The notes under the pieces were generated by a model. It had not been told where the DNA came from, made no database searches, and saw only the letters and a program-made list of their open reading frames with translations. Positions 1-64,000 of a stretch of DNA of 64,000 bases are shown here, piece after piece. A program made the position numbers and the translations under genes. The DNA lies in the NCBI RefSeq assembly GCF_038811545.1, contig NZ_CP133319.1, forward strand, positions 2,261,516 to 2,325,515, written 5' to 3'. The DNA is from Rhodoligotrophos sp. CJ14 (GTDB lineage Bacteria; Pseudomonadota; Alphaproteobacteria; Rhizobiales; Im1). Numbering within the stretch: position 1 is the first letter of the stretch; each line of letters opens with the position of its first letter.

Positions 1-224
1 GAGGTATAGACATGCACCGTCTTTCCGGCGGCCTCCAGCATCGCGCGTACGAATGCCGTCACCGAGCCTTTGCCATTGGTGCCGGCCACATGGATCACCG
101 GCGGCAGCTTGCGCTCGGGATGACCCAAGGCCGCAAGGATGCGCCACATGCGATCCAAGGACAGATCGATGACCTTCGGGTGCAAGGCGGTCAATCGTGG
201 CAGGATGGCGTCGCTGAGCGACAT
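1..224 (-). CDS. folC: Bifunctional folylpolyglutamate/dihydrofolate synthase, N-terminal part
   Basis: The first 74 codons of a FolC protein; the rest lies beyond the left edge. FolC joins glutamate to dihydropteroate and then extends the glutamate tail of folates in the cytosol. The visible part carries the ATP-binding loop HVAGTNGKGS, the signature of Mur-ligase-like FolC enzymes, preceded by a helix containing LSLDRMWRILAALG. The ATG at 224 has an AGGAG ribosome site about eight bases upstream. It follows accD on the same strand after a 141-base gap, the usual accD-folC order in Rhizobiales. The call is firm although the gene is cut. Confidence 0.93.
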   Translation of the reverse strand, partial: MSLSDAILPRLTALHPKVIDLSLDRMWRILAALGHPERKLPPVIHVAGTNGKGSVTAFVRAMLEAAGKTVHVYT

Positions 225-365
225 TGGCCAATCTCCTGGCTTTCACACGTTGCATGGGCAGTTCAGGTCCGAGCAACGTAACGAGGGTCATTGTCAATGG
301 ACCAGAGCCAGACGCCGGGCATTGGCCGCACCGTCCCGTTTGGCTCTGGCTTAAATCCACTCTTG

Positions 366-1313
366 TCAGGTGGAGCTGACGGCAGCGTCACCCTGGCCTG
401 CCGTCTCGGTTTCCGCAGTAGCGAGGCCCTTTGTATCCTCTGATCCCGCAATCAGCAACGGTTCCGGCACATGCATCAGCATCCGCACCAGGCGGCTGAG
501 CGTCGCCCGCATCTCGTGTCGGTGCACCACCATGTCAACCATGCCGTGCTCCAGCAGGTATTCTGAACGCTGAAAGCCCTCGGGCAGCTTTTCCCGGATG
601 GTCTGCTCGATCACCCTGGGTCCCGCAAAGCCGATGAGCGCGCCTGGTTCTGCGATGTGAACATCCCCCAACATCGCATAGGAGGCTGTCACTCCGCCGG
701 TCGTCGGATTGGTCAGCACCACGAGATAAGGCAGCCGTGCGTCTTTCAGCATCTCGACCGCCACGGTCGTGCGCGGCATCTGCATGAGCGAGAGGATGCC
801 CTCCTGCATGCGGGCTCCACCGGAAGCAACGAACAGAATGAACGGGGCTTTGCGGCGCACGGCCGTCTGCATCGCCGTGATGATGCTTTCGCCCGCAGCC
901 ATTCCGAGCGAGCCGCCCATGAAGTCGAAATCCTGGACGGCGGCGACAGTCTCGACCCCATCGAGCTTTCCGACGCCGGCCTGCACGGCATCCTCTTTCC
1001 CGGTCTTCTGTCTGGCTTCCTTGAGGCGGTCCACATATTTCCGCTGGTCACGGAATTTGAGCGGATCGGTCGCCACCTTCGGCATCTCGATCTGCTCGTA
1101 ATGGCCCTCATCGAACAAGCCCTTGAGACGCACAGCCGGCGGCATGCGCATATGATAGTCGCTGCCGGGAATCACGAACTGGTTGGCCTCGAGGTCCCGG
1201 TAAAAGACCATTTGGCCCGTCTCCGGGCATTTGACCCAAAGATTGTCCGGCACTTCCCGGCGAGACAGGATGTTGCTGATCTTCGGGCGGACGAAATTCT
1301 TGATCCAGTTCAC
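366..1313 (-). CDS. accD: Acetyl-CoA carboxylase carboxyltransferase subunit beta
   Basis: Beta subunit of the carboxyltransferase that moves the carboxyl group from biotin carboxyl carrier protein to acetyl-CoA, the first step of fatty acid synthesis. About 315 residues. Crotonase-fold motifs are clear: [20 protein letters not shown] and [13 protein letters not shown]. The N-terminus ([10 protein letters not shown]...[10 protein letters not shown]) has one cysteine where E. coli AccD has a four-cysteine zinc ribbon; this loss is common in alphaproteobacteria. I chose the GTG at 1313 because homologues start with (M)NWI and a GAGAGGA ribosome site lies just upstream; the frame is open to an ATG at 1373. 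It lies between trpA and folC. Confidence 0.95.
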
Positions 1314-1391
1314 GAATTTTCCTCTCGGGCACGGCCGTGCGAACCCATCGTCCAGCATCGGCGCTGGCCGCACGGCATACGCGCTATGCTC

Positions 1392-2240
1392 CTATTCTGC
1401 TGCGGCGGCGCGGGCACCGCGCACGCCCTCCGCCAGAGATGCAACCAGCCGATGCACATCACCAATGGCATTTGCCGGCGGCCCCTGATTCGCGAGACTG
1501 TTCCGGATCACATCGACCAGCGCCGATCCCACCACCACCGCATCCGCATGGGCGGCGATCGCGGCCGCTTGTGCCGCCGTCTTCACCCCGAAGCCCACGG
1601 CGACCGGCAGGCTGGTCTGTGCACGGATGCGATCCAGAGCTTGCTTGACGGCGCTCGCGTCCGCGGCACGGGTTCCGGTGATGCCCGTGATCGAGACGTA
1701 ATAAACGAAGCCGCTCGTGTTCCTCAGCACCGTCGGCAGCCGCTTTTCATCGGTGGTGGGAGTGGCGAGCCTGATGAAGTTGAGCCCTGCCCGCAATGCC
1801 GGAAGACAAAGCTCTTCATCTTCCTCCGGCGGCAGATCGACCACGATGAGCCCATCCACGCCGGCCTCGCGGGCATCCGTGAGAAACCGCTCGACCCCAT
1901 AGCTATAGATCGGATTGTAATAACCCATGAGCACGATCGGCGTGCGGTCATCCTCAGCCCGGAAGTCCCGGACCATTGCCAGCGTCTTCTTGAGCGTTTG
2001 CCCGGCCGCCAATGCCCTGAGCGAGCTCGCCTGGATAGCCGGCCCATCCGCCATGGGGTCGGTGAACGGCATGCCAAGCTCGATGATATCGGCGCCGGCC
2101 CCAGGCAGTCCCTTCAAAAGGGCAAGAGAGGTCTCGTGATCGGGATCACCCGCCGTGATGAAGGTGACGAGCGCGGCGCGCCCTTCCCTCGCCAGCGCGG
2201 CGAAACAATCGTCAATACGGGTACGGTGCTCGGCACTCAT
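1392..2240 (-). CDS. trpA: Tryptophan synthase alpha subunit
   Basis: Cleaves indole-3-glycerol phosphate to indole and glyceraldehyde 3-phosphate; indole is channelled to TrpB. A TIM barrel of 282 residues, normal length. The catalytic glutamate lies in [15 protein letters not shown] near residue 50, the catalytic aspartate in the VVDLPPEE segment, and the phosphate-binding loops near GFGVKTAAQ and VVGSALV are intact. Only three bases separate it from trpB upstream, so the two are co-transcribed. The start is the ATG at 2240. Confidence 0.96.
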
Positions 2241-2243
2241 GGC

Positions 2244-3467
2244 TCACATCTCCACGCCAAGATGCTCTGCAACCGCAAACACATCCTTATCACCGCGTCC
2301 GCTGAAATTGACGATAATGATCTCATCCTTGCCCATGCTCGGTGCGAGCTTTTCCACATAGGCCAGCGCATGGGCGCTTTCCAGGGCCGGGATGATGCCC
2401 TCGAGCTTCGTTACGCTCTGGAACGCAGCCAGCGCCTCCTTATCGGTGATCGGCACATATTTCACCCGGCCGATATCACTGAGCCATGAATGTTCCGGCC
2501 CGATACCGGGATAATCGAGCCCCGCGGAGATCGAATGCGCTTCCCGGATCTGTCCGTCATCGTTCTGCAGAAGATACGTGCGGTTCCCGTGCAGGACACC
2601 CGGCCGGCCGCCGCCGATCGATGCCGCATGCTCGCTCGTATCGATGCCCCGCCCTGCTGCCTCGACGCCGAAAATCTTGACGTCGCGATCATCCAGGAAG
2701 GGATGGAACAGGCCGATCGCGTTGGACCCGCCGCCGACGGCCGCCACCAGCGCATCCGGCAGCCGCCCTTCGGCCTCGAGGATCTGCTCTTTGGCTTCCT
2801 GCCCGATGATTGCCTGAAAGTCGCGCACCATCGCGGGATAAGGGTGCGGCCCAGCAGCCGTGCCGATGATGTAGAACGTATCATCCACATTGGAGACCCA
2901 GTCGCGCAGCGCCTCGTTCATGGCGTCCTTCAGCGTCTGCGAACCGGCGGTGACCGGGCGCACCTCCGCGCCGAGCAGCTTCATCCGGAACACGTTCGGC
3001 CGCTGCCGGGCAACGTCCGTCGCGCCCATATAGATCACGCAGGGCAGACCGAACCGCGCACACACGGTTGCCACCGCCACCCCATGCTGGCCAGCGCCGG
3101 TCTCCGCGATGATCCGCGTTTTGCCCATCCGGCGCGCGAGCAGCACCTGACCCAGGCAATTGTTGATCTTGTGAGACCCGGTGTGGTTCAGTTCCTCGCG
3201 TTTGAAATAGATCTTGGCGCCGCCAAGATGCTCCGTCATCCGTTCGGCGAAGTAGAGCGGGCTTGGCCGGCCTGAATAGGTCTTGTGCAGACCGTTCAGC
3301 TCCGCATGGAAGGCCGGGTCGGTCTTCGCCGCATTATAGGCCGCCTCGAGCGACAGGATCAGCGGCATCAGCGTTTCCGCGACGAACCGTCCGCCATGAA
3401 TGCCGAAATGCCCGCGCTCGTCGGGCCCGGAGCGATAGGTGTTTGCGATGGGAGCGGTTTCAGTCAT
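2244..3467 (-). CDS. trpB: Tryptophan synthase beta subunit
   Basis: PLP enzyme that condenses indole with serine to give tryptophan. 407 residues, the usual size. The PLP lysine is in [13 protein letters not shown], preceded by [12 protein letters not shown], and the phosphate-binding glycine run is VGGGSNAIG. The C-terminal NFSGRGDKD loop is typical of TrpB. It is the second gene of trpF-trpB-trpA, with a 43-base gap after trpF. Confidence 0.97.
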
Positions 3468-3510
3468 GCGGAATAAAGCTGGCTTTCAAGAATTCAGATC
3501 CAAACGGGTT

Positions 3511-4161
3511 CTAGCCCGCCCCCCTCACCGCCTCAATGAAATTCCTGATGAGATCCGGATCCTTCCGGCCTGGTGCTGTCTCCACGCCCGAAGACACGTC
3601 GACGATCGGGGCACCCGTCAGGCGGATCGCCTCCTTCACATTCTCAGGCGTCAGACCGCCCGAGAGCATGAAGGGCTTATTTCCCTTGTGCTGGCTGAGC
3701 AGTGACCAATCGAAGGCTACCCCATTGCCCCCCGGCAAGGCATTGGCGAGATTGGCGGGTGCTGCTGCATCGAACAGCATCAGCGCAGCCGCCCCTTCAT
3801 AGCGCGCGGCCGCCTCTATGTCGCTGGCCGTCCGAACCTGGATGGCCTTGATCACAGGCACGCCGAACCGGCTTACAATTTCAGAAACCCGTTCGGGGCT
3901 CTCGGTGCCATGGGCCTGAATGAAATCCGGTTCCACCGCGGCGACGATCTCGCTCAGCCTCTGATCATCCGCATCGACCGTCAGCACCACCTTCTGCGCC
4001 TGGCGACCGGCCAGCCGTGCGAGAAAAGCCGCATCAGCCGGCGCGACATTCCGCGGACTGCGAGGATAGAACACGAAGCCGATCATGTCGGCCTTCGCCG
4101 CGAGCGCTGCCTCCAACGTGGCGGGTTCGCTGATCCCGCAGACTTTCACTCGTGCATTCAA
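3511..4161 (-). CDS. trpF: Phosphoribosylanthranilate isomerase
   Basis: Converts N-(5-phosphoribosyl)anthranilate to the carboxyphenylamino-deoxyribulose phosphate of the tryptophan pathway. 216 residues with the N-terminal VKVCGI motif (catalytic Cys), GFVFYPRSPR, and LSGGLTPENV plus DVSSGVE at the C-terminal phosphate site. The likely start is a TTG at 4161 that overlaps the pyrF stop as TTGA, with GAGG upstream; a GTG at 4149 is the alternative. The overlap suggests translational coupling to pyrF. Confidence 0.94.
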   Translation of the reverse strand: MNARVKVCGISEPATLEAALAAKADMIGFVFYPRSPRNVAPADAAFLARLAGRQAQKVVLTVDADDQRLSEIVAAVEPDFIQAHGTESPERVSEIVSRFGVPVIKAIQVRTASDIEAAARYEGAAALMLFDAAAPANLANALPGGNGVAFDWSLLSQHKGNKPFMLSGGLTPENVKEAIRLTGAPIVDVSSGVETAPGRKDPDLIRNFIEAVRGAG

Positions 4162-4901
4162 CTCGCTGCCTCGCGCGCGCGATCAACTTCCGATGTGATG
4201 GCCTCAGCGGCCCTCACTGGGTCGGCTGCGGCAGTGATTGGCCGCCCGATCACCAGAATATGGGCACCCGCCTTGATCGTGTCACCCGGTGTGGCAATCC
4301 GCTTCTGATCGCCGCTCGCCGCATCCAAAGGCCGAATGCCTGGCACCACGGTCATGAAATGCTTGCCGAAGCCCGCGCGCATGGCGGCAACCTCTGCCGG
4401 GCTGCACACCACGCCGTCGAGCCCACACCCTGCTGTGATCGCGGCAAGCTGCAGGGCATGATGCGACGCATCTGCCCCATGGCTCATGTCGAAACCGAGC
4501 GTCGCCAAGTCCATGCCATCGAGGCTCGTGAGAATGGTCACCGCGATCAGCTTCGGCCTCGCATCGGCCGGCGCTCCATCAATCGCCTCCCGCGCGGCTG
4601 ACAGCATGGCCGCTCCACCCGTGGCGTGAACATTGACGATCGCCGGCGGAATGCCAAGGCGGGTGATCGACCTGAGACCGCCTGCAACCGTATTTGGAAT
4701 ATCGTGCAGCTTGAGATCGAGGAACACCGGCACACCGCAGGCGGCAACCCGCTCATAACCCTGGGGGCCGTTGGCATAGAAGAATTCGAGCCCCAGCTTG
4801 ACGAAGCCGACCACGCCCTTGAGCGCGCGGGCAAGGGATACGGCGCGGTCGACATCCGGCGTATCGAGGGCGACGCAGATCGGGTTGGGAAGCGGGCTCA
4901 T
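4158..4901 (-). CDS. pyrF: Orotidine 5'-phosphate decarboxylase
   Basis: Last step of UMP synthesis: decarboxylation of OMP. 247 residues. The catalytic array appears as FLDLKLHDIPNTV (the D-x-K-x-x-D motif of the family), and the phosphate-binding end as PGIRP and VIGRPIT. First gene of the pyrF-trpF-trpB-trpA run and overlapping trpF by four bases. A weak TATAAG lies in the upstream leader, but no strong promoter is obvious. Confidence 0.95.
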   Translation of the reverse strand: MSPLPNPICVALDTPDVDRAVSLARALKGVVGFVKLGLEFFYANGPQGYERVAACGVPVFLDLKLHDIPNTVAGGLRSITRLGIPPAIVNVHATGGAAMLSAAREAIDGAPADARPKLIAVTILTSLDGMDLATLGFDMSHGADASHHALQLAAITAGCGLDGVVCSPAEVAAMRAGFGKHFMTVVPGIRPLDAASGDQKRIATPGDTIKAGAHILVIGRPITAAADPVRAAEAITSEVDRAREAAS

Positions 4902-5035
4902 TGGCTGCCTGTATCTGTTTGCGCGGCTTATAACAGATCAGAGGGGTCGGTGCGAGAACTGTGCAGCGACACCGCCAGCCGAAAATGCGAACCAAGCCAG
5001 AGTTACAACCGGCTTCGGTCGGAACGCGACACCCT

Positions 5036-5866
5036 CTATCCGCCGCATCCGCACCAAAGCACATGTTCGGCGCGATCTCCCCGAATCGCCGCCGCATCCC
5101 ACCCATCCCCGAAATCGAAGGCACTATAGGTGACGATCTCGTATTTGCCATCGGCGTCAATATCGAGAATGGCAACGATCTGATTGTTCAGGAGCGAGGC
5201 GGCCTGCTCTTCCGAGCTCGCCTCCGCGGCGGCCACCACGTCGCTGCGAATGGGAATGACTTTCTCTCGCCCCGCCACCAGCAACACGGAATAATCCCCC
5301 GCGACGGCGCCATCATTGCCGATCCGCGCGGCATTGATCACCAGTTCGTCCTGTCCATCTCCATCGAGATCCACCGACAAGACTTGCTTGAACTTGAGTT
5401 CGGGCTCGGCAATCCCTGCCGCTTTGAGGTGATCGGTGAGCACTTGGCGTGCGCGCTCGTCCGGCTCCTTCACCGCCAGCGCCTTCGGCAACAGGCTCTT
5501 TACGTCCGCCTCATGGCCAGAGACGGCAACCGCAAACACCCCCGGCTGGTCATCCTCCAACGCCAGCTCAACCCCGTAGCTCGCCTCGCAATCTCCCGTC
5601 TCGGTGAGTTCTGCCGGACCAACCGCACTGACCTCTCTGAGGGTACCGGACAGGGTGATGAGCGTATAGGCCTGACTATAGCCGAGCGAGGGCACGATCT
5701 GCTCAGCGGCGATGAAGTTGGCACCATCAGCCCCGCCGAGGAAGCAGGTCTCACCCTCCGGGGTCACCCCGACAACGGCGCGCCCGCCCGCATGCGAGGG
5801 CGCTACCGCCGCGATGAGAGAAACGACCGTGATGAGCGCTGCGAGCGCACCGCACCGGCCCCTCAT
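5036..5866 (-). CDS. Secreted protein with calcium-loop-like repeats, function unknown
   Basis: 276 residues beginning with a clear Sec signal peptide (hydrophobic run ending SHAGG). Two acidic loops, DLDGDGQDELV near residue 170 and DIDADGKYEIV near residue 238, resemble the Asp-rich loops of FG-GAP/VCBS-type or EF-hand-like calcium sites. The C-terminus ends CGCGG. The start codon overlaps the stop of the upstream ornithine cyclodeaminase homologue as ATGA, so the two are co-translated. I do not recognise a named family; an exported calcium-binding protein is the most that can be said. Confidence 0.75.
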   Translation of the reverse strand: MRGRCGALAALITVVSLIAAVAPSHAGGRAVVGVTPEGETCFLGGADGANFIAAEQIVPSLGYSQAYTLITLSGTLREVSAVGPAELTETGDCEASYGVELALEDDQPGVFAVAVSGHEADVKSLLPKALAVKEPDERARQVLTDHLKAAGIAEPELKFKQVLSVDLDGDGQDELVINAARIGNDGAVAGDYSVLLVAGREKVIPIRSDVVAAAEASSEEQAASLLNNQIVAILDIDADGKYEIVTYSAFDFGDGWDAAAIRGDRAEHVLWCGCGG

Positions 5867-6831
5867 GCCGCCTCCGCACGGCGATAGAGCATGATGGCTG
5901 CGGCGAGATCCTCGAGTGCCGTTCCGACAGATTTGAACACGGTGATCTCCTGGTCGGACATCCGCCCGGCCACCCGGCCAGTGCAGAGATCAGCAAGCTC
6001 GCCGCGGATCTTGTCGGCCTTGAGCGCCCCGGCATCGATGGCCTGCACGATATCGCCGGCTTCGGCAAAGGCGCCTTCGCGCGTGTCGACGTAAACCGCC
6101 CCGCGTCGCATGACCTCGTCATCACTCTCGCGCAGGCTGGGCTTGAAGGCGCCCACCAGATCCACGTGGACCCCAGGCTTCAGCACGGCCCCATGCACCA
6201 GCGGCTCGGCGGACATGGTTGCGCAGGAAATGATGTCGGCCTCCGGCGCGGCGCTGTCCATGTCTGGAATGGCTGCTGCCTCGAACCCTTCGGCCCGCAG
6301 CGTTTGTGCAAGCGCATCCGCCTTGTCGCGCGACCGGTTCCAGACCAGCACCCGCTTGATGGGCCGCACAGCCGCATGCGCGCGGGCGAGATGGGGAGCC
6401 AATGCCCCAGCCCCTGCCAGCAGGAGCGTTTCAGCCCCTTCTCGCGCGAGATAGGAGGCAGCGAGCGCCGAGGCCGAGGCCGTCCGCCGGACGGTGAGCT
6501 CCGCGCCCTCGATCAAGGCTATGGCCGCACCGGTTTTGCCATCGATCAGCAGATACTGGCCTTGGATGCTTGGCCGCCCATGTGTCGGATTATCGGGGAA
6601 AACGCTCAGGATCTTGAGGCCGATATAGCTGCCCAGCGCGGCGCTTTCTTGTGCCAGGCCCGTCCAGGCCGGCATCAGCAGGAACAATCCCTCGGCGCGG
6701 TCACCGCGTGGAAGCGAATGATGATGGCGGAGGGGCGTCGAGATACTGCCGGCAAAGCCATCACGCAAGGCGTCGACGAAATCCCGGTAGCTTGCGATGT
6801 CCCGGATCGCATTGGCATCGATGATCCGCAT
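5863..6831 (-). CDS. Ornithine cyclodeaminase / mu-crystallin family protein
   Basis: 322 residues of the OCD/mu-crystallin fold: an N-terminal substrate domain (RHHHSLPRGD, then GLKILSVFPDNP), the conserved LIEGAELTVRRTASASALAA segment, and a Rossmann NAD(P) site at LLLAGAGALAPHLARA. Members include ornithine cyclodeaminase, alanine dehydrogenase, ketimine reductase and nopaline/octopine-type imine reductases, so the substrate is not determined. A GAGAGGGG ribosome site precedes the ATG. It overlaps the secreted protein gene downstream; the pairing is not one I know and gives no clear substrate hint. Confidence 0.88.
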   Translation of the reverse strand: MRIIDANAIRDIASYRDFVDALRDGFAGSISTPLRHHHSLPRGDRAEGLFLLMPAWTGLAQESAALGSYIGLKILSVFPDNPTHGRPSIQGQYLLIDGKTGAAIALIEGAELTVRRTASASALAASYLAREGAETLLLAGAGALAPHLARAHAAVRPIKRVLVWNRSRDKADALAQTLRAEGFEAAAIPDMDSAAPEADIISCATMSAEPLVHGAVLKPGVHVDLVGAFKPSLRESDDEVMRRGAVYVDTREGAFAEAGDIVQAIDAGALKADKIRGELADLCTGRVAGRMSDQEITVFKSVGTALEDLAAAIMLYRRAEAA

Positions 6832-6888
6832 GGAGCCCCTCTCGACTAGAGCAATTCCAACCGGCCTTCCCCTGCGGAACTGCGTAAC

Positions 6889-6936
6889 AGAACTTAGATC
6901 ATTTCACCGTCTCCCCAAAACGGTGAATTGATCTAG
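6889..6936. repeat. Dispersed palindromic repeat, GAACTTAGA...GATCTAG type
   Basis: An inverted repeat with 16-base arms at 6895-6910 and 6920-6935, one mismatch, around a nine-base loop. The last bases, CTAG, contain the stop codon of the lapA-like gene (TAG read from 6935 to 6933). A second, more degenerate copy lies at 29824-29870, and its head GAACTTAGA recurs at 57887. A CTAGAGCAATTCC start of a further repeat type lies just before it, near 6845. Confidence 0.75.
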
Positions 6937-7292
6937 ACCGGATGAAGCGGAGCCGGCACCTGGGTGGTGCGTGGCACGGGCACGCTTTGATCAGAGGCAG
7001 CAACCGCGCTGCGGTCGCGCTCGGTCTCCAGCCTGCGAACCTCCTGCCGTTGCAGCCTCGCCTCTTTTCGCCACTTGCCCTGGCTGAGCCAGGCGGATGT
7101 CCCCCCGATCAGCATGCCGAGGATAATGGTGGCAACCAGCAGCACATAGAGCGGCAATTCGAAGGAGAGCCATGGCTGCTCCATATCGAACGGATCCAGA
7201 GAGAACACCACCGGCCGCCTGTTCGCGACGGCGACAATAATGACGATCAGGGCAACGGGAATGCCCAAAAGCCACGAAAGGATGCGCTTCAA
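6933..7292 (-). CDS. lapA: LapA-domain (DUF1049) inner membrane protein
   Basis: 119-residue membrane protein with two transmembrane segments (about residues 4-22 and 48-68) separated by the short periplasmic stretch characteristic of LapA, followed by a charged cytoplasmic coiled coil (KWRKEARLQRQEVRRLETERD). In E. coli LapA works with LapB in controlling lipopolysaccharide synthesis; the small domain itself is widespread. Position downstream of ihfB is typical for Rhizobiales. The start appears to be TTG at 7292 with GGAG nine bases upstream. The stop codon is supplied by a dispersed repeat. Confidence 0.85.
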   Translation of the reverse strand: MKRILSWLLGIPVALIVIIVAVANRRPVVFSLDPFDMEQPWLSFELPLYVLLVATIILGMLIGGTSAWLSQGKWRKEARLQRQEVRRLETERDRSAVAASDQSVPVPRTTQVPAPLHPV

Positions 7293-7948
7293 AACAGCAC
7301 TCCGCGCTTGTCGTGGAGACCTGGACGGTAGCCGTCTCCGCAGGAATCACGGGGACTGTCAACCGGAGCAAACACCGGCTAAACAGCGATTCCCTATGAT
7401 ATCAGATTGGCGGCGACCGAGACAGTCCGACGATCGACCGATGGTTGATACCGCGACGCCATAAGGGCAAGCAGGGATCTATGCGGCCTGCCGATGACCC
7501 GTTGCGCAGGCGAACTCACCAGGACAATTACCGATGGCTGGAGGCTGACACGCACTCTGCACGAGACCGCGCCCACCAAAGCACGAGGCGAGGAATGCGC
7601 CGTCTATGCCCGCTCCAAAAAGGAGATCTTTTGCTGGTCGCATTTCTTGACGCGAGCCGGTGCCCCACTTCGCTTGAAAATGCTCCAGGCGAGCCGCATG
7701 AAGATAGAGCGAGCAAAGATGCAAGAGCTGTTTAGCTGCTCGGCGAAAATCGACGATGCTGTGGAGCACCATCGCGGAGAGCTGGCGAGCGAAGCGGTCC
7801 GCTCACTCTCACCGGATCCGAGAGCGTTCGCGATGGTGATCAGGGAAGCGGAAGACGAGGGAATAGCTTATACTGTCGACGTGTCCCCGCAGGGGCCTTA
7901 GCGGTCATGCGCGCCTATGCAGGCCGCATCCCTCAACAAAGGGCGTGC
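7293..7948. other. Gene-poor interval between lapA and ihfB
   Basis: 656 bases with no confident gene. It contains a degenerate copy of the dispersed repeat at 7638-7688. A plus-strand open frame, 7494-7901 (135 codons), runs through the repeat and has no ribosome site; its last 67 codons (from 7700) look more protein-like but match nothing I know. Upstream regions for lapA lie at the left end. The interval is best treated as intergenic. Confidence 0.55.
7638..7688 (+). repeat. Dispersed repeat, degenerate copy (GCATTTTC...GAAATGCTC type)
   Basis: About 50 bases that align with the near-identical copies at 26537-26586 (opposite orientation) and 57951-57999. Shared blocks are CGCATTT, ACGCGA-CCGGT, CCACTTCGCT and GAAAATGCTC. 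Several substitutions show that this copy is older or decaying. Confidence 0.7.
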
Positions 7949-8248
7949 TCACTCTTCCCCGTCTTGAGAGCCGCCATTCAAACGGTCGCGAAGCTCCTTG
8001 CCCGTCTTGAAATAAGGCACCCGCTTGGCACCCACATCCACCGGCGTTCCCGTGCGCGGATTACGCGCCACACGAGGCTGCCTTTCCTTGACGGAGAAGG
8101 CGCCGAAGCCACGGAGCTCCACCCGATCCCCACGTGCGAGCGCGTCGCGAATTTCCCCTAGGATCGTATTGATGATCCGCTCGACATCGCGCTGATACAA
8201 GTGGGGATTCTGCTGAGCTATGTGCAGAATGAGCTCAGACTTGATCAT
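7949..8248 (-). CDS. ihfB: Integration host factor beta subunit
   Basis: 99 residues of the HU/IHF family. IHF is a heterodimer that bends DNA sharply at specific sites and helps promoters, replication origins and recombination. The beta-arm DNA-binding segment [18 protein letters not shown] and the RGFGAF motif are intact; the start MIKSELI matches IhfB rather than IhfA or HU. It lies directly downstream of sppA, the conserved rpsA-sppA-ihfB arrangement. It has a short acidic tail. Confidence 0.95.
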
Positions 8249-8303
8249 GCCCCCTCCACCCCGAGGTATCTCTGTTCAGTTCGACAGAGCTCCTGTCCCA
8301 ATG

Positions 8304-9257
8304 TCAGTTAGGGTGCCAAATGGACACAAGACCGTCAAGGCTAAGTCTTTCTGACTGAATAGTTTTTTCAACTGTGTCAAAAAAGTCACCTAGGCCGATC
8401 GCGCTTAGAAGCAGCCGCGCGGCCTGGGCACCGAGGCCAAGCTCGCTCGAATCCGGCACGGGCCAGTTTACCACTTCCAGATCACGGGAAATGTTCCTCT
8501 GGGTGCGCAGCCAGTTCAGCGCCTCCTCTTCACCGCCAAGTTCATCGGCCAGGCCGGCCACCACAGCTTGGCGGCCGGTAAACACGCGCCCATCCGCGAT
8601 CTGGCGCACATCGCCGATGCTCATGCCTCGCCGTTCTGCGACAAGCCCCACGAACCAGTCGAAGCTGTCATCGACGAGCGCTTGAGTTACCCGCCGCACG
8701 TCGTCGCGCAGGGGTGTGAAGGGGGATGGCTCTGCTTTGAGCGGACCGCTCTTGATCTCGTTCATCGAGACCCCGAGCTTGCTCAGAAGCTCCGTTACCT
8801 CTGGCCATTGCAGAATGACACCGATCGATCCGGTGGTTGTATTGCCCAAGGCCACGATGTGGTCGGCTGCGATCGCGGTAATATAGCCGCCGGAAGCGGC
8901 AACAGTCCCCATGGTGGTGACCACCGGCTTGACGCCAGCCAGTTCACGAATGGATTTGTAGAGGAGTTCGGATCCCGCCGTGGTGCCGCCCGGGCTGTTC
9001 ACCTCGATGATGACGGCTTTGACCCGGCTGTTCTTCCGCAGGTCTTCCAGAAGCTTCTCATATCCATCGGTGTCGGCGATGACACCCGAGACCCGCACGC
9101 GGGCGATATGATCTTGGAATTTGTTGATTTCTGTGGTTCCCGCGCTGGCAATTATGGCGATGAGTATCGCCCCGAGCACGGCGAGAACCGCGAAAACTCT
9201 CCAGAAGGAAAGCCGCCGCTTGAGGCGGCGGCGATCAGCAAGAATGTCAGCATCCAT
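8304..9257 (-). CDS. sppA: Signal peptide peptidase SppA, short (36 kDa) type
   Basis: About 317 residues; an inner membrane serine protease that clears cleaved signal peptides. One N-terminal transmembrane segment (about residues 18-40) places the catalytic domain in the periplasm. The serine nucleophile lies in TTTGSIGV near residue 135, the lysine in the KSGPLKAEPSPF segment, and INSPGGT is the ClpP-like oxyanion loop. I took the ATG at 9257; the GTG at 9260 directly before it is an equal candidate. Located between rpsA and ihfB. Confidence 0.92.
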   Translation of the reverse strand: MDADILADRRRLKRRLSFWRVFAVLAVLGAILIAIIASAGTTEINKFQDHIARVRVSGVIADTDGYEKLLEDLRKNSRVKAVIIEVNSPGGTTAGSELLYKSIRELAGVKPVVTTMGTVAASGGYITAIAADHIVALGNTTTGSIGVILQWPEVTELLSKLGVSMNEIKSGPLKAEPSPFTPLRDDVRRVTQALVDDSFDWFVGLVAERRGMSIGDVRQIADGRVFTGRQAVVAGLADELGGEEEALNWLRTQRNISRDLEVVNWPVPDSSELGLGAQAARLLLSAIGLGDFFDTVEKTIQSERLSLDGLVSIWHPN

Positions 9258-9308
9258 CACGGCATCATATCCAAAATATGCGTATCATGCCGTGACGGCG
9301 TAAATCTG

Positions 9309-11051
<1,743 letters not shown>

Positions 11052-11069
11052 AAATCCTCATCATTGAAA

Positions 11070-11086
11070 TTGCCCTTGCCGGGCAA
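11070..11086 (-). promoter_or_regulatory. Small hairpin in the rpsA leader
   Basis: TTGCCC and GGGCAA arms around a five-base loop, ending 18 bases upstream of the rpsA start codon and next to its ribosome site. S1 represses its own translation in enterobacteria through leader structure; whether this hairpin has that role is a guess. Confidence 0.3.
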
Positions 11087-11224
11087 CCGGGGTTTGCCCA
11101 CGGGAACCGCAGGACATCCCGCTCTGCTCAGCAGCCCCTTGGCCGCCGCGCATAAACGGGCTCGATATACACATCCTGTTCCGAATGCCCCTGCACGCCA
11201 GGAGCAAAGCGGCTTCGGACAAGC

Positions 11225-11926
11225 TCAAGGGCGCGCCGGGCTAGCCGACACACCCATTCCTTTCCGCCGCGCGATGACGTCGACGGCCTGCCTGAACGCG
11301 GCTTCTATATCCAATTCCGTCGTGTCCAGCAAGACCGCGTCCTCAGCTTGCTTCAGCGGTGCCTCGGCTCGGCTGCGGTCGCGCGCGTCGCGGTCTTTTA
11401 GATCCGCGAGAACCGCCTCATATGTTATGCTCTCCCCGCGCGATTGCAACTCCGCATGACGCCGTCTTGCCCTTTCTTCCACGCTGGCGGTCACGAAAAA
11501 TTTCACATCCGCCTGCGGGCAGACCACCGTGCCGATATCCCGGCCATCGAGCACCGCGCCTTCTTTCCCCGCAGGGGGAGATGCTGCAAATTCCCGCTGA
11601 AAGGCCAACAGGGCCGCCCGCACCTTTGGCATCGCCGCAACCACCGAGGCGATCCGTCCGGCAGCTTCACTGCGCAGCTCGCGCTCGGGTATGGACCCAG
11701 CGCCCATCTGGGCGATCGTCGCGGCCACAGCGTCCTCATCATTTTCTGGAATGCCTGAGCGCAGCACCATCACCGCCACGGATCGGTAAAGGGCGCCAGT
11801 ATCGAGATGCGCGAGGTTGAAGGCCTCTGCCAGCTTCCTGGCCAGCGTGCCTTTACCGCTGGCGGCCGGGCCATCCAACGCCACCACCAGCCTCGAAACT
11901 ACGGGTGCATCGCGATCAGGTCTCAT
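11225..11926 (-). CDS. cmk: Cytidylate kinase
   Basis: Phosphorylates CMP and dCMP with ATP. 233 residues; P-loop GPAASGKGT near residue 20, the substrate-binding DTGALYRSVA and the DGRDIGTVV motif are all present. The ATG at 11926 has a distant GGAG; a GTG nine codons further in is an alternative. It is the first gene of the cmk-rpsA run and divergent from comM across about 210 bases that should hold both promoters. Confidence 0.95.
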   Translation of the reverse strand: MRPDRDAPVVSRLVVALDGPAASGKGTLARKLAEAFNLAHLDTGALYRSVAVMVLRSGIPENDEDAVAATIAQMGAGSIPERELRSEAAGRIASVVAAMPKVRAALLAFQREFAASPPAGKEGAVLDGRDIGTVVCPQADVKFFVTASVEERARRRHAELQSRGESITYEAVLADLKDRDARDRSRAEAPLKQAEDAVLLDTTELDIEAAFRQAVDVIARRKGMGVSASPARP

Positions 11927-12137
11927 GGCGTCAGCCGCTCCACAATGTTGATCGGCCCAAGCCGCTTACAGGCGTTCTAGTCAGCCAGATAACGCCTGTC
12001 GAGCGCTTCACCGAACCAATGCGTTCCAACCGTGTCCAGACCTTCAGCCGGCTGACAATGTTCCTATTTTGTTCTTGTGAACGGTCTCGGGTTTGGCTAG
12101 GCTTCACCTGAGCTGAGGGGATGAGCAGGGGGTCGCA

Positions 12138-13670
12138 GTGACAGCGCATGTCAGCACCGTCGCGTTTCAGGGCGTGGAGGCCGTGCCCGTCGACGTACAG
12201 GTTCAGATGTCTTCGGGCTTCGTCGGTTTCACTGTGGTTGGCTTGGCCGACAAAGCCGTTGCAGAAAGCAGGGAACGGGTGCGCTCCGCCCTCATGGCGA
12301 TAGGGCTCGCGCTCCCGCCAAAGCGCATTACCGTCAATCTGGCCCCGGCCGATCTGCCGAAGGAAGGCAGCCATTACGACCTCCCCATCGCCTTGGGGCT
12401 CTTGGCTGCGATGGCCGTGATCCCGGCCGAGGCGCTGACCCACTATGTGGTGCTTGGCGAGCTGTCTCTCGACGGCTCAATCACAGCGGTTGCAGGAACA
12501 TTGCCGGCAGCCGTCTCAGCGAGTGCGCGCGAGCAAGGCGTCATTTGCCCGAAGGATTGCGGCGCCGAAGCGGCCTGGGCTGGCGACAATCTCGACATTT
12601 TGGCGCCCGCGAACCTGATTCAGCTCGTCAATCATTTCAAGGGCACGCAGATGCTGTCGCGTCCGGCGATTGCCTATGCTGAGGATTGCGAGCGCCTGCC
12701 GGACTTGCGCGACATCAAAGGACAGGAGAGCGCAAAACGCGCACTGGAGGTTGCGGCAGCCGGCGGCCATAACATGCTGATGATCGGACCGCCCGGTGCT
12801 GGCAAGTCCATGCTCGCCCAGCGCCTACCGTCCATTTTGCCGCCGATGAGCGCACGCGAGATGCTGGAGGTCAGCATGATCGCCTCGGTGGCCGGCGAGC
12901 TTTCCGGGGGCAGGCTCGGACGACGGCGACCGTTCCGCGCGCCGCATCATTCGGCAAGCCAGGCCGCGCTCGTGGGCGGAGGCCTGAAAGCTCGGCCAGG
13001 GGAGATGAGCTTGGCCCATAATGGTGTTCTGTTCCTGGATGAGTTGCCGGAATTCCAGCCCCGGGTGCTGGAGGCTCTGCGTCAGCCGCTCGAGACGGGT
13101 CAGGCGGTGGTCGCGCGCGCCAATCATCACGTGACCTATCCTGCCCGGTTCCAGCTCATTGCGGCCATGAATCCGTGCCGCTGTGGCCGCGCCGGCGAAC
13201 CGGGTCACACCTGCGCCAGGGGGCCGCGCTGTGCAGCCGATTACCAGGCCCGCCTCTCTGGGCCGCTGCTTGACCGCATCGATATCGTGCTCGATGTGGC
13301 AGCAGTTCAGATTGCTGATCTGTCCCTGCCCCCGCCCCGCGAGGGTTCTGCGGAGATCGCCAAGCGGGTGGCCCAAGCCCGCGCCGTCCAGCTTGCGCGC
13401 TTTACCGCATTGGACATCACTCATCTCGCTACGAATGCGCAGGCCGATGGCGATCTCCTCGAAACCATCTGCCCACTCGACAATTCGAGCCTGACGCTTC
13501 TGCGCGACATGGCCGAACGGATCGGGCTCTCTGCTCGCGGATATCATCGCGTGCTGAAGCTTGCGCGCACCCTGGCAGACCTCGACGGCACGGAGCGGAT
13601 TGCGCGTCCTCACATTGCAGAGGCGCTCGGATATCGCAACGAGCTGCGAATGCAGCGGATGGCGGCATGA
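12138..13670 (+). CDS. comM: YifB/ComM family Mg-chelatase-like AAA+ ATPase
   Basis: 510 residues. An N-terminal S5-fold domain (HVSTVAFQGVEA) typical of YifB/ComM is followed by an AAA+ core with Walker A GPPGAGKS (residues 217-224), Walker B VLFLDELPEF, and a cysteine-rich stretch NPCRCG...CARGPRC before the sensor region. In Vibrio ComM is a helicase that extends branch migration during natural transformation; in non-competent bacteria its role is unclear. GTG start with a GCAGGGGG ribosome site. Divergent from cmk. Confidence 0.92.
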   Translation: MTAHVSTVAFQGVEAVPVDVQVQMSSGFVGFTVVGLADKAVAESRERVRSALMAIGLALPPKRITVNLAPADLPKEGSHYDLPIALGLLAAMAVIPAEALTHYVVLGELSLDGSITAVAGTLPAAVSASAREQGVICPKDCGAEAAWAGDNLDILAPANLIQLVNHFKGTQMLSRPAIAYAEDCERLPDLRDIKGQESAKRALEVAAAGGHNMLMIGPPGAGKSMLAQRLPSILPPMSAREMLEVSMIASVAGELSGGRLGRRRPFRAPHHSASQAALVGGGLKARPGEMSLAHNGVLFLDELPEFQPRVLEALRQPLETGQAVVARANHHVTYPARFQLIAAMNPCRCGRAGEPGHTCARGPRCAADYQARLSGPLLDRIDIVLDVAAVQIADLSLPPPREGSAEIAKRVAQARAVQLARFTALDITHLATNAQADGDLLETICPLDNSSLTLLRDMAERIGLSARGYHRVLKLARTLADLDGTERIARPHIAEALGYRNELRMQRMAA

Positions 13671-13833
13671 CCGGCAAGCAAGCGGCCCTCTGCTCACAAG
13701 TGCTTTCCGATACAGGATCGAAGTTAGGCCATACCAAGTAGCCTCGCCCCCGGTGCTACCATTGGTAAACCAACCCACGGACCTGCCCTCTCGGATAGAT
13801 GTTGCGGGGTGATAATGCTCCATCCTCGGTGAT

Positions 13834-16275
13834 ATGCTCGTTCAGCTTCAACCCGGACCCATGCCGTTGCCACAGGACCAACGATCGGCGTCGTCCCACT
13901 TCTCGGACGCCAAGCGAAACGCCCCGGACGACCTTTTCGGGGTGCGGCTCGCCGCGTCCGCTGCGCGGGCGAGCGCGAGCGCGCGGTCGCTCGGCTGGCT
14001 CAACCTGGTTCTCCTTGGCTCAGCCGCCATCAGTTTCGGCTTGGCCATTCTCATTTTGTGGGATGATGGCGAGATCTCCAGGGAAATGTCGCAACTCATC
14101 ACCATCGATGCGCCCCTGGTGATTGCATTGACGGCCATCGGCGCTGCCTTGATTGCAGCCGTGATCGCCCGCCGCAAGGTTGAGCAGCTTGAGACGGGAG
14201 CGACGAGACTTCGCGCGAGCGAGGCACGCTATCGCAGTCTCATCGAGAGCCAGGGCGACCTCATTCTGCACATGACCCCTGACGGACGGGTGACCTTCGC
14301 CAATCGCGCTTTCGAAGAGATGTTCAACACCGAAGCCGAGCGCGTGATCGGCGAGGAGGTCGCCCTCGAGGTCCTGGAAGGTCCCACCCACAGGGTGGCC
14401 CATTGGGCGCTCGAACGCCTGCCACACAGGACAAACTTCGACCAGAAGCTGCTGACGCCCGAAGGCGAGCGCTGGATATCCTGGGATAGCGTCGCCCTTG
14501 TCGATCGCAAGGGGAAGATTAGCGAGATCCAGAGCGTGGGGCGCGACGTCACCGCGCTCAAAACGGCGATCCAGGAGGCGGCCGAGGCACGCGATCATGC
14601 GGAAGCGGCCAACCGCGCCAAGACCATGTTCCTGGCAACCGTCAGCCACGAAATCCGCACACCGATGAATGGTGTTCTCGGCATGCTCGGCCTGCTCGCA
14701 GAGACCGATCTTACGCCGGAACAGCGCTCATATGCCCGAACAGCTGAGATCTCCGGACGTGCCCTGCTGTCCCTCATCGACGAGATCCTTGATCTTTCCA
14801 AGGCCGAAGCAGCCCGGCTGGACCTTAAGCCGGAACCGTTCCATCTGGTCGATCTCGTCGAGAACGTTACGGAACTGCTTGCGCCACGCGCCCATGCGAA
14901 GTCGCTGGAAATTGCCTGTTTCGTTGATCCCAGCCTGCCCGACGAAGTCATCGCCGACAGTCAGCGTCTGCGCCAGGTCATCATCAATCTGGCAGGCAAC
15001 GCGCTGAAGTTCACCGAGAGGGGCGGTGTTACCGTCACTGTACGGCCGGAGGCGGGACCGGAACCGGCAGATCCGCGGCAGCTCATGATCCGCTGTGCCG
15101 TTCGCGATACCGGCATTGGCATGGATCCGGACATTCTCCCTCGCATCTTCGATGCATTCGCCCAAGGGGAGGTCGGCAATGCCCGCCGATATGGCGGCAC
15201 CGGCCTTGGCTTGACCATCTCCAAGCGCATTGTGGAGCGTATGGGCGGGCGCATGGAAGTGGCGAGCAGCAGGGGCACCGGCTCTGTTTTCAGCTTCGTC
15301 GTGCCGGTGGAGAAGCTTCCCGTCTCTCGCCTTCGCCGGGAGCTCGGCATGGCGGGCATGCGGTGCGCACTCGTCATGCCCGATGGTCCTGCCGCCAATT
15401 GCCTCGAAGCCTATCTCCTGAGCGATGGCGCCACCGCCGAGCGCATCGCCAGGCCGGAAGCGGTTCCGGACTACGCCCGTCGCATTGCTGCCCAGCAAGC
15501 GGGAGACCCCAACCGCGTGCATCTTGTTCTCGTCGACAGCGTCTTCTCCGATCGCTTCGTCGACGCTCTAGGCTGGGAGTTGCATGACCGTTCCTTGCCG
15601 CGTCTGTGGCTGCTGCTGTCTGCGGAGGAGCGCACCGAACGGCTGCCGGATATGCCACCTTGCTATTCCGGCTACCTGGTGAAGCCGTTGCGCCGCAGCT
15701 CGCTGATGCGCTGGCTCCCCGAAACCTCCCCTGCCCCCTCCACGCAGGCATCGGCCAGCACCCGAACCAAATCAAGCACGGCAAAGCCTCTCGCCCCAAA
15801 GCGCCCGCTCAACATTCTTCTGGTCGAAGATAATCCGATCAATGCATTGCTCACCCGCTCGCTCCTCGAGCGCACTGGTCATTCCGTGGAGCATGTTACA
15901 ACCGGTGAAGCGGCGATCGCAGCTGTCGAGCAAAACCGCTCGAACGGACCGGGCGAAGGAGACGCACCCTACGATCTCGTTCTGATGGATATCCAAATGC
16001 CAGATATGGATGGCCTGGAGGCCACCCGCCGGATCAGGGAGCTCGAAACCAGCACGCCTATCGGTCCCCACCTACCGATTATTGCCCTGACCGCCAACTC
16101 CATGCAGGAGGACCGCGAAGCGTGCCTTGCTGCGGGCATGGATGGATATCTCGTGAAGCCGTTCCGAATGCCGGATCTGGAACGGGCGATGGAACAGGCC
16201 CTCAACACCAGCGCGGCAATGCCGAACTCGCTATCCGCTCCAAGGGCGCCCGGATCCTCCGCCGCCCAAGGCTAG
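13834..16275 (+). CDS. Hybrid sensor histidine kinase/response regulator
   Basis: 813 residues. Two transmembrane helices (about 56-76 and 94-112) with a very short periplasmic loop, a PAS domain (130-240), a dimerisation/phosphoacceptor domain with His272 in [15 protein letters not shown], an HATPase domain (N box [25 protein letters not shown]), a degenerate receiver-like segment, and a C-terminal receiver starting near 660 with Asp719 in [11 protein letters not shown] and the KPF lysine. The minimal periplasmic part suggests membrane or cytosolic sensing by PAS. No partner regulator or phosphotransfer protein is adjacent, so the output is unknown. Confidence 0.93.
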
Positions 16276-16452
16276 CACCAGTCACAGATTGACAAGGTCG
16301 TCATACTTCCGTCTTCCAACTTTCGCGCTGGGATGTTTTATGACAGATTACTGGCCGGTGGCTATTGTCGACTGGAGTATTCGCAGGAGGGATCTGCTTT
16401 CTTGACCCCATCAAGGCGTAGAGCGCTGTTCAGCCGCCGCCCGATAGTCACC

Positions 16453-16471
16453 GTGAGCGGAAACGCTCTAG
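16453..16471. repeat. Short palindrome related to the dispersed CTAG repeats
   Basis: GAGCG and CGCTC arms around GAAA, immediately followed by TAGA so that the right side reads CGCTCTAGA. The end matches the ...GCTCTAG termini of the longer repeats. It lies in the 245-base gap between the histidine kinase and olsB, in which I see no other feature. Confidence 0.45.
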
Positions 16472-16520
16472 AACACGCGAGGCCGGTGCGCGAAGTCCGC
16501 ATCATCCTGGGCCAGCACCA

Positions 16521-17420
16521 ATGGCAGTGACCGGCAGAATGATGCAGTCCCTGATCATGCAGAAGCGTGAGGACGCAGCCTCAAACCCGACGCCGCCGGG
16601 AATGATTCTTGGCCGGAAGGGAAATCTCGAGGTGCGTCTTTGCCGAAGCCGGGCTGAGCTCGCGGCCGCGCAATCGCTGCGCTACCGCGTCTTCTACGAG
16701 GAGCGCAGCGCCCGCGCCGCTCCCGAAATTGCCGCCAGCCGGCGCGACAGTGATGCGTTCGACGACATCTGCGATCATCTCCTGGTGGTCGCCCCGTTGG
16801 GCGCGGCCCCCGAGGGCGCGATCATGGTCGAAGATTGCGAGGTGGTCGGCACCTATCGGCTGCTGCGTCAGGACGTGGCGGAGGCCACCCTCGGCTTCTA
16901 CACACAGGATGAGTTCGACATCGCCCCCCTGATTGCCTCCAAGCCTGATTTGCGTTTCCTGGAGGTCGGTCGCTCCTGTGTCTTGAAGCCTTACCGCACC
17001 CGGCCCGTGGTGGAGCTGTTGTGGCAGGGCATCTGGAACTATGTCCGCTTGCATCGGCTGGACGTGATGCTGGGCTGCGCAAGCCTGGAAGGCACGGATC
17101 TCGAAGCGCTGCGGCAACCCTTGAGCTTCCTGCAACGCCAGTTCCGTGCCCCTGCCGAATGGAGAGTGCGCGCACGGCCTGAGCGGGGCGTTTTCATCGA
17201 GGCAAGGGATGATGAGCCCGTGGATGAGCGCGCCGTCATGCGCGCCCTGCCTCCGCTGATCAAGGGATATCTCCGCCTCGGCGCCTATATCGGCGAGGGC
17301 GCCTTCATTGATCACCAGTTCAACACCGTGGACGTGCTCATCATCCTGCCGGTTTCCGCGATCAACAGCCGCTATTTCAGCCATTTCGGCGCGCCCGGTG
17401 AGGCGCCGGTCTCCACCTGA
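16521..17420 (+). CDS. olsB: L-ornithine N(alpha)-acyltransferase, OlsB-like
   Basis: 299 residues with an N-terminal GNAT-like acyltransferase domain (VRLCRSRAELAAAQSLRYRVFYEE) and the family's C-terminal run PPLIKGYLRLGAYIGEGA followed by DHQFNTVDVLIILPV. OlsB transfers a 3-hydroxyacyl chain from ACP to ornithine, the first step to ornithine lipids, phosphorus-free membrane lipids common in Rhizobiales. No OlsA acyltransferase is next to it. Several in-frame ATGs (16521, 16539, 16542, 16557) occur without a strong ribosome site, so the N-terminus is uncertain by up to 12 residues. Confidence 0.87.
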   Translation: MAVTGRMMQSLIMQKREDAASNPTPPGMILGRKGNLEVRLCRSRAELAAAQSLRYRVFYEERSARAAPEIAASRRDSDAFDDICDHLLVVAPLGAAPEGAIMVEDCEVVGTYRLLRQDVAEATLGFYTQDEFDIAPLIASKPDLRFLEVGRSCVLKPYRTRPVVELLWQGIWNYVRLHRLDVMLGCASLEGTDLEALRQPLSFLQRQFRAPAEWRVRARPERGVFIEARDDEPVDERAVMRALPPLIKGYLRLGAYIGEGAFIDHQFNTVDVLIILPVSAINSRYFSHFGAPGEAPVST

Positions 17421-17442
17421 CTATGGCCGGCCCCCGAATCAG

Positions 17443-18201
17443 CTACGGTCGCCGCAGGAGATAAACATCCATGATCCAGCCATGCCGCGCCCGTGCTTCG
17501 GCGCGCATCTCCTCTATTCTTGCCGCAACCTCTTGCAGCCGTCCCGAAACGAGTAGCTCATTCTCGGTGCCGAGATAGGCGCCCCAATAGATCTGCAGGT
17601 CATCATTCATGACATGCCTGAATGAGCAGTCCCCATCGAGCATCACGAAGACATTGTCGATCCTGCCGAGCCGGCCTTCCACCAGTTGCCGGCCCGTGGT
17701 GATCTGGATGCTTTCACCAATCCGGTTCATGGGAATGCGGTGCCGCGCCACGAGCACCTGCAGGCTGCTGATGCCTGGGATCATCTCATAGTCGAACGCC
17801 ACGGTCCCGCGTGCTGCCACCTGGTCCAGAATCCGCAGCGTGCTGTCATAGAGCGAGGGCTCGCCCCAGCTCAGGAACGCGCCGCACTCCTCCTCCGCGA
17901 GTTCATCGCGAATGAGCGCTTCATAGATCTCGGCGCGCTGCTCGTGCCAGGCGCGAACCCCCTCTTCGTAAGTGGCCGCCTGCCGGTCCCGGACCGGATC
18001 GGCAACCTCCACGAAGCGGTAAAGCCTGTCGCGCATGAAGCGCTCGCAAATCTCCATGCGAAGCCGCGTCAGATCAGCCTTCGCCGGTCCCTTGTCCATG
18101 ACGAAGAAGACATCGACCTTGTTCAGCGCGTTGATGGCCTGGATCGTCATATGATCCGGGTCGCCAGCGCCGATGCCGATGATATATACCTTTCTCACCA
18201 A
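17443..18201 (-). CDS. cobF: Precorrin-6A synthase (deacetylating)
   Basis: 252 residues of the tetrapyrrole methylase family. CobF methylates C-1 of precorrin-5 with SAM and removes the extruded acetate in the aerobic cobalamin pathway. The SAM-binding start VYIIGIGAGDPDHMTIQAI, the WGEPSLYD loop and the PGISSLQVL motif are clear, and the VFFVMDKG segment is specific to CobF. No other cobalamin gene is in the window. It is convergent with olsB across about 20 bases and follows the MBL hydrolase by eight bases. Confidence 0.92.
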   Translation of the reverse strand: MVRKVYIIGIGAGDPDHMTIQAINALNKVDVFFVMDKGPAKADLTRLRMEICERFMRDRLYRFVEVADPVRDRQAATYEEGVRAWHEQRAEIYEALIRDELAEEECGAFLSWGEPSLYDSTLRILDQVAARGTVAFDYEMIPGISSLQVLVARHRIPMNRIGESIQITTGRQLVEGRLGRIDNVFVMLDGDCSFRHVMNDDLQIYWGAYLGTENELLVSGRLQEVAARIEEMRAEARARHGWIMDVYLLRRP

Positions 18202-18209
18202 GCCGTCCT

Positions 18210-18854
18210 TTAGCGCAGGAAGGGATTGCTTGCGCGCTCCTGCCCGATGGTGCTGGCCGGACCATGGCCGCAGATGAAGACATAGTCGTCCTCGAGCGGC
18301 ATGAGCTTGTCCCGAATGGAACGCAGGAGGGTCCCGTGATCCCCGCCGGGAAGGTCCGTACGGCCGATCGAGCCGGCAAACAGCACATCCCCCACGATCG
18401 CGAGCTTGTTCTCGGGGTTGACGAACACGACACTGCCGGGCGAATGGCCGGGCGCATGCCGCACATCGAAGCGCTGATTGCCCACCTGCAGCACATCCCC
18501 CTCATTGAACCAGCGGTCCGGAACGACATTGCGCAACCCCGCGATGCCATAGCCCCGCCCGGTCTGCTCGAGGGTCTGCAGCAGGAAGAGATCTGCCTCA
18601 TGCGGGCCTTCGATATCGACGCCCAGCCGCTCCTTCAGCTCCGCCGCGCCGCCCGCGTGATCGATATGACCGTGAGTGAGCACGATCTTCTCGACCGTAA
18701 CGCCGGTCTTGGCCACAGCATCCATGATGCTGTCGATATTGCCGCCTGGGTCGATCACGACGCCGCGATTAGTCTCGGTGCACCAAAGCAAGGTGCAGTT
18801 CTGCTGAAACGGGGTGACGGGAATCATGGCGGCTTTGAGCGTCGGTTGTGACAT
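18210..18854 (-). CDS. MBL-fold (glyoxalase II-like) hydrolase
   Basis: 214 residues of the metallo-beta-lactamase fold, close to the YcbL/GloC type II glyoxalases. The binuclear metal ligands lie in THGHIDHAGG (near residue 60), HAPGHSPGS and VGDVLFAGSIGRTD, with the last histidine in CGHGPAST. Such enzymes hydrolyse S-lactoylglutathione or related thioesters, but substrate range in this subgroup is broad. Eight bases upstream of cobF, so probably co-transcribed. Confidence 0.88.
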   Translation of the reverse strand: MSQPTLKAAMIPVTPFQQNCTLLWCTETNRGVVIDPGGNIDSIMDAVAKTGVTVEKIVLTHGHIDHAGGAAELKERLGVDIEGPHEADLFLLQTLEQTGRGYGIAGLRNVVPDRWFNEGDVLQVGNQRFDVRHAPGHSPGSVVFVNPENKLAIVGDVLFAGSIGRTDLPGGDHGTLLRSIRDKLMPLEDDYVFICGHGPASTIGQERASNPFLR

Positions 18855-18899
18855 GAATGACCTTGTATGCGTTGGCCAAATCGTGGCCAGGGGACCAAT

Positions 18900-19235
18900 C
18901 TAAGACCGGCCGTCGCGCTGAAACTTTCTGGCTTCGGCCACGAGCCTTTCGCGAATGTCCGGCGGCTGGGCGCAGAGAACCTTCATCAGCTCGTTCATGC
19001 TCGCCCGCAATCCATGGATCTGGTCCAACAGGTCGAGAACGACGCCGATGCCCTCATCATTCACGCCGAGCTCATGCTGGAGATCATGGATGAGCTCCGC
19101 GCGGGCGACGTCGAGCTCACTATAGCGCGGCTCGCCATTCTCATCGCTGGGAACGAGCCAGCCGGCTTCCACCCAGCTGATCAGCCGATGCTCTTCCAGC
19201 CTTGCGCGGATCCTGAATTCGCTGATCGTGAGCAT
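18900..19235 (-). CDS. cbpM: Chaperone modulator CbpM
   Basis: 111 residues with an N-terminal MerR-like helix-turn-helix fold (LTISEFRIRARLEEHRLISWVEAGWL) and a helical C-terminus. CbpM binds the J domain of CbpA and blocks its co-chaperone and DNA-binding activities. The start codon directly follows the cbpA stop codon (TGAATG), the conserved cbpA-cbpM order, so the regulator is made with its target. Confidence 0.88.
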   Translation of the reverse strand: MLTISEFRIRARLEEHRLISWVEAGWLVPSDENGEPRYSELDVARAELIHDLQHELGVNDEGIGVVLDLLDQIHGLRASMNELMKVLCAQPPDIRERLVAEARKFQRDGRS

Positions 19236-20162
19236 TCAGACCTCCATGCCTTGCCTCGGCTCTTGCGCCTGTCCGCCCCGCCAATTCTCGATGAACGCCT
19301 CGAGCTCGGCATCCGGTAGATCGGGCAGCACCACCTTCAGCGTCACGTAGAGATCGCCCGCCGTGCCGCCGCGACCGGGCGCTCCCTTTCCTCTGAGGCG
19401 CATGACCTTGCCCGTATTGGACCATTTCGGCAGATTGAGATCCACTGGGCCCGTGGGCGTGGGAACCCGAACCTTGCCCCCCAGCACCGCCTCGCGCAGT
19501 GAGACCGGCAGCTCCATACGGATATGATCGCCGTCACGGGTGAAAAACGGATGCGGCTGCACGCCGATCTCGATCAAGGCATCGCCCGGGCCACCTTCGC
19601 CGATCCCCGGCTCGCCCTTGCCCGCGAGGCGCAGAACCTGCCCATCCCGTGTACCGGCGGGAATGTTCACGTCGATCGTCGAGCCGTCCGGCAAGGCCAG
19701 CCGCTTCTTTCCGCCGCGAATCGCCTCGAGGAACTCCACCTCCAGCCGGTAGCGCACATCCCGGCCACGCGCATTGACCGTCCGTTTGCGACCGGCCCCA
19801 CGCTGCCCGAAAAACTCGGAGAGAATATCATCCATGTCGGTGAAATCCGCATAGCCAGCGCTGCTGGCATAAGCATCGTCCGGCCCCCCGGCAAAATCGC
19901 GATAATAGCGGCGCTGGTAGCGCGGAGCCTGTTCGTTGCCGCTGGCATCGATCTCGCCGCGGTCATAGCGGGCCCGCTTTTCCGGATCGCTGAGGAGATT
20001 ATATGCGCTGGAAATTTCCTTGAACTTCTTTTCGGCCTCGGCGTCACCCGGGTTGAGATCCGGATGGTGCTTTTTGGCGAGCGCCCGATAGGCTTTCTGA
20101 ATGTCCTTCTCAGTGGCGTCACGCCCCACCCCGAGGATCGTATAGGGGTCCGCAGCGCTCAT
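19236..20162 (-). CDS. cbpA: DnaJ-family co-chaperone CbpA
   Basis: 308 residues: an N-terminal J domain with the HPD motif (KKHHPDLNPG), a G-rich linker, and two DnaJ C-terminal beta domains (IPAGTRDGQVLRLAGKG is typical). It has no cysteine zinc centre, which separates CbpA from DnaJ. It stimulates DnaK ATPase and can bind curved DNA. Followed without a gap by cbpM. Confidence 0.92.
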   Translation of the reverse strand: MSAADPYTILGVGRDATEKDIQKAYRALAKKHHPDLNPGDAEAEKKFKEISSAYNLLSDPEKRARYDRGEIDASGNEQAPRYQRRYYRDFAGGPDDAYASSAGYADFTDMDDILSEFFGQRGAGRKRTVNARGRDVRYRLEVEFLEAIRGGKKRLALPDGSTIDVNIPAGTRDGQVLRLAGKGEPGIGEGGPGDALIEIGVQPHPFFTRDGDHIRMELPVSLREAVLGGKVRVPTPTGPVDLNLPKWSNTGKVMRLRGKGAPGRGGTAGDLYVTLKVVLPDLPDAELEAFIENWRGGQAQEPRQGMEV

Positions 20163-20493
20163 CAGCTATCCTTCATCTGCTGTACGCATAGCATCAATGC
20201 CGGCTTTCATATGGGTACGCAAGGAAGCTTGGCCAGTATTGTCAATCAAGCGTCGCTCTGCGGCAGCCAATTCAGGAAGATGCCCCGCTCCTTGAAGCAA
20301 GGAGTAGCGCGCGACGCCCCGCTCTCCGAGCCCTTGTTGACGCTGCCTCGCCCTGCTGGCACGGTCTGCCCAGCAACCAAGGCTTGATGCGCGGAGAAGG
20401 CTGCGTCTGGCCAATCGTTCATGGCATATGGACTGGTGCGTCCGCTGCGCCTTCTGCGAAGGTGGCGAGCCGGTGCCGAGAGAGGAGACGTCT
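20163..20493. other. Divergent intergenic region between cbpA and the CoA-transferase
   Basis: About 330 bases separating two divergent transcription units. Open frames here lack ribosome sites and protein-like composition. An in-frame ATG for the CoA-transferase occurs at 20428, but the GTG at 20494 with its AGGAG site is better. I see no further structure in it. Confidence 0.6.
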
Positions 20494-21747
20494 GTGGATT
20501 CGCAAGCTCAGGGCCGGCAACGCCCATTGCCATTGGCGGGCATCAAGGTGCTCGACCTCTCTCGTGTCTTGTCCGGGCCCTTGTGCACCATGACCCTGGC
20601 CGATCTCGGCGCCGAGGTTTGGAAGATCGAGAATATTAGCGGTGGCGATGACACCCGCGCCTGGTCCGTCCCGAGCTATAATGGCACCTCCACCTATTAT
20701 CTCTGCGCCAATCGCGGCAAGCAGAGCATTGCCGTGGACCTGAAATCGAGGGAAGGCCAGGAGATCGTCCAACGCCTCGCCGCCAAGGCGGACATCCTTG
20801 TTGAGAATTTCCGCACGGGCGTCGCCGATAAGCTTGGCGTCGGCTTTGATGCCCTTTCAGCAATAAACCCGCGCCTCATCTACTGCTCGATCTCGGGTTA
20901 CGGCCAGACGGGTCCTGATGCGCACCGCCCCGGCTATGATTTTATCGTTCAGGCGGAAAGCGGCTTGATGTCGGTCACCGGCGAAGCGGACGGCGCCCCC
21001 ACCCGCACCGGCACGGCGATCGTGGACATCACCGCGAGCATGGTGGCCACTCAGGCGATCACCGCTGCCCTTTACGAGCGTGAGCGCACTGGGGCTGGCC
21101 AGCATATCGATCTGGCCATGTTCGATTGCGCCATGAACCTTCTGATCAATATCGGCGCGGCCTATCTCAACGCGGGCGTTGTGCCGCGCCGCCATGGCAA
21201 TGGCCATCCCAGTGTCGTGCCTTACGAGATCTTCGAAGCGGCCGACGGCGACTTCGCCCTTGCTGTGGGCAATGACAAGCAATTCGCCGCCCTGTGCCGG
21301 AAGGTGATCAATCGCCCGGATCTCGCCGAGGATATTCGCTTCATGCGGGCGGGGGACCGCGCGACCCATCGCTCCACCCTGGTTCCCCTTCTTCGCGATA
21401 TCCTGAAAACCCGCGCCAGGGCAGAGTGGATCACGGCTTGCCGCGCGGCGGAGGTTCCAGCGGGCATGGTGCACAGTCTGCCGGAAGCCTTCGACAGCCC
21501 GAATGTCCGCGAGCGCAACCTTGTGCAAACCGTCGATCACCCGGAGCTTGGCCCGGTCCGCCTGGTGCGGCCGGCGCATGGCCTCGCCGCGCAGCGTGAA
21601 GCCTCTCCCGTCCCGCCTCCGATGCTCGGCCAGGACACGGCCCATATCCTCGGGACGATCCTCGGCTACGACCAAGCGACAATCGAGCATCTTCGCGAAA
21701 TTGGAGCCATAGGCATATATACCGCCGCACAGTCACACGGCTCCTGA
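20494..21747 (+). CDS. CaiB/BaiF family (class III) CoA-transferase
   Basis: About 417 residues. Class III CoA-transferases move CoA between acyl groups through an aspartyl thioester. The family start [20 protein letters not shown], the [11 protein letters not shown] segment, and the catalytic aspartate in [13 protein letters not shown] are present. Substrates vary (formyl, carnitinyl, succinyl, mesaconyl, sulfonate thioesters). I chose the GTG at 20494 because AGGAG lies eight bases upstream and residues before it are not conserved-looking. The downstream aldehyde dehydrogenase (39-base gap) suggests a shared catabolic route for a dicarboxylic or hydroxy acid. Confidence 0.9.
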
Positions 21748-21786
21748 GTAGCTTAGGTCCGCTGAGGGCGGGCGAGAAAGGCCAAC

Positions 21787-23217
21787 ATGTATTCTGACGT
21801 TCTGCTTTACATTGACGGCAAATGGACACCCAGCGCTGACGGGAAGGCCGATCCGGTCATCAACCCGGCCAATGAGAACAAGCTCGGCACAGTCGCTCAC
21901 GCCTCCATTGCCGATCTCGACCAGGCGCTTGCCGCGGCCGAGCGGGGGTTCGAGATTTGGCGCAATGTCTCGGCCTTCGACCGCTCCAAGCTGATGCGCA
22001 AAGCCGCCGACCTGCTTCGCGAGCGCGCCGAGTCAATTGCCCGTATCATGACGCTTGAGCAGGGCAAGCCGCTCGCCCAGTCGCGCATGGAAGTGCTCGG
22101 CGCCGCCGATACCATCGACTGGTTCGCTGAAGAGGCCCGGCGCACTTATGGACGCATCGTGCCGTCCCGGACAGCTGGCGTCGATCAGCTGGTCTACAAG
22201 CGCCCGGTTGGACCAGTGGCAGCCTTCACTCCCTGGAACTTCCCGATCAACCAAGCGGTCCGCAAGATCTCCTCGGCCCTGGCCACGGGCTGCTCGATCA
22301 TCGTGAAAGGGCCGGAGGAAACACCGGGCTCCCCCGCCGAGCTCATCCGCGCCTTTGCCGATGCGGGTCTGCCGGCCGGAGTCCTCAACCTGGTCTACGG
22401 CACCCCCGCCGAGATCTCGGAATATCTGATCCCGCATCCGGTCATCCGCAAGATCTCCTTCACCGGCTCGACCGCCGTGGGCAAGCAGCTCGCCGCCCTC
22501 GCCGGCCTCCACATGAAGCGCGCCACCATGGAGTTGGGTGGCCACGCGCCGGTGATTGTCGCCGCCGATGCCGATATCGACGAGGCGGCCAGCCTGATGA
22601 CGACGCACAAGTTCCGCAACGCCGGTCAGGTCTGCGTCTCGCCCACGCGCTTCCTCATCGAGGAGCCGGTCTACGAGCATTTCGTCCACCGCTTCACCAG
22701 GCTAACCTCCGAGCTCAAGGTCGGCGACGGCCTCGAGGACGGCGTCCAGATGGGCCCCCTGGCCAACGCCCGCCGCGTTCAGGCCATGGAAGACTTCGTG
22801 CAGGACGCCGTGAGCTGTGGTGCCGAACTCGCAACCGGTGGCAAGCGCATTGGCAATGCCGGCTATTTCTTCGAGCCGACCGTCCTCACCAATGTCCCCA
22901 AGCACGCCCGCGCCATGAACGAGGAACCGTTCGGGCCGCTGGCGCTGATGGTGCCGGTCAAGGATATGGATGATGCGCTGCGCGAGGCGAACCGGCTGAA
23001 CTACGGCCTTGCCGCCTATGGCTTTGCCAAGTCCGCCAAGACCATCGATCGCATTTCGGACGGCATCGAGACGGGTATGATCACCATCAACCATCTCGGC
23101 CTCGCCCTGCCGGAAGTGCCCTTCGGCGGCATCCGTGATTCCGGCCATGGCACCGAGGGCGGCGCCGACGCGCTCGAAGGCTATCTCGAAACCCGCTTCG
23201 TCACGCGCCGCGGCTGA
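21787..23217 (+). CDS. NAD(P)-dependent aldehyde dehydrogenase, succinate-semialdehyde type
   Basis: 476 residues of the ALDH superfamily: [10 protein letters not shown], the [10 protein letters not shown] cofactor loop, [10 protein letters not shown], the catalytic glutamate in [10 protein letters not shown] and nucleophilic cysteine in [12 protein letters not shown], and [10 protein letters not shown]. Family resemblance is closest to succinate-semialdehyde/glutarate-semialdehyde dehydrogenases (GabD-like). It is probably co-transcribed with the CoA-transferase upstream. The exact aldehyde cannot be read from sequence. Confidence 0.92.
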
Positions 23218-23224
23218 AGCACTG

Positions 23225-23249
23225 TCGAGTGAAGTGGAGACCGGTCGCG
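23225..23249 (-). repeat. Partial dispersed repeat
   Basis: A fragment reading GAGTGAAGTGGAGACCGGTCGCG, matching the middle of the longer repeat at 26537-26586 with a few changes. It sits between two convergent genes, just downstream of the TIGR02588 gene stop codon. Confidence 0.5.
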
Positions 23250-23252
23250 CGA

Positions 23253-23687
23253 TCAGGGTTCCACATAGCCCTCGATCCGCAACCGCGGGCTATGCTGGGA
23301 CGGATCAGTTGAGAACTGAAGCCCGAACCGCCGTTCCGAGTGTTGCGGCACCGAGTCGATCTCGATGCTGCTCCGCTCGATCGGATTTTCCCCGTCCATG
23401 AGCTCGCCCGTGACCTTCACCTGGGTCGCGGGCATCTCTCCCTCGTTGCGCACCTTGCCTTGTAGCAGATAGCCGTCTGCCGTCTGCTGCACCGAAACCG
23501 GCTCCAGAATGAGTTTCGGTGGGGTCTCCGGCGCGGTCAGGCCGAAATAGGCGAGATAGCCCGCCATCCCCAGCACGATCAGGCCTCCGATGGCCGCAAA
23601 CAGCCATTCGAGCCGCGACGTTCCTATCTGGAGGATTTCGTCTTCCTCTTGGCCGCGGGCCTCGTCTTTGGCATCCACACTGCTCAT
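23253..23687 (-). CDS. TIGR02588 family membrane-anchored protein
   Basis: 144 residues: a charged cytoplasmic N-terminus, one transmembrane helix (about 32-54), and an outside domain of beta-rich sequence (TPPKLILEPVSVQQ, GKVRNEGEMPATQVKVTGE) that looks like an immunoglobulin-like or CARDB-type fold. TIGR02588 proteins are consistently found next to TIGR02587 membrane proteins, as here, where the start overlaps the partner's stop as ATGA. Function of the pair is not established. Confidence 0.83.
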   Translation of the reverse strand: MSSVDAKDEARGQEEDEILQIGTSRLEWLFAAIGGLIVLGMAGYLAYFGLTAPETPPKLILEPVSVQQTADGYLLQGKVRNEGEMPATQVKVTGELMDGENPIERSSIEIDSVPQHSERRFGLQFSTDPSQHSPRLRIEGYVEP

Positions 23688-24523
23688 AGAGCAAGCCTCG
23701 CAACTGCCGCACCGATCGCCCCGGGAAATGCGAGCACGACGGCCATCTTGAAGATCTCCTCGAGGCTGGTGCCGTCGGTTCGCTCGAAAACCCAGAGCAG
23801 CAGCAGACTCACCACAAGCGCCAATGCATAGCCCACCACCGTAAAGCGCAGGAAAATGCTCGTGAGCGTCCCTTCCTCCTGATGGGTGCCGTGGAATTCG
23901 ACCATGTAGACGAAGCCATGCATGAGCAGGAGGCTGAGGGCCATGAGCAGGAGCTGTTGGGAGACAGACATTGCATAGGAGATCAGCGCCACCTCGTCGG
24001 TCGGCGCGATGTTGAGCGACAAAAACAAGGCTCCAACAACCATCAGGAACAGCTCGCCGAGATAGGTCGGCTCCCGCATGCGACGCTTCTCGCGCCCGGC
24101 CGTTCCGCCCAGCTGGTTCTGTGCGAGCAGCGCGCCGATGCTGCCCGGAATCATCTGGATGGCGACCTTCCCGAGACTCTCTCGGAGCGACATGTCCCCG
24201 GTGATCTGTCCGCAGATCCACAGCACGACCAGCGCCGTGACGAAGGCCACACCCATGCCCACCATGGCATCCGCGACATCGTCGGACAGCTGCACCGTCT
24301 CGCGAAACCCGCCGAAGCGAGAGAGGCCGACGAGCAGCGGCAACGTGAGCAGGAGCATCAGGGCCAGCCGGTATTCCGGGATCGTGAAGCCCAGATCCCA
24401 CATCTCCATGGTCATCATCATCGGCAGGGAGAACACGAGCGCGCCGGCAAAGGCTCGGGAGATGCCCGTCAGCAGTTGCCGCGTGTCTGGAATGACAATC
24501 GATATCGGAACATCTTCCGCCAT
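23684..24523 (-). CDS. TIGR02587 family integral membrane protein
   Basis: About 279 residues with seven or eight hydrophobic helices and few charged loops, ending in an alanine- and glycine-rich helix. TIGR02587 members are uncharacterised and paired with TIGR02588. The best start is ATG at 24523 (MAEDVPISI) with GAGGAT upstream; the frame is open to 24568. I can infer only a two-part inner membrane complex with the downstream product. Confidence 0.83.
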   Translation of the reverse strand: MAEDVPISIVIPDTRQLLTGISRAFAGALVFSLPMMMTMEMWDLGFTIPEYRLALMLLLTLPLLVGLSRFGGFRETVQLSDDVADAMVGMGVAFVTALVVLWICGQITGDMSLRESLGKVAIQMIPGSIGALLAQNQLGGTAGREKRRMREPTYLGELFLMVVGALFLSLNIAPTDEVALISYAMSVSQQLLLMALSLLLMHGFVYMVEFHGTHQEEGTLTSIFLRFTVVGYALALVVSLLLLWVFERTDGTSLEEIFKMAVVLAFPGAIGAAVARLAL

Positions 24524-24659
24524 CACCGCTCGATCCTCGGTCTCACTGCCAGCGGCAAGACAACGCAACGTTGCAGATCAGGTTCCCGCGCGCCGGGGAT
24601 CTGCCATTCCTCTGCGCCAAACGATTGGAATGACCGTTGTGTCGGGGTAAACAGAACCC

Positions 24660-25931
24660 ATGCAGAAGCCGTCATCGAAGCGAATCGAACAGCCGTGGAT
24701 CTTTGCCTGCCTGGCGGTCCTGCTGCTCTGCCTTAGTCTGACCCAGACCCTCGCTGCGCCCAATAGCGCCGCCCGTGCGCGCCTCGAAGGCGAGTTCCGC
24801 AAATGGATTGAGACCACCGTCTGGCCTGATGCGCGTCAGGCCGGCGTCTCGAGAGGGACGTTCGATAAGGCTTTCGCTGACATCGCCCTCGATTGGAGCC
24901 TGCCCGATCTCGCTCCGCCCGGCATCCGGCCCGAGAAGCCGGAACCCCAGCGGCAGCCGGAATTTGCAAGTCCCGGCCGCTACTTCTCGGAAAAGCAGCT
25001 CGCTTCGCTGGTGAGTGATGGCCGGCGCCTGCTTACGACCTGGGGCAAAACGCTCGACCGTATTGAGCGCCAATATGGGGTGCCCAAGGAGATCATCGTC
25101 GCGATCTGGGGTCGTGAGACGCACTATGGCACGGTGAAGATTCCCCATGACGCGATCCGCGCGCTGGCAACCGAAGCCTTCATGGGCCGGCGCAAGGAAG
25201 CCTTCTATCCCGAACTCATCGCAGCCCTGAGGATACTGGAGGAAGAGCATATCGGGCACGCGGACATGCGCAGCTCCTGGGCCGGCGGCTTGGGTCAACC
25301 CCAGTTCCTGCCCACCAAGTTCCTGCGCTTCGCCGTGGATTTCGATGGTGACGGCCATCGAAACATCTGGACCTCGGTGCCGGACAGCCTCGCCTCGATC
25401 GCCCATTACCTGCAGCAGCACGATTGGGCTCGTGGCAGCCATTGGGGCATGGAGGCAAGCGTGCCCCCTCAGGTCTCGTGCACGCTCGAAGGACCCGAAC
25501 AGGGCCGGCCGCTCGGGGAATGGGCAGCCATGGGCGTCCGCGGCATCGATGGTAAGCCCCTGCCCCGCTTTACTGACCAGGCCTTCCTGCTCATGCCGGC
25601 CGGACGTCTCGGCCCAGCCTTCATCGTGTCCAAGAACTTCTATGTGCTGAAGGCATATAACGAGTCCGACGTCTATGCCATGTTCATCGGCCACCTTGCC
25701 GATCGCTATGGCGGAGCTCGCCCATTTGAGGGGTCCTGGGCAGAGCTTTCCGGCTTCACCCGCCAGCACGTCCAGGGCCTGCAGCGGAAGCTTGTGCAGG
25801 CTGGCTATGATGTCGGCGGCGTCGACGGACTGATCGGGTTCAAGAGCCGCATCGCCGTTGGAAAATGGCAGACCCGCCAAGGTCTGACCGAGACCTGCTT
25901 TCCCGACAGGGCGCTGGTTCTCGGCCGCTAG
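24660..25931 (+). CDS. Lytic murein transglycosylase, MltB/SLT_2 family
   Basis: 423 residues. A signal peptide or lipid-less anchor (WIFACLAVLLLCLSLTQTLAA), an SLT_2 catalytic domain with the catalytic glutamate in IWGRETHYG (near residue 157) and GGLGQPQFLP, and a C-terminal peptidoglycan-binding domain (LQRKLVQAGYDVGGVDGLIG). Such enzymes cleave glycan strands to 1,6-anhydro ends in the periplasm. The stop codon TAG is the beginning of a dispersed repeat. Confidence 0.93.
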   Translation: MQKPSSKRIEQPWIFACLAVLLLCLSLTQTLAAPNSAARARLEGEFRKWIETTVWPDARQAGVSRGTFDKAFADIALDWSLPDLAPPGIRPEKPEPQRQPEFASPGRYFSEKQLASLVSDGRRLLTTWGKTLDRIERQYGVPKEIIVAIWGRETHYGTVKIPHDAIRALATEAFMGRRKEAFYPELIAALRILEEEHIGHADMRSSWAGGLGQPQFLPTKFLRFAVDFDGDGHRNIWTSVPDSLASIAHYLQQHDWARGSHWGMEASVPPQVSCTLEGPEQGRPLGEWAAMGVRGIDGKPLPRFTDQAFLLMPAGRLGPAFIVSKNFYVLKAYNESDVYAMFIGHLADRYGGARPFEGSWAELSGFTRQHVQGLQRKLVQAGYDVGGVDGLIGFKSRIAVGKWQTRQGLTETCFPDRALVLGR

Positions 25932-25969
25932 AGCATTTTCGGAAAGTGTCGAAACGCTTCGATAAGCGT
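25928..25969 (+). repeat. Dispersed CTAG-headed palindromic repeat
   Basis: Starts CTAGAGCATTTTCGG and contains CGAAACGCTTCGATAAG. It resembles the repeat at 57896-57938. The first CTAG provides the TAG stop codon (25929-25931) of the transglycosylase gene, and its right edge abuts the stop codon of the convergent gene at 25969. Confidence 0.6.
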
Positions 25970-26364
25970 CACCTCTGTGTCGACATACGCACCCGGGTGC
26001 GGGTCTCAGCGACGATCCGATCATACTGTCGGAGCTGCTCGGGGGTCAGCACCTGCGCCATGGCTTGCCTCTCCCTCCGGGCAACCGCTTGGAGTGGCCC
26101 TGAAGCCTGCATCAGCTTGTCGAAATTCGGCTTGTCATTGGGATCGATCCCGAACTGCCGGAAGATCGCCATCATCTCCGCCCGGCTCTCGCGCGTGATC
26201 TGCCTCACCTCGGCCCGCTGCTGTTTCGTCAGGCCTTGCAGCTTGTTGGCCACGCCCGCGTCATAGATGCTCTGTGCCGCGGCGGGGGAAGGGCTGAGAA
26301 TAGAAGCGGATGCGAATCCCATGGCCGCAGCGAGGAACACCGCACGAATCATCGAAAAGGACAT
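25969..26364 (-). CDS. Small secreted helical protein, Spy/CpxP-like in composition
   Basis: About 131 residues with a Sec signal peptide ending SPAAAQS, then two long amphipathic helical stretches rich in Q, R, E and M (KLQGLTKQQRAEVRQITRESRAEMM; LTPEQLRQYDRIVAETRTRV). The LTPEQ motif resembles the LTxxQ repeats of periplasmic Spy/CpxP proteins, but I cannot assign the family firmly. The ATG at 26364 is preceded by an AGGGAAAG site, better than the upstream ATG at 26400. No recognised partner. Confidence 0.7.
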   Translation of the reverse strand: MSFSMIRAVFLAAAMGFASASILSPSPAAAQSIYDAGVANKLQGLTKQQRAEVRQITRESRAEMMAIFRQFGIDPNDKPNFDKLMQASGPLQAVARRERQAMAQVLTPEQLRQYDRIVAETRTRVRMSTQR

Positions 26365-26536
26365 CTGCTTTCCCTTCAACATCTGGATCTCGACACGCAA
26401 ACGCAGATCTCATTCCGCGGTTGCGAACCAGAGCCCGCCCGCCGTATTGCGTAGCTCAACATGCCACGCGATGCAAATACTGGTCTGGTTTTGCTATCAG
26501 GCTGCTAAACGGAACGTCAAAGCGCTTCGGCCGACC

Positions 26537-26586
26537 AGAGCATTTCCGAGCGAAGTGGATACCGGTTCGCGTGAAGAAAATGCGAC
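26537..26586 (-). repeat. Dispersed repeat, well-preserved copy
   Basis: Reads AGAGCATTTCCGAGCGAAG, then TGGATACCGGTTCGCG and TGAAGAAAATGCGACC. It is the reverse complement of the copy at 57951-57999, nearly base for base across 48 positions. Confidence 0.85.
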
Positions 26587-26671
26587 CCAGCAAGAAATGA
26601 GAGCGGTCTCGCGATTCTAAGAAAAGCGAAAACACTCGAATCCGAAGGCGTTGCTGCAGGACAATGCGGAG

Positions 26672-26835
26672 CCATAAAATCGGAAACCCCGCCGGGGAGG
26701 AGGCGGGGTTTCCACGTGACCGCTTGCGCGAAGACGCGATGTGCTTAAGGCCACATGCAGCCTCGACTGAAGACGCTACGTGGAGGTTACGTAGAGGGGG
26801 ACGTCTCACAATCGCTGCTACAGATATATGGTGTA
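26672..26835 (-). ncRNA. Candidate small RNA ending in a C-rich loop hairpin
   Basis: On the minus strand a 12-base perfect stem (GGAAACCCCGCC with GGCGGGGTTTCC, 26682-26713) closes a loop reading TCCTCCCC and is followed by GATTTTAT. The loop is an anti-Shine-Dalgarno motif, and CCCCCTC and CCTCC recur upstream (near 26794 and 26781). C-rich loops on such hairpins are typical of several alphaproteobacterial trans-acting small RNAs (CUCCUCCC-motif types). The 5' end is guessed. The T tract is short, and no homologue could be checked. Confidence 0.35.
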
Positions 26836-27056
26836 TACTCACGGTACGACTGTCCAACATTCTGCGCGCAACACGGTGCTGCACGATTGCAGCGGGCGGA
26901 GCATCGTGGATATAGCGTCCTGAGATACCGCTGGAACGCCGCTTGCATGCGATGCGCGACGGGGCCTCCACGCGAAGGCCTTTACTCTAGCGCTTCGTTG
27001 CTGGACAGCGCGGTGCGAGAGAGTACGATGGCCAAGCTACCGCGTCGAGGCCTTCC

Positions 27057-27611
27057 GTGCAGCCGCCATCCCACGATCCCACCGTTCAGATCAGACCCTG
27101 CCTACCAACAGACATCCCAGCAATCACCGCCATCTATGGCAATGCGGTTCTTCATGGGCGCGCGAGTTTCGAACTCACCCCGCCCGATGAAGCCGAAATG
27201 GCTGCGCGGCGGGACCGGCTCGTCGCGGCAGGTTATCCCTATATCGTCGCAACCCGTGAGGGAACCGTGGCCGGCTATGCCTATGCGAGCCCCTATCGCC
27301 CGCGGCCGGCCTATGATGCCACCCTCGAGAACTCTGTTTACGTGGCTGAACAGTGCCAGGGCTGCGGCATTGGCAAGCTGCTGCTTTCCGCACTGATCCA
27401 ACGCGCAACCGAATGCGACTTCCGGCAGATGATCGCAGTGATTGGTGATTCTGCCAATCACGCCTCGATCAAACTGCACGAGGCCTTAGGGTTCCGGCAT
27501 GTGGGCACCCTGCGCTCTGTCGGCTGGAAACACGGCATGTGGTTGGACACGGTGCTGATGCAGCGGCCGCTCGGATCAGGAGATGCAAGGCCCGGCAGAC
27601 TGCGCCCATGA
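27057..27611 (+). CDS. GNAT acetyltransferase, phosphinothricin/methionine sulfoximine type
   Basis: 184 residues. The PAT/YncA-like start VQIRPCLPTDIPAITAIYGNAV, NSVYVAEQCQGCGIGKLLLSALI (acetyl-CoA loop Q-G-C-G-I-G) and IGDSANHASIKLHEALGF are characteristic of enzymes that acetylate methionine sulfoximine or phosphinothricin-like amino acids. A GTG start at 27057 is used; residues before VQIR are not conserved. The stop overlaps the start of the MFS gene as ATGA, so the two are translationally coupled. Confidence 0.85.
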   Translation: MQPPSHDPTVQIRPCLPTDIPAITAIYGNAVLHGRASFELTPPDEAEMAARRDRLVAAGYPYIVATREGTVAGYAYASPYRPRPAYDATLENSVYVAEQCQGCGIGKLLLSALIQRATECDFRQMIAVIGDSANHASIKLHEALGFRHVGTLRSVGWKHGMWLDTVLMQRPLGSGDARPGRLRP

Positions 27612-28798
27612 TCACCAGGGGGCTCGTCGTAGCGCTCAGCCTGTCGCAATTCGTCTGCTGGGGCATCTCCTATTATTTGATTGCTGTTTTCGGCGTCGAA
27701 ATCTCCCGCGATCTCGACTGGCCGATGACCGTCGTCTATGGCGGCTTTTCCGGCGCCCTGGTGATCATGGGACTGGTTTCGGGCCGGGTGGGACGCTGGG
27801 TCGACCGTTATGGCGGCCGCCGCGTCATGTGCGCGGGCTCGGTGCTGATCGCGATCGGCTGCCTCGGTCTGAGCCAGGCCCAGGGCTTTATCCTCTATGG
27901 TCTCTCCTGGGCTTGTCTTGGCCTTGCCATGCGCATGACGCTTTACGAGGCTGCCTTTGCATCGCTCGCGCGCATCGGCGGGCCGGGGGCACGGCGCCCT
28001 ATCTCGCAAGTCACCTTGCTGGGTGGCCTTGCCTCGACAGCCTTCTGGCCTATTGGCTACGGCCTCATCTCACTGGTCGGCTGGCGCGGTGCGCTCATTG
28101 CCTATGCCCTGATCGCGCTGCTGACCCTGCCTCTCCACTGGTCGATCCCTGATGGCCGGCATGAAACTTCCCAGGCCGGCGGCCAAAAGCACCCGCCGCC
28201 CTTGGCCCAGAGCCTGGCGGACAAGCGGGCCGCAAGCTTCCTCTATATGGCGATGGTCACGGTTTCATCCTTCCTGAACTCGGCCATGTCCGCCCACATG
28301 ATCAGCATCATGGCCTATCTCGGCATGAGCGCCGGCATTGCCGTCTGGCTATCGAGCCTGCGCGGCGTTGGACAATCATCGGCGCGCCTATGTGAGATCA
28401 TATTCGGTGGTCGCCTGCACCCCTTGGCGCTCGGCGTCCTGGCCACGGCGATCCTACCTGCGTCCTTCCTCCTCGGGGTAGGCGCCAGCGGTTCTGCTTT
28501 GGCGGGTGCGAGCTTTGCCTTTGCCTATGGTGCAAGCAATGGCCTGATCACCATCATTCGCGGGACTCAGCCTTTGGTGCTGTTCGACCCACGCTCCTAT
28601 GGAGCCTTGGTTGGCCAGCTGACCGCGCCGAGCTTCATCAGCTCGGCGCTCGCCCCGATCGCCTATGCCGCCCTTATTGAGACGGCTGGTGCGGCGAACG
28701 CGTTGATCCTCTCCGCCGTCCTCGGGGGCGTGGTGTTCCTGTCAGCCCTCCTTCTTTGGGGCCGCTTCCACGCCCGCGCGGCCAGTCAGGCGGGGTGA
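27608..28798 (+). CDS. MFS transporter
   Basis: About 396 residues with 12 predicted transmembrane helices, a central cytoplasmic loop rich in H, Q and P (around 200-220), and MFS loop motifs such as GRVGRWVDRYGGRRV between helices 2 and 3. Substrate unknown. The start ATG overlaps the acetyltransferase stop codon; a modifying enzyme plus exporter is a common detoxification pairing, but that is inference. Convergent with ghrA. Confidence 0.87.
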   Translation: MITRGLVVALSLSQFVCWGISYYLIAVFGVEISRDLDWPMTVVYGGFSGALVIMGLVSGRVGRWVDRYGGRRVMCAGSVLIAIGCLGLSQAQGFILYGLSWACLGLAMRMTLYEAAFASLARIGGPGARRPISQVTLLGGLASTAFWPIGYGLISLVGWRGALIAYALIALLTLPLHWSIPDGRHETSQAGGQKHPPPLAQSLADKRAASFLYMAMVTVSSFLNSAMSAHMISIMAYLGMSAGIAVWLSSLRGVGQSSARLCEIIFGGRLHPLALGVLATAILPASFLLGVGASGSALAGASFAFAYGASNGLITIIRGTQPLVLFDPRSYGALVGQLTAPSFISSALAPIAYAALIETAGAANALILSAVLGGVVFLSALLLWGRFHARAASQAG

Positions 28799-28815
28799 CG
28801 CAAACTGTCCGGCAC

Positions 28816-29757
28816 TCAGTAGCCCCGTTCTGGATCAACCGCATTCTCCAGCCTGCCCTCGCGCTCGAAACGGTCGATCTGCTGCAGCACATTCTCGGTG
28901 AGCGATGCTGCATCGGAATCACTCGCATTATGCGGCGTGATGACCACTCGCGAATGCGACCACAATGGGCTTGCCGGATCGAGCGGCTCGCGCTCGAACA
29001 CATCGAGGCTCGCGCTATGGAGATCACCGCTCTCGAGGGCCGCCAGAATATCGGCTTCAACCTGGATTTTGCCGCGCCCTGCATTGATCAGCGCGGGTCC
29101 GGGCAGAGGGCCATCCTTCGCCAGCGCCTTGAAGGTCTCGGCGTTTAGCAGGCCCGTCGTGTCCGGCGTATGTGGCAACAGACAAACGAGAATATCCGTC
29201 CGGTTCAGGAACGGCTTCAATCCGTCCTGGCCGCTGAACGTTTCGATGCCCGCGATCTGCTTTGCGGTCCGGCTCCAGCCCGCAACCTTGAATCCCAGCA
29301 TGCGCAGCTTCTCCGCCGCATCGCTGCCCAGCGCGCCGAGACCCATCACCCCGACGCGGACATCGCAGGCGGCGGGCTGTTCGAGCGCGGCCCAGACATG
29401 TTTCCGCTGCGCCTCGGCGAGTGCCAGATGCTGGCGATGATGCAGCAGCACCTGAAAAACCACATATTCCGTCATGCGCATGGTCAGATTGGGATCCACG
29501 ATCCGCCCGATCGGCACATCGGGCAGATCGGGATCGGTCAGAATGTGATCGACGCCGGCGCCCAGGCAGAGAATGGCCTTGAGTTGGGGAAGACTTTTCA
29601 GCACTCCATGCGGCGGCTTCCACACCAGCGCATACTCGACCTCCTCCGGATTTCCCACCTCCGGCCATACGCGCAATTGCCTTTGTGGAGCCTTGGCGCG
29701 CATGGCGGCAAGCCAAGGTGCGGGGTCCCACCCCTCGATCACATACAACAATGCCAT
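28816..29757 (-). CDS. ghrA: Glyoxylate/hydroxypyruvate reductase A
   Basis: 313 residues of the D-2-hydroxyacid dehydrogenase superfamily. It has the GhrA-type start (IEGWDPAPWLAAM), LCLGAGVDHIL, the nucleotide loop VGVMGLGALGSDAA, and the catalytic Arg, Glu and His in INAGRGKIQ, DVFEREPL and ITPHNAS. These enzymes reduce glyoxylate and hydroxypyruvate with NADPH. It follows a repeat-bearing gap from the yej operon. Confidence 0.9.
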   Translation of the reverse strand: MALLYVIEGWDPAPWLAAMRAKAPQRQLRVWPEVGNPEEVEYALVWKPPHGVLKSLPQLKAILCLGAGVDHILTDPDLPDVPIGRIVDPNLTMRMTEYVVFQVLLHHRQHLALAEAQRKHVWAALEQPAACDVRVGVMGLGALGSDAAEKLRMLGFKVAGWSRTAKQIAGIETFSGQDGLKPFLNRTDILVCLLPHTPDTTGLLNAETFKALAKDGPLPGPALINAGRGKIQVEADILAALESGDLHSASLDVFEREPLDPASPLWSHSRVVITPHNASDSDAASLTENVLQQIDRFEREGRLENAVDPERGY

Positions 29758-29823
29758 GTCTATCCCCGCCTATGAGCAATCCCAGGAACTGAAACCTGTT
29801 TCCCTCCAGGATGCACGGAATCA

Positions 29824-29870
29824 AGAACTTAGACCATCTCACCATTTGACCGAGGCGTAAGACGATCTAG
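29824..29870. repeat. Dispersed repeat, degenerate GAACTTAGA...GATCTAG copy
   Basis: Begins AGAACTTAGACCATCTCACC and ends GACGATCTAG. It matches the copy at 6889-6936 at both ends with a diverged middle. The terminal CTAG supplies the TAG stop codon (29869-29867) of the yejF-like gene. Confidence 0.65.
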
Positions 29871-31501
29871 GTGGCGACAGCCGCCGAATGAATGGCTTCA
29901 TGTGAGAAAGCCGCCGCGATGAGCGCCTTGGTATATTCGGTCTTCGGCTGCTCGAAAATATCCGCGGTGCTGCCCGCTTCGACCACATGCCCGTTTTTCA
30001 TCACCATGACCCGATGGGCCATGGCGCGCACCACCTTCAGATCATGGCTGATGAACATATAGGCCAGCCCGTGTCTTTGCTGCAATTCGCGCAAAAGCTC
30101 GACGATCTGCGCCTGCACGGACATGTCCAGCGCGCTGGTCGGCTCGTCCAGCACCACAAAACGCGGCTGCAGCACCATCGCGCGCGCGATCGCGATCCGC
30201 TGACGCTGACCACCGGAGAATTCATGGGGATACCGGTCCATCGCCGCCGGATCGAGCCCCACCTCCTCGAGCGCTGAAGCAACCTGTGCCCGCTGCTCCT
30301 GCCGCGACAGGCGCTTGTTCTGCACGAGCAACCCTTCCGCCACGATCTCGGCAATCGACATGCGCGGACTGAGCGAGCCGTAGGGGTCCTGAAAGACCAC
30401 CTGAATGTCCTTGCGGATGCCGCGGAGCTCGTCCGCCGGTAACTTGTCGATGCCGTTGCCGAGATAGGCGATCCGGCCTTCCGACGAGATGAGGCGCAGC
30501 AGCGCCAGCCCGAGCGTGGTCTTGCCCGAACCGGATTCGCCGACGACCCCGAGCGTCTGCCCCTCATGCACCTTCAACGAGATGCCATCGACCGCCTTGA
30601 TATGCCCTACTGTCCGCTTGAACAGGCCGCGCTTGATCGGAAACCAGATCTTGAGATCGTCGGCTTCCATCACCACGGGCGCTGCGGGGTCCGCAGCGGG
30701 CGGCTCGCCCTTGGGCTCTGCCGCAAGTAGCTGCTGGGTATAGGGATGCTGAGGCCTGGTGAAGATGTCCTCGACATCCCCGGCCTCGACGATCCGCCCC
30801 TTGGTCATCACGCAGACCCGCTGCGCCATGCGTCTGACGATCCCCAGATCATGGGTGATGAGCAGCATGGCCATCCCGAGCTCCCGCTGCAACTCGCGCA
30901 GAAGATCCAGGATCTGAGCCTGAATGGTCACATCGAGTGCCGTCGTCGGCTCATCTGCGATCAGCAGGACCGGCTTGTTGGCGAGCGCCATGGCGATCAT
31001 GACGCGCTGGCGCTGCCCTCCCGAAAGCTGGTGCGGATAGCTCGCGAGCCGGCTTTCCGGATCTGGGATGCCGACCCGGGTGAGCAGCTCGATGACCCTG
31101 TTGCGCGCCTGGGCATCGCTCATGCCCTGATGCAGCTTCAAAACTTCGCCGACCTGATCCTCGATCGTGTGCAGCGGATTGAGCGAGGTCATCGGCTCCT
31201 GGAACACGATGCCGATCTCATTCCCGCGGATGCGGCGCAGAGTGCGATCATCTGCATGGAGGACATCGCTGCCTTCGAACAGGATGCGGCCCGTCGGATG
31301 GCTGGCTGCGGGATAGGGCAACAGCCGCAGGACGGAGAGCGCCGTAACGCTTTTGCCGGAGCCCGATTCGCCCACCAGAGCGACGGTCTCGCCGGGCCGG
31401 ATATCGAAGGACACGCGGTCCACCGCCAACACCCTGGTATCGCCTTGGGCGAAGGCGACCGAAAGCTCTTCGACGGACAGGAGTGGCGCGGCCTCGCTCA
31501 T
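29867..31501 (-). CDS. yejF: Peptide ABC transporter, fused dual ATP-binding protein (YejF-like)
   Basis: About 544 residues carrying two complete ABC ATPase domains. Walker A GESGSGKS and GESGSGKT, signature motifs LSGGQRQR and FSGGQRQR, and Walker B LLIADEP and VVLDEP all occur twice. Each half has the oligopeptide/dipeptide C-terminal extension ([21 protein letters not shown]). YejF energises the YejABEF importer for oligopeptides and microcin C. The ATG at 31501 overlaps the yejE stop as ATGA; an upstream frame extension to 31606 lies inside yejE. Last gene of the operon. Confidence 0.94.
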
Positions 31502-32673
31502 CGATAGGTCTTCCTCGGATCGAAGGCATCGCGGACAGCCTCGCCGACAAAGATCAGCAGGCTCAGCATTACTGCGATCACCAGAAAGCCTGAGATGCCG
31601 AGCCACGGTGCTTGCAGATTATTCTTGCCCTGCGCCAGGAGCTCTCCGAGAGATGGCGAGCCCGGCGGCAGGCCCAGGCCCAGAAAATCGAGCGAGGTCA
31701 GGGTCGTGATCGAGCCGTTCAGAATGAACGGCATGAAGGTCAACGTTGCCACCATGGCGTTCGGCAAAACGTGCCGGAACATGATGTAAGCGTTTGAGTG
31801 CCCCATGGCCCGCGCCGCCATGACGAATTCCAGGTTCCGCCCCCGCAGGAACTCGGCACGCACCACGCCCACCAGCGCGACCCAGGCGAACAGCACCATG
31901 ATGCCCAAAAGCACCCAGAAGCTCGGCTCGATCACCGCCGCAAGGATGATGAGCAGATAGAGCGTGGGAACCGAGTTCCAGATTTCGATGAAGCGCTGGA
32001 ACAAGAGATCGGTCCAGCCGCCGAAATAGCCCTGCACGGCGCCTGCGGCGACCCCGATGATGGAGGAGAGCAGGGTAAGCGCGAGTCCGAACAGTACCGA
32101 GATCCGGAAACCGTAAATAAGCCGCGCAACCACGTCGCGGCCTTGATCGTCAGTCCCCAGCCAGTTCACATTGCCCAAGACGCAGTTCGGGTCGTTCACC
32201 CCCTGCGGATAGGCGGCGCACCGCTGCGCCTTGTCCATCATCCAATAAGGTGGGGAAGGTGCCGGCACCGGCAGCTCGAGATTGATCGTCCGATAGGAAT
32301 AGCGGATGGGCGGCCAGATGATCCAGCCATTCTGGTTAATCTGCTCTTGGATGAAGGGATCGCGGAAATCGGTTTGTGGCAGGAACCCGCCGAAGGTGCT
32401 TTCCGGAATATCCTGGTAGATCGGAAAATAGAAATGGCCGTCATACTTGACCATAAGTGGCCGGTCATTGGCGATGACCTCGGCAAACAGGCTGACGCCG
32501 AACAGCACGAGGAAGATCCATAGCGACCAGAATCCGCGCCGGTGTGCCTTGAAATTCTCCCATCGCCGGCGGTTGATTGGCGAAAGAAATCCGGAGCGTG
32601 CGGGTGGGATTGGCGCTGTCTCGCTCGCGACCGGTGCCTCTCCGGGCAGGGCTTTTGGATCGAGCATATCCAC
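31498..32673 (-). CDS. yejE: Peptide ABC transporter permease (YejE-like)
   Basis: 391 residues, DppC/OppC family. An N-terminal extension and helix (LWIFLVLFGVSLFAEVIAND) precede a large periplasmic loop with NCVLGNVNWLGTDDQGRDVVARL, then five permease helices with the EAA-type loop ARAMGHSNAYIMFRHVLPNA. The long loop is typical of YejE. GTG start at 32673 directly after the yejB stop, with GGGAG upstream. Confidence 0.93.
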   Translation of the reverse strand: MDMLDPKALPGEAPVASETAPIPPARSGFLSPINRRRWENFKAHRRGFWSLWIFLVLFGVSLFAEVIANDRPLMVKYDGHFYFPIYQDIPESTFGGFLPQTDFRDPFIQEQINQNGWIIWPPIRYSYRTINLELPVPAPSPPYWMMDKAQRCAAYPQGVNDPNCVLGNVNWLGTDDQGRDVVARLIYGFRISVLFGLALTLLSSIIGVAAGAVQGYFGGWTDLLFQRFIEIWNSVPTLYLLIILAAVIEPSFWVLLGIMVLFAWVALVGVVRAEFLRGRNLEFVMAARAMGHSNAYIMFRHVLPNAMVATLTFMPFILNGSITTLTSLDFLGLGLPPGSPSLGELLAQGKNNLQAPWLGISGFLVIAVMLSLLIFVGEAVRDAFDPRKTYR

Positions 32674-33783
32674 TCAGCTCTCCCGTGACTCGAAATCGAT
32701 GCGGGGATCAACCCAGGTATAGGTCAGATCGCTGAGCAGATTGATAAGCAGCCCCAATAGCCCAAAAATGTACAATGTCGCAAAGACCACGGGATAATCG
32801 CGATTGATCACCGACTCGTATGAAAGGAGTCCCAGCCCATCCAGCGAGAAAATCGTCTCGATCAAGAGCGAGCCCGTGAAAAAGGCCGAGATGAAAGCGC
32901 CGGGAAAGCCAGCGATGAGGATGAGCATGGCATTGCGGAACACATGTCCGTAGAGAACCTGCCGCTCGGTCAGCCCTTTCGCCCGCGCCGTCATCACATA
33001 CTGCTTGCGTACCTCGTCCAAGAACGAGTTCTTGGTCAGCAGCGTCGTGGTCGCGAAGGCGCCGACCACCAGTGAGGTGATCGGCAAGGCCAAATGCCAG
33101 AAATAATCAGTGATCTTCTGATACCAGGGCAACTGGGCCCAGTTGTCGGAGGTCAGCCCCCGCAACGGGAACCAGTCGAGAAACGAGCCACCCGCGAACA
33201 GCACGATCAGCAGAACGGCAAACAGGAAGCTCGGGATTGCATAGCCGATGATGATGACAGCACTAGTCCAGACATCGAAGCGTGAGCCGTCTCGCATCGC
33301 CTTGGCAATGCCCAGCGGCACCGAAATGCCATAGGAGATCAGGGTCATCCACAGCCCGAGGGATATGGAGACGGGCAGCTTCTCCTTGATCAGATCCACC
33401 ACCGATACGTCGCGGAAATAGCTCTTGCCGAAATTGAACGTGGCATAGTTCTTCAACATCAGCAGAAAGCGTTCGTGGGCCGGCTTGTCGAAACCGAACT
33501 GCCGTTCGAGCTCCTTGATGAACTGCGGATCAAGCCCGCGCGCGCCTCTATACTTGGAGGAGACGCCGCCATCATTGACGCCGGACGGGGTCGCGCCGCC
33601 CATCGTCTCCCCACCCCCGCCGCCGATACGGGCGGTGGCGCTCACATCGGCGCCCGAGAGCTGGGCCAGTACCCGTTCCACCGGACCGCCCGGGGCGAAT
33701 TGCACGATGATGAAGCTCACCAGCATGATTCCGAGCAAAGTCGGGATCATCAACAGGAGCCGCCTCAAGACATAGCTGGCCAT
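32674..33783 (-). CDS. yejB: Peptide ABC transporter permease (YejB-like)
   Basis: 369 residues of the DppB/OppB family. [20 protein letters not shown] is the usual first helix, followed by [16 protein letters not shown], a YejB-type insertion of about 50 residues with a glycine-rich segment ([12 protein letters not shown]), and five further helices with the EAA loop [20 protein letters not shown]. It forms the membrane channel with YejE. Confidence 0.93.
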
Positions 33784-33833
33784 CTCAGCCGGTCACCTCG
33801 CGCCTTGCGATGCAATGCAGGGACTGAAACATG

Positions 33834-35684
33834 TCAATTGAAGCCAAGCTTTGCCGCCTTTTCCGGTTCGTACCACCAGGTATCCTCGATACCGAGAGCG
33901 TAATCGGCGATTTTGTCGGGCCGGCTGAACACATCCCAATAGGCCAGCCGATGTTTCGCGCTGTACCAGTGGGGCACCCAAAAATGTTCAGCGCGCAGCA
34001 CCCGGTCCAGCGCATGGGCGGCCGTCACCATCTCTTGCCTGCTATTCGCCCGTAAGATCCTGTCCATCAGGGCATCCACTGTCTTGCTGCGGATGCCCGC
34101 AAGGTTATAGCTGCCAACATCGTCGGCCGCTGCAGAGCCAAACAGGGCAAAGAGCTCGGAACCCGGCGTTATCCCCAACACGAAGCGTTGCGACACCAGA
34201 TCGAAGTCGAAATTCTTCAGCCGCTCCTGGTACTGAGCGGTATCGACGATGCGCATTCGCCCTTCTATGCCGAGCAAACGTAGATTTTTGATATAGGGTG
34301 CGACCACCCGCTCGAAGGTCGGCTCGAACATCAGAAACTCGATGGTGAGCGCCTCCCCGGCGGCATTGGTGCGGCGTCCGTTCTTGATCGGCCAGCCCGC
34401 CTCGTCCAAAAGGCGCGCCGCCTCCCGCAGCAATTTGCGATCCTGACCCGAGCCATTGCTCACCGGCGACATATAGGCCGGCCCGAACACCTCGTCAGTG
34501 AGTGAGCTCTTGAACGGCTCCAGCAGCGTGAGTTCCTCAGGTGAAGGCGTACCTTCCGCCTTCAGTTCGGAATTCTCGAAAACCGAATTGGTTCGCGTAT
34601 AGCTGTCATAGAAGAGGTTCTTGTTGAGCCATTCGAAGTCGAAGGCATAGTTTAACGCCTTGCGAACGCGCGGGTCCGTGAATTTGTCGCGGCGCATATT
34701 GATGAAAAAGCCCTGCGCACCCGAAGGATTGCGATCGGGTAACTCCTCGCGCCGCAACTGGCCGTTTCTCACGGCAGGTATGTCATACTGGGTTGCCCAG
34801 TCTCGCGCGGTGAATTCCTGTCGCAATAGAAACGCCCGCGCTTTGAGCCCTTCGAGCTCAGCCGTGCGATCGCGATAATATTCGAAGCGGATCTCATCGA
34901 AATTATAGCGCCCCCGATTGACCGGCAGATCCTTGGCCCAATAATCGTCCCGCCGCAGGAAGGTGATGAAGGTGCCCTGCCGCAGCGGCCCTACCTTATA
35001 CGGCCCTGATCCCAGCGGCGGCTCGAGGGTGGTCTGCTCGAAGGAATGGGCCTGATAATAGGCCTTCGACAGCAACGGGAGACCTGCCACCCGTCCCGGC
35101 AGATCCCTGACATTCTCGCCTTGAAAGGTGAAGATGACCTGCTGCGGGTCGACGGCTCGTGCGCTCACCACATCATTGAGCGCGATTCGATAGCTGGGGC
35201 TGCCCTTGTTCTTCAGGGCCTCGAATGTGAAGACCACATCCTCCGCCGTGAGCGGAGAGCCATCCGAGAACCGGGCTTCCGGCCGCAGATGAAAGGTGGC
35301 GCTCATCCTGTCTTCCGGGATTTCCACGGAATGTGCGACCAGGCCGTACATCGCATCCGGCTCGTCTTGCGCGCGGGCCATGAGCGTGTCGAAGGTCAGC
35401 TCCATCCCTTGTGCCGCATCGCCGCGTATGATGAAGGGATTGAGGCTGTTGAACGTATTGACCGAGGACGTTCCGGTTCGCGAAAGCTTGCCGCCCTTTG
35501 GCGCGTCCGGATCGACGTAATCGAAATGCTGGAAGTCCGGCGGGTATTTCAGCTCACCGAAGGTCGAGAACCCGTAACGGGGCTGCTGGCCCGAAGCAGC
35601 TCTGGCGCGGATCGGCGGCAGAAGCGCTCCCAGACCGGAGAGCGCGGCGATCGTGAGTACCCTTCGCCGGGTGATTGGCGCCAT
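33834..35684 (-). CDS. Extracellular peptide-binding protein, YejA-like (copy 1)
   Basis: 616 residues, SBP_bac_5 family. A twin-arginine-like leader (TRRRVLTIAALSGLGALLPP) precedes the mature domain. YejA-type features are FGELKYPPDFQHFDYVDPDAPKGG and the C-terminal NYALGIEDTWWYEPEKA region. It binds peptides or microcin-like compounds for the Yej permease. 50 bases upstream of yejB and three bases downstream of a second YejA-like gene, with which it shares the same layout but clear divergence. Confidence 0.92.
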   Translation of the reverse strand: MAPITRRRVLTIAALSGLGALLPPIRARAASGQQPRYGFSTFGELKYPPDFQHFDYVDPDAPKGGKLSRTGTSSVNTFNSLNPFIIRGDAAQGMELTFDTLMARAQDEPDAMYGLVAHSVEIPEDRMSATFHLRPEARFSDGSPLTAEDVVFTFEALKNKGSPSYRIALNDVVSARAVDPQQVIFTFQGENVRDLPGRVAGLPLLSKAYYQAHSFEQTTLEPPLGSGPYKVGPLRQGTFITFLRRDDYWAKDLPVNRGRYNFDEIRFEYYRDRTAELEGLKARAFLLRQEFTARDWATQYDIPAVRNGQLRREELPDRNPSGAQGFFINMRRDKFTDPRVRKALNYAFDFEWLNKNLFYDSYTRTNSVFENSELKAEGTPSPEELTLLEPFKSSLTDEVFGPAYMSPVSNGSGQDRKLLREAARLLDEAGWPIKNGRRTNAAGEALTIEFLMFEPTFERVVAPYIKNLRLLGIEGRMRIVDTAQYQERLKNFDFDLVSQRFVLGITPGSELFALFGSAAADDVGSYNLAGIRSKTVDALMDRILRANSRQEMVTAAHALDRVLRAEHFWVPHWYSAKHRLAYWDVFSRPDKIADYALGIEDTWWYEPEKAAKLGFN

Positions 35685-35687
35685 TGC

Positions 35688-37565
35688 TTAGCCTTGTCCC
35701 CTGATCTTTGCGGCCTTCTCTGAATCGTACCACCAGATAGTTGGAAAACCGGTCGCATATTTGGGCATGGTTGCTGGATGGGAAAAGCGGTTCCAGCGCG
35801 CCGTTCGATCTGTCGGTGAGTACCATTGTGGCACCACATAATGGTTCCACAAGAGCACCCGATCGAGCGCACGGCAGGCCGCCACGAGATCTTCGCGGCT
35901 TTCCGCATAGATGATCTTGTCGATCAGCGTGTCCACGGCCGGGTTTTTGATGCCGACCACATTCTCGCTGCCCGGCTCGTCTGCGGCAGCGCTGCCCCAG
36001 AACCCCCGCTGCTCATTGCCCGGCGAAAGGGATTGCGGCCAGGCATGCGTGATCACGTCAAAATCGAACCCATCCCGACGGGCGGTGTATTGCGACGTAT
36101 CCACCGTGCGCACGCTGGCATTGATCCCAAGACGCTTCAGAACTTGCGTGTAGGGCAGCACGATCCGCTCGAAGTCAGGCTGTACCAGCAGGAACTCGAC
36201 CGTCATCACCTCGCCGGCCGCATTCTTGAGAGCGCCATTCTCGATCTTCCAGCCGGCCTCGTTCAGCAGCTTCATGGCGGTGCGCAGATTATTGCGCTGA
36301 TCCGTGGTCGTTGCATTGACGGGATTCGTATAGGCCGTGGTGAACACCTCAGCCGGGATCTGATCCCGCAGAGGCTCCAGCAGCGCAAGCTCCTTGCCCT
36401 CTGGCAATCCTGAGCTTGCCAGCTCCGAATTTGCAAAGAAGCTGTCGAGGCGCTTATAGAGCCCATAGAACAGCGTTTTGTTCGCCCAGTCGAAATCAAA
36501 GGCATAATTGAAGGCGAGCCTTACCCGCGGATCGGCGAATTTCGGCCGCCGGGTATTGAACGCGAAAGCCTGCATGGGGTCCGGATTTTCGAACCGGAAC
36601 TCTTCCTTGACGACGTCGCCGCGATTAATCGCCGGAAAATTGTAGCCCGTCGCCCAGTTCCGCGCTGAATTCTCCAGCCGCCAATCATACTGATCGGCTT
36701 TGAATGCTTCGAAGGCCACCGAGGGATCGAGAAAATACTCCTGAGTGATCTCATCGAAATTGTTGGTTCCGCGATTGACCGGCAGGTCCTTCGCCCAATA
36801 ATCCTCCACGCGCTTTAGGGTGACCGAGCGCCCCACATTCACCCGCTCCACCTTGTAAGCCCCGCTGCCGAGCAGCGGCTCCAGCGTGGTCGCTGTCACA
36901 TCGCGCGGCCGGCCAGCAGCATCCTTCCCCTCCCACCAGTGTTTCGGCAAAACCATGAGTTGCCCCGTGATGTTCGGCAATTCGCGATTGCCCTTCTGGT
37001 CGAAGAAGAAGGTGACTTCGTTCTCCCCGGTCTGCTCGCCACGGGTCACATTGCGGTAATAGGCGGCATAGAACGGCGAAGCCTTCTTCAGCGCCTCCAT
37101 GCTGAAGATCACATCCGCAGGAGAAATGGGCTGCCCGTCATGAAAGCGAGCCTCCTTCCGCAGCCGATACGTTACCTCGGAGAAATCCGCTGGAAACTTG
37201 ATCGCCTCGGCTATGAGCCCGTAAGCAGCGCCAGGTTCGTCGAGGGAGGCACTTGTGAGCGAATCAAAGGCGAGCGCCACGATGGTGGCGGGCCTGCCCT
37301 TGAATGTGAATGGATTGAGGCTGTCGAAAGCACCCGGCGCATAGAGCCGGACCCGCCCACCTTTGGGGGCGTCCGGGTTGACATAATCGAAATGCGCGAA
37401 GTCCGGCCCATACTTGAGATCCCCGAAGAGGGACGAGCCATGGTGCCAAACATCGCTGGCCTGCGCGAATGCCCTCTGATGAGCCAGACCTGGCTGCAGC
37501 AGACCCCAGGCAGCCGTGGCGCCAAACAGCCCAAGGGTTCCTCTCCGCGTCAGATCTATAGTCAT
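35688..37565 (-). CDS. Extracellular peptide-binding protein, YejA-like (copy 2)
   Basis: 625 residues, SBP_bac_5 family, first gene of the yej operon. Twin-arginine-type leader TRRGTLGLFGATAAWG; FGDLKYGPDFAHFDYVNPDAPKGG marks the YejA subgroup. It is a divergent tandem paralogue of the gene downstream (three-base gap), so the importer probably accepts two ligand ranges. Good GGGAG site before the ATG at 37565. Confidence 0.92.
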   Translation of the reverse strand: MTIDLTRRGTLGLFGATAAWGLLQPGLAHQRAFAQASDVWHHGSSLFGDLKYGPDFAHFDYVNPDAPKGGRVRLYAPGAFDSLNPFTFKGRPATIVALAFDSLTSASLDEPGAAYGLIAEAIKFPADFSEVTYRLRKEARFHDGQPISPADVIFSMEALKKASPFYAAYYRNVTRGEQTGENEVTFFFDQKGNRELPNITGQLMVLPKHWWEGKDAAGRPRDVTATTLEPLLGSGAYKVERVNVGRSVTLKRVEDYWAKDLPVNRGTNNFDEITQEYFLDPSVAFEAFKADQYDWRLENSARNWATGYNFPAINRGDVVKEEFRFENPDPMQAFAFNTRRPKFADPRVRLAFNYAFDFDWANKTLFYGLYKRLDSFFANSELASSGLPEGKELALLEPLRDQIPAEVFTTAYTNPVNATTTDQRNNLRTAMKLLNEAGWKIENGALKNAAGEVMTVEFLLVQPDFERIVLPYTQVLKRLGINASVRTVDTSQYTARRDGFDFDVITHAWPQSLSPGNEQRGFWGSAAADEPGSENVVGIKNPAVDTLIDKIIYAESREDLVAACRALDRVLLWNHYVVPQWYSPTDRTARWNRFSHPATMPKYATGFPTIWWYDSEKAAKIRGQG

Positions 37566-37615
37566 TTCGCTCCCTGCCTCTTTGGTGCTGTTCCTGAAGA
37601 CTCTATGCCATAAAC

Positions 37616-37642
37616 AAAAAAACCGGCGATAGGCGTGCCGGC
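37616..37642 (-). terminator. Possible rho-independent terminator after the cytochrome c gene
   Basis: On the minus strand a GC stem (GCCGG/CCGGC around a nine-base loop) is followed by seven T residues (37622-37616). The stem is only five base pairs, so it is a weak candidate. It lies about 30 bases beyond the cytochrome stop codon and before the yej operon. Confidence 0.45.
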
Positions 37643-37672
37643 ATTAATTCTCTGCAATGATATGTGATTGAT

Positions 37673-39181
37673 TTATTGAGGCAGCGGTAAAGGTTCATCC
37701 GCGAGCGAGCGTAGATAAACGATGAGCGCCGCACGATCGGTATCCTTCTTGATGCCCGCGAACGCCATCTTAGTGCCTGGAACAAGCGCAGTCGGCTTCT
37801 CCAAATAGGCAAAGAGATGCTCGTAGGTCCACGTGCCCCATTCTTTGGCTTTCGCCTGCATAGCGGAGGAGAATGCATAGTTCCGCGACGGGGCGGCAAC
37901 TTCTTCTCCCACAATGCCGTAGAGATTGGGGCCGATCTTGTTACCCTCACCCTTGCCAAAGGTATGGCAGGCTATGCACTTGCGCGCCTGCGCTTGCCCT
38001 TGCTTGACATCGGCCTTGGCGAGGAGAGTCCCCAGCGACGATGCCCCCTGCGCCGTCTGAGCAGCCTGAGCCTGCGCAACCTGAACCTGAGCAAAGCTGT
38101 TGCCTGAAAAAGAAACGGCCGGGGTAAGGTCCCCGGCCGGCTCTATGATGAGATCATCTGCCTCGAAGAGGCCGGCCGATCGATCTCGGTCCGGCGCGAG
38201 ATCGAGGAAGCCATCCTGGCTACCCGGAACCTCCTGCTGCTGCGGCGTGACCTCCGGCGAATTGCTTGGCGCCTGCTGTCCCGGCTGGTTTGGCTGATCG
38301 GGAGCCGGCTGGCTGGTCGGCGCACCCGAACCCGGGCTTGTTTCTTGCGAGGGCGTTCCCTGTGCCGGGGCGGCGCCCTGCGCGGGCGCGCCACCCTGTG
38401 CGGGAGCCGTCTCTTGAGCAGCCGGCGCCGAGCCCTGAGCCGGAGCATTCTGGCCCGCAGGAGCAACCGGGGAGGTACTGCCTTGTGCCGGCGCTGCGCC
38501 CTGCTGGGCTGCACCGCCCTGTTGCGGAGCAGCGCCCTGTGCGGCGCCCTGCGGAGCAGCGCCTCCAGCCGGAGCAGCACCATCAGCCGGGGCAGCCTCG
38601 CCACCAGCGGGCGCGGCACCCTGGGCCGGCGCTTCAGGCAACGGCGGCGGGTTGTCGTTTAGCGTACGGAGATAAGCAACGAGATCGGCGCGGTCCTGGT
38701 CATTCTTGACCCCCGCAAAGCTCATCTTGGTGCCCGGCACATATTTCTGCGGATTGGAGAGGAACTCATTCAGAGTGTCATAGCTCCAATGGCCGATCTC
38801 CTGCGCCTTCTGCTGCATCGCGGGAGAGAACGCAAAGCCCAGATCCGCGGCCGCCACCTCTTCACCGACGATACCATAGAGATTGGGGCCGATCTTGTTT
38901 CCGCCATTCTTCTCGAAAGTGTGGCAGGTCGCGCATTTCTTGCTCTGCGCCTCGCCTTTCTCCACACTGGCCTTCTGCAGCAGTTCCGCAAACGGCACCG
39001 CCGGAGCCCCACCGGCACCACCGCCCTGAGCTGGCGCTTCCTCAACGGCCACCGCAAAGCCCGGCTTTTCCGGCGTTTCCCGATGGAACACGATTTCGGC
39101 CACCTGCCCTAGTCCCATGGCCACAAGGAGAGAAAAGAGTATTGCTCCCGCTATTTTGTTGAATTCGAACGAATCCATCAT
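37673..39181 (-). CDS. Membrane-anchored cytochrome c with two heme domains and a long A/P/Q/G-rich linker
   Basis: 502 residues. An uncleaved N-terminal anchor (KIAGAILFSLLVAMGLGQV) resembles that of CycM/cytochrome c552-type proteins. Two class I cytochrome c domains follow: heme motif CATCH at 83-87 with axial Met153 in GTKMSFAG, and CIACH at 402-406 with axial Met472 in GTKMAFAG. Between them lie about 205 residues (178-382) dominated by Ala, Pro, Gln and Gly, which should be extended and flexible. The two heme domains are clearly similar to each other, so they arose by duplication. It probably carries electrons from the bc1 complex to a terminal oxidase. Start at 39181 or 39178 (two adjacent ATGs) after GAGAGGGG. 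Confidence 0.9.
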   Translation of the reverse strand: MMDSFEFNKIAGAILFSLLVAMGLGQVAEIVFHRETPEKPGFAVAVEEAPAQGGGAGGAPAVPFAELLQKASVEKGEAQSKKCATCHTFEKNGGNKIGPNLYGIVGEEVAAADLGFAFSPAMQQKAQEIGHWSYDTLNEFLSNPQKYVPGTKMSFAGVKNDQDRADLVAYLRTLNDNPPPLPEAPAQGAAPAGGEAAPADGAAPAGGAAPQGAAQGAAPQQGGAAQQGAAPAQGSTSPVAPAGQNAPAQGSAPAAQETAPAQGGAPAQGAAPAQGTPSQETSPGSGAPTSQPAPDQPNQPGQQAPSNSPEVTPQQQEVPGSQDGFLDLAPDRDRSAGLFEADDLIIEPAGDLTPAVSFSGNSFAQVQVAQAQAAQTAQGASSLGTLLAKADVKQGQAQARKCIACHTFGKGEGNKIGPNLYGIVGEEVAAPSRNYAFSSAMQAKAKEWGTWTYEHLFAYLEKPTALVPGTKMAFAGIKKDTDRAALIVYLRSLADEPLPLPQ

Positions 39182-39371
39182 CTGCAGTGCGTCCCCTCTC
39201 CGTTGCCATGGCGCAAACAAAAATGTGGTGTGGAAAGCGCTTTCGCGCTGCGGCAGCCCATCCCACGCGCGGGGACCCTAAAACGTTCGTCTTTTCCTTG
39301 CAACATGCATGACACCGTGCGCACTTATGCCGCGCTGGACCTGAGTTAACCGACCGACCGAGACGCATTCC

Positions 39372-40130
39372 ATGGCCCTTCCGAGCATCGAAAACACCCT
39401 GGTCGTCATCCCTGCTCGTATGGCCTCAACACGCCTTCCTGGCAAGCCGCTTGCCGACATTTGTGGCGAGCCGATGATCGTCCACGTTCTGCGGCGGGCT
39501 CAGGCAGCAGCCGTCGGACGGGTGATCGTTGCCTGCGCTGAACCGGAAATCCGCGACACTGTGATCGCCGCGGGTGGTGAGGCCATCCTGACCGACCCGG
39601 CGCTCGCCAGCGGCTCCGACCGTGTCCATGCCGCAGTGGCCGCGATCGATCCCGAAGAATCTCATCAAATCGTTGTCAATCTGCAAGGGGATCTTCCGGC
39701 GGTTGATCCCGAGGATTTGCGGGCCGCCCTCCTCCCGCTCCAGACGCCGGGCGTTGATATCGCCACGCTTGTGGCGCCGACCCGCAGCCGCGAGGAGGAA
39801 TCGAGCGAATCGGTGGTCAAGGCCATCGCCAATTTCTTGCCCGGCGCGCGGACGGCACGTGCCATCGACTTCGTGCGGACCCTCCCCAGCGGCGCCAAAG
39901 GCCCGCATTATCACCACATCGGCATCTATGCCTTTCGCAGAGGCGCCCTTGACCGTTTCGTTTCCCTGCCAGTGTCGCGACTGGAGGCGGACCGGCGGCT
40001 CGAGCAGATGCGGGCGCTCGAAGCGGGGATGCGTATCGATGTCGCACTCGTTGACTCTGCCCCCTTCGGTGTCGATACTCCCGCCGACCTTGAGCGGGCG
40101 CGGCGCATGGCAGCCGCGCTGCGTGGTTGA
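39372..40130 (+). CDS. kdsB: 3-deoxy-manno-octulosonate cytidylyltransferase
   Basis: 252 residues. Activates Kdo as CMP-Kdo for lipid A core assembly. VVIPARMASTRLPGKPLADI is the nucleotide-binding start; VNLQGDLPAVDP and HHIGIYAFRRGAL are also conserved. Its stop overlaps a TTG start of pheA. kdsB-pheA linkage is common in Rhizobiales. Confidence 0.95.
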   Translation: MALPSIENTLVVIPARMASTRLPGKPLADICGEPMIVHVLRRAQAAAVGRVIVACAEPEIRDTVIAAGGEAILTDPALASGSDRVHAAVAAIDPEESHQIVVNLQGDLPAVDPEDLRAALLPLQTPGVDIATLVAPTRSREEESSESVVKAIANFLPGARTARAIDFVRTLPSGAKGPHYHHIGIYAFRRGALDRFVSLPVSRLEADRRLEQMRALEAGMRIDVALVDSAPFGVDTPADLERARRMAAALRG

Positions 40131-41035
40131 TCGTAATATCGGCCCAGTGTGAGCTGCCGGCCGTTCAGCCGGTGATAGTCGTGTCCAGACGCAAGATTGT
40201 TTACCAGGGAGAGCCGGGGGCGAACTCGCATATCGCGGTCAGGCAGATGTTCCCTGACGACGAGGCGATCCCCAGCGAGACCTTTCCCGATTGTTTCGCG
40301 GCATTGGCGGAAGGTCGCGCCGATCTGGCAATGATCCCGATCGACAACACGCTCGCGGGACGGGTCGCCGATATCCACCACCTGATGCCGGAATCGAACG
40401 TCTACATCGTGGGCGAGCACTTCCTCAGGGTGAACCATCAGCTACTCGCCATCCCCGGCGCTACCATCGAGACCCTCAAGACCGTCGCGAGCCATCCTCA
40501 TGCCTTGGGTCAGTGCCGCAAGTCGATCCGCGCCTTGGGCCTGACCCCGATCACGACCGCCGATACTGCCGGTGCCGCGCGCGAGGTCGCTGAGGCGCAA
40601 GACCCGACCAGGGCGGCGATCGCCACCAGCCTTGCGGCTGAGATCTATGGTTTGCAGGCATTGCGGACGGAATTCGAGGATGCCGCCCATAATACGACAC
40701 GCTTTGTGGTGCTCTCGGCAAGCCGCGAGGATGCTCGGCCGGAGGATGCTCCCGTCCTGACGACATTCATATTCAAAGTGAGAAACGTTCCGGCCGCCCT
40801 ATATAAGGCGCTCGGCGGCTTTGCCACCAATGGCGTCAACATGATCAAGCTTGAATCCTATGTGGATGAGGGCTTCAATGTCGCCCAGTTCTACGCCGAC
40901 ATCGTCGGCCATCCCGAGGACCGGAATGTCGCCTTCGCGCTTGAGGAGCTCGGGTTTTTCACCAATTACCTCCGCATCCTCGGCACGTATAAGGCAAGCC
41001 CCCTGCGCGAGCTCTGGAGCATGAACGGGCACTGA
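40127..41035 (+). CDS. pheA: Prephenate dehydratase
   Basis: About 285-302 residues. Converts prephenate to phenylpyruvate in phenylalanine synthesis. It has KIVYQGEPGANSHIA, the catalytic NTTRFVVLS (Thr-Arg-Phe) and a C-terminal ACT domain (KLESYVDEGF) that binds phenylalanine for feedback. Monofunctional: no chorismate mutase domain. The start is uncertain: TTG at 40127 overlapping the kdsB stop as TTGA, or GTG at 40172 or 40181, the last fitting homologue N-termini best; none has a good ribosome site. Confidence 0.92.
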   Translation: MIVISAQCELPAVQPVIVVSRRKIVYQGEPGANSHIAVRQMFPDDEAIPSETFPDCFAALAEGRADLAMIPIDNTLAGRVADIHHLMPESNVYIVGEHFLRVNHQLLAIPGATIETLKTVASHPHALGQCRKSIRALGLTPITTADTAGAAREVAEAQDPTRAAIATSLAAEIYGLQALRTEFEDAAHNTTRFVVLSASREDARPEDAPVLTTFIFKVRNVPAALYKALGGFATNGVNMIKLESYVDEGFNVAQFYADIVGHPEDRNVAFALEELGFFTNYLRILGTYKASPLRELWSMNGH

Positions 41036-41302
41036 GCGCAGGGCCACCGGCAGCTTTGGCCTGTTTCGTGCAAGCCCGGACCGCTGAAGGGAGGGCATCG
41101 CGTCTCACCCGGCGTTATTGCTGGAAACCGCCGCCGTCCTGGTGCAAGGTGAGGCCGACATGTTATTCCCGGGCTGGGCCTTCGCCATGCCTCTCCGGCT
41201 CATTATGTGAGGTGGAGCACGCTGCCCGAAGGGTGCAGATCAAATCTGCCCAGTTGTGCCTCTGCTCAAGGCATGAGGTTCAGGGAACACGAGGAGACGA
41301 TC

Positions 41303-41542
41303 ATGGGTACGATGAGCGCGTGGCATTGGATCATTGTGGGATTGGTCATCATCCTGCTGTTCGGACGCGGTAAGGTTTCCGAGCTGATGGGCGATGTTGC
41401 CAAGGGCATCAAGAGCTTCAAGAAGGGAATGGCCGAGGATCCGGACGAGAAGCCGGCAGACCCGGCGGGCCGCCTCGAGCACAGCGCAGCCGAACGCGCA
41501 GCGATGCCGAGCGACGGCGTCAAGTCGACGGCGCGCGACTGA
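41303..41542 (+). CDS. tatA: Twin-arginine translocase subunit TatA, solitary copy
   Basis: 79 residues: a short N-terminus, one transmembrane helix ([16 protein letters not shown]), the hinge [12 protein letters not shown] and an amphipathic helix ([12 protein letters not shown]), then a disordered acidic tail. TatA oligomers form the translocating element for folded Tat substrates. A GAGGAG site precedes the ATG at 41303. tatB and tatC are not adjacent, although they normally follow tatA in Rhizobiales. The 267 bases upstream to pheA hold no other gene. Confidence 0.9.
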
Positions 41543-41732
41543 GCCGTTGCCGATGAGGCAGGACGCGAGCATGCCGTCGGCCGGGATCGTCCCGCGGCAG
41601 CTCTCTTGCCCGCACACTGAGCTTCCGAATACGCTTGGTCTGATCTCGCGCTGGACGGCCCGCTCCGATGGCGGTACGGGCCGGCACGCCAGATCAGCTC
41701 CCTGTCCCTTCTAAGCGGGTACGGCACGCGGC

Positions 41733-42314
41733 ATGATGCGCAGGCTATACGACCGCATGCTCGCCCTCGCGGAGGGGCCGCATGCGATGTGGGCTCTTGC
41801 CCTGGTCTCCTTCACCGAAGCCTCATTCTTTCCAGTGCCGCCCGATCCGGTGCTGGCGGCGATTGTCCTGTCGCGGCCCGAGCGGGCGTGGCTGGCAGCC
41901 TTTGTCTGCACCGCGGCCTCGGTACTCGGTGCCCTGTTCGGCTACCTCATCGGCTATGTTCTCTATGATTTGGTCGGGCGCCCGATCATCGAATTCTACG
42001 GCATTCAGGCCGCCTTTGATGCGTTCCGGAGCAATATCCAGGAATGGGGTGGCTGGATCATTCTGGCCAAGGGTCTAACCCCGATCCCCTTCAAGCTCGT
42101 CACCATTGCCAGCGGCGTTGCCCAGCTCGGCCTGGTCGTGTTCATTGTGGCCTGCCTGATCACCCGGGGCCTCCGCTTCTATATCGTTGCCCTGCTGTTC
42201 CAGCGGTTTGGTCCCGCCGCGCGGCAGCTGATCGACAACAACTTCAACATCGTCATGATCAGCGGGGTGGCCGCCGTGGTGCTCGGTTTCGTGGCCATCG
42301 CCTATCTCGGTTGA
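41733..42314 (+). CDS. YqaA-type VTT (DedA/SNARE-associated) membrane protein
   Basis: 193 residues, about five hydrophobic segments. The family motif region FTEASFFPVPPDPVLAAIVL and the GGWIILAKGLTPIPFKLVTIASG stretch belong to the VTT domain shared with DedA proteins and eukaryotic VMP1/TMEM41B lipid scramblases. DedA-type proteins move lipid carriers across the bilayer; the YqaA branch is not characterised in detail. Confidence 0.87.
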   Translation: MMRRLYDRMLALAEGPHAMWALALVSFTEASFFPVPPDPVLAAIVLSRPERAWLAAFVCTAASVLGALFGYLIGYVLYDLVGRPIIEFYGIQAAFDAFRSNIQEWGGWIILAKGLTPIPFKLVTIASGVAQLGLVVFIVACLITRGLRFYIVALLFQRFGPAARQLIDNNFNIVMISGVAAVVLGFVAIAYLG

Positions 42315-42409
42315 ACCATTGTCGCGGTAACGGAGTTTCGAAAGACGGCTGGCACGATTGTGTCTGGCGCCTGTCACGCGCCGTCGATCACAGCCCACGG
42401 AGAACGAGC

Positions 42410-42604
42410 ATGTTTGACCGCCTGCAAGCAGAACTATCCATGCTGCTGACGCAGATGGAAAACCAGCCGGAGGATCGCCATGAGCTCTATCTCTCCCTTC
42501 GGGAGAAACTCGGCGAAATGCGGGCCTATGGCATGCCCATTCCCGATGACATTCTTGAACTTGAGCAACAGTTGGACTCAGAATTTTCGGAAACGAAAAT
42601 TTGA
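42410..42604 (+). CDS. Small conserved helical protein
   Basis: 64 residues: MFDRLQAELSMLLTQMEN followed by QPEDRHELYLSLREKLGEM and a helix DDILELEQQLDSEF. Highly charged, likely two helices. The ATG has GGAG ten bases upstream. It resembles short hypothetical proteins that are common in Rhizobiales; I know no function. It follows the YqaA-type gene by 95 bases. Confidence 0.7.
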   Translation: MFDRLQAELSMLLTQMENQPEDRHELYLSLREKLGEMRAYGMPIPDDILELEQQLDSEFSETKI

Positions 42605-42667
42605 CTGACACCGGCGTACAGACTGGGGCTAAGGAGTATTGCACGAAACGGGTGCTGAGGGTGCGAC

Positions 42668-43252
42668 ATGCTACGAGCTATCTGTACTGGGTTGGTTTGT
42701 GCGCTAATGATCACGGGGATGCTCTTCGCAAGTGAGGGCTATGCGCAGACGACCCGATTCAACTTCACCACCGAGAGCCGCGGCCTAGCGAGCAAGTACA
42801 AGCGTCAGGTTGTCGATTTCAACGGGTCCGAGGCTCCCGGAACAATCATCATCGATACACGCCAGCGTTTCCTCTACTTGGTGCTGCCGGGTGGACAAGC
42901 GCTTCGTTATGGTGTGGGCGTTGGCCGTGAGGGCTTTGCCTGGAATGGCGAGGCCGTCGTCGAGCGCAAGCAGGAATGGCCCCGTTGGTTCCCCCCGGCT
43001 GAGATGATCGCGCGCGATCCCAAGCTTGAGCCTTACCGGACGGGAATGGATGGCGGGCCCGAAAACCCGCTCGGCGCGCGTGCGCTTTATCTGTACAAGG
43101 ATGGCAAGGACACGCTGTTCCGTATTCACGGGACTTCCCAGCCTTGGAGCATCGGCCAGAACGTCTCCAGCGGTTGCATTCGCCTGCTGAACGAGGACAT
43201 TATCGACCTCTATGAGCGTGTTCCGATCGGAACCACCGTGGTCGTCCGCTGA
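42668..43252 (+). CDS. L,D-transpeptidase (YkuD domain)
   Basis: 194 residues with a signal peptide (cleavage near EGYAQ) and a YkuD catalytic domain. The catalytic motif HGTSQPWSIG...SSGCIRL gives the His and the nucleophile Cys near residue 170. These enzymes make 3-3 crosslinks in peptidoglycan or attach outer membrane proteins to it; no lipoprotein partner is adjacent. PRWFPPAEM is the conserved substrate-side segment seen in ErfK/YbiS-type members. Confidence 0.92.
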   Translation: MLRAICTGLVCALMITGMLFASEGYAQTTRFNFTTESRGLASKYKRQVVDFNGSEAPGTIIIDTRQRFLYLVLPGGQALRYGVGVGREGFAWNGEAVVERKQEWPRWFPPAEMIARDPKLEPYRTGMDGGPENPLGARALYLYKDGKDTLFRIHGTSQPWSIGQNVSSGCIRLLNEDIIDLYERVPIGTTVVVR

Positions 43253-43415
43253 ATGTCCTCGGGGTAGAAGCCCGACGGGAAGCTGTGAGCTCGAAGCAAT
43301 GCGTCGACATCAACGGCGCATTGCACGGAGCACTTCTTGACCCCTAAACCCGCGCTCCCTACCTTGGCGTCAACTCGCGGTGCGGACGTGCTGCGCCCAA
43401 AATCGAGGTACATCA

Positions 43416-43751
43416 ATGGCAACCAACAATTCCGCCACGGTCAAAGTCTCGGATTCCAGCTTTGACCAGGACGTTCTCAAGTCCTCTGCTCCGGTCGTCG
43501 TGGATTTCTGGGCAGAGTGGTGCGGCCCTTGCAAGATGATCGCGCCCTCTCTGGAAGAGATTGCGACCGAGCTTGGCGACAAGGTGAAGGTGGCCAAGAT
43601 CAATATCGACGAGAATCAGAGCACGCCGGCGAAATATGGCGTGCGCGGAATTCCGACCCTGATGCTCTTCAAGGACGGACAGGTCGCCTCGATCCAAGTC
43701 GGCGCCATGCCGAAGGGCAAGATCCTGGAGTGGATCCAGAAGTCGCTTTGA
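43416..43751 (+). CDS. trxA: Thioredoxin
   Basis: 111 residues, full thioredoxin fold with active site [10 protein letters not shown] and the cis-proline in [10 protein letters not shown]. Reduces protein disulfides using thioredoxin reductase. ATG at 43416 with a weak upstream site; the frame is open 12 codons further but the residues are not thioredoxin-like. A strong terminator follows. Confidence 0.95.
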
Positions 43752-43775
43752 GCGCTGACAGTTTCTGAACATTGA

Positions 43776-43815
43776 GGGCGAAGTCGGTACCGTACCGGCT
43801 TCGCCCTTTCTTCTT
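43776..43815 (+). terminator. Rho-independent terminator after trxA
   Basis: A 15-base-pair stem (43776-43790 with 43792-43806, one G-T pair) followed by TTTCTTCTT. It lies 25 bases past the trxA stop and just before the end of the convergent cupin gene. Confidence 0.85.
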
Positions 43816-43831
43816 CGATGAGCTGTTCTGG

Positions 43832-44317
43832 CTAATCGAGCTCCCGGATTCGACCGTCCAGAAAGGCGGCGATACGCGGATTTTGCCGCAGGGCTTCAAG
43901 CTCCTCAGGGGAAGGAAGCTGAGGCCTGTCTCGCTCGCTATTCACCATGCAGAGAAATCCAAACGGCTCATCGCCCGTGGCGCGGAACTGATGCCAGGTC
44001 CATGGCGGAATGGTCACGAGATCCCGTTCAGAGACCGCACGCACCTCATCGCCCACCAGACAATGCCCGCGCCCTCTGAAGATCATCACCCCGTGCACAT
44101 GCTCATGCCGCTCGAGCGTGGAATAGCCACCCGGCCCCATCTCGAAATACCGCATCTCGCAGGCAAGATGCGCATCCGTGATCAGCACCTGGCGTGTAAT
44201 GTCTTTGAAGGGCGCCGAGCCCTCCTCCTTGTACGCCAGGCGGTCGACACCTTCCCAACGATAGTCCTTGCGGGCTTCACGATGCACGGCAGATCCTCGA
44301 TTCTGATGGTCAGCCAT
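43832..44317 (-). CDS. Cupin protein, candidate methylthioxylulose-phosphate sulfurylase
   Basis: 161 residues, a single cupin barrel. Motif 1 is STLERHEHVHGVMIFRGRG with His71, His73 and His75 as possible metal ligands (the usual glutamate is absent), and motif 2 has His109 in TWHQF. The start overlaps the RuBisCO-like gene by eight bases, with GGGAG inside that gene. In Rhodospirillum rubrum a cupin encoded near the RuBisCO-like protein releases methanethiol from 1-methylthioxylulose 5-phosphate to give deoxyxylulose 5-phosphate. The coupling here and the length fit that enzyme, but activity is inferred from context. Confidence 0.7.
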   Translation of the reverse strand: MADHQNRGSAVHREARKDYRWEGVDRLAYKEEGSAPFKDITRQVLITDAHLACEMRYFEMGPGGYSTLERHEHVHGVMIFRGRGHCLVGDEVRAVSERDLVTIPPWTWHQFRATGDEPFGFLCMVNSERDRPQLPSPEELEALRQNPRIAAFLDGRIRELD

Positions 44318-45437
44318 ATCTGTGCTCCCGAACTGCCGCTGTGAAGGCCTCCGTTGCTGCTGTGAGCTTGGCCCCTGCGGAAAGCAGGCCGCCACCGATC
44401 AACAGCATCACGTCAGGCCCGTAGAAATTCAGCATTTCGGTCACCCGCTCCAGCACCATCCCCCCGGCCGGAACCGGAATCGCGGGCTTGAGGCCGGCCC
44501 TCTGACTGCCCTTTGTGCCCCCCCAAGATCCCCGCGCCCTATCCGCGATCCTAAGGCATGTCTCGGCGGAATAGCCGAACCGGCCGCCATGATTGGGGAA
44601 TATGATGCCATCGGCGCCGATCGCGCGAAACAGCCCGCCCAGCAGAAATTCGGGCGCGATCCTGGCGGCACCGCCGAGGCTGGGATGGGCCAGAATGGCC
44701 ATATCGGGATAATCTCGCTTGAGCCGAACACAGTTCGACAGGCCGGCGATCATTGGTGCCAGCATGACCGTATCGATGCCTGCCGCCCGCGCGATCTCCA
44801 TCTGCTGCCGCAAGCTGTCGAGATGCCCCGTCAGGCTCGGCACATACCGGGTGGGATGGCCGGTTTTCTCTGCTGCACTGCGGACGGCGTCCGCGCACGC
44901 TGGCACCCTCTCGGCAAAGGGGCTGAACCGCTGATCGGCGAGACCATGATCGTCCTTGATGAAATCGAGCCGGCCCAGCGCCAGCCGATAGGCCAGCTCG
45001 GCCAGTGCCTTTGCCGACAGCCCCTGCGGTTTGAGCGCCGAACAGGTCAGCGCCCACGGCCCTGCGCCTACGCGGGCGCGAAGCCCCTCGATCCCATGAT
45101 TTGGCCCGTCATATTGCGCAAGAAGCGTGTCGGGCAGAACCGCGTCGACCAATGCCACGTCTTCATGCAGAGAGCTGTTGCCGAACAGCATGTTGACGAG
45201 CTGACCGGGGTCATCGCCGACCGTTTCGACGCTGAGCCCTATACGCACCTCGAACAAACCATCGCCCAGTTCCGAGATGGTTTCGACCTGCCCCACAATC
45301 GTATCGAGAACATGCGGCGCCGCGATCGCAGCAACCGGCATCTCGACGCTCTGCTCTACAGCGATCTGTTGAGCGCGCTCCGCAATGGTCGTGCTGCTGC
45401 CGCGAATGCGATAAATCGCTTGAATTCTTGCCGTCAC
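44310..45437 (-). CDS. RuBisCO-like protein (form IV), candidate methylthioribulose-1-phosphate isomerase
   Basis: About 375 residues of the RuBisCO large-chain superfamily. Recognisable active-site segments: CSALKPQGLS (Lys136, the RuBisCO Lys175 position), FIKDDHGLAD (Lys161 to His164, where RuBisCO has KDDE), HPSLGG (His251) and GGRFGYS in place of the loop-6 lysine, then LLIGGG at the phosphate site. The Glu to His change and missing loop-6 Lys rule out CO2 fixation. Form IV proteins act in methylthioribulose phosphate isomerisation or in apionate breakdown; the overlapping cupin favours the first. I prefer GTG at 45437 (MTARIQAIYRI), with GTG 45485 possible. Divergent from the cyclase gene. 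Confidence 0.85.
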   Translation of the reverse strand: MTARIQAIYRIRGSSTTIAERAQQIAVEQSVEMPVAAIAAPHVLDTIVGQVETISELGDGLFEVRIGLSVETVGDDPGQLVNMLFGNSSLHEDVALVDAVLPDTLLAQYDGPNHGIEGLRARVGAGPWALTCSALKPQGLSAKALAELAYRLALGRLDFIKDDHGLADQRFSPFAERVPACADAVRSAAEKTGHPTRYVPSLTGHLDSLRQQMEIARAAGIDTVMLAPMIAGLSNCVRLKRDYPDMAILAHPSLGGAARIAPEFLLGGLFRAIGADGIIFPNHGGRFGYSAETCLRIADRARGSWGGTKGSQRAGLKPAIPVPAGGMVLERVTEMLNFYGPDVMLLIGGGLLSAGAKLTAATEAFTAAVREHRYG

Positions 45438-45560
45438 CGTAGTGGTCCCGCCCGAATTGAGTGTTATGTGTCGCCGTGAGGACACAGGCTTGCCGGAACT
45501 ATTTGCAGCCGTCAGGATCGTGCTCTACGGGATGATGCGCAGAAGGGCAATCTTGCAACG

Positions 45561-47213
45561 ATGGCTGCACCGAAAATCGTTCTGTTCGCCGGTCAGCGCG
45601 CCAATGACCGTGATACGCCCGGGCCCTTCCCGCCGGCCATCGAACCCGCCGTGCGCATCGCGATCAGAACCAAGCTCGAGTCTTACGGCAATCTGATCGG
45701 TTATGCCTCGGGCCAGGCCGGCGGCGATATCCTCTTCGGCGAGGAACTGCTCGATCTCGGCGGCATCCTGCACATTCATATCCCATGCGAGCGCGACGAC
45801 TTCATCAGCCAGTATGTCGCGCCCGCCGGCCAACCCTGGGTGGACCGTTTTCAGCGCCTCTGCGCGCGGGCTGCGAGTGTGAATGTCAATTGCGAGGAAC
45901 GGCTGCTGGGCGATCCAACGCTTATTCGTTTTAACAACCAGGTGCTGCAAGGCATGGCGCGCCTCGACGCCGAAGCGCGGGGGACCACGGCGCATCTCCT
46001 GCTCCTCTGGAGCCCGAGCGCCCCCGCCGAGCTCGGCAGTCCGGCCGACTTCATGGATCACTGGCCGGAATTCGACCGCCTGTCCATTATCGACCTCGAC
46101 GAACTCTCCGGGGCTGATGATGCCGTCCCTGAACCATACACTGAGGCATTCGCCGAACTCAGCACGAGCCCGCGCGCCATTCGCGCCATTCTGTTTGCCG
46201 ATATCGCGACCTATACGAACTTCCGTGACGACGAGATCCCGCTTCTCTTCGACCTCTTGAGCGAGGCGCAGCAGCAGGTCGAAACACTGACCAGGCCGCC
46301 GCTGCTGATCAATACATGGGGCGATGCGATCCACGCCGCCGCTGAAACGGCCCACGATCTTGCCGATTACGCTGCAGCCCTGTCGAATGCGGTCGCCGCG
46401 ATAGATCCCGCCCGCTATGGCCTTGCCCGATCACCACGCTTCCGCATTGCGCTTCACGCCGGGCCCGTTTTCGTCGGCATGCACCCGATGACCGGCCGCA
46501 GTATGATATTCGGCCACCATGTGAACCGCGCCGCGCGCATCGAGCCCGTAGCCGTCCCCGGTGAGATCTTCGCATCCCAGCATTTCGTCGCTTTGTTGCG
46601 CGCCGAGATGGACGAGCGCCTCTATGAGGCGGCGATGACCGGTGTCCCCTATTCGCCGCGCTATTCCGTGGAGTATCATGGCACTGTCGAACTTCCGAAG
46701 CAGTTCGGGCGGGAGGCGGTCTATCGGCTGATCGATCGGCACAAATCCGCCTCGCCGGAAGAGTTGGAAAGGCCGTCTGTGTCCGAGCAGTCCGTTCCGC
46801 CGAGCCTGCACGCGGTGATCCGCAATGATGTCGCCGAAATCGAGCCCTTGGCCTCGAAGGTGGACGAGTTCTGCGGCATGCATGGGATAAGCCCCGAGGT
46901 CGCCCATGCCGTCAATCTCTCGCTCGAAGAGCTGCTCACCAACACCATTCATTATGGCTATTCGGATAAGCAGGAGCACATGATCGAGGTGGGACTGACC
47001 CTGCAAGGCAGCAAGCTCCTTGTCCGTATCAGCGACGACGGCGAGCCCTATGACCCGCGGCAAACCCCCGAGCCCGACCTCGAATCGGACCTGGACGAGC
47101 GCCAGGTGGGAGGCCTTGGCGTCCATCTCGTCCGCCAATTGATGGATAAAATCGACTACAAGCGGCAAAAGGGCCGGAACCAGGTCGTGCTGACCAAATC
47201 GTTTGCCGCCTGA
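45561..47213 (+). CDS. Rossmann-like / class III nucleotide cyclase / RsbW-like ATPase fusion
   Basis: 550 residues with three parts. Residues 1-190 are a Rossmann-like sensor (IVLFAGQRAND, GYASGQAGGDILF) seen at the front of some bacterial cyclases. Residues 205-395 are a class III cyclase: metal aspartates Asp214 (FADIATYT) and Asp255 (WGDAIHA), transition-state Asn322 and Arg326 (VNRAARIE), but the purine-selecting Lys is Asn252, so substrate or activity is uncertain. Residues 408-550 are an RsbW-type HATPase with Asn461 in SLEELLTNTIHYGY and GGLGVHLVRQLMD. No transmembrane helix. The STAS gene follows after 53 bases, suggesting that it binds this ATPase domain. Confidence 0.87.
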   Translation: MAAPKIVLFAGQRANDRDTPGPFPPAIEPAVRIAIRTKLESYGNLIGYASGQAGGDILFGEELLDLGGILHIHIPCERDDFISQYVAPAGQPWVDRFQRLCARAASVNVNCEERLLGDPTLIRFNNQVLQGMARLDAEARGTTAHLLLLWSPSAPAELGSPADFMDHWPEFDRLSIIDLDELSGADDAVPEPYTEAFAELSTSPRAIRAILFADIATYTNFRDDEIPLLFDLLSEAQQQVETLTRPPLLINTWGDAIHAAAETAHDLADYAAALSNAVAAIDPARYGLARSPRFRIALHAGPVFVGMHPMTGRSMIFGHHVNRAARIEPVAVPGEIFASQHFVALLRAEMDERLYEAAMTGVPYSPRYSVEYHGTVELPKQFGREAVYRLIDRHKSASPEELERPSVSEQSVPPSLHAVIRNDVAEIEPLASKVDEFCGMHGISPEVAHAVNLSLEELLTNTIHYGYSDKQEHMIEVGLTLQGSKLLVRISDDGEPYDPRQTPEPDLESDLDERQVGGLGVHLVRQLMDKIDYKRQKGRNQVVLTKSFAA

Positions 47214-47266
47214 AAGGTACCCTATGTCCGCCGCCCGGTCCGCCAGTGAGGAGTGAGGATCCCGCA

Positions 47267-47602
47267 ATGGAAATAGATCGCGAACAGCGCGACGGCATCG
47301 ACGTCATCGCACCGGTGGGCCGCGTTGACAGCAATACGGCGCGCGACCTCGAATCAGCGCTGCTGCCCGCCTTCGATGGGGGCCGCAAGGTCATCGTCGA
47401 CTTCTCGCGTCTGACCTATATTTCCAGCGCCGGACTTCGCGTTCTTCTGCTCGCCGCCAAGCAGAGCAAAGCCAAGGCGGCCGACCTTGCTCTGGCGGGA
47501 ATGACGCCGCAGGTGCGAGAAGTGTTCACGATCAGTGGCTTTGCCAAGCTGTTCAGGATCTATCCTGATGCCAGCGCCGCCGTGTCAGACCTCAACGGGT
47601 GA
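47267..47602 (+). CDS. STAS-domain anti-sigma factor antagonist (RsbV-like)
   Basis: 111 residues, one STAS domain. The phosphorylation loop LTYISSAGLRVLL has the conserved serine pair. RsbV-like proteins bind RsbW-like kinases when unphosphorylated and are phosphorylated by them. It directly follows the fusion carrying an RsbW-like domain. The ATG at 47267 has GAGGAT upstream. The last 18 bases overlap the end of the convergent alr gene. Confidence 0.92.
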   Translation: MEIDREQRDGIDVIAPVGRVDSNTARDLESALLPAFDGGRKVIVDFSRLTYISSAGLRVLLLAAKQSKAKAADLALAGMTPQVREVFTISGFAKLFRIYPDASAAVSDLNG

Positions 47603-48721
47603 TCCGTCCCTGAGATAGGCCCGCCGGGTTCCCGCGCCGATCTGGGTGAGAAGCGCATTCGGCGCGCAGCCGATCCAGCCCGCCACTTTGTCCACGGTCT
47701 GCTTGCTGTCCAGGAACACCGCCCGCTCACCGGGCGCTGCCGCCCGTTCTGGGAGATCGGTCACATCGAGCATGGTCAGATTCATCGCAATGCCGCCGAC
47801 GATCGGAACCTCATTTCCCGCAACCCGCACGCGACACTCCCGGCCAAACCCTTGCGGTAATCCGTTGCCATAGCCAATCGCGGCAGTCGCAATCACCGAA
47901 GGCCGCTTGAGACAAGTTATGCCGCGATATCCGATGGTGGCGCCTTCCGCAGCGCGCGCAACCCGCAGAATGGGCGCCGTGAGGCGGTAGCAAGGCTCAA
48001 GCCCATCCTGCCATGTGGTCGAGGTCTGCACGCCGTAAAGCGCGCTGCCGACCCGGGCAATATCGAAATGCCAATCCGCCCCCATAAAGAGGCCTGACGA
48101 GGAGGCAAGGCTGATCGGGGCAGCAGGCAGATGGGCAAGCCAGCTCACCAGCCGTTTTCGCTGCGCCAGATTGCTTTCCGCATCCGGGAGATCGAAGGCC
48201 GCGAGATGCGAGACCCAGGCCTTGATCTCGAGGGAAGCGAGGCTGCCTCTATCCTCCGCAAGCCGGATGACATCCGCCTCATCGAGGCCGAGGCGTCCGA
48301 GCCCCGTGTCCAGCTGAATGGCGACCGCTAGCCTGCTTTCCGCCCTGCGCGCCGTGGCCGCACAGAGGGCGACTTCGCCGCGGCTCACCAGAACCGGTGT
48401 GATGCGGCCAGTCGCGAAATTAGCCGGATCCTCTCCCTGCAACCCATGCAAGGTGAAGATCTCCACTCGCGGCGCGATCTCCCTCACGGTCATCGCCTCT
48501 GCCAGATCGCGGACCCAGAAATGGGTGCACCCCTCCTGGAGAAGGGTCTTCACCACCGGCGAAAGCCCGAGCCCATAGCCGTCATTCTTCACGACCGCCG
48601 AGAGAGTGCGGCCCGAATAGCGTTGCGACATGGCCCGGTAATTGGCCGCGATCAGCCCGAGATCGACCTCCAGGACCGCTCCGGCCCGCCACGCATCTCT
48701 CGCATTGACCTCATGAGGCAT
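47585..48721 (-). CDS. alr: Alanine racemase
   Basis: 378 residues. PLP enzyme supplying D-alanine for peptidoglycan. The PLP lysine is in SAVVKNDGYGLG (usually VVKADAYGHG), and the second catalytic residue, Tyr, in GATIGYRGI; GGIAMNLTMLDVTDL and the C-terminal PNALLTQIG are conserved. The altered KNDGYG loop marks a divergent Alr branch. It overlaps the STAS gene tail to tail and follows the GNAT gene by three bases. Confidence 0.88.
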   Translation of the reverse strand: MPHEVNARDAWRAGAVLEVDLGLIAANYRAMSQRYSGRTLSAVVKNDGYGLGLSPVVKTLLQEGCTHFWVRDLAEAMTVREIAPRVEIFTLHGLQGEDPANFATGRITPVLVSRGEVALCAATARRAESRLAVAIQLDTGLGRLGLDEADVIRLAEDRGSLASLEIKAWVSHLAAFDLPDAESNLAQRKRLVSWLAHLPAAPISLASSSGLFMGADWHFDIARVGSALYGVQTSTTWQDGLEPCYRLTAPILRVARAAEGATIGYRGITCLKRPSVIATAAIGYGNGLPQGFGRECRVRVAGNEVPIVGGIAMNLTMLDVTDLPERAAAPGERAVFLDSKQTVDKVAGWIGCAPNALLTQIGAGTRRAYLRDGSPVEV

Positions 48722-48724
48722 GGC

Positions 48725-49399
48725 TCAATGCCGCGGCGCGTAAAAGATCTCATGCGCGCCCTTCGCCTTGCGCCAGGCAACGCCTTGATGCCCCGCGCCC
48801 AAAAGCTGGCGCTGGCGCCCGATGGCCTCCACCGCGCACCATTCTCCTGAACGGGCTTGCCGCACCGGCTCGTCGACCGTGCGGGTCAGCAGAAACCGCA
48901 GGTGTCCGCCATATTGCTCCTTCAGCGCACAAATGCCGAAACCTTCGCCTATGAGATTTGTCCAGCTCCGGTGATTGCCCGGGGCGGAGGTGGAATAGAG
49001 ATGGCGGAAGCCGAGCGAGCGCGCTGCCTCGATGCGCCAAGCGATCAATTGCGAATGGAGTCCACAGCCCCACGCGGCCGGGCGCACCGATGTGCCCGCG
49101 AGCTTTGCCAGGCTCGCACTTCTATCGAGCCCGAGCGGCCCATAAGGGTCCTCCTCGATCGAAAGATCCCACTGGAGCACCCCATAGGCGAGGAGGCCCT
49201 CATCATCAAACAGGCCGACGATGCGGCCGGCGCCGGACACCATCTTCTCGAAAAACGCACGACTTTCCGGCCTGATGAGGTCGGGGCGCCCGACCTTTTG
49301 TGTCGCGGCAAGATGCAGCTCATGCACCGCCGCCACGTCCGCAGCCCCGATTTCCCGCCACTCCGGCGCAACCCGCATCGAGTTCACCGCGACAGTCAC
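48725..49399 (-). CDS. GNAT family N-acetyltransferase
   Basis: About 217-224 residues. The acetyl-CoA region VRPAAWGCGLHSQLIAWRIE and SAPGNHRSWTNLIGEGFGI follow the GNAT pattern; the N-terminal half (EIGAADVAAVHELHLAATQKVG) is the usual first strand and helix. Substrate unknown. GTG at 49399 or ATG at 49378 could start it. It is three bases upstream of alr, so the two are co-transcribed. Confidence 0.72.
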   Translation of the reverse strand: MTVAVNSMRVAPEWREIGAADVAAVHELHLAATQKVGRPDLIRPESRAFFEKMVSGAGRIVGLFDDEGLLAYGVLQWDLSIEEDPYGPLGLDRSASLAKLAGTSVRPAAWGCGLHSQLIAWRIEAARSLGFRHLYSTSAPGNHRSWTNLIGEGFGICALKEQYGGHLRFLLTRTVDEPVRQARSGEWCAVEAIGRQRQLLGAGHQGVAWRKAKGAHEIFYAPRH

Positions 49400-49440
49400 A
49401 TTGCCCCCAATACTCTTGTTTCCAGTCCCTGTAGGCCCGC

Positions 49441-50460
49441 TTAGCCTGTCAGGACTTCCGCGTAATTCAGCATCTCAATCGGGGGGTATAAATCCAATTC
49501 TTTTGCGACTTTCATATTAATGATGAGCGAAAATCTCTTGAGGGTTTCGATTGGAAGATCCTCCGGCGGAATTCCCTCTTGCAGGATCTTCAGCGCCTTC
49601 GAGGCCGCGAGCTGTCCGACCGAATAATATCGGGCGACAAGGGCAACCAGCGCGCCGCCCTCGCGAATGGCCAGCTCCGCGGCGCCGAAAGTCGGCAGCT
49701 TCTGTGTCAAAGCCGCCGGCACGACGATCTTATACTGAGTGCCAAGGAAAGTATCGGGCAACAGATAGAGCCAATCGGCACCGGCCGCCTTGATCTCGCT
49801 CACCAGCTCAGGAATGCCCTCGGCGCTCGGGCGCCCCTCGACCATCTTGAATGTCCGCGCGATCAGCTCGAAACCGAGCTTTCCCTGCAAGGCCTCGAGC
49901 TCCTCCACGATCGAGACGGAGTTCTGCTCCGTCGGGGTGTACATCACCCCGATCTTCTTGAACGGCAGATAGGATTCCATCGCCCGCAGCTGGGTTTCCG
50001 TCGGCACCACATGCACGGCCCCCGTGACGTTGCGCCCGGGATGCTGCGTGCTTCTCACGATTCCCGCCTGGACGGGCGCGGACACCAGGGCAAAGACGAT
50101 CGGCCGCTCGGTGATGTATTTGGCCTTGTCCTCCGCATCGTAGCGGCCGGCGATGCCCAGCGTCACCGGCGTGCCCCAGGTATAGACGAGGTCGGGCTTC
50201 AGGGCGCGGATCTCCTCGATAAAGCCCGGCAGGCGGGCCGTGTCCCGATCCGCATCCCGCTCGATGAACTCGACACTGGCGCCATTGGCGGCGAGATAAT
50301 CGTCAAACCCTTCTTCGACCGCGGTGCGGCCGCGATAGGTGATGCGATAGATCCGTTTCGGCGTGGTGGACGCGGGCATCTGTGCCAGCACGGGCCAGGT
50401 GGCCCCGTTCAGCAGGGCAGCCGACCCGAGACTTAAGGTTAGGAACTCGCGACGCCTCAT
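49441..50460 (-). CDS. ABC-type periplasmic binding protein, COG2984-like
   Basis: 339 residues. A twin-arginine-type leader (RRREFLTLSLGSAALL) leads a periplasmic binding fold: KRIYRITYRGRTAVEEGF, LKPDLVYTWGTPVT, NVTGAVHVVPTETQLRAM and LLPDTFLGTQYKIVVPAAL. Uncharacterised members of this group bind amino acids, tryptophan-like ligands or others, and usually occur with a permease and ATPase, both absent here. Its start overlaps the stop of the sensor-MFS gene as ATGA. It may deliver ligand to the neighbouring membrane sensors rather than to an ABC importer. Confidence 0.83.
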   Translation of the reverse strand: MRRREFLTLSLGSAALLNGATWPVLAQMPASTTPKRIYRITYRGRTAVEEGFDDYLAANGASVEFIERDADRDTARLPGFIEEIRALKPDLVYTWGTPVTLGIAGRYDAEDKAKYITERPIVFALVSAPVQAGIVRSTQHPGRNVTGAVHVVPTETQLRAMESYLPFKKIGVMYTPTEQNSVSIVEELEALQGKLGFELIARTFKMVEGRPSAEGIPELVSEIKAAGADWLYLLPDTFLGTQYKIVVPAALTQKLPTFGAAELAIREGGALVALVARYYSVGQLAASKALKILQEGIPPEDLPIETLKRFSLIINMKVAKELDLYPPIEMLNYAEVLTG

Positions 50461-52448
50461 GCGGGCTGCCCTCCAATTCTGTGCGAAGACGTCTTCTTTG
50501 TCCTGCCCTGCACGCCAGACGCACCCATCGCGAAAATAAGCGCCCCCGCGATCACCAGGGCTCCGATGATCACCACGGCCGTCTGAAAACCATATAGCCC
50601 GAGGAGGAACCCGGCGATCACAGGGCCGAGAGCATTCCCGGTGCGTTCCACCAACCGGAAGATGCCGTAGAGCGGACCATCGCCGATGGGCTCTTGCAGC
50701 ATTTTGCCGAACTCGCCCACCAGCGCCGATTGCGGTGCGATACTGATCGCCTGTCCGATCCCGAGGCTTGCGAGCATCGCGCCGAGCACGACGAGGCTGC
50801 TGGCATCGATCATCACCAGCAGCGAACCAAGGCCCGCAATCGCCCCGCCTGCCGCGACGAAGGCCACCCGCCGGTTCCACCGGTCGGCGAGCGAAGCAAA
50901 ACTTGGGACCAGCAGCACCATGATCAGCGGATAGATCATGAGCATTCGCCCGATTGCCGCTTGGTCCTGCCCGATATCCTTCATATGCAGCGGCATCAGG
51001 AAGAAACACACGGCGACCAGCAGGATCTTGGCCGGCATGGCGCAGCAGAAGAATAGCGCGACGAGCTTGGGCGAGCGGAATGTCGCCCCGAAATCGCGCG
51101 CTCGGATCGGCGGTCCGGAAGGCTGATGTCCGGGCGTGCGGGGAATGCAGAGCAAGGCGAGAAGCAGGCTTAAGCCCGCCATCGCGCCCGCAACGAGAAA
51201 AGCGATCTCCATGCCGAGCCGATCGGCGATGATGCCGCCGATCGGTGGCCCGCACAGACCCGCTACCAATATCGCACCGATGAACACCGCCATGCCGCGG
51301 GCACGCTGCCCAGCGGTGGTGTTATCGATCACGAACCCCTGAGCTCCCACGAAGACCAGCGCAAAGCCCACCGCCGAGAGCGCCCGCGCCAATGTGAGGC
51401 TCACGAGATCCGGTGCGAACGCAGCGCCACAATAGCCGAGGGCCCCCAACACCGCGCCCCAGAGCAATGACGGCCTGCGTCCGTAGCGCTCCGTGAGCCC
51501 GCCCAGCACGGGCTGTGTGAGCGCCACGATCGCCAGGAACACGACCATTGGCAGACTGATCACCAGCTCGGGTGAAAGCCCCGGAATGGGGGATGCAAGC
51601 CTCTCGATATAGATCGGCAGGAAGGGCCTCGTGAGCTCCTCCGCGAACATGAACACGAACAGCGGTGCCCTGATCGCGATGACGGACAGAGCTTCAGGCG
51701 CAGCAGTCTCGCCCAGGTGAAACTTCTGCTGAAGCCCCTTCAACGCCTGTTGAGCACTCGCCTGCCCGCGTTCGGCAACCAGGCTCCGAAGCGCACTGAA
51801 GCGCTGATTGAGGCCGGAAAGCCGCTGATCGATGAGAGTTGCAAGCTTGCCAAATTCGCTGCGGCTGTCGACGGGTGTATGCGGCCGGAGATCGCTATGG
51901 CCAATCGCATAGACCCTGCTCTCGACACCCTCGATGGCCCCGTAAAGCCCGGCCCCGAAACTGATATAAAGCAGTTCCAGTGCGACCAGCGCGGTCACCA
52001 CCGTGACGATCGCCAGGTCGATCCACATCTTGTAGATGACGCTCTGCACGAAGGCCGGGTCGAGGCTCACCACCGCATAGGCCTGTGGCGGGGTTCCACT
52101 GCCGATCGGCGCCCTCACCGCAGATACGGCCGCGTCAGCATCAAGGCCTGCACCATAGAGCCTCTGTCCCGCCGGATCACTGATGCTGACCGCTGAAAAC
52201 TCCGGATTGCCCGCGAGAATGCGGCTGAGATACCCGTCCAGCCCACGCATCTCACCCATCGGTACGCCCACCTCCAGCGCCCGTTGCATCAGCGCGCCGA
52301 CCGAGCGGGCGACCGTTTCCGCCTTATGCTCGACCTCTGGCAGGAGCAGGGCTTCTGCCCGCTTCGTCGTCTGAAACGACAGATAGGCGAGCGCCGCCAC
52401 GAGCATCGCGACCAAGGCAGCCGAAAGCCGAAGCTGGATGCTGTGCAT
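50457..52448 (-). CDS. Membrane sensor fused to an MFS transporter
   Basis: 663 residues. Residues 8-26 are a first helix, 27-140 an extracytoplasmic sensor (GVPMGEMRG at 61-69, then AVSISDPAGQRLYGAG), about 143-170 a second helix, 166-235 a HAMP-like and coiled segment, and 258-650 a 12-helix MFS transporter with TERYGRRPSLLWG and ADRWNRRVAF loops. The front half is built like a chemoreceptor or histidine kinase input; the output is a transporter. The sensor is shared with the three genes that follow toward 55.7 kb. Overlaps the binding protein gene. Confidence 0.88.
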   Translation of the reverse strand: MHSIQLRLSAALVAMLVAALAYLSFQTTKRAEALLLPEVEHKAETVARSVGALMQRALEVGVPMGEMRGLDGYLSRILAGNPEFSAVSISDPAGQRLYGAGLDADAAVSAVRAPIGSGTPPQAYAVVSLDPAFVQSVIYKMWIDLAIVTVVTALVALELLYISFGAGLYGAIEGVESRVYAIGHSDLRPHTPVDSRSEFGKLATLIDQRLSGLNQRFSALRSLVAERGQASAQQALKGLQQKFHLGETAAPEALSVIAIRAPLFVFMFAEELTRPFLPIYIERLASPIPGLSPELVISLPMVVFLAIVALTQPVLGGLTERYGRRPSLLWGAVLGALGYCGAAFAPDLVSLTLARALSAVGFALVFVGAQGFVIDNTTAGQRARGMAVFIGAILVAGLCGPPIGGIIADRLGMEIAFLVAGAMAGLSLLLALLCIPRTPGHQPSGPPIRARDFGATFRSPKLVALFFCCAMPAKILLVAVCFFLMPLHMKDIGQDQAAIGRMLMIYPLIMVLLVPSFASLADRWNRRVAFVAAGGAIAGLGSLLVMIDASSLVVLGAMLASLGIGQAISIAPQSALVGEFGKMLQEPIGDGPLYGIFRLVERTGNALGPVIAGFLLGLYGFQTAVVIIGALVIAGALIFAMGASGVQGRTKKTSSHRIGGQPA

Positions 52449-52450
52449 GT

Positions 52451-53152
52451 CTAATTGCTCTCTTCCAGCGCCCGGAGATCGCTGGCGGCACGGGCGATCG
52501 CATCCCCCGAATTGCCATCTGCCAGTCGGCGCGCGCGAGCATGGAGCTGGCGCATCACCAGGAACGCGGCAATGCTGCCGGCCAGCACCGCCGCAAGTCC
52601 CGCAGGCAGAGCGTCCCTCGCAACCGCGCCCGCGAACGTCCTCGTGTTGTGGACCATCGCCGTCCGATCATATCGGATGAGAACCCGGCCGATGGCTGCA
52701 CCGAAATCATTGAGCACCGGCAAGGCAACGTCGAAGGATGTGCCATCCGGTTGCTGCCGGGTGCCGATGCGCGATGGCTCGCTGCTGAACAGCGTCAGGC
52801 CCTCGGCATCTTCGACATCGATCGACAGAATGCCGGCATCCGTGCTGGCCTGCCGCTTCAGCAGATCCGGCAAGGTGACCTGCTCCGTGAGGGGAATTCC
52901 AAACGATGTGGCCGAGAGAATATCGCGCTCGAGCTCATGGGCGATCACCTGCAGCCGCGAGCGGATCAGTTCTGTATAGGCCGCCCGCACGCCGCTGAAA
53001 TTCATATAGGCCCCGAGCGCCATGGCGAGGCTCACGATGACGGCGAAAAGCGGCAGGGTGCGGAGGGCGAGGCGAAGCATGGACGGTAAACTGAGCTGTT
53101 CCTGCGGCGGCCGGATCGCCCGCCTCTCGAAATGTGGCGAAATACTGTCCAT
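52451..53152 (-). CDS. Two-helix membrane sensor protein, stand-alone
   Basis: About 233 residues: helix 1 at 30-50, an outside domain (FGIPLTEQVTLPDLL near 84-98, then ILSIDVEDAEGLTLFSS), helix 2 near 183-203 and a short cytoplasmic tail. It matches the sensor part of the adjacent MFS fusion but ends after the second helix. Two bases upstream of that fusion gene and on the same strand. I used ATG 53152; the frame is open to 53212. It may dimerise with the fused sensor. Confidence 0.75.
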   Translation of the reverse strand: MDSISPHFERRAIRPPQEQLSLPSMLRLALRTLPLFAVIVSLAMALGAYMNFSGVRAAYTELIRSRLQVIAHELERDILSATSFGIPLTEQVTLPDLLKRQASTDAGILSIDVEDAEGLTLFSSEPSRIGTRQQPDGTSFDVALPVLNDFGAAIGRVLIRYDRTAMVHNTRTFAGAVARDALPAGLAAVLAGSIAAFLVMRQLHARARRLADGNSGDAIARAASDLRALEESN

Positions 53153-53222
53153 GACATTGCGTCCGCCATCCGCTACCGTCAAATGGAGTTTCCGAAGTGG
53201 TTCCTGCCCCAACAGTCTCTAG

Positions 53223-54029
53223 ATGTCGCCATCGGCAAAAATTGTCTGTGTGCTGTCCCTGATCGCCGCGGCAGGGCTGATCCTGTGCGCCCTGCTGATC
53301 TATGGCAGCCTCGACCGGTCTAGGGTTGTGGTAGCGGAATCCAATCTGAACTTCGTTCTCAATCAGCTGCGCAGCTCCATCGAGGCGAATGTAAATCTCG
53401 GCCTTCCCTTGGCCGATATTCGCGTCACTCAGAACTTGATCGAGCAGGCGCGCGCCAATGACAGTGAGATTCTGGCCGTCGAAATCTTCTCCCGCGCGGG
53501 AATTTCTCTATTCAACACCGATCGCGGCAGCATAGGCGAGCCGGTGCGCGATACCTGGCGGGATGCGGTGCGCCGGTCCAATGGCGGCAACCGTTGGGCG
53601 ATCGAGGAGTTTGGCGACATCGTCGTCGGAGAGGTCATCCGCAACGATTTCGGCGAACCGCTTGGCTACATCGCCATCACCGTGGATGGTGATGCGCGGG
53701 ATGCCTATGCGGCGGCGATCACCTCTGCCTTGGCCCGCCGCCTGATGATCGCGCTTCCCCTGGCATTGCTTGTCGTGGCCGGGATCTCGGCGCTGATCAT
53801 TGCTGGGGCCGGCGCAAATCTCCGCAAAGCCGCACAGCGGCTGAGCCCATCTCCGGCCACCACTGAGACCGCTGCCTCCGCACCACGACCTGCTGCGGGG
53901 GAGGATGATCTGGCCTCGCTTGCCGATGCGGCCGGGGTCTCGATAGCCAGGCAGGTAAGCCATCTCGATCAAACCGCGCAGGCCATTCTGGCGCTGGATG
54001 AGGATACTCAGGCCAATGCCAGCATTTGA
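53223..54029 (+). CDS. Two-helix membrane sensor protein, stand-alone, second copy
   Basis: 268 residues: helix 1 at 6-28, an outside domain with LGLPLADIRV (59-68) and ILAVEIFSRAGISLFNTD, helix 2 near 172-196, and a short cytoplasmic tail rich in Ala. The arrangement and motifs mirror the divergent gene at 52451-53152, so the locus looks like an inverted duplication of sensor plus sensor-MFS. Overlaps the next gene by 14 bases. Confidence 0.77.
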   Translation: MSPSAKIVCVLSLIAAAGLILCALLIYGSLDRSRVVVAESNLNFVLNQLRSSIEANVNLGLPLADIRVTQNLIEQARANDSEILAVEIFSRAGISLFNTDRGSIGEPVRDTWRDAVRRSNGGNRWAIEEFGDIVVGEVIRNDFGEPLGYIAITVDGDARDAYAAAITSALARRLMIALPLALLVVAGISALIIAGAGANLRKAAQRLSPSPATTETAASAPRPAAGEDDLASLADAAGVSIARQVSHLDQTAQAILALDEDTQANASI

Positions 54030-55734
54030 GAGGACGCCACCAGCCGTCTTGGCCGCTATTCTTGGGCTCCTGGTTGCGCTGAGTGTCGGTATCGGCGCGG
54101 TCTATCTGCTGCGGGAAGCCCAGCGCGAAGGTGTGGCCGACCTCGCCCACACCACCGAGGCGGGGGCGGAGGCCGTTGGCCGGGCTGTCGCAGATCAGCT
54201 CGATCGAGCCCTCGGCTATGGCATTCCGCTCGCCCGCATGCGCGGCGTCGAGGCCTATCTCCAGAAGATCGTGGAAGGCTCACCGCAAGTTCAGGCCATC
54301 GCCGTTCTGGACACGGGCGGGAAACCTCTCTTCGCCACCGGCAATGTCAGCAATGGGCTGACATTCCCCCTGCGATCCGGTGGGACGACGGCCGGCACTA
54401 TCGCACTTCAACCCGCGCCACCTCTCGTCGCCAGCATGGTGACCCGCCTTGACGTCGCCATTGCCGCAGCTTCACTGTTCTGCGGTCTGATGGCAGGCCT
54501 CGTGGCCTATCTCTTCATCATTCATCATTTGCGCTCGGCAGAGCGGCGGCTCGCCAACGCGCTGATCGAGATTCAGCAGGGCCGCACGGATATCAATCTG
54601 CACAGCACGGGACGCGGTGTCGTACGGGATGCCTTCGCCGCGCTGGATCAAGCCGTGCAGCCCATCCGGAATGCAAAGCGGCGCGTCGAGGATGCTGCCG
54701 CCACCGTTCGCGCCATCGATTTCGACGGCAGCTTGCGCGAAAAGCTGGACGATCTGCTGCATGATGCGGCTTTTCAGCCGGCGCCCGAGGCGAGCCGAAG
54801 GCCATCCGGGTCTGCTGTCGGCGAGGATGCCCCGCTCTGGCCGGCGGCGATCATCGTCGCCTGCTATTGCGCGGCCGCTCCGCTGATCGCCAACTATGCC
54901 ATTGACCGCGAATGGTCCCTGGTCTCACGGCCGTGGTGGCCCAGCATTCCAATTGTGATCGAGATATTGGCAGGAACCCTGGCCTGCCTTATTGGGGCGC
55001 GCCTGGCGCAGCCGACCCGCCGTATTGCCGGCGCGATCGGCCTGCTGATCGCGGCTGTGGCAACCGCCAGCCTGGCGTTCACCCGGTCCTATGACCTGTT
55101 CCTGGCATTGCGGCTGGCCTCGGGCGCAGGCTTCGGGCTTCTCCTCGCAGCGGTTTTCGCCGGGCCTCGCGGCGGAAGGGAAATGGGCAGAGCCTGGCGC
55201 CTGGTGCTATTCGCCGGCACCTGCGCCGGGCCACTTTTCGGCGGCCTCATTGCCGAGGCCATTGGCCGCCGCCTGACATTCCTGGCCATCGGCGCGGCTT
55301 TGATCATCACCACCTTTCTCATCCCGCGGCTGCAGAGGCCTAAACCGGTCGCTGCCGTGGCGGGAGTGATTTCTGCCTTCCGAATCATGCTCTTGACCGC
55401 CTTGGGTGTGGTCCTCGGTGCAATCGCCCTCGTCTGGATTCCAAGCCAGCCCGGTTACGACAATTACCTCATTGGCGGCGGCCTCATCGCAGGTCTGGGT
55501 CTCGCCGCGGTCGTCATCGCGCTTGTCCTGCCGAACCCGCCGGCTCGGGCCGCGCTCTCGGGGCTGGCCGTGGGCATGATGGTGGGTGCAACCGTGCCAG
55601 CGCTTGCCCAGACCTACGGGATCGCGCCATTAAGCCTGAGCCTTGCGCTTGCGGCGGCACTGTTCCTGCTCGCCCTCGTCCTTGCGCTCGCATCAGGCGG
55701 GGTGAGATCCAATCCTGCGGGTGGGGTCGGTTAG
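54016..55734 (+). CDS. Membrane sensor fused to an MFS-like transporter, second copy
   Basis: About 572 residues: helix 1 at 11-32, sensor with YGIPLARMRGVEAYL (68-82) and AIAVLDTGGKPLFATG, helix 2 near 147-170, a HAMP-like and helical linker to about 275, and an MFS-like region of 11-12 helices (LARLASGAGFGLL-type signatures, GPLFGGLIAEAIGRRLTF). The MFS part is shorter and more degenerate than that at 50457-52448; transport may be reduced. ATG at 54016 is preferred over 53998 because of the AGGAT spacing. Confidence 0.8.
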   Translation: MPAFERTPPAVLAAILGLLVALSVGIGAVYLLREAQREGVADLAHTTEAGAEAVGRAVADQLDRALGYGIPLARMRGVEAYLQKIVEGSPQVQAIAVLDTGGKPLFATGNVSNGLTFPLRSGGTTAGTIALQPAPPLVASMVTRLDVAIAAASLFCGLMAGLVAYLFIIHHLRSAERRLANALIEIQQGRTDINLHSTGRGVVRDAFAALDQAVQPIRNAKRRVEDAAATVRAIDFDGSLREKLDDLLHDAAFQPAPEASRRPSGSAVGEDAPLWPAAIIVACYCAAAPLIANYAIDREWSLVSRPWWPSIPIVIEILAGTLACLIGARLAQPTRRIAGAIGLLIAAVATASLAFTRSYDLFLALRLASGAGFGLLLAAVFAGPRGGREMGRAWRLVLFAGTCAGPLFGGLIAEAIGRRLTFLAIGAALIITTFLIPRLQRPKPVAAVAGVISAFRIMLLTALGVVLGAIALVWIPSQPGYDNYLIGGGLIAGLGLAAVVIALVLPNPPARAALSGLAVGMMVGATVPALAQTYGIAPLSLSLALAAALFLLALVLALASGGVRSNPAGGVG

Positions 55735-55738
55735 CGCC

Positions 55739-57835
55739 ATGCTGCTGCGAACCCGAGTAACCCTGCTTGTGACGATCGCCTTTGCGCTCGCCTTCGCCGG
55801 ATTGGTGGCAGCGGGCATGCAGCGGGAGCGGTTGGCCGCGATTCCCTACACCGAGATCGGCACCACCGGCCAAGCAGCCTTATGGCGCGAGATCTTGCGA
55901 GACGATACCCAGCCACTCGTGAGCCTCGCCGAGGAAATCTTATCCGATACCGGCTTGAAAGAGGCAGTAACCGCACGCGACCAGTCTCGCATCCGCGTCC
56001 TCGCGAATGCCTGGACCTTTCCGCGCTTTACGACCGGCAGCCTGACGGATCTCCAGATACTGGATGCCGATGGTCAAATGGTATTCGCGAGTTCCACCGC
56101 TGCCGAGCCACCGCGTCTGCTCGATATCAGCACCATCCGCAACATCCAGGCGGGCGCTTTGCCGGAAGGCATTCGGCAGGTGACATCCGATCGCTTCGGC
56201 GTGATCGTTGCCCGGAAATACCCCTCTCCGGCCGGCGATCTCGTCCTCGCACTCGCGGCCTCGGCGAACCCGCCGCTGAGGCGCTTTGCCAGGGCCATGG
56301 AAGCGGATGCCTTCCTGCTCAGCACCCGTGGTCGGCTTGTTGAGGGAACCGCCCCCGACCTTTGGCGTGCTCTGGCTCTTGATCTGCCACAGCGGGCGGC
56401 GACGGTGAGCGAGGCCGATTATGACGGGCGGCTTTATGCGATCACCGCCATACCTCTGGATGACGTGTCATCCGGCTCAGCCGGCCTGCTCGTGACGGTC
56501 AAGGACGCGACCGACACGCTTTCCGCCATAGGCAGACTGACCTGGATCATCGGCGCCGTTGTCCTGGCCATCCTGCTGCTTCTGCTTGGAGGCCTCTACT
56601 TCTATCTGCGTTCGAGCTTCCGCCCATTGGAGAAAGCCGTCTCGGTGCTGGGTGCGCTCTCTCGCGGCGACACGACGGCGGACCTCTCGAAGGAAAGCAA
56701 TGACGAAATTGGTGAGATCGCAACGGCGGTTCATCGCCTCCGTGAGAATATGGTGGCCTTCAACGACACCCGTCGGCAGCGCGAACTCCAGCGGCGCCGA
56801 CAGGAACGTTTCGTGCGCCGGCAGATGGAGACGCTGGCCGGGACGCTCGAGCCGGGCGCGCGCGAGGAGGTTCTGGCCGACCTTCGCCGCATCGTGGCCG
56901 CAACGAGCGGCGCGCTGGCCGAGCCCGATACCGCTCAACCCAATGCCCAGTCCCTGGCGCGCCTCATCCGCGAGGATGACCAGCTCGGACCGCTGGCTGC
57001 GGTGCTTCAGCAGATGTCGAACCGTGTGGTTGAGCAGCATCGCCGCCTCTCCGAACTCATCACCCGGCTGCGCGAGGCGCTCGTGCGGGAAACCCAGCTG
57101 GCGAGCCTGCAGCAGGAGCTGGCCATCGCCCGTGACCTGCAGCGCTCGGTCTTGCCGATCGACTTCCCCGATCGGCCACGGTTCTCCGCCTATGGGCTCA
57201 TGGAATCCGCCCGCGAGGTCGGGGGAGATTTCTACGACTTCTTCGAGCAGGGCGATGGCCGCTTTGCCTTTCTCATCGCCGATGTTTCGGGAAAGGGCGT
57301 GCCCGCGGCCTTTTTCATGGCCATTGCGCGCACTTTGCTCAAAGCGATTGCGCTGTTCGAGAACGAACCGGCCGCCTGCGTGCGCCAGTTGAACGAGCTT
57401 CTCTCGGCGGGCAACGACCAGATGATGTTCGTCACCTTGTTCTTCTGTGTGCTGGATCCCGCAACGGGCGAGGTTGAATATGTGAATGCTGGCCATAATC
57501 CGCCTTATCGCATCACTCAGCCCGGCAAGGTGACCATGCTGCCACCGAGCGATGACCTGGCGGTGGCGATCATGAGCGGTGTCGAGTTTACAAGCCGCCG
57601 CATCCAGCTCGCGCCGGGAGAAACTCTCGTTCTCTATACTGATGGTGTAACCGAGGCCTTCAACAATGCGGACGAGCAATTTGGCGAAAATCGTCTGATG
57701 GCTACGCTGCAGGCAATCCCACGACCAGACCCCAGCGCCGTTGCCCGTGCGATTTCCCAAGCCGTGAAGGAGTTCGAGAGCGGTCACCAACAGTCTGATG
57801 ACCTCACTCTGCTCGTTATGAACTACAAGGGCTAG
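55739..57835 (+). CDS. PP2C (SpoIIE/RsbU-type) phosphatase with extracytoplasmic sensor and HAMP
   Basis: About 698 residues: helix 1, a large outside sensor (LQILDADGQMVFASS), helix 2 near 262-285, a HAMP domain (SSFRPLEKAVSVLGALSRG), a coiled segment, and a C-terminal PP2C domain from about 475 with GGDFYDFF (495), IADVSGKGVPAAFFM, NAGHNPPY, LYTDGVTEAFN and SDDLTLLV. RsbU-like phosphatases dephosphorylate STAS antagonists. Five bases after the sensor-MFS gene. The only STAS protein in the window, at 47267, is the natural candidate target. Confidence 0.93.
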   Translation: MLLRTRVTLLVTIAFALAFAGLVAAGMQRERLAAIPYTEIGTTGQAALWREILRDDTQPLVSLAEEILSDTGLKEAVTARDQSRIRVLANAWTFPRFTTGSLTDLQILDADGQMVFASSTAAEPPRLLDISTIRNIQAGALPEGIRQVTSDRFGVIVARKYPSPAGDLVLALAASANPPLRRFARAMEADAFLLSTRGRLVEGTAPDLWRALALDLPQRAATVSEADYDGRLYAITAIPLDDVSSGSAGLLVTVKDATDTLSAIGRLTWIIGAVVLAILLLLLGGLYFYLRSSFRPLEKAVSVLGALSRGDTTADLSKESNDEIGEIATAVHRLRENMVAFNDTRRQRELQRRRQERFVRRQMETLAGTLEPGAREEVLADLRRIVAATSGALAEPDTAQPNAQSLARLIREDDQLGPLAAVLQQMSNRVVEQHRRLSELITRLREALVRETQLASLQQELAIARDLQRSVLPIDFPDRPRFSAYGLMESAREVGGDFYDFFEQGDGRFAFLIADVSGKGVPAAFFMAIARTLLKAIALFENEPAACVRQLNELLSAGNDQMMFVTLFFCVLDPATGEVEYVNAGHNPPYRITQPGKVTMLPPSDDLAVAIMSGVEFTSRRIQLAPGETLVLYTDGVTEAFNNADEQFGENRLMATLQAIPRPDPSAVARAISQAVKEFESGHQQSDDLTLLVMNYKG

Positions 57836-57886
57836 ATGATGCTCTTGAATCATCCGCCCCGGCTATATCAGCCGCACTAGGCCTGC

Positions 57887-57938
57887 GAACTTAGACTAGA
57901 GCTTTTCCGATTTGCTTCGAAACGCGAAATCGCTCTAA
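57887..57938. repeat. Dispersed palindromic repeat, CTAGAGC...GCTCTAA type
   Basis: GAACTTAGA head, then CTAGAGCTTTTCCGATTTGC at 57896-57915, a TTCGAA centre and GAAATCGCTCTAA. It resembles the copy at 25928-25969. It stands beside the copy at 57951-57999, giving two repeat types in tandem in one intergenic gap. Confidence 0.7.
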
Positions 57939-57950
57939 ATCCCGCTCGCT

Positions 57951-57999
57951 CGCATTTTCTTCACGCGAACCGGTATCCACTTCGCTCGAAATGCTCTAG
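57951..57999 (+). repeat. Dispersed repeat, CGCATTTTC...GAAATGCTCTAG type
   Basis: Reverse complement of the copy at 26537-26586 with only a few differences. Its final CTAG contains the stop codon (57998-57996) of the HPF/cold-shock gene, which ends inside the repeat. Confidence 0.85.
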
Positions 58000-58571
58000 G
58001 CCGAAGTCTCGCCGGAGAGCCTGCGCACCGAGCTTGCCTGCGGCCCCCACGGCCCTTCGGTCGTTGCGCGGGTAACACGCACCATCATCCCCACTTTAAG
58101 CTCGTCGAAGCTGCCATCCACGACAGAATTGCGGGTGAAATAGAGATCCGGGCTGCCGATCACCTCGACGAATCCGTAATTCTGCTCGGGAAACAGGCGG
58201 ACGACCTTTCCAGTATCGCCTGCGGATTCGTGACTCTTCACCTGCTGACTACGAATATCCGCATGTTCACTGAGCTGGCGCTCCATCGCCTCGAAAACAC
58301 GATTCACCAGCGCGGTGCCGCCGTCCCGGCCGTCATAATTGTCTTTGCCATTCTTGGCCACCAGGGTTCGGCCTGGAACTTCCACTTCCACGGTAAGGCC
58401 AAGCGCCGGCTTTCCCGTTCCAGTGCTGCGATGCGGCGCATCAACGACCACCCGGCACGCGGTGATGTTGCCATGAAATCGCTCGAGCTTGCTCGCCCGT
58501 TCGCGAATGTGCTTTTCCAAAAATTGCGAGGTATCGAGATTCTTAAACGCGATCTGGATTGGTGTTTCCAT
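57996..58571 (-). CDS. HPF/RaiA-like ribosome-associated protein with C-terminal cold-shock-like domain
   Basis: 191 residues. The N-terminal domain (PIQIAFKNLDTSQFLEKHIRER; ITACRVVVDAP) has the fold of hibernation factor HPF/RaiA, which binds the 30S decoding centre in resting cells. The C-terminal part (GKVVRLFPEQNYGFVEVIG...DLYFTRNSV) is an OB/cold-shock domain in place of the long-HPF dimerisation domain. A TTG at 58580 precedes the chosen ATG at 58571, which has GGAG upstream. The TAG stop is from a dispersed repeat. Confidence 0.85.
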   Translation of the reverse strand: METPIQIAFKNLDTSQFLEKHIRERASKLERFHGNITACRVVVDAPHRSTGTGKPALGLTVEVEVPGRTLVAKNGKDNYDGRDGGTALVNRVFEAMERQLSEHADIRSQQVKSHESAGDTGKVVRLFPEQNYGFVEVIGSPDLYFTRNSVVDGSFDELKVGMMVRVTRATTEGPWGPQASSVRRLSGETSA

Positions 58572-58752
58572 CGGGATCAATACTCCAGCGTCTGCGCAGC
58601 GGCTCTCGGCCGCGCGTTATCGAGCGGGCCGAGCGTCTCAGTCCGCTCGTGGAGGCGATATTCAGCGGTGATGCCGCCTCACGCTATATTTGGCGTCTTT
58701 GGGGCGGCCCCGCTAGGGGGGCCTGCTCGCTTAACGGCAATGCCCCTCGGCA

Positions 58753-58775
58753 GGTTTCAATGATATTTTGAAACC
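58753..58775 (-). terminator. Hairpin after the class II aldolase gene
   Basis: An eight-base perfect inverted repeat (GGTTTCAA/TTGAAACC) with a seven-base AT-rich loop begins three bases beyond the aldolase stop codon. It has no clear T tract, so it may be a terminator or a processing/stability hairpin. The rest of 58572-58777 holds no gene. Confidence 0.45.
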
Positions 58776-58777
58776 CA

Positions 58778-59545
58778 TCACTCCGCGTATGAGGGATCCT
58801 TGGCGTTGAGGATCTCCTTCATCTGCTCGAAATGCGCGAAGGCGCTGGGCTTATAGGCCTCCCAGCCTTGCGCCGTCTTCTCGGCGATCTCGTCCGAGAG
58901 CACATTGAGCGGCCGGCCGGTTGAATAGGCCAAGATCAATGTCTGGCAGGAGCGCTCGAGATAATAGAGGTCATCGAACGCCTCAGCGACGGTTTCGGCC
59001 ACGACCAGCACACCGTGATTGCCCATCATCAGCCGATGTGCATTGCCAAGCGCCCGCACCAGGCGTTCGCCTTCCTCCTGCTCGTCGGCAATGCCGCCGA
59101 AATTCAGATCGATTGCCATGCGCCGGAAATAGCGTGCCGTATTTTGATCGATGGGTTTGATCTCGGGATCGGCGAGCGAAGCCAGCGCCGTTGCGTAGGG
59201 CGGATGCACATGGAGGATGCAGCGCGCATGCGGCAGCGACTTGTGCATGTTCCCATGGATGCACCATGCGGAAGGATCCGGGGCATCCGGGCTGTCCATG
59301 GTGCTCGGGTCATCGCTATCGAGCAGCAGGAGGTCACTCGCCTTGATGCGCGAGAAATGCCGCCAGCGCGGGTTCATCAGAAATTTCTTCCCATCCGGTG
59401 AGACGGCAAGACTGAAATGGTTGGCGACCGCTTCGTGCCAGTTCATCTCTGCTGCAAGTCGGAACGCCGCAGCGAGGTCCACACGCATTTGCCATTCGTC
59501 GGAATCACTTTTCCGATTTGCCTTGAGGGTCGTCACCGTCGACAT
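58778..59545 (-). CDS. Class II aldolase/adducin family protein
   Basis: About 255 residues. Zinc-binding and catalytic features: ILHVHPPYATALA and MGNHGVLVV supply the histidines, and WHEAVANHFSLAV the conserved N-terminal motif. Members include fuculose-phosphate aldolase, ribulose-phosphate epimerase and decarboxylases; the adducin-like group to which this belongs lacks an assigned substrate. ATG at 59545 follows a GGAGG site. Downstream of hyuA after about 90 bases. Confidence 0.87.
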   Translation of the reverse strand: MSTVTTLKANRKSDSDEWQMRVDLAAAFRLAAEMNWHEAVANHFSLAVSPDGKKFLMNPRWRHFSRIKASDLLLLDSDDPSTMDSPDAPDPSAWCIHGNMHKSLPHARCILHVHPPYATALASLADPEIKPIDQNTARYFRRMAIDLNFGGIADEQEEGERLVRALGNAHRLMMGNHGVLVVAETVAEAFDDLYYLERSCQTLILAYSTGRPLNVLSDEIAEKTAQGWEAYKPSAFAHFEQMKEILNAKDPSYAE

Positions 59546-59636
59546 GCGCAAGCCTCCGAGGATGGCCCGGTAGAGCGGGCGATTTAAATCAGCTTACCAT
59601 GACCATTGGCCACGTCCAGGGGCTGCGCCGACCAGC

Positions 59637-61670
59637 TCAGGCGCCAATTTGCTCGTGTGCAATGCGCGGTCTGCCGCTCGCCACCGCCGTAACGCTTCCG
59701 TCCACGAATTTGGGCTGGCCCTCCACCGTCACCCGGCGGATGTCGCGGCTGACCCGCACGGAAACCTCTCCGGCGCCGGCCGCGAGCGCCTCTTGCCGCA
59801 GCACCTCGTCGAGCACGCGCTCCGCATAATCTGCGGCAGCCTCAGGGGAGGAAAAGCTGCGCGCCTCGCCCTGGATATTGACCCGGTAGACACCCTCGGC
59901 CGCCTCGGAGATGAACACCTCCTGCTTGATCCGCACGTGCCCGACGACCGCTCCGATGGCATTTGCCACGTCTCCATGCTGCGGAAGATCAAGTGGAGCG
60001 CCAAGCAGCCGCGCAATGCCGGGATAATAAAGGGGCGCGGAGGCTCCTAGCCCGATGATGGGCGTATTGAGCCCGATATCCACGCGAACATGGCCGCTAT
60101 GGCCGTTGAGTGCCGCACGCGCAAGCGCGCTTCGACTGAGATCACGATCAGCAAAGCCGTCCTCGGCAAAGCCCGCCTCCAGCAGCAACTCCGCTGATTG
60201 ACGCTCGAGCGCCGCGACGACCGCTGTCGCAACCGCGTCAGCATCCGACCAGATCAGATCGCCCCGGGCATTCTTCTTGCGGGCGAGCAGCAAGGCACCC
60301 TTGCACGCGGCCTCCGCATCCCAACCGGTCTGACGCCCCAGCACATGGGCGGCATCTGAAGGGGTGAACCCGGATAGTGAGACCAGCCCCAGGCTCACCA
60401 GCCGGTTGAGGGCTGCCAGTTCAGGGCGTCGGGTGACCAGAAGATCAAGGGGCGCGGCTTGCGCTCCAATCGCCGACATCAGCGCGAGCTCCCGCGCGCC
60501 AAGCCCCGCCAGATTGCTATCAGACTTTACCAACCGCACGACAAATCGGCCGGCCAGCTCCTGGCTGCGTGCCTGCTCTAGCTGCCGGTCAAGTGCCGAA
60601 TGGACCACGTCTGGATGAGCCGCCGCGAGAAGCGAAAGCGGCACCAGGCGCCTTGGACCGAGCTTCAGCGCATCGGCGCTGACCCCGGATGCCTCATCGA
60701 AGGCCACCTCGCTGTCGCCGCCGAGCCCATGGGTATACATGGCGACCGCTTCGACCATGGTACGCCAGCCGCCCACCAGCGCCCCTTCGGGATCGATCCG
60801 CGGCTTGCCGTCGAGCATGATAGCGATGTCGGTCGTCGTGCCCCCGATATCCGAAACCATGGCTTCACGTCGATCGGTCAGATAGGCCGCGCCCACCAGG
60901 CTTGCCGCAGGCCCGGAAAGAATGGTCTCGATAGGCCGCATTTTCGCGAACTCAGCAGAGATCAGAGCGCCATCTCCGCGCACCACCATCAGCGGGGCAT
61001 CGATGCCGCTTCCGGTGAGCAAGCCTTCGAGTGCCGAGATGAGGTGATGAATGAGAGTGAGCAGGCGCGCATTCAGCAGGCATGTCAGCGCTCGTTTCGG
61101 GCCATTGAGCTTGGCCGAAAGCTCGTGACTACAGGTAACGGGCATCCCCGTCGCGTTGCGGATCAGCGCGCGCGCCGCAAGCTCATGGGCAGGATTGCGG
61201 GTCGCGAAATGCGCCGCCACAGCAAAGCCCGTCACATCAGGTGCAACCGCCCTCACCTCCCGCTCCAAGGCAGCAAGATCTAGAGGCCCTTGTTCATCGC
61301 CCAGCGCAGTATGCCCGCCGTTGCAGAGAATCACGGGATCACCGCGCAAGGCCTGGGACAGGCCCGCTCGCTCGAGATCCGCTGCCGCAAACCCGATGAA
61401 CACGAGGCAGACACGCCCGCCCTGCCCCTCGACCAGCGCATTGGTTGCAAGCGTTGTCGACAGCGATACTAGGGCGATGTGGCTGGGCCGCACCCCCGCC
61501 TTGGCAAGCACCTGCCCGATCGCCTCGCCGATGCCGATTGAAAGATCACGCCGCGTGGTCAGTGCCTTGGCCTTGGCAATGACGCCCTTGCCCACCCGCG
61601 CTGCCGCATCATCGAAGATGACGGCATCCGTATAGGTGCCGCCCGTATCCAGTCCAAGGAGAAGCGCCAT
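59637..61670 (-). CDS. Hydantoinase/oxoprolinase family protein (HyuA-like)
   Basis: 677 residues. N-terminal LLGLDTGGTYTDAVIFDD is the ASKHA phosphate loop; STTLATNALVEG, MVVRGDGALIS and SDIGGTTTDIAI are further family signatures. Members hydrolyse 5-oxoproline or N-methylhydantoin with ATP, or carboxylate ketones, and usually work with a HyuB subunit. No HyuB is adjacent. It starts nine bases after the dedA gene and precedes the aldolase, possibly one transcript. Confidence 0.88.
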   Translation of the reverse strand: MALLLGLDTGGTYTDAVIFDDAAARVGKGVIAKAKALTTRRDLSIGIGEAIGQVLAKAGVRPSHIALVSLSTTLATNALVEGQGGRVCLVFIGFAAADLERAGLSQALRGDPVILCNGGHTALGDEQGPLDLAALEREVRAVAPDVTGFAVAAHFATRNPAHELAARALIRNATGMPVTCSHELSAKLNGPKRALTCLLNARLLTLIHHLISALEGLLTGSGIDAPLMVVRGDGALISAEFAKMRPIETILSGPAASLVGAAYLTDRREAMVSDIGGTTTDIAIMLDGKPRIDPEGALVGGWRTMVEAVAMYTHGLGGDSEVAFDEASGVSADALKLGPRRLVPLSLLAAAHPDVVHSALDRQLEQARSQELAGRFVVRLVKSDSNLAGLGARELALMSAIGAQAAPLDLLVTRRPELAALNRLVSLGLVSLSGFTPSDAAHVLGRQTGWDAEAACKGALLLARKKNARGDLIWSDADAVATAVVAALERQSAELLLEAGFAEDGFADRDLSRSALARAALNGHSGHVRVDIGLNTPIIGLGASAPLYYPGIARLLGAPLDLPQHGDVANAIGAVVGHVRIKQEVFISEAAEGVYRVNIQGEARSFSSPEAAADYAERVLDEVLRQEALAAGAGEVSVRVSRDIRRVTVEGQPKFVDGSVTAVASGRPRIAHEQIGA

Positions 61671-61679
61671 GCCTGTCTC

Positions 61680-62306
61680 TTACTGCTTGTTATTGGCCTT
61701 TGCCTCTCGCCTGAACCACCACCAGGCAAGCAGTCCGATTGCCGCAAGCACCAATACGATGATCCCAGCGGTCCCGAAATGCCGGACCGTCCCCATGAAC
61801 TCGCTCAGATGCGAGCCGAGCACCATGGCGAGCGTGCCCCAAAACCCCACCCAGAGCGCTGCCCCCAACGCGTTGAAAAGGAGGAAGCGCAACCAATGCA
61901 TGCCGAGACTGCCAGCCACGATCCCGTTGAGCTGCCGCAGCACCACCACGAACCTCGCCCCTGCCACGACCACCGGGCCATAGCGGGCGAACTGCTGTTC
62001 TGCCCAGTCATACCGATCCGCGGTAATCCCAAACCGCGTGCCGTAGGAAATGATTGCCTTGCGCCCAAGCAGATGCCCGATGAGATAGCCGATATTATCC
62101 CCGATCACCGCCCCCACGAAGGCGCCACCGAACAGCAGCATCGGGTTGAGCAAGCCTTGCGCCGCAAGGCCGCCGGACGCGATCAACAGGCTCTCGCCGG
62201 GCAAGGGAACGCCGAAGCTTTCCAGCAGGATGATGAGGCATACGGCAAACTCGCCATATTCGTGGAGAAAGGCCGCAACCGCGTGTGGAAGATGGACATC
62301 GTGCAT
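61680..62306 (-). CDS. DedA family membrane protein
   Basis: 208 residues with a VTT domain: ESFGVPLPGESLLIASG is the DedA signature, followed by GDNIGYLIGHLLGRK, the amphipathic loop and GARFVVVLRQLNGIVAGSLGM with the conserved arginine. DedA proteins help return undecaprenyl phosphate and other lipids across the membrane and support proton motive force tolerance. Five or six transmembrane segments. Confidence 0.93.
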   Translation of the reverse strand: MHDVHLPHAVAAFLHEYGEFAVCLIILLESFGVPLPGESLLIASGGLAAQGLLNPMLLFGGAFVGAVIGDNIGYLIGHLLGRKAIISYGTRFGITADRYDWAEQQFARYGPVVVAGARFVVVLRQLNGIVAGSLGMHWLRFLLFNALGAALWVGFWGTLAMVLGSHLSEFMGTVRHFGTAGIIVLVLAAIGLLAWWWFRREAKANNKQ

Positions 62307-62340
62307 TTACCGGGCTTTCCACTGACAGAGGTGGAGCCCA

Positions 62341-63153
62341 TTATTGCATCCAGCGCTGAAACAACTTCTCACCAATGAGACAGTCGACTGGTGTGGCCTG
62401 CGCAACGGAGGTCTCGCTAGCATAGGTCACCTCGGGTTCCGCGGGCTGAGGCCCGACGATCTCGAGCACGAGCTTGCGCCGGATCGCTTCGGCAATTGTT
62501 TGCAGGTCCTGCACAGCGATGATGAATGATCCCGGCCCGCCCACAACGCACTGTTCGTAATAGACATCAAGATTGTCAATGGAATAGAAGCCGCTGGCCT
62601 CCTTGATCATGATTGGCAGTCCATTGATCACGATGCCGCGTCCGACCACTGCATCGCGTGCGCCGGCAACCGGTTCGCCCATATTGTTGGGACCATCCCC
62701 TGAAATGTCGATGACCCGCCGCATGCCCTGAAAGCCATTTCCATCGAACATGGGCGCGGCGAATTGGAGCGCGGAAGATATGGAGGTCGCACGAAAGCGC
62801 GAAATAGGTGCGGACGCAAGCCCATCGGCAAAGGCATGCGCCGCCTCGGCACTGTCAATGACGGTCCAGGGCATCAGCACGGTCTGATATCCTGGGCCCG
62901 CCCATTCCATGTAGGTGAGCGCGATCTTCCCATGCAGCCCCGAGCTGATTGCCCTGATCACGTCGGGATGCTTGAGCGCCGCCACATAACCCTGTCGTTG
63001 CAGGTCCTGCTCATCCATGTCCATGGACCAGGACACGTCGACCGCCAGGACCAGCTCGAGATCGACATCGATATCGGCAGCTTTGGCCGGCATCAGCGAT
63101 GAGCCTAAGGCGCTCAAGAGAACAAGCAACCAGGTGAACCGGGACATTGTCAT
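62341..63153 (-). CDS. DUF1194 protein with von Willebrand A-like domain
   Basis: 270 residues: signal peptide (cut near AKAAD), then a vWA-like domain with the metal-site motif LVLAVDVSWSMD (D-x-S-x-S-like) and VIDISGDGPNNMG. DUF1194 proteins are secreted and of unknown function, common in Rhizobiales. Two close ATGs (63153 and 63147) share a GAGG site. Upstream of dedA on the same strand. Confidence 0.9.
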   Translation of the reverse strand: MTMSRFTWLLVLLSALGSSLMPAKAADIDVDLELVLAVDVSWSMDMDEQDLQRQGYVAALKHPDVIRAISSGLHGKIALTYMEWAGPGYQTVLMPWTVIDSAEAAHAFADGLASAPISRFRATSISSALQFAAPMFDGNGFQGMRRVIDISGDGPNNMGEPVAGARDAVVGRGIVINGLPIMIKEASGFYSIDNLDVYYEQCVVGGPGSFIIAVQDLQTIAEAIRRKLVLEIVGPQPAEPEVTYASETSVAQATPVDCLIGEKLFQRWMQ

Positions 63154-63380
63154 AGCCTCACGCGTCTAGTGGGCGAGCACCAGCCGGCCCGTCTGGCGAT
63201 CGCGGCGATGCTGGCGACGCATGGCCTTATGCATTGTCGTCAGAGGACAGGCGGCGAGCAACAGCATAAGAAGGATGCTGGTTTCTCTGAGGCGAACTCA
63301 AAATCTTTTCAGCCTGTGCCTCGCCCTCGTTCATCGGTGCCGGCGAAGAGCCCCTCGGATCGGGAGTGGTGAGCGGCAAT

Positions 63381-64000
63381 ATGCGATCTATGTCGAGCCT
63401 GCATGGCGTATTGGTTGCCCTTGCCGCCTATCTGCTCTTCCCCATTCACGATGCGATGGTGAAATGGCTGGTGGCCGATTACTCCATCTGGCAAATCATG
63501 TGCGTCCGCAGTGCGGTCATCGTCGCCATTCTCTTGGCTTGGGAAGGCGCGCCGCTGGTGAAGCGCGCGCTCCACTCGCCCATGCGAGGCTTCCTCGTTT
63601 TGCGCGCCCTCTTTCTGATCAGTGCCTGGTCCTGCTATTACTCGGCTGCTCGCTATCTCGGCCTTGGTGAGCTGACCACCATCTATTTTGCCTCTCCCAT
63701 TCTCGTCGCCTTACTTGCGGTGCCGCTGCTGGGCGAGGCCGTTTCCTTGAGAAAATGGCTGGCGATCGGCATCGGCTTTATCGGCGTTCTGATCGCCTGC
63801 CGCCCAGATCTCCATGTGGGCATCAAACCCGTGCTCCTCGCCCTCGCCGCTGCAGTTCTCTGGGCCATGGCCGTCATTCTGGTGCGCAAGAAGGGGACCG
63901 CAGAAAGCACCGCGGCCAATCTGCTCGTCGCAAACACGGGCTTCGTGGTTCTCGGCGGCGCGGCTCTGCCCTGGTCTTGGGTCACCCCTGATCTGGTTAG
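63381..64000 (+). CDS. EamA/DMT family transporter, N-terminal part
   Basis: The first 206 codons before the window ends. Six hydrophobic helices are visible; the family segments VLRALFLISAWSCYYSAARYLGLGELTTIYFASPILVALLAVPLLGEAVS and IGFIGVLIACRP define the first EamA repeat, followed by the start of the second. EamA members export amino acids, nucleobases or other metabolites. The 227 bases between it and the divergent DUF1194 gene contain no other gene. Confidence 0.9.
   Translation, partial: MRSMSSLHGVLVALAAYLLFPIHDAMVKWLVADYSIWQIMCVRSAVIVAILLAWEGAPLVKRALHSPMRGFLVLRALFLISAWSCYYSAARYLGLGELTTIYFASPILVALLAVPLLGEAVSLRKWLAIGIGFIGVLIACRPDLHVGIKPVLLALAAAVLWAMAVILVRKKGTAESTAANLLVANTGFVVLGGAALPWSWVTPDLV

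Follow-up and report, generated by a model that had tools for sequence, protein, structure and literature searches.

A CoA-transferase and semialdehyde dehydrogenase gene pair as a probable arm of an IclR-linked, two-promoter catabolic system

The adjacent genes for a class III CoA-transferase (CT) and a semialdehyde dehydrogenase (ALDH) in the window, by which we mean the whole 64-kb stretch of Rhodoligotrophos sp. CJ14 DNA analysed here, probably form part of a two-promoter catabolic system and act in one pathway with a fused dehydrogenase E1 that is encoded elsewhere in the genome. We regard the pair as one arm of such a regulon because of the order of the genes in related bacteria and because a palindrome is found there at both the CT/IclR and the E1 promoters. 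The species that supplied the window has the enzymes of both arms, and appears to have lost the regulator gene and the palindromes that accompany them in its sister species.

The gene pair and its products

CT is encoded at positions 20494..21747 of the plus strand and ALDH at 21787..23217 of the same strand, with a 39-bp gap between them (21748..21786, plus strand) whose last bases, ahead of the ALDH start, are common to the sister species. Both reading frames are uninterrupted where the sequence-only reading had placed them, and its description of an adjacent and co-directional class III CoA-transferase and semialdehyde dehydrogenase was borne out by Pfam: CT scores 427.9 bits against CoA_transf_3 (PF02515, the CaiB/BaiF family; cut-off 23.3) and the 476-aa ALDH scores 518.4 bits against Aldedh (PF00171; cut-off 23). 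CT has 417 aa when read from GTG 20494. An alternative in-frame ATG at 20428 would yield a 439-aa version; the GTG is the likelier start, since GAGAGGAG lies just upstream of it and an in-frame GTG occupies the corresponding position in the sister species.

Neither protein reached the curated NCBIfam cut-off for any named specificity. The best match of CT was the succinate-glutarate CoA-transferase model NF052585 (368.9 against a cut-off of 750) and it fell far below the formyl-CoA transferase cut-off (TIGR03253, 230.7 against 504.2). For ALDH the best match was the succinate-semialdehyde dehydrogenase model TIGR01780 (474.4 against 646.35), and the cut-offs of NF008415, also for that enzyme (428.6 against 828), and of GucD (359 against 770) were likewise not reached. 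We place the putative catalytic aspartate of CT at Asp178, using the equal offset between its residues 13-217 and residues 4-208 of 1p5h/2vjk and taking Asp169 of the Oxalobacter enzyme to be the catalytic residue of class III CoA-transferases; an aspartate occupies this position in 54/54 sequences of the CT clade.

The nearest solved chain to CT is 10uh (563 bits), which shows 87-89% identity to CTs from six Brucella/Ochrobactrum-type loci and belongs to the same clade as the window protein. That clade has 58 rows and a support of 100, and consists of the window CT, the CTs of 50 of the 57 related loci described below and of four plasmid loci, the sister CT and 10uh. The full-length match and the aligned putative catalytic aspartate are shared with 10uh/10ui/9zav and with 9br7, a succinate-hydroxymethylglutarate/glutarate CoA-transferase; 10uh lies inside the clade, whereas 9br7 lies outside it and CT does not reach the succinate-glutarate cut-off. 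The solved orthologue (PDB 10uh/10ui/9zav) carries the name 'formyl-coenzyme A transferase', a name for which the family cut-offs give the window CT no support.

Among solved chains, ALDH is nearest to 9zh8 (626 bits), 5x5t (625 bits) and 5vbf (561 bits). The last of these is a succinate-semialdehyde dehydrogenase, presumably of the Burkholderia type, in which the catalytic Cys and Glu and the Glu that favours NAD are kept. The second is the alpha-ketoglutaric semialdehyde dehydrogenase of Azospirillum brasilense (5x5t/5x5u), for which a review gives Cys287 and Glu253 as catalytic residues and associates Glu181 with NAD preference (PMC9795676). Residues Cys283, Glu249 and Glu177 of the window ALDH match these three at a constant offset of 4, and they are kept in 39/39 sequences compared, one of which (L114) is a distant paralogue. 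The setting of the two enzymes differs: a CoA pathway for the window ALDH, pentose breakdown for the Azospirillum enzyme.

Phylogenetic placement, which the sequence-only reading had proposed as a check on both enzymes, gave a clear answer for CT, with its fully supported clade, and a mixed one for ALDH. The window ALDH groups with CT-linked Mesorhizobium ALDHs (support 86), but the CT-linked proteins do not form one exclusive clade: they are interspersed with the A. brasilense enzyme and with ALDHs from genomes where no CT is adjacent. Both trees were made with FastTree only, and the program warned of long branches among paralogues. The window genome, a 4.81-Mb single contig, has further ALDHs of 65% and 57% identity to the one in the window; with 17 CoA-transferase-family matches and 19 ALDH matches in all, it presents a risk of paralogue interference in any growth test.

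Both genes are under purifying selection between the window and the sister species, where dN/dS comes to approximately 0.17 in CT and 0.09 in ALDH, and to 0.11-0.14 in four genes nearby; these values rule out the pair as a relic. No catabolic gene adjoins it in the window. On one side it is flanked by genes for a DnaJ-type protein and its MerR/CbpM-like partner, for an MBL hydrolase and for CobF, and on the other by a TIGR02587/TIGR02588 pair, whose second member scores below its cut-off, and by the gene of an MltB-type transglycosylase; these flanks look like housekeeping genes. The TIGR02587/DUF2391 membrane protein and the TIGR02588-like protein are encoded between ALDH and the MltB-type gene at 23253-24568 on the minus strand. 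In the sister species the interval from the ALDH match to the MltB match is about 216 bp, which implies that the TIGR02587/TIGR02588 pair was gained in the window or lost in the sister. We considered an Opp-like transporter at 29867-35450 of the window as a partner of the pair and set it aside: its genes have just 24-50% identity to the transporter genes of the Agrobacterium T29 cluster, and its neighbour set is found in the sister's locus too, so it is probably a separate system.

Gene order in related loci

The homologous loci, 57 in number, came from a scan of genome contigs, with flanks of at most 10 kb that make all counts lower bounds; a gene was counted at an identity of at least 35% over at least half of the query unless otherwise stated, and ALDH at an identity of at least 50%. 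An IclR regulator gene is found in 45 of the loci, in 43 of them divergent from the transporter or CT, and an Opp/Dpp-type ABC transporter with both permeases in 44. The gene for the transporter ATPase stands directly before CT in 42 loci, with a gap of less than 250 bp. The sequence-only reading had noted that no regulator or transporter is adjacent to the pair; this is true of the window and untrue of the system: in the sister species an IclR gene is divergent from CT at the syntenic place, and the related loci supply the regulator and transporter counts just given.

A clear orthologue of ALDH occurs in 35/57 loci, within 250 bp of CT in 23 and after one FadJ-like gene in 12. It is downstream of CT and on the same strand in 35/35 loci that hold it, so the adjacency of the two genes exceeds chance; their separation in close relatives, which the sequence-only reading had named as the argument against a link, was not seen where both are present. 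The linkage does have its counterpoints, in that 15 of the 50 CT-clade loci hold no ALDH orthologue within the sequence covered (six of these have an FMN monooxygenase match instead), and of the genomes close to that of the window one lacks both orthologues and one has ALDH without this CT. The monooxygenase matches are of the NtaA/DmoA type and are found near CT in L086, L094, L100, L101, L107 and L127; in all but L086 the match is just downstream of CT, the place of ALDH in other loci. Broken frames are suggested by the alignments in two further cases (L118 10001-12646; L122 11302-12689): CT and ALDH align only in pieces in a Brucella cytisi locus, and ALDH aligns only in pieces in a Mesorhizobium tianshanense locus.

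The remaining genes of the 57 loci include an OtnK-like kinase (27), a class II aldolase (27), E2 (25), a solute-binding protein (24), E1 (24), ACAD (19), a FumI-like aminotransferase (14), a FadJ-like enzyme (14, two of them in loci without ALDH) and PcaF (5). The count for E1 rises to 35/57, with 4/4 plasmid loci in addition, once E1 fragments at the ends of the available sequence are admitted. The E2 of one relative is of the AcoC type by the NCBIfam model (407 against a cut-off of 307). Antisense open reading frames that cluster across loci had no family match where they were scanned and were set aside. The system occurs in Mesorhizobium, Brucella/Ochrobactrum, Shinella, Rhizobium, Agrobacterium, Ancylobacter and Rhodobacteraceae-type loci, and annotated examples are provided by plasmid pShin-08 of Shinella HZN7 and a plasmid of Agrobacterium T29. 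In T29 the FadJ-like gene is separated from CT by PcaF and followed by ALDH, with ACAD also in the cluster.

A palindrome at two promoters

The consensus palindrome in the relatives is TGRAATTNAATTYCA. It is present at no more than two mismatches in 48/48 IclR-divergent regions (22 exact, 25 with one mismatch and 1 with two), compared with 0.1 of 48 in a control of 20 shuffles per region, and it precedes E1 in 31/31 related loci whose available sequence includes the start of E1 (12 exact, all from Mesorhizobium, and 19 with two mismatches), compared with 0.2 of 34 shuffled E1 promoters at the same threshold. Eight loci in which the available sequence does not hold the E1 start stand outside the count of 31. 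The consensus was written after palindromes of four kinds had been seen in eight of the 48 regions, many of the loci are close kin and one-mismatch sites occur elsewhere, so that the counts of 48/48 and 31/31 are neither blind nor independent.

Scanning whole loci at no more than one mismatch (61 loci and two stretches of the sister genome) placed 47 sites at the IclR promoter, 13 at the E1 promoter (12 of them in the 61 loci) and one at PcaF, 248 bp before the gene, where 0.11 sites were expected by chance in the 61 loci. The E1 sites at one mismatch come from Mesorhizobium and the sister species only; at two mismatches they extend to all 31 loci with an E1 start. The sister has GGAATTTAATTCC between IclR and CT, and the identical 15-mer, one mismatch from the consensus, between ACAD and E1 at its second locus, the two copies being on two contigs. 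One further genome, G208, has just two exact sites genome-wide; both share a contig with CT and E1, the first 106 bp before the E1 match and the second 4.2 kb before CT. The E1 of G003, a genome of the same family as the window's with no such CT, is 49% identical to that of T29 and has no palindrome upstream (best match, 6 mismatches). Genome-wide, the sites number 3 in G000, 4 in G001, 4 in the sister genome G002, 0 in G003, 4 in G208 and 3 in G070; because one-mismatch sites are also found elsewhere in genomes, the motif alone is not proof. The palindrome is a candidate operator for IclR. In the window genome, a one-mismatch copy is found at L134 7716 (C1:4355716), approximately 2 kb past the 3' end of the ALDH paralogue of 65% identity.

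Absence of the regulator from the window

The sister species, which belongs to the same genus, holds the pair in synteny, with identities to the window of 76% for CT and 88% for ALDH. Its IclR gene is transcribed divergently from CT, between CT and the DnaJ-type gene, and the product is 55% identical to the IclR of T29; its nearest subfamily is PcaR/PcaU/PobR, at a score below the cut-off (136.1 against 284.75). The corresponding place in the window is the region of approximately 330 bp between the divergent DnaJ-type gene and CT (20163..20493). A tblastn search of the 64-kb window with the sister IclR gave nothing in this region, the best match anywhere having an E value of 0.44, and the whole window genome offers no IclR match better than 34% over 144 residues. 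By blastn the region matches the sister over 18, 27 and 14 bases (E 0.0009-0.003), all of them in the two flanks of the IclR gene; no match to the coding part fell below E 0.5. We looked for an IclR remnant upstream of CT and rejected it, the matches being to the flanks only.

The palindrome is missing too. Its best match within 20163..20493 has 6 mismatches and its best match upstream of the E1 of the window genome has 5; no site at two mismatches or fewer occurs in the 64-kb window or in the 20-kb second locus of the genome. The window genome presents a CT of the clade, E1, the solute-binding protein and the FumI-like aminotransferase, while its two loci are without IclR and without the palindrome before CT (or the transporter) and before E1, all of which the sister has. 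From these comparisons, the IclR gene and both palindromes appear to have been lost in the window's species.

The second locus and the distribution of the system

The second locus of the window genome is approximately 1 Mb from CT and ALDH. The E1 gene (3,258,183-3,260,381) is followed on the same strand by genes for a family-5-type solute-binding protein and a class III aminotransferase, and then by a GntR gene and a 3-oxo-tetronate-kinase-type gene that scores above its cut-off (430.7 against 350). Identities to the Agrobacterium T29 cluster are 62% for E1, 63% for the solute-binding protein and 65% for the aminotransferase. The sister species has these three together with ACAD, which found no match in the 20-kb stretch around this locus of the window genome.

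E1 is a fused dehydrogenase E1 whose PDB matches are pyruvate and other 2-oxoacid dehydrogenases; it matched no acetoin-specific model. An AcoC-type E2 was found neither in the window genome, where the best match (65 bits) is to the lipoyl region only, nor in G208, where each of the best matches extends over either the lipoyl region or the hydrolase part but not both. The closest solved relative of the aminotransferase is 6hbs, an aminopentol aminotransferase that we take from the molecule's name to be FumI of fumonisin degradation (50% identity across 389 residues, 449.6 bits; the next solved family reaches 168.4).

Among 397 genomes of the order, the window's own genus included, CT is present at an identity of at least 60% in four (G000, G002, G208 and G070), and E1 at 74% or above and the aminotransferase at 80% or above occur together in G000, G002 and G208 only; G070 has CT but no E1 that reaches the threshold. 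E1s of lower identity (46-54%) occur in a further eight genomes, and aminotransferases of lower identity (49-69%) in eighteen. The aminotransferase is not specific to the system, given that copies of at least 49% identity occur in 21/397 genomes and that G001, from the same genus as the window, has one of 67% without this E1 or CT. Orthologues of both CT and ALDH are absent from G001. G003, from the same family, encodes an ALDH with 70% identity but not this CT, and in G003 and G029 alike there is no such CT near ALDH.

A proposed pathway and its alternatives

We propose that the pair carries out two late steps in the catabolism of an imported, amino-bearing organic compound. In relatives it would form the tail of an IclR-linked operon with the Opp/Dpp transporter, and the same palindrome would front a second operon that is headed by E1 and contains, where seen, the solute-binding protein and the FumI-like aminotransferase. 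In published work, FumI takes the 2-amino group off hydrolysed fumonisin B1 and leaves a 2-keto product named as a 3-hydroxy-2-one (PMC2933618); on that name, the product is an alpha-hydroxyketone of the acetoin type. This chemistry, together with the E2 of one relative that matches the AcoC model, suggests the order of the reactions. The aminotransferase would convert a 2-amino-3-hydroxy group to an alpha-hydroxyketone; E1, with an AcoC-type E2 where present, would split this into an acyl-CoA and an aldehyde that feeds ALDH; ALDH would use NAD to oxidise the aldehyde, which probably carries a distal carboxylate, to the corresponding acid; and CT would transfer CoA to the acid from a donor such as succinyl-CoA, for entry into breakdown of the beta-oxidation type, with such steps to follow where ACAD, the FadJ-like enzyme and PcaF are present. 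The acyloin step taken on its own is a tentative proposal that we would not favour over its negation. The suggestion in the sequence-only reading that the pair could activate a dicarboxylate and oxidise its semialdehyde is supported as regards the enzyme assignments and the functional link; the acid may be a dicarboxylate, and both enzymes may act on the same compound.

PcaF of T29 exceeds the TIGR02430 cut-off (708 bits against 597), and its place in one cluster with CT, the FadJ-like gene, ALDH and ACAD would suit an adipate-type route. ALDH would then oxidise the semialdehyde of a C6 (or C5) dicarboxylate, CT would make adipyl-CoA (or glutaryl-CoA) from succinyl-CoA, and ACAD, the FadJ-like enzyme and 3-oxoadipyl-CoA thiolase would yield acetyl-CoA and the succinyl-CoA that primes the next turnover of CT. 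That the succinate-glutarate CoA-transferase is the best NCBIfam match of CT and that the sister IclR is nearest to PcaR/PcaU/PobR are in keeping with this route, but CT scores at about half of the glutarate enzyme's cut-off, PcaF is found in just 5/57 loci, and E1 and the aminotransferase are left without a role. The PcaF cut-off is exceeded in G001, the sister and G003; in the window genome the best score is below the cut-off (404.9 against 597), and we rejected a closed 3-oxoadipyl route there. We consider the adipate-type route unlikely. It is very improbable that CT has formyl-CoA:oxalate-type chemistry, as the name of its solved orthologue 10uh and the similarity to that protein would suggest: the formyl-CoA transferase model is far from being reached, and no oxalyl-CoA decarboxylase is named among the annotated proteins of the cluster.

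The two genes may instead be neighbours by inheritance that serve separate reactions, with ALDH a general succinate- or alpha-ketoglutarate-semialdehyde dehydrogenase, CT an enzyme for some other acid and the regulon taken apart. The absence of IclR and both palindromes from the loci of the window genome is compatible with this, as are the occurrence of ALDH without CT in G003, the additional ALDHs and CT-family proteins of the genome itself, and the resemblance of ALDH to alpha-ketoglutaric and succinic semialdehyde dehydrogenases among solved chains. Against it, both genes are still adjacent and subject to purifying selection, and the locus of E1 and the aminotransferase is retained in the same genome; we think such a separation rather unlikely. 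One pathway that joins the pair to E1 is the reading that we prefer.

Relation to known systems and significance

The aminotransferase of the second locus shares half of its residues with FumI of the fumonisin-degrading Sphingopyxis sp. MTA144 (6hbs), but its neighbours are different, being the genes for E1, the solute-binding protein, GntR and the kinase. The acetoin dehydrogenase (aco) operon, in which an aldehyde dehydrogenase has a role, resembles the system in its combination of E1, E2 and ALDH activities and in the match of a relative's E2 to the AcoC model. Unlike aco, the system has a fused E1, a CoA-transferase, a FumI-like aminotransferase and an Opp transporter, and the AcoC-type E2 is missing from the window genome and G208 as noted above. 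Our searches of the open-licence PMC literature yielded no paper on this cluster, its substrate or the cluster of strain T29. A FumI-like aminotransferase, E1 (with or without E2) and ALDH-CT under one IclR operator may represent a general bacterial route for amino alcohols, with FumI borrowed from this older pathway, an idea that we hold to be speculative and on balance improbable.

Viewed alone, the pair looks generic; among its relatives it is part of a conserved, IclR-linked catabolic system. The species represented by the window would be a natural case of a regulon in which the enzymes have been kept while the regulator and both palindromes have gone. Genes that share the palindrome form a small set that can be tested jointly, and the FumI-like aminotransferase hints at the class of compound to which the substrate may belong.

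Follow-up and report, generated by a model that had tools for sequence, protein, structure and literature searches.

Cache-like sensors, MFS bodies and a binding protein encoded beside partner-switching genes suggest a candidate envelope receptor in Rhodoligotrophos sp. CJ14

In this study, a 64,000-nucleotide stretch of DNA from Rhodoligotrophos sp. CJ14 (the window) was found to encode four related sensor proteins (A–D), a COG2984-type binding protein (SBP) and a SpoIIE-type phosphatase (E). We read this set as a multi-part envelope receptor that feeds a Ser/Thr phosphatase partner-switching pathway, with a probability of roughly 0.5. The gene content, sensor homology, enzyme motifs, fusions, linkage and co-occurrence reported below are observations. 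Since relatives keep the set beside a phosphatase switch or type VI secretion genes, it is likely to be more than a transporter, namely a receptor not described before; no description of such a system was found in the literature searched. Gram-negative partner switching may receive an envelope input through this candidate set, as may type VI secretion in other lineages. How a transporter fold turns into a receptor is an old question, which becomes directly testable here since a conserved copy (A) and an apparently decayed copy (D) lie at one locus and relatives display stages of loss.

The minus strand carries a tightly packed run of B, A, SBP, a GNAT-family gene and an alanine-racemase-family gene, with gaps of 2, −4, 41 and 3 bases. 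A (50457..52448) consists of a Cache-like sensor recognised by the sensor profile (about residues 25–145), a HAMP-like linker and a full MFS domain (about 255–645; Pfam MFS_1, 8.7e-41), and its partner B (52451..53152) is a small protein with two helices and, by the sensor profile, the outside module of A. SBP (49441..50460; ABC_sub_bind, Pfam PF04392, 9.8e-36), which has a Tat-like signal by eye, is adjoined downstream by the GNAT-family gene (48725..49399; Pfam Acetyltransf_1, 8.2e-05), and the racemase-family gene (47585..48721; Pfam Ala_racemase_N, 1.2e-44, and _C, 1e-23) ends the run. On the plus strand, C (53223..54029) is again a small two-helix protein with the outside module of A (weak Pfam dCache_1 match, 0.0043), and D (54016..55734) joins an A-like sensor, found by the sensor profile, to a degenerate MFS-like region. 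All four reading frames are open as the sequence-only reading had placed them, and its divergent mirror-image pair, a small sensor plus a sensor-MFS protein on each side, was confirmed from the gene layout; this arrangement fits duplication of one such two-gene unit. That reading ended the set too early, since the C-D run goes on into E (55739..57835, plus strand), which comprises an N-terminal dCache_3-like region (below the Pfam cut-off), HAMP (5.6e-08) and a SpoIIE-type PP2C phosphatase (Pfam SpoIIE, 2.1e-53). It also left out two plus-strand genes at 45561–47602, namely, a class III cyclase domain fused to an RsbW-like HATPase (45561..47213; Pfam Guanylate_cyc, 5.7e-10; HATPase_c_2, 1.1e-25) and an antagonist-type STAS-only protein (47246..47602; Pfam STAS, 6.5e-20) with the SSAG phosphorylation-site motif.

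Relatives were tallied in 63 rows, that is, the window and 61 loci, with L059 giving two rows; L014 and L017, which match L044 and L047 in content, were omitted. Of 60 relatives, 55 were aligned with the window in the A-type set (L103, L105, L106, L114 and L126 were left out), and the D-type set has 15 proteins in the alignment and 16 in the outside-segment profile. Only four candidates per genome were scored in the large genome surveys, and additional weaker copies could have escaped notice.

The outside module proposed to be common to A–D proved homologous by profile-HMM alignment of the sensor segments, which had been suggested with the original observation (98.8–99.8%, against 0.1% for each of three reversed profiles). 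The profiles were built with the helices removed from 60 A, 75 small-sensor and 16 D segments, one A row being without a segment. A aligned with D at 99.8% probability (E 1.5e-26) and with the small sensors at 99.2% (E 1.2e-18), and the small sensors aligned with D at 98.8% (E 1e-15); the further control, A against the binding protein, also gave 0.1%. In each of the four proteins the module is flanked by two hydrophobic helices, and the G-x-P-x motif starts at residues 61 (A), 85 (B), 60 (C) and 69 (D), as counted on the translations and as numbered before. The motif alone was dropped as proof of homology, because its strict form G-h-P-h occurs in only 35/60 A, 32/75 small-sensor and 15/16 D segments; by itself it is weak evidence, and the homology claim therefore rests on the profiles with their controls. 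At E up to 0.01, Pfam Cache models matched some A-type proteins (sCache_3_2 in 5/56, dCache_1 in 1/56) and some small sensors (dCache_1 in 5/47, sCache_3_2 in 1/47), and A–D of the window score below the cut-off. The N-terminus of E was matched at 17% by the A profile, 93% by the small-sensor profile and 49% by the D profile, and the small-sensor profile had no PDB relatives at E up to 0.01. The HAMP-like linker is partly recognisable: Pfam HAMP matches 13/56 A-type proteins, but not A of the window. Survey counts for the sensor profiles (182, 159, 157 and 180) include HAMP parts of other signalling proteins and are not sensor counts.

The pairing of A with a small sensor is widespread. A B-type sensor is fused to A in 16/63 rows, and it is either fused or less than 400 bases upstream in 56/63; among the other seven, four have no upstream sequence, two have the sensor at 407 and 474 bases, and one is an MFS protein without a sensor. 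In a quick-search sensor tree, B and C were told apart by distance, wrongly for L044 and L118 at least, and the tree was therefore read only for its split between A+D and B+C.

Two sensor-MFS fusions had been claimed, and they differ in their MFS parts. A carries a full MFS domain (140.4 bits against a Pfam cut-off of 33.4) with 11 hydrophobic peaks, whereas the MFS of D is degenerate, with no Pfam match in D of the window up to E 0.01 and MFS_1 in only 2/15 D-type proteins at that threshold. The D-type MFS region has about 6 helices, not 10–12, in L052, L120 and L121 and is missing in L119; in L054, a D-type sensor plus HAMP is fused straight to an E-type phosphatase protein. Judged from these sequences, the MFS of D may have decayed to a membrane scaffold. 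The join itself is real: two congeners and members of other families have it too, without interruption, and this wide recurrence rules out a frameshift or assembly artefact. An A match at E up to 1e-30 was found in 55 genomes; for all but G911 and G1050 a wide stretch was available, and in each of these 53 the sensor lies in the MFS frame. The G1050 match has one stop inside.

The idea that a receptor-type input controls a transporter directly keeps its shared module and real fusion, but a transporter as the output is less well supported, the MFS of D being degenerate or lost. On that idea the sensor would gate transport by A, with SBP and the Cache module feeding or switching the MFS directly, and the phosphatase genes would only answer the same condition; we consider this rather unlikely. 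It agrees with the conservation of A: MFS_1 is found in 56/56 A-type proteins (E up to 0.01), several alignment columns are invariant in 56 rows, MFS identity between congeners is 79 and 75% (53 and 47% for D), and within A the MFS is better conserved than the sensor, as expected of a working transporter and contrary to the receptor reading. SBP relatives also accompany A in rows that have no phosphatase nearby. Against a gated transporter, D retains its sensor and loses its MFS, the strict MFS motif A occurs in only 20/56 A-type proteins (relaxed form 37/56; strict form 0/15 in D-type proteins), and the N-terminal type of E is confined to genomes with A. Since the MFS of D is degenerate, shortened, lost or replaced, and since the outputs that can be recognised nearby are encoded by SpoIIE phosphatase, STAS, HATPase and cyclase genes or by type VI genes, we regard a role of the MFS within the receptor as more likely.

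In the window, genes for a SpoIIE-type phosphatase, a STAS protein and a HATPase kinase occur together and make up a partner-switching gene set. E has the active-site motifs GGDFYD, ADVSGKG, TDGVTEA and SDDLT, and SSAG is present in 18/18 STAS proteins. With patterns as written by the analyst, the HATPase N-box was found in 17/19 proteins, G1 in 10/19 and G2 in 9/19, and the last PP2C pattern in 8/19 phosphatases. Among the 63 rows, PP2C occurs in 20, STAS in 19 and HATPase in 20 (L059 counted twice). The N-terminal type of E was matched in 12/289 class genomes, and each of these 12 belongs to the 19 A-positive ones (p 9e-17), whereas PP2C-only matches were not associated with A (4/35, p 0.26). 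In L047 and L048 an E-like protein ends in a cyclase instead of a phosphatase, which, like the low G1, G2 and last-PP2C matches, counts against the receptor reading. By these sequence features, D is tied to E and, by neighbourhood, to the STAS and HATPase-cyclase genes, hence to a putative partner-switching pathway. That the two arms are mere neighbours, with SBP-B-A handling a metabolite and C-D-E forming an independent receptor, appears quite improbable: the sensors are duplicated and homologous, and the N-terminal type of E co-occurs exclusively with A across many family codes. Such independence would agree with the 43/63 rows that have no SpoIIE phosphatase within the stretch read (some stretches being cut by contig ends), a count that also speaks against the receptor reading, and with G336, where a type VI cluster has a C-D-E set at one end and A at the other, about 30 kb away.

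A lies within 40 kb of TssK in 18/21 A-positive genomes carrying TssK, a limit picked after the distances were seen (13/21 at 20 kb); genus code g88 contributes ten genomes (of 55) with this linkage. The type VI association is physical linkage only, since no enrichment was found: TssK is present in 21/52 A-positive genomes (from the 55, with G364, G911 and G1050 left out) and in 20/59 A-negative genomes, the latter chosen by hand from earlier listings and not at random; this similar carriage also speaks against the receptor reading. Neither TssK nor VipB was found in the genome of the window. In the tree with type VI labels, which were assigned by the analyst, L043, L058, L125 and L059 have long branches, and L098 (G835) carries a type VI label even though its contig would have to be circular for TssK to be near.

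The overlap of SBP with A that had been noticed is 4 bases long, and the neighbouring genes (A, GNAT and alanine racemase) include no ABC permease or ATPase. Whether the COG2984 protein always co-occurs was surveyed, and its presence is usual but not constant: it lies within 5 kb of A in 57/63 rows, immediately follows A on the same strand, 400 bases away at most, in 51/63, and is absent in 5 rows with room, which is a further point against the receptor reading. Its PDB relatives are 3lkv, 3lft and 6hni. A self-made signal circuit, in which the racemase and GNAT proteins make an amino-acid-like signal that A exports and SBP and the Cache sensors read back, is highly doubtful despite the tight packing of all five genes, a GNAT gene in 18/63 rows and an SBP match to the tryptophan-binding NCBIfam model TrpX (113.9 bits, far under the 390-bit cut-off), because GNAT occurs in a minority of rows, racemase relatives are found in only 7/62 sources (window included) and the racemase may be a household gene.

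Under the preferred reading of a multi-part receptor, SBP would capture a small ligand outside and hand it to B and A, whose Cache-like sensors would form a pair. The MFS body of A would be the membrane part of this assembly, making A a transceptor with transport perhaps retained. The duplicated pair C and D would relay to E, and A/B would be in contact with C/D/E. E would dephosphorylate the STAS protein, if the signal runs in this direction, and the dephosphorylated STAS protein might then engage the HATPase domain and change the activity of the fused cyclase. In other lineages, as linkage suggests, the receptor within type VI clusters probably helps control the secretion machine. More tentatively, the set could represent a new receptor class, in which a Cache-capped, SBP-served MFS fold is the signal-transducing body and the paralogue D is a pseudo-transporter relaying to the phosphatase only, plugged by lineage into a partner-switching/cyclic-nucleotide pathway or into type VI firing control.

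Gram-negative SpoIIE/RsbU-STAS-RsbW partner switching has been described (PMC8256260, in the passages available), as has SiaABCD (PMC8457831, likewise in part). The window resembles these systems in encoding a HAMP-SpoIIE phosphatase, a STAS-only protein and a HATPase kinase together, and differs in its added putative receptor, which comprises SBP, paired Cache-like sensors and an MFS, and in the fusion of its kinase to a class III cyclase. According to PMC4822843, Cache domains are restricted to proteins that carry output signalling domains, and the word 'transporter' does not occur in the available passages of that source. Like such sensors, A–D have an outside domain between two helices, a HAMP-like linker in some and weak Pfam Cache matches; unlike them, A and D have MFS or MFS-like regions at their C-terminal ends, and no output domain is recognised in B or C. 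The TagQRST-PpkA-Fha pathway of type VI secretion, in which TagST is ABC-type (PMC10482370, in excerpt), is similar as a transporter-like envelope complex upstream of Ser/Thr phosphorylation and encoded with type VI genes. Unlike TagST, the set here would act through an MFS with Cache-like sensors, and linkage is what suggests control of secretion.

UhpC is an example of a transporter fold used in signal reception. CbrA and CrbS are SLC5/STAC histidine kinases in the passages available (PMC9100948). The window set shares with all three a transporter fold serving signal reception. As far as those passages extend, the known proteins have another transporter family or no outside sensor, a histidine kinase output and no binding protein, whereas the window set combines an MFS fold, a Cache-like sensor, SBP and a Ser/Thr phosphatase.

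The sequence-only reading, in which four genes share an outside sensor module, two of them fused to MFS transporters, in a divergent, mirror-image pair, was correct as an observation, with more parts than it stated. The four genes, A to D, are part of a larger gene set including a phosphatase, a STAS protein and a HATPase, which are encoded around them. Two divergent gene runs are separated by a 70-base gap (53153-53222). The minus-strand run begins with the small two-helix sensor B (52451-53152), 2 bases before the sensor-MFS gene A (50457-52448), which overlaps by 4 bases (spacing -4) the gene of a COG2984-type binding protein (SBP, 49441-50460); SBP lies 41 bases before a GNAT gene (48725-49399), itself 3 bases before an alanine-racemase family gene (47585-48721), both assigned using Pfam. 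The plus-strand run starts with the small sensor C (53223-54029), which shares a 14-base overlap with the second sensor-MFS gene, D (54016-55734), and D is followed by E (55739-57835), a HAMP-SpoIIE phosphatase. Left of the minus run, a plus-strand gene (45561-47213) that joins a class III cyclase to an RsbW-like HATPase precedes that of a STAS-only protein (47246-47602, plus); the STAS and racemase genes overlap at their ends. The GNAT and racemase genes (47585-49399) share a run with SBP and A, a possible hint of an amino-acid-like ligand.

One outside module was common to A-D, as previously read. Sensor profiles were built from the outside segments after removal of transmembrane helices, and aligned at 99.8% for A versus D (E 1.5e-26), 99.2% for A versus the small sensors (E 1.2e-18) and 98.8% for the small sensors versus D (E 1e-15); control alignments (three reversed profiles, and A versus SBP) gave 0.1%. 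The N-terminus of E was less similar (17%, 93% and 49% against the A, small-sensor and D profiles). At E up to 0.01, Pfam Cache families were matched by a few A-type proteins (sCache_3_2 5/56, dCache_1 1/56) and small sensors (dCache_1 5/47, sCache_3_2 1/47), and the Cache cut-off was reached by none of the window's proteins. HAMP was detected by Pfam in 13/56 A-type proteins. The modules of A-D most likely adopt one Cache fold.

The sensor tree, obtained by a quick search (63 segments, 16 loci), split A and D from B and C at a cost of 2 label changes, against a mean of 21.3 after shuffling, which suggests, as the simplest reading, that the mirror image would be a duplicated unit of small sensor and sensor-MFS gene. 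A scored 140 bits against MFS_1, a domain matched in 56/56 A-type proteins (E up to 0.01), whereas a Pfam MFS match was absent from window D and present in 2/15 D-type proteins. MFS motif A was found in 20/56 A-type and 0/15 D-type proteins in strict form, and in 37/56 and 2/15 when relaxed. Between the window and two congeners, identity was 79 and 75% for the MFS part of A (sensor part, 68 and 57%) and 53 and 47% for that of D (sensor part, 56 and 49%). Hydropathy gave about 12 helices for window D, 8 for its relatives in L052, L120 and L121, and 2 in L119; the D alignment has one invariant column, the Pro in G-I-P. L054 encodes a fusion in which an E-type protein with a SpoIIE domain follows directly on a D-type sensor and HAMP (Pfam 1.3e-11). 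Glu158 (second sensor helix) and Arg260 (first MFS helix) of A were jointly conserved in 52/56 rows and may be in contact.

A matches, counted at E up to 1e-30 in overlapping genome draws, were found in 6/299 phylum, 19/289 class and 3/4 family genomes, in 3/274 genomes of the class and 13/121 of the family of G098, and in 9/200 and 10/61 of the orders of G207 and G444, respectively, totalling 55 A-positive genomes across these overlapping draws; scanning named genome contigs yielded 6 loci. Full-length E was used as the query against 289 class genomes (E up to 1e-40), equal in number to those searched with A and drawn by the same rule. Matches starting at the N-terminus occurred in 12 genomes, 12/12 among the 19 A-positive ones (Fisher 9e-17); PP2C-only matches, among which G565 was counted because its E-type protein aligned over the PP2C part alone, occurred in 35 genomes and showed no association with A (4/35, p 0.26). 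In 2/12 (G542, G449), the E body ends in a class III cyclase instead of PP2C; these two cyclase-ended E-like proteins are the ones encoded in L047 (3257-5440, Pfam 3.3e-19) and L048 (13979-16162, by reading).

Neighbours were tallied over 63 MFS rows, taken from 61 loci plus the window. A second sensor was fused to A in 16/63 rows; when those no more than 400 bases upstream are counted as well, 56/63 rows have one. The COG2984 protein, whose constant co-occurrence had been put forward for survey, lay directly downstream of A within 400 bases in 51/63 rows and within 5 kb in 57/63; one of the six rows without it stops 416 bases past A. Among the other five, L123 has an SBP_bac_3 protein (8337-9140) adjoining a fused two-sensor MFS protein, and an SBP_bac_3 gene adjoins SBP in L040 (6580-7305). 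Other neighbours were PP2C (20), HATPase (20), STAS (19), GNAT (18), D-type (16), TssC (12) and cyclase (8) genes. A related MFS protein that lacks a sensor is encoded in L059 (192-1949), with genes for HATPase, STAS and SpoIIE phosphatase nearby. Ser/Thr kinase-dCache-HAMP genes lie near A in L108 (5655-8198), L109 (12664-15120) and L111 (5475-7742), and a dCache-HAMP-cyclase gene in L112 and L113.

In some relatives, A and SBP sit among type VI secretion genes, including, by Pfam, TssK, TssC and TssF (L040) and VgrG and Hcp (L041), and also FHA and VgrG (L059), VgrG (L096, L098) and a ClpV-like AAA protein (L046). TssK carriage was not enriched with A (21/52 A-positive versus 20/59 chosen A-negative genomes), and TssK and the VipB sheath were both absent from the window's genome. 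The A-TssK distance was 3 to 36 kb in 18/21 A-positive genomes with TssK, covering 8/11 genus codes (random placement p ~8e-12), under a 40-kb limit fixed after the distances were known; a 20 kb limit gave 13/21, and G835, scored unlinked, would have the two 19 kb apart on a circular contig. Mapped on the A tree, the type VI label takes 4 changes, of which starred branches force 3, and a further 2 for two-context loci, which implies repeated gain or loss of the association. The type VI cluster of G336 is headed by a C-D-E set that includes a PP2C hit (3.9e-35), and A lies about 30 kb off, at the opposite end. This arrangement, in which C-, D- and E-type genes with their PP2C hit lead a type VI cluster that carries A at its far end, is recorded at L139 (7399-12160). 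Kinase-like genes were close by in L135 and L136, and weakly in L143 and L144.

The window's signalling enzymes look intact by motif. E carries GGDFYD, ADVSGKG, TDGVTEA and SDDLT; SSAG was present in 18/18 STAS proteins, and the HATPase N-box pattern in 17/19. Patterns for the other HATPase boxes (10/19 and 9/19) and the last PP2C motif (8/19) were matched less often, possibly owing to variation or to where the domains end. The window cyclase keeps the two metal-binding Asp and the N-R pair, but has Asn (NTWGD) at the position where the substrate-selecting Lys normally stands, leaving its product uncertain. In L051, the cyclase (with TPR-S) and HATPase are encoded by separate genes.

The proposal that receptor inputs control a transporter is probably reversed: the transporter fold more likely belongs to the receptor, with the output probably a phosphatase switch in the window and perhaps type VI secretion in other lineages. 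The overall scheme would probably run from SBP through B/A, C/D, E and STAS to the HATPase-cyclase. A small ligand would be captured by SBP, the loaded SBP would be read by B and A, and the signal would be relayed to C/D and then to the HAMP of E; E would dephosphorylate STAS, which would then engage the HATPase domain and alter the fused cyclase. No recognisable description of a Cache-MFS protein or of this gene set was met in the open-licence PMC literature searched; the combination was not found described there, and the individual parts are of known kinds.
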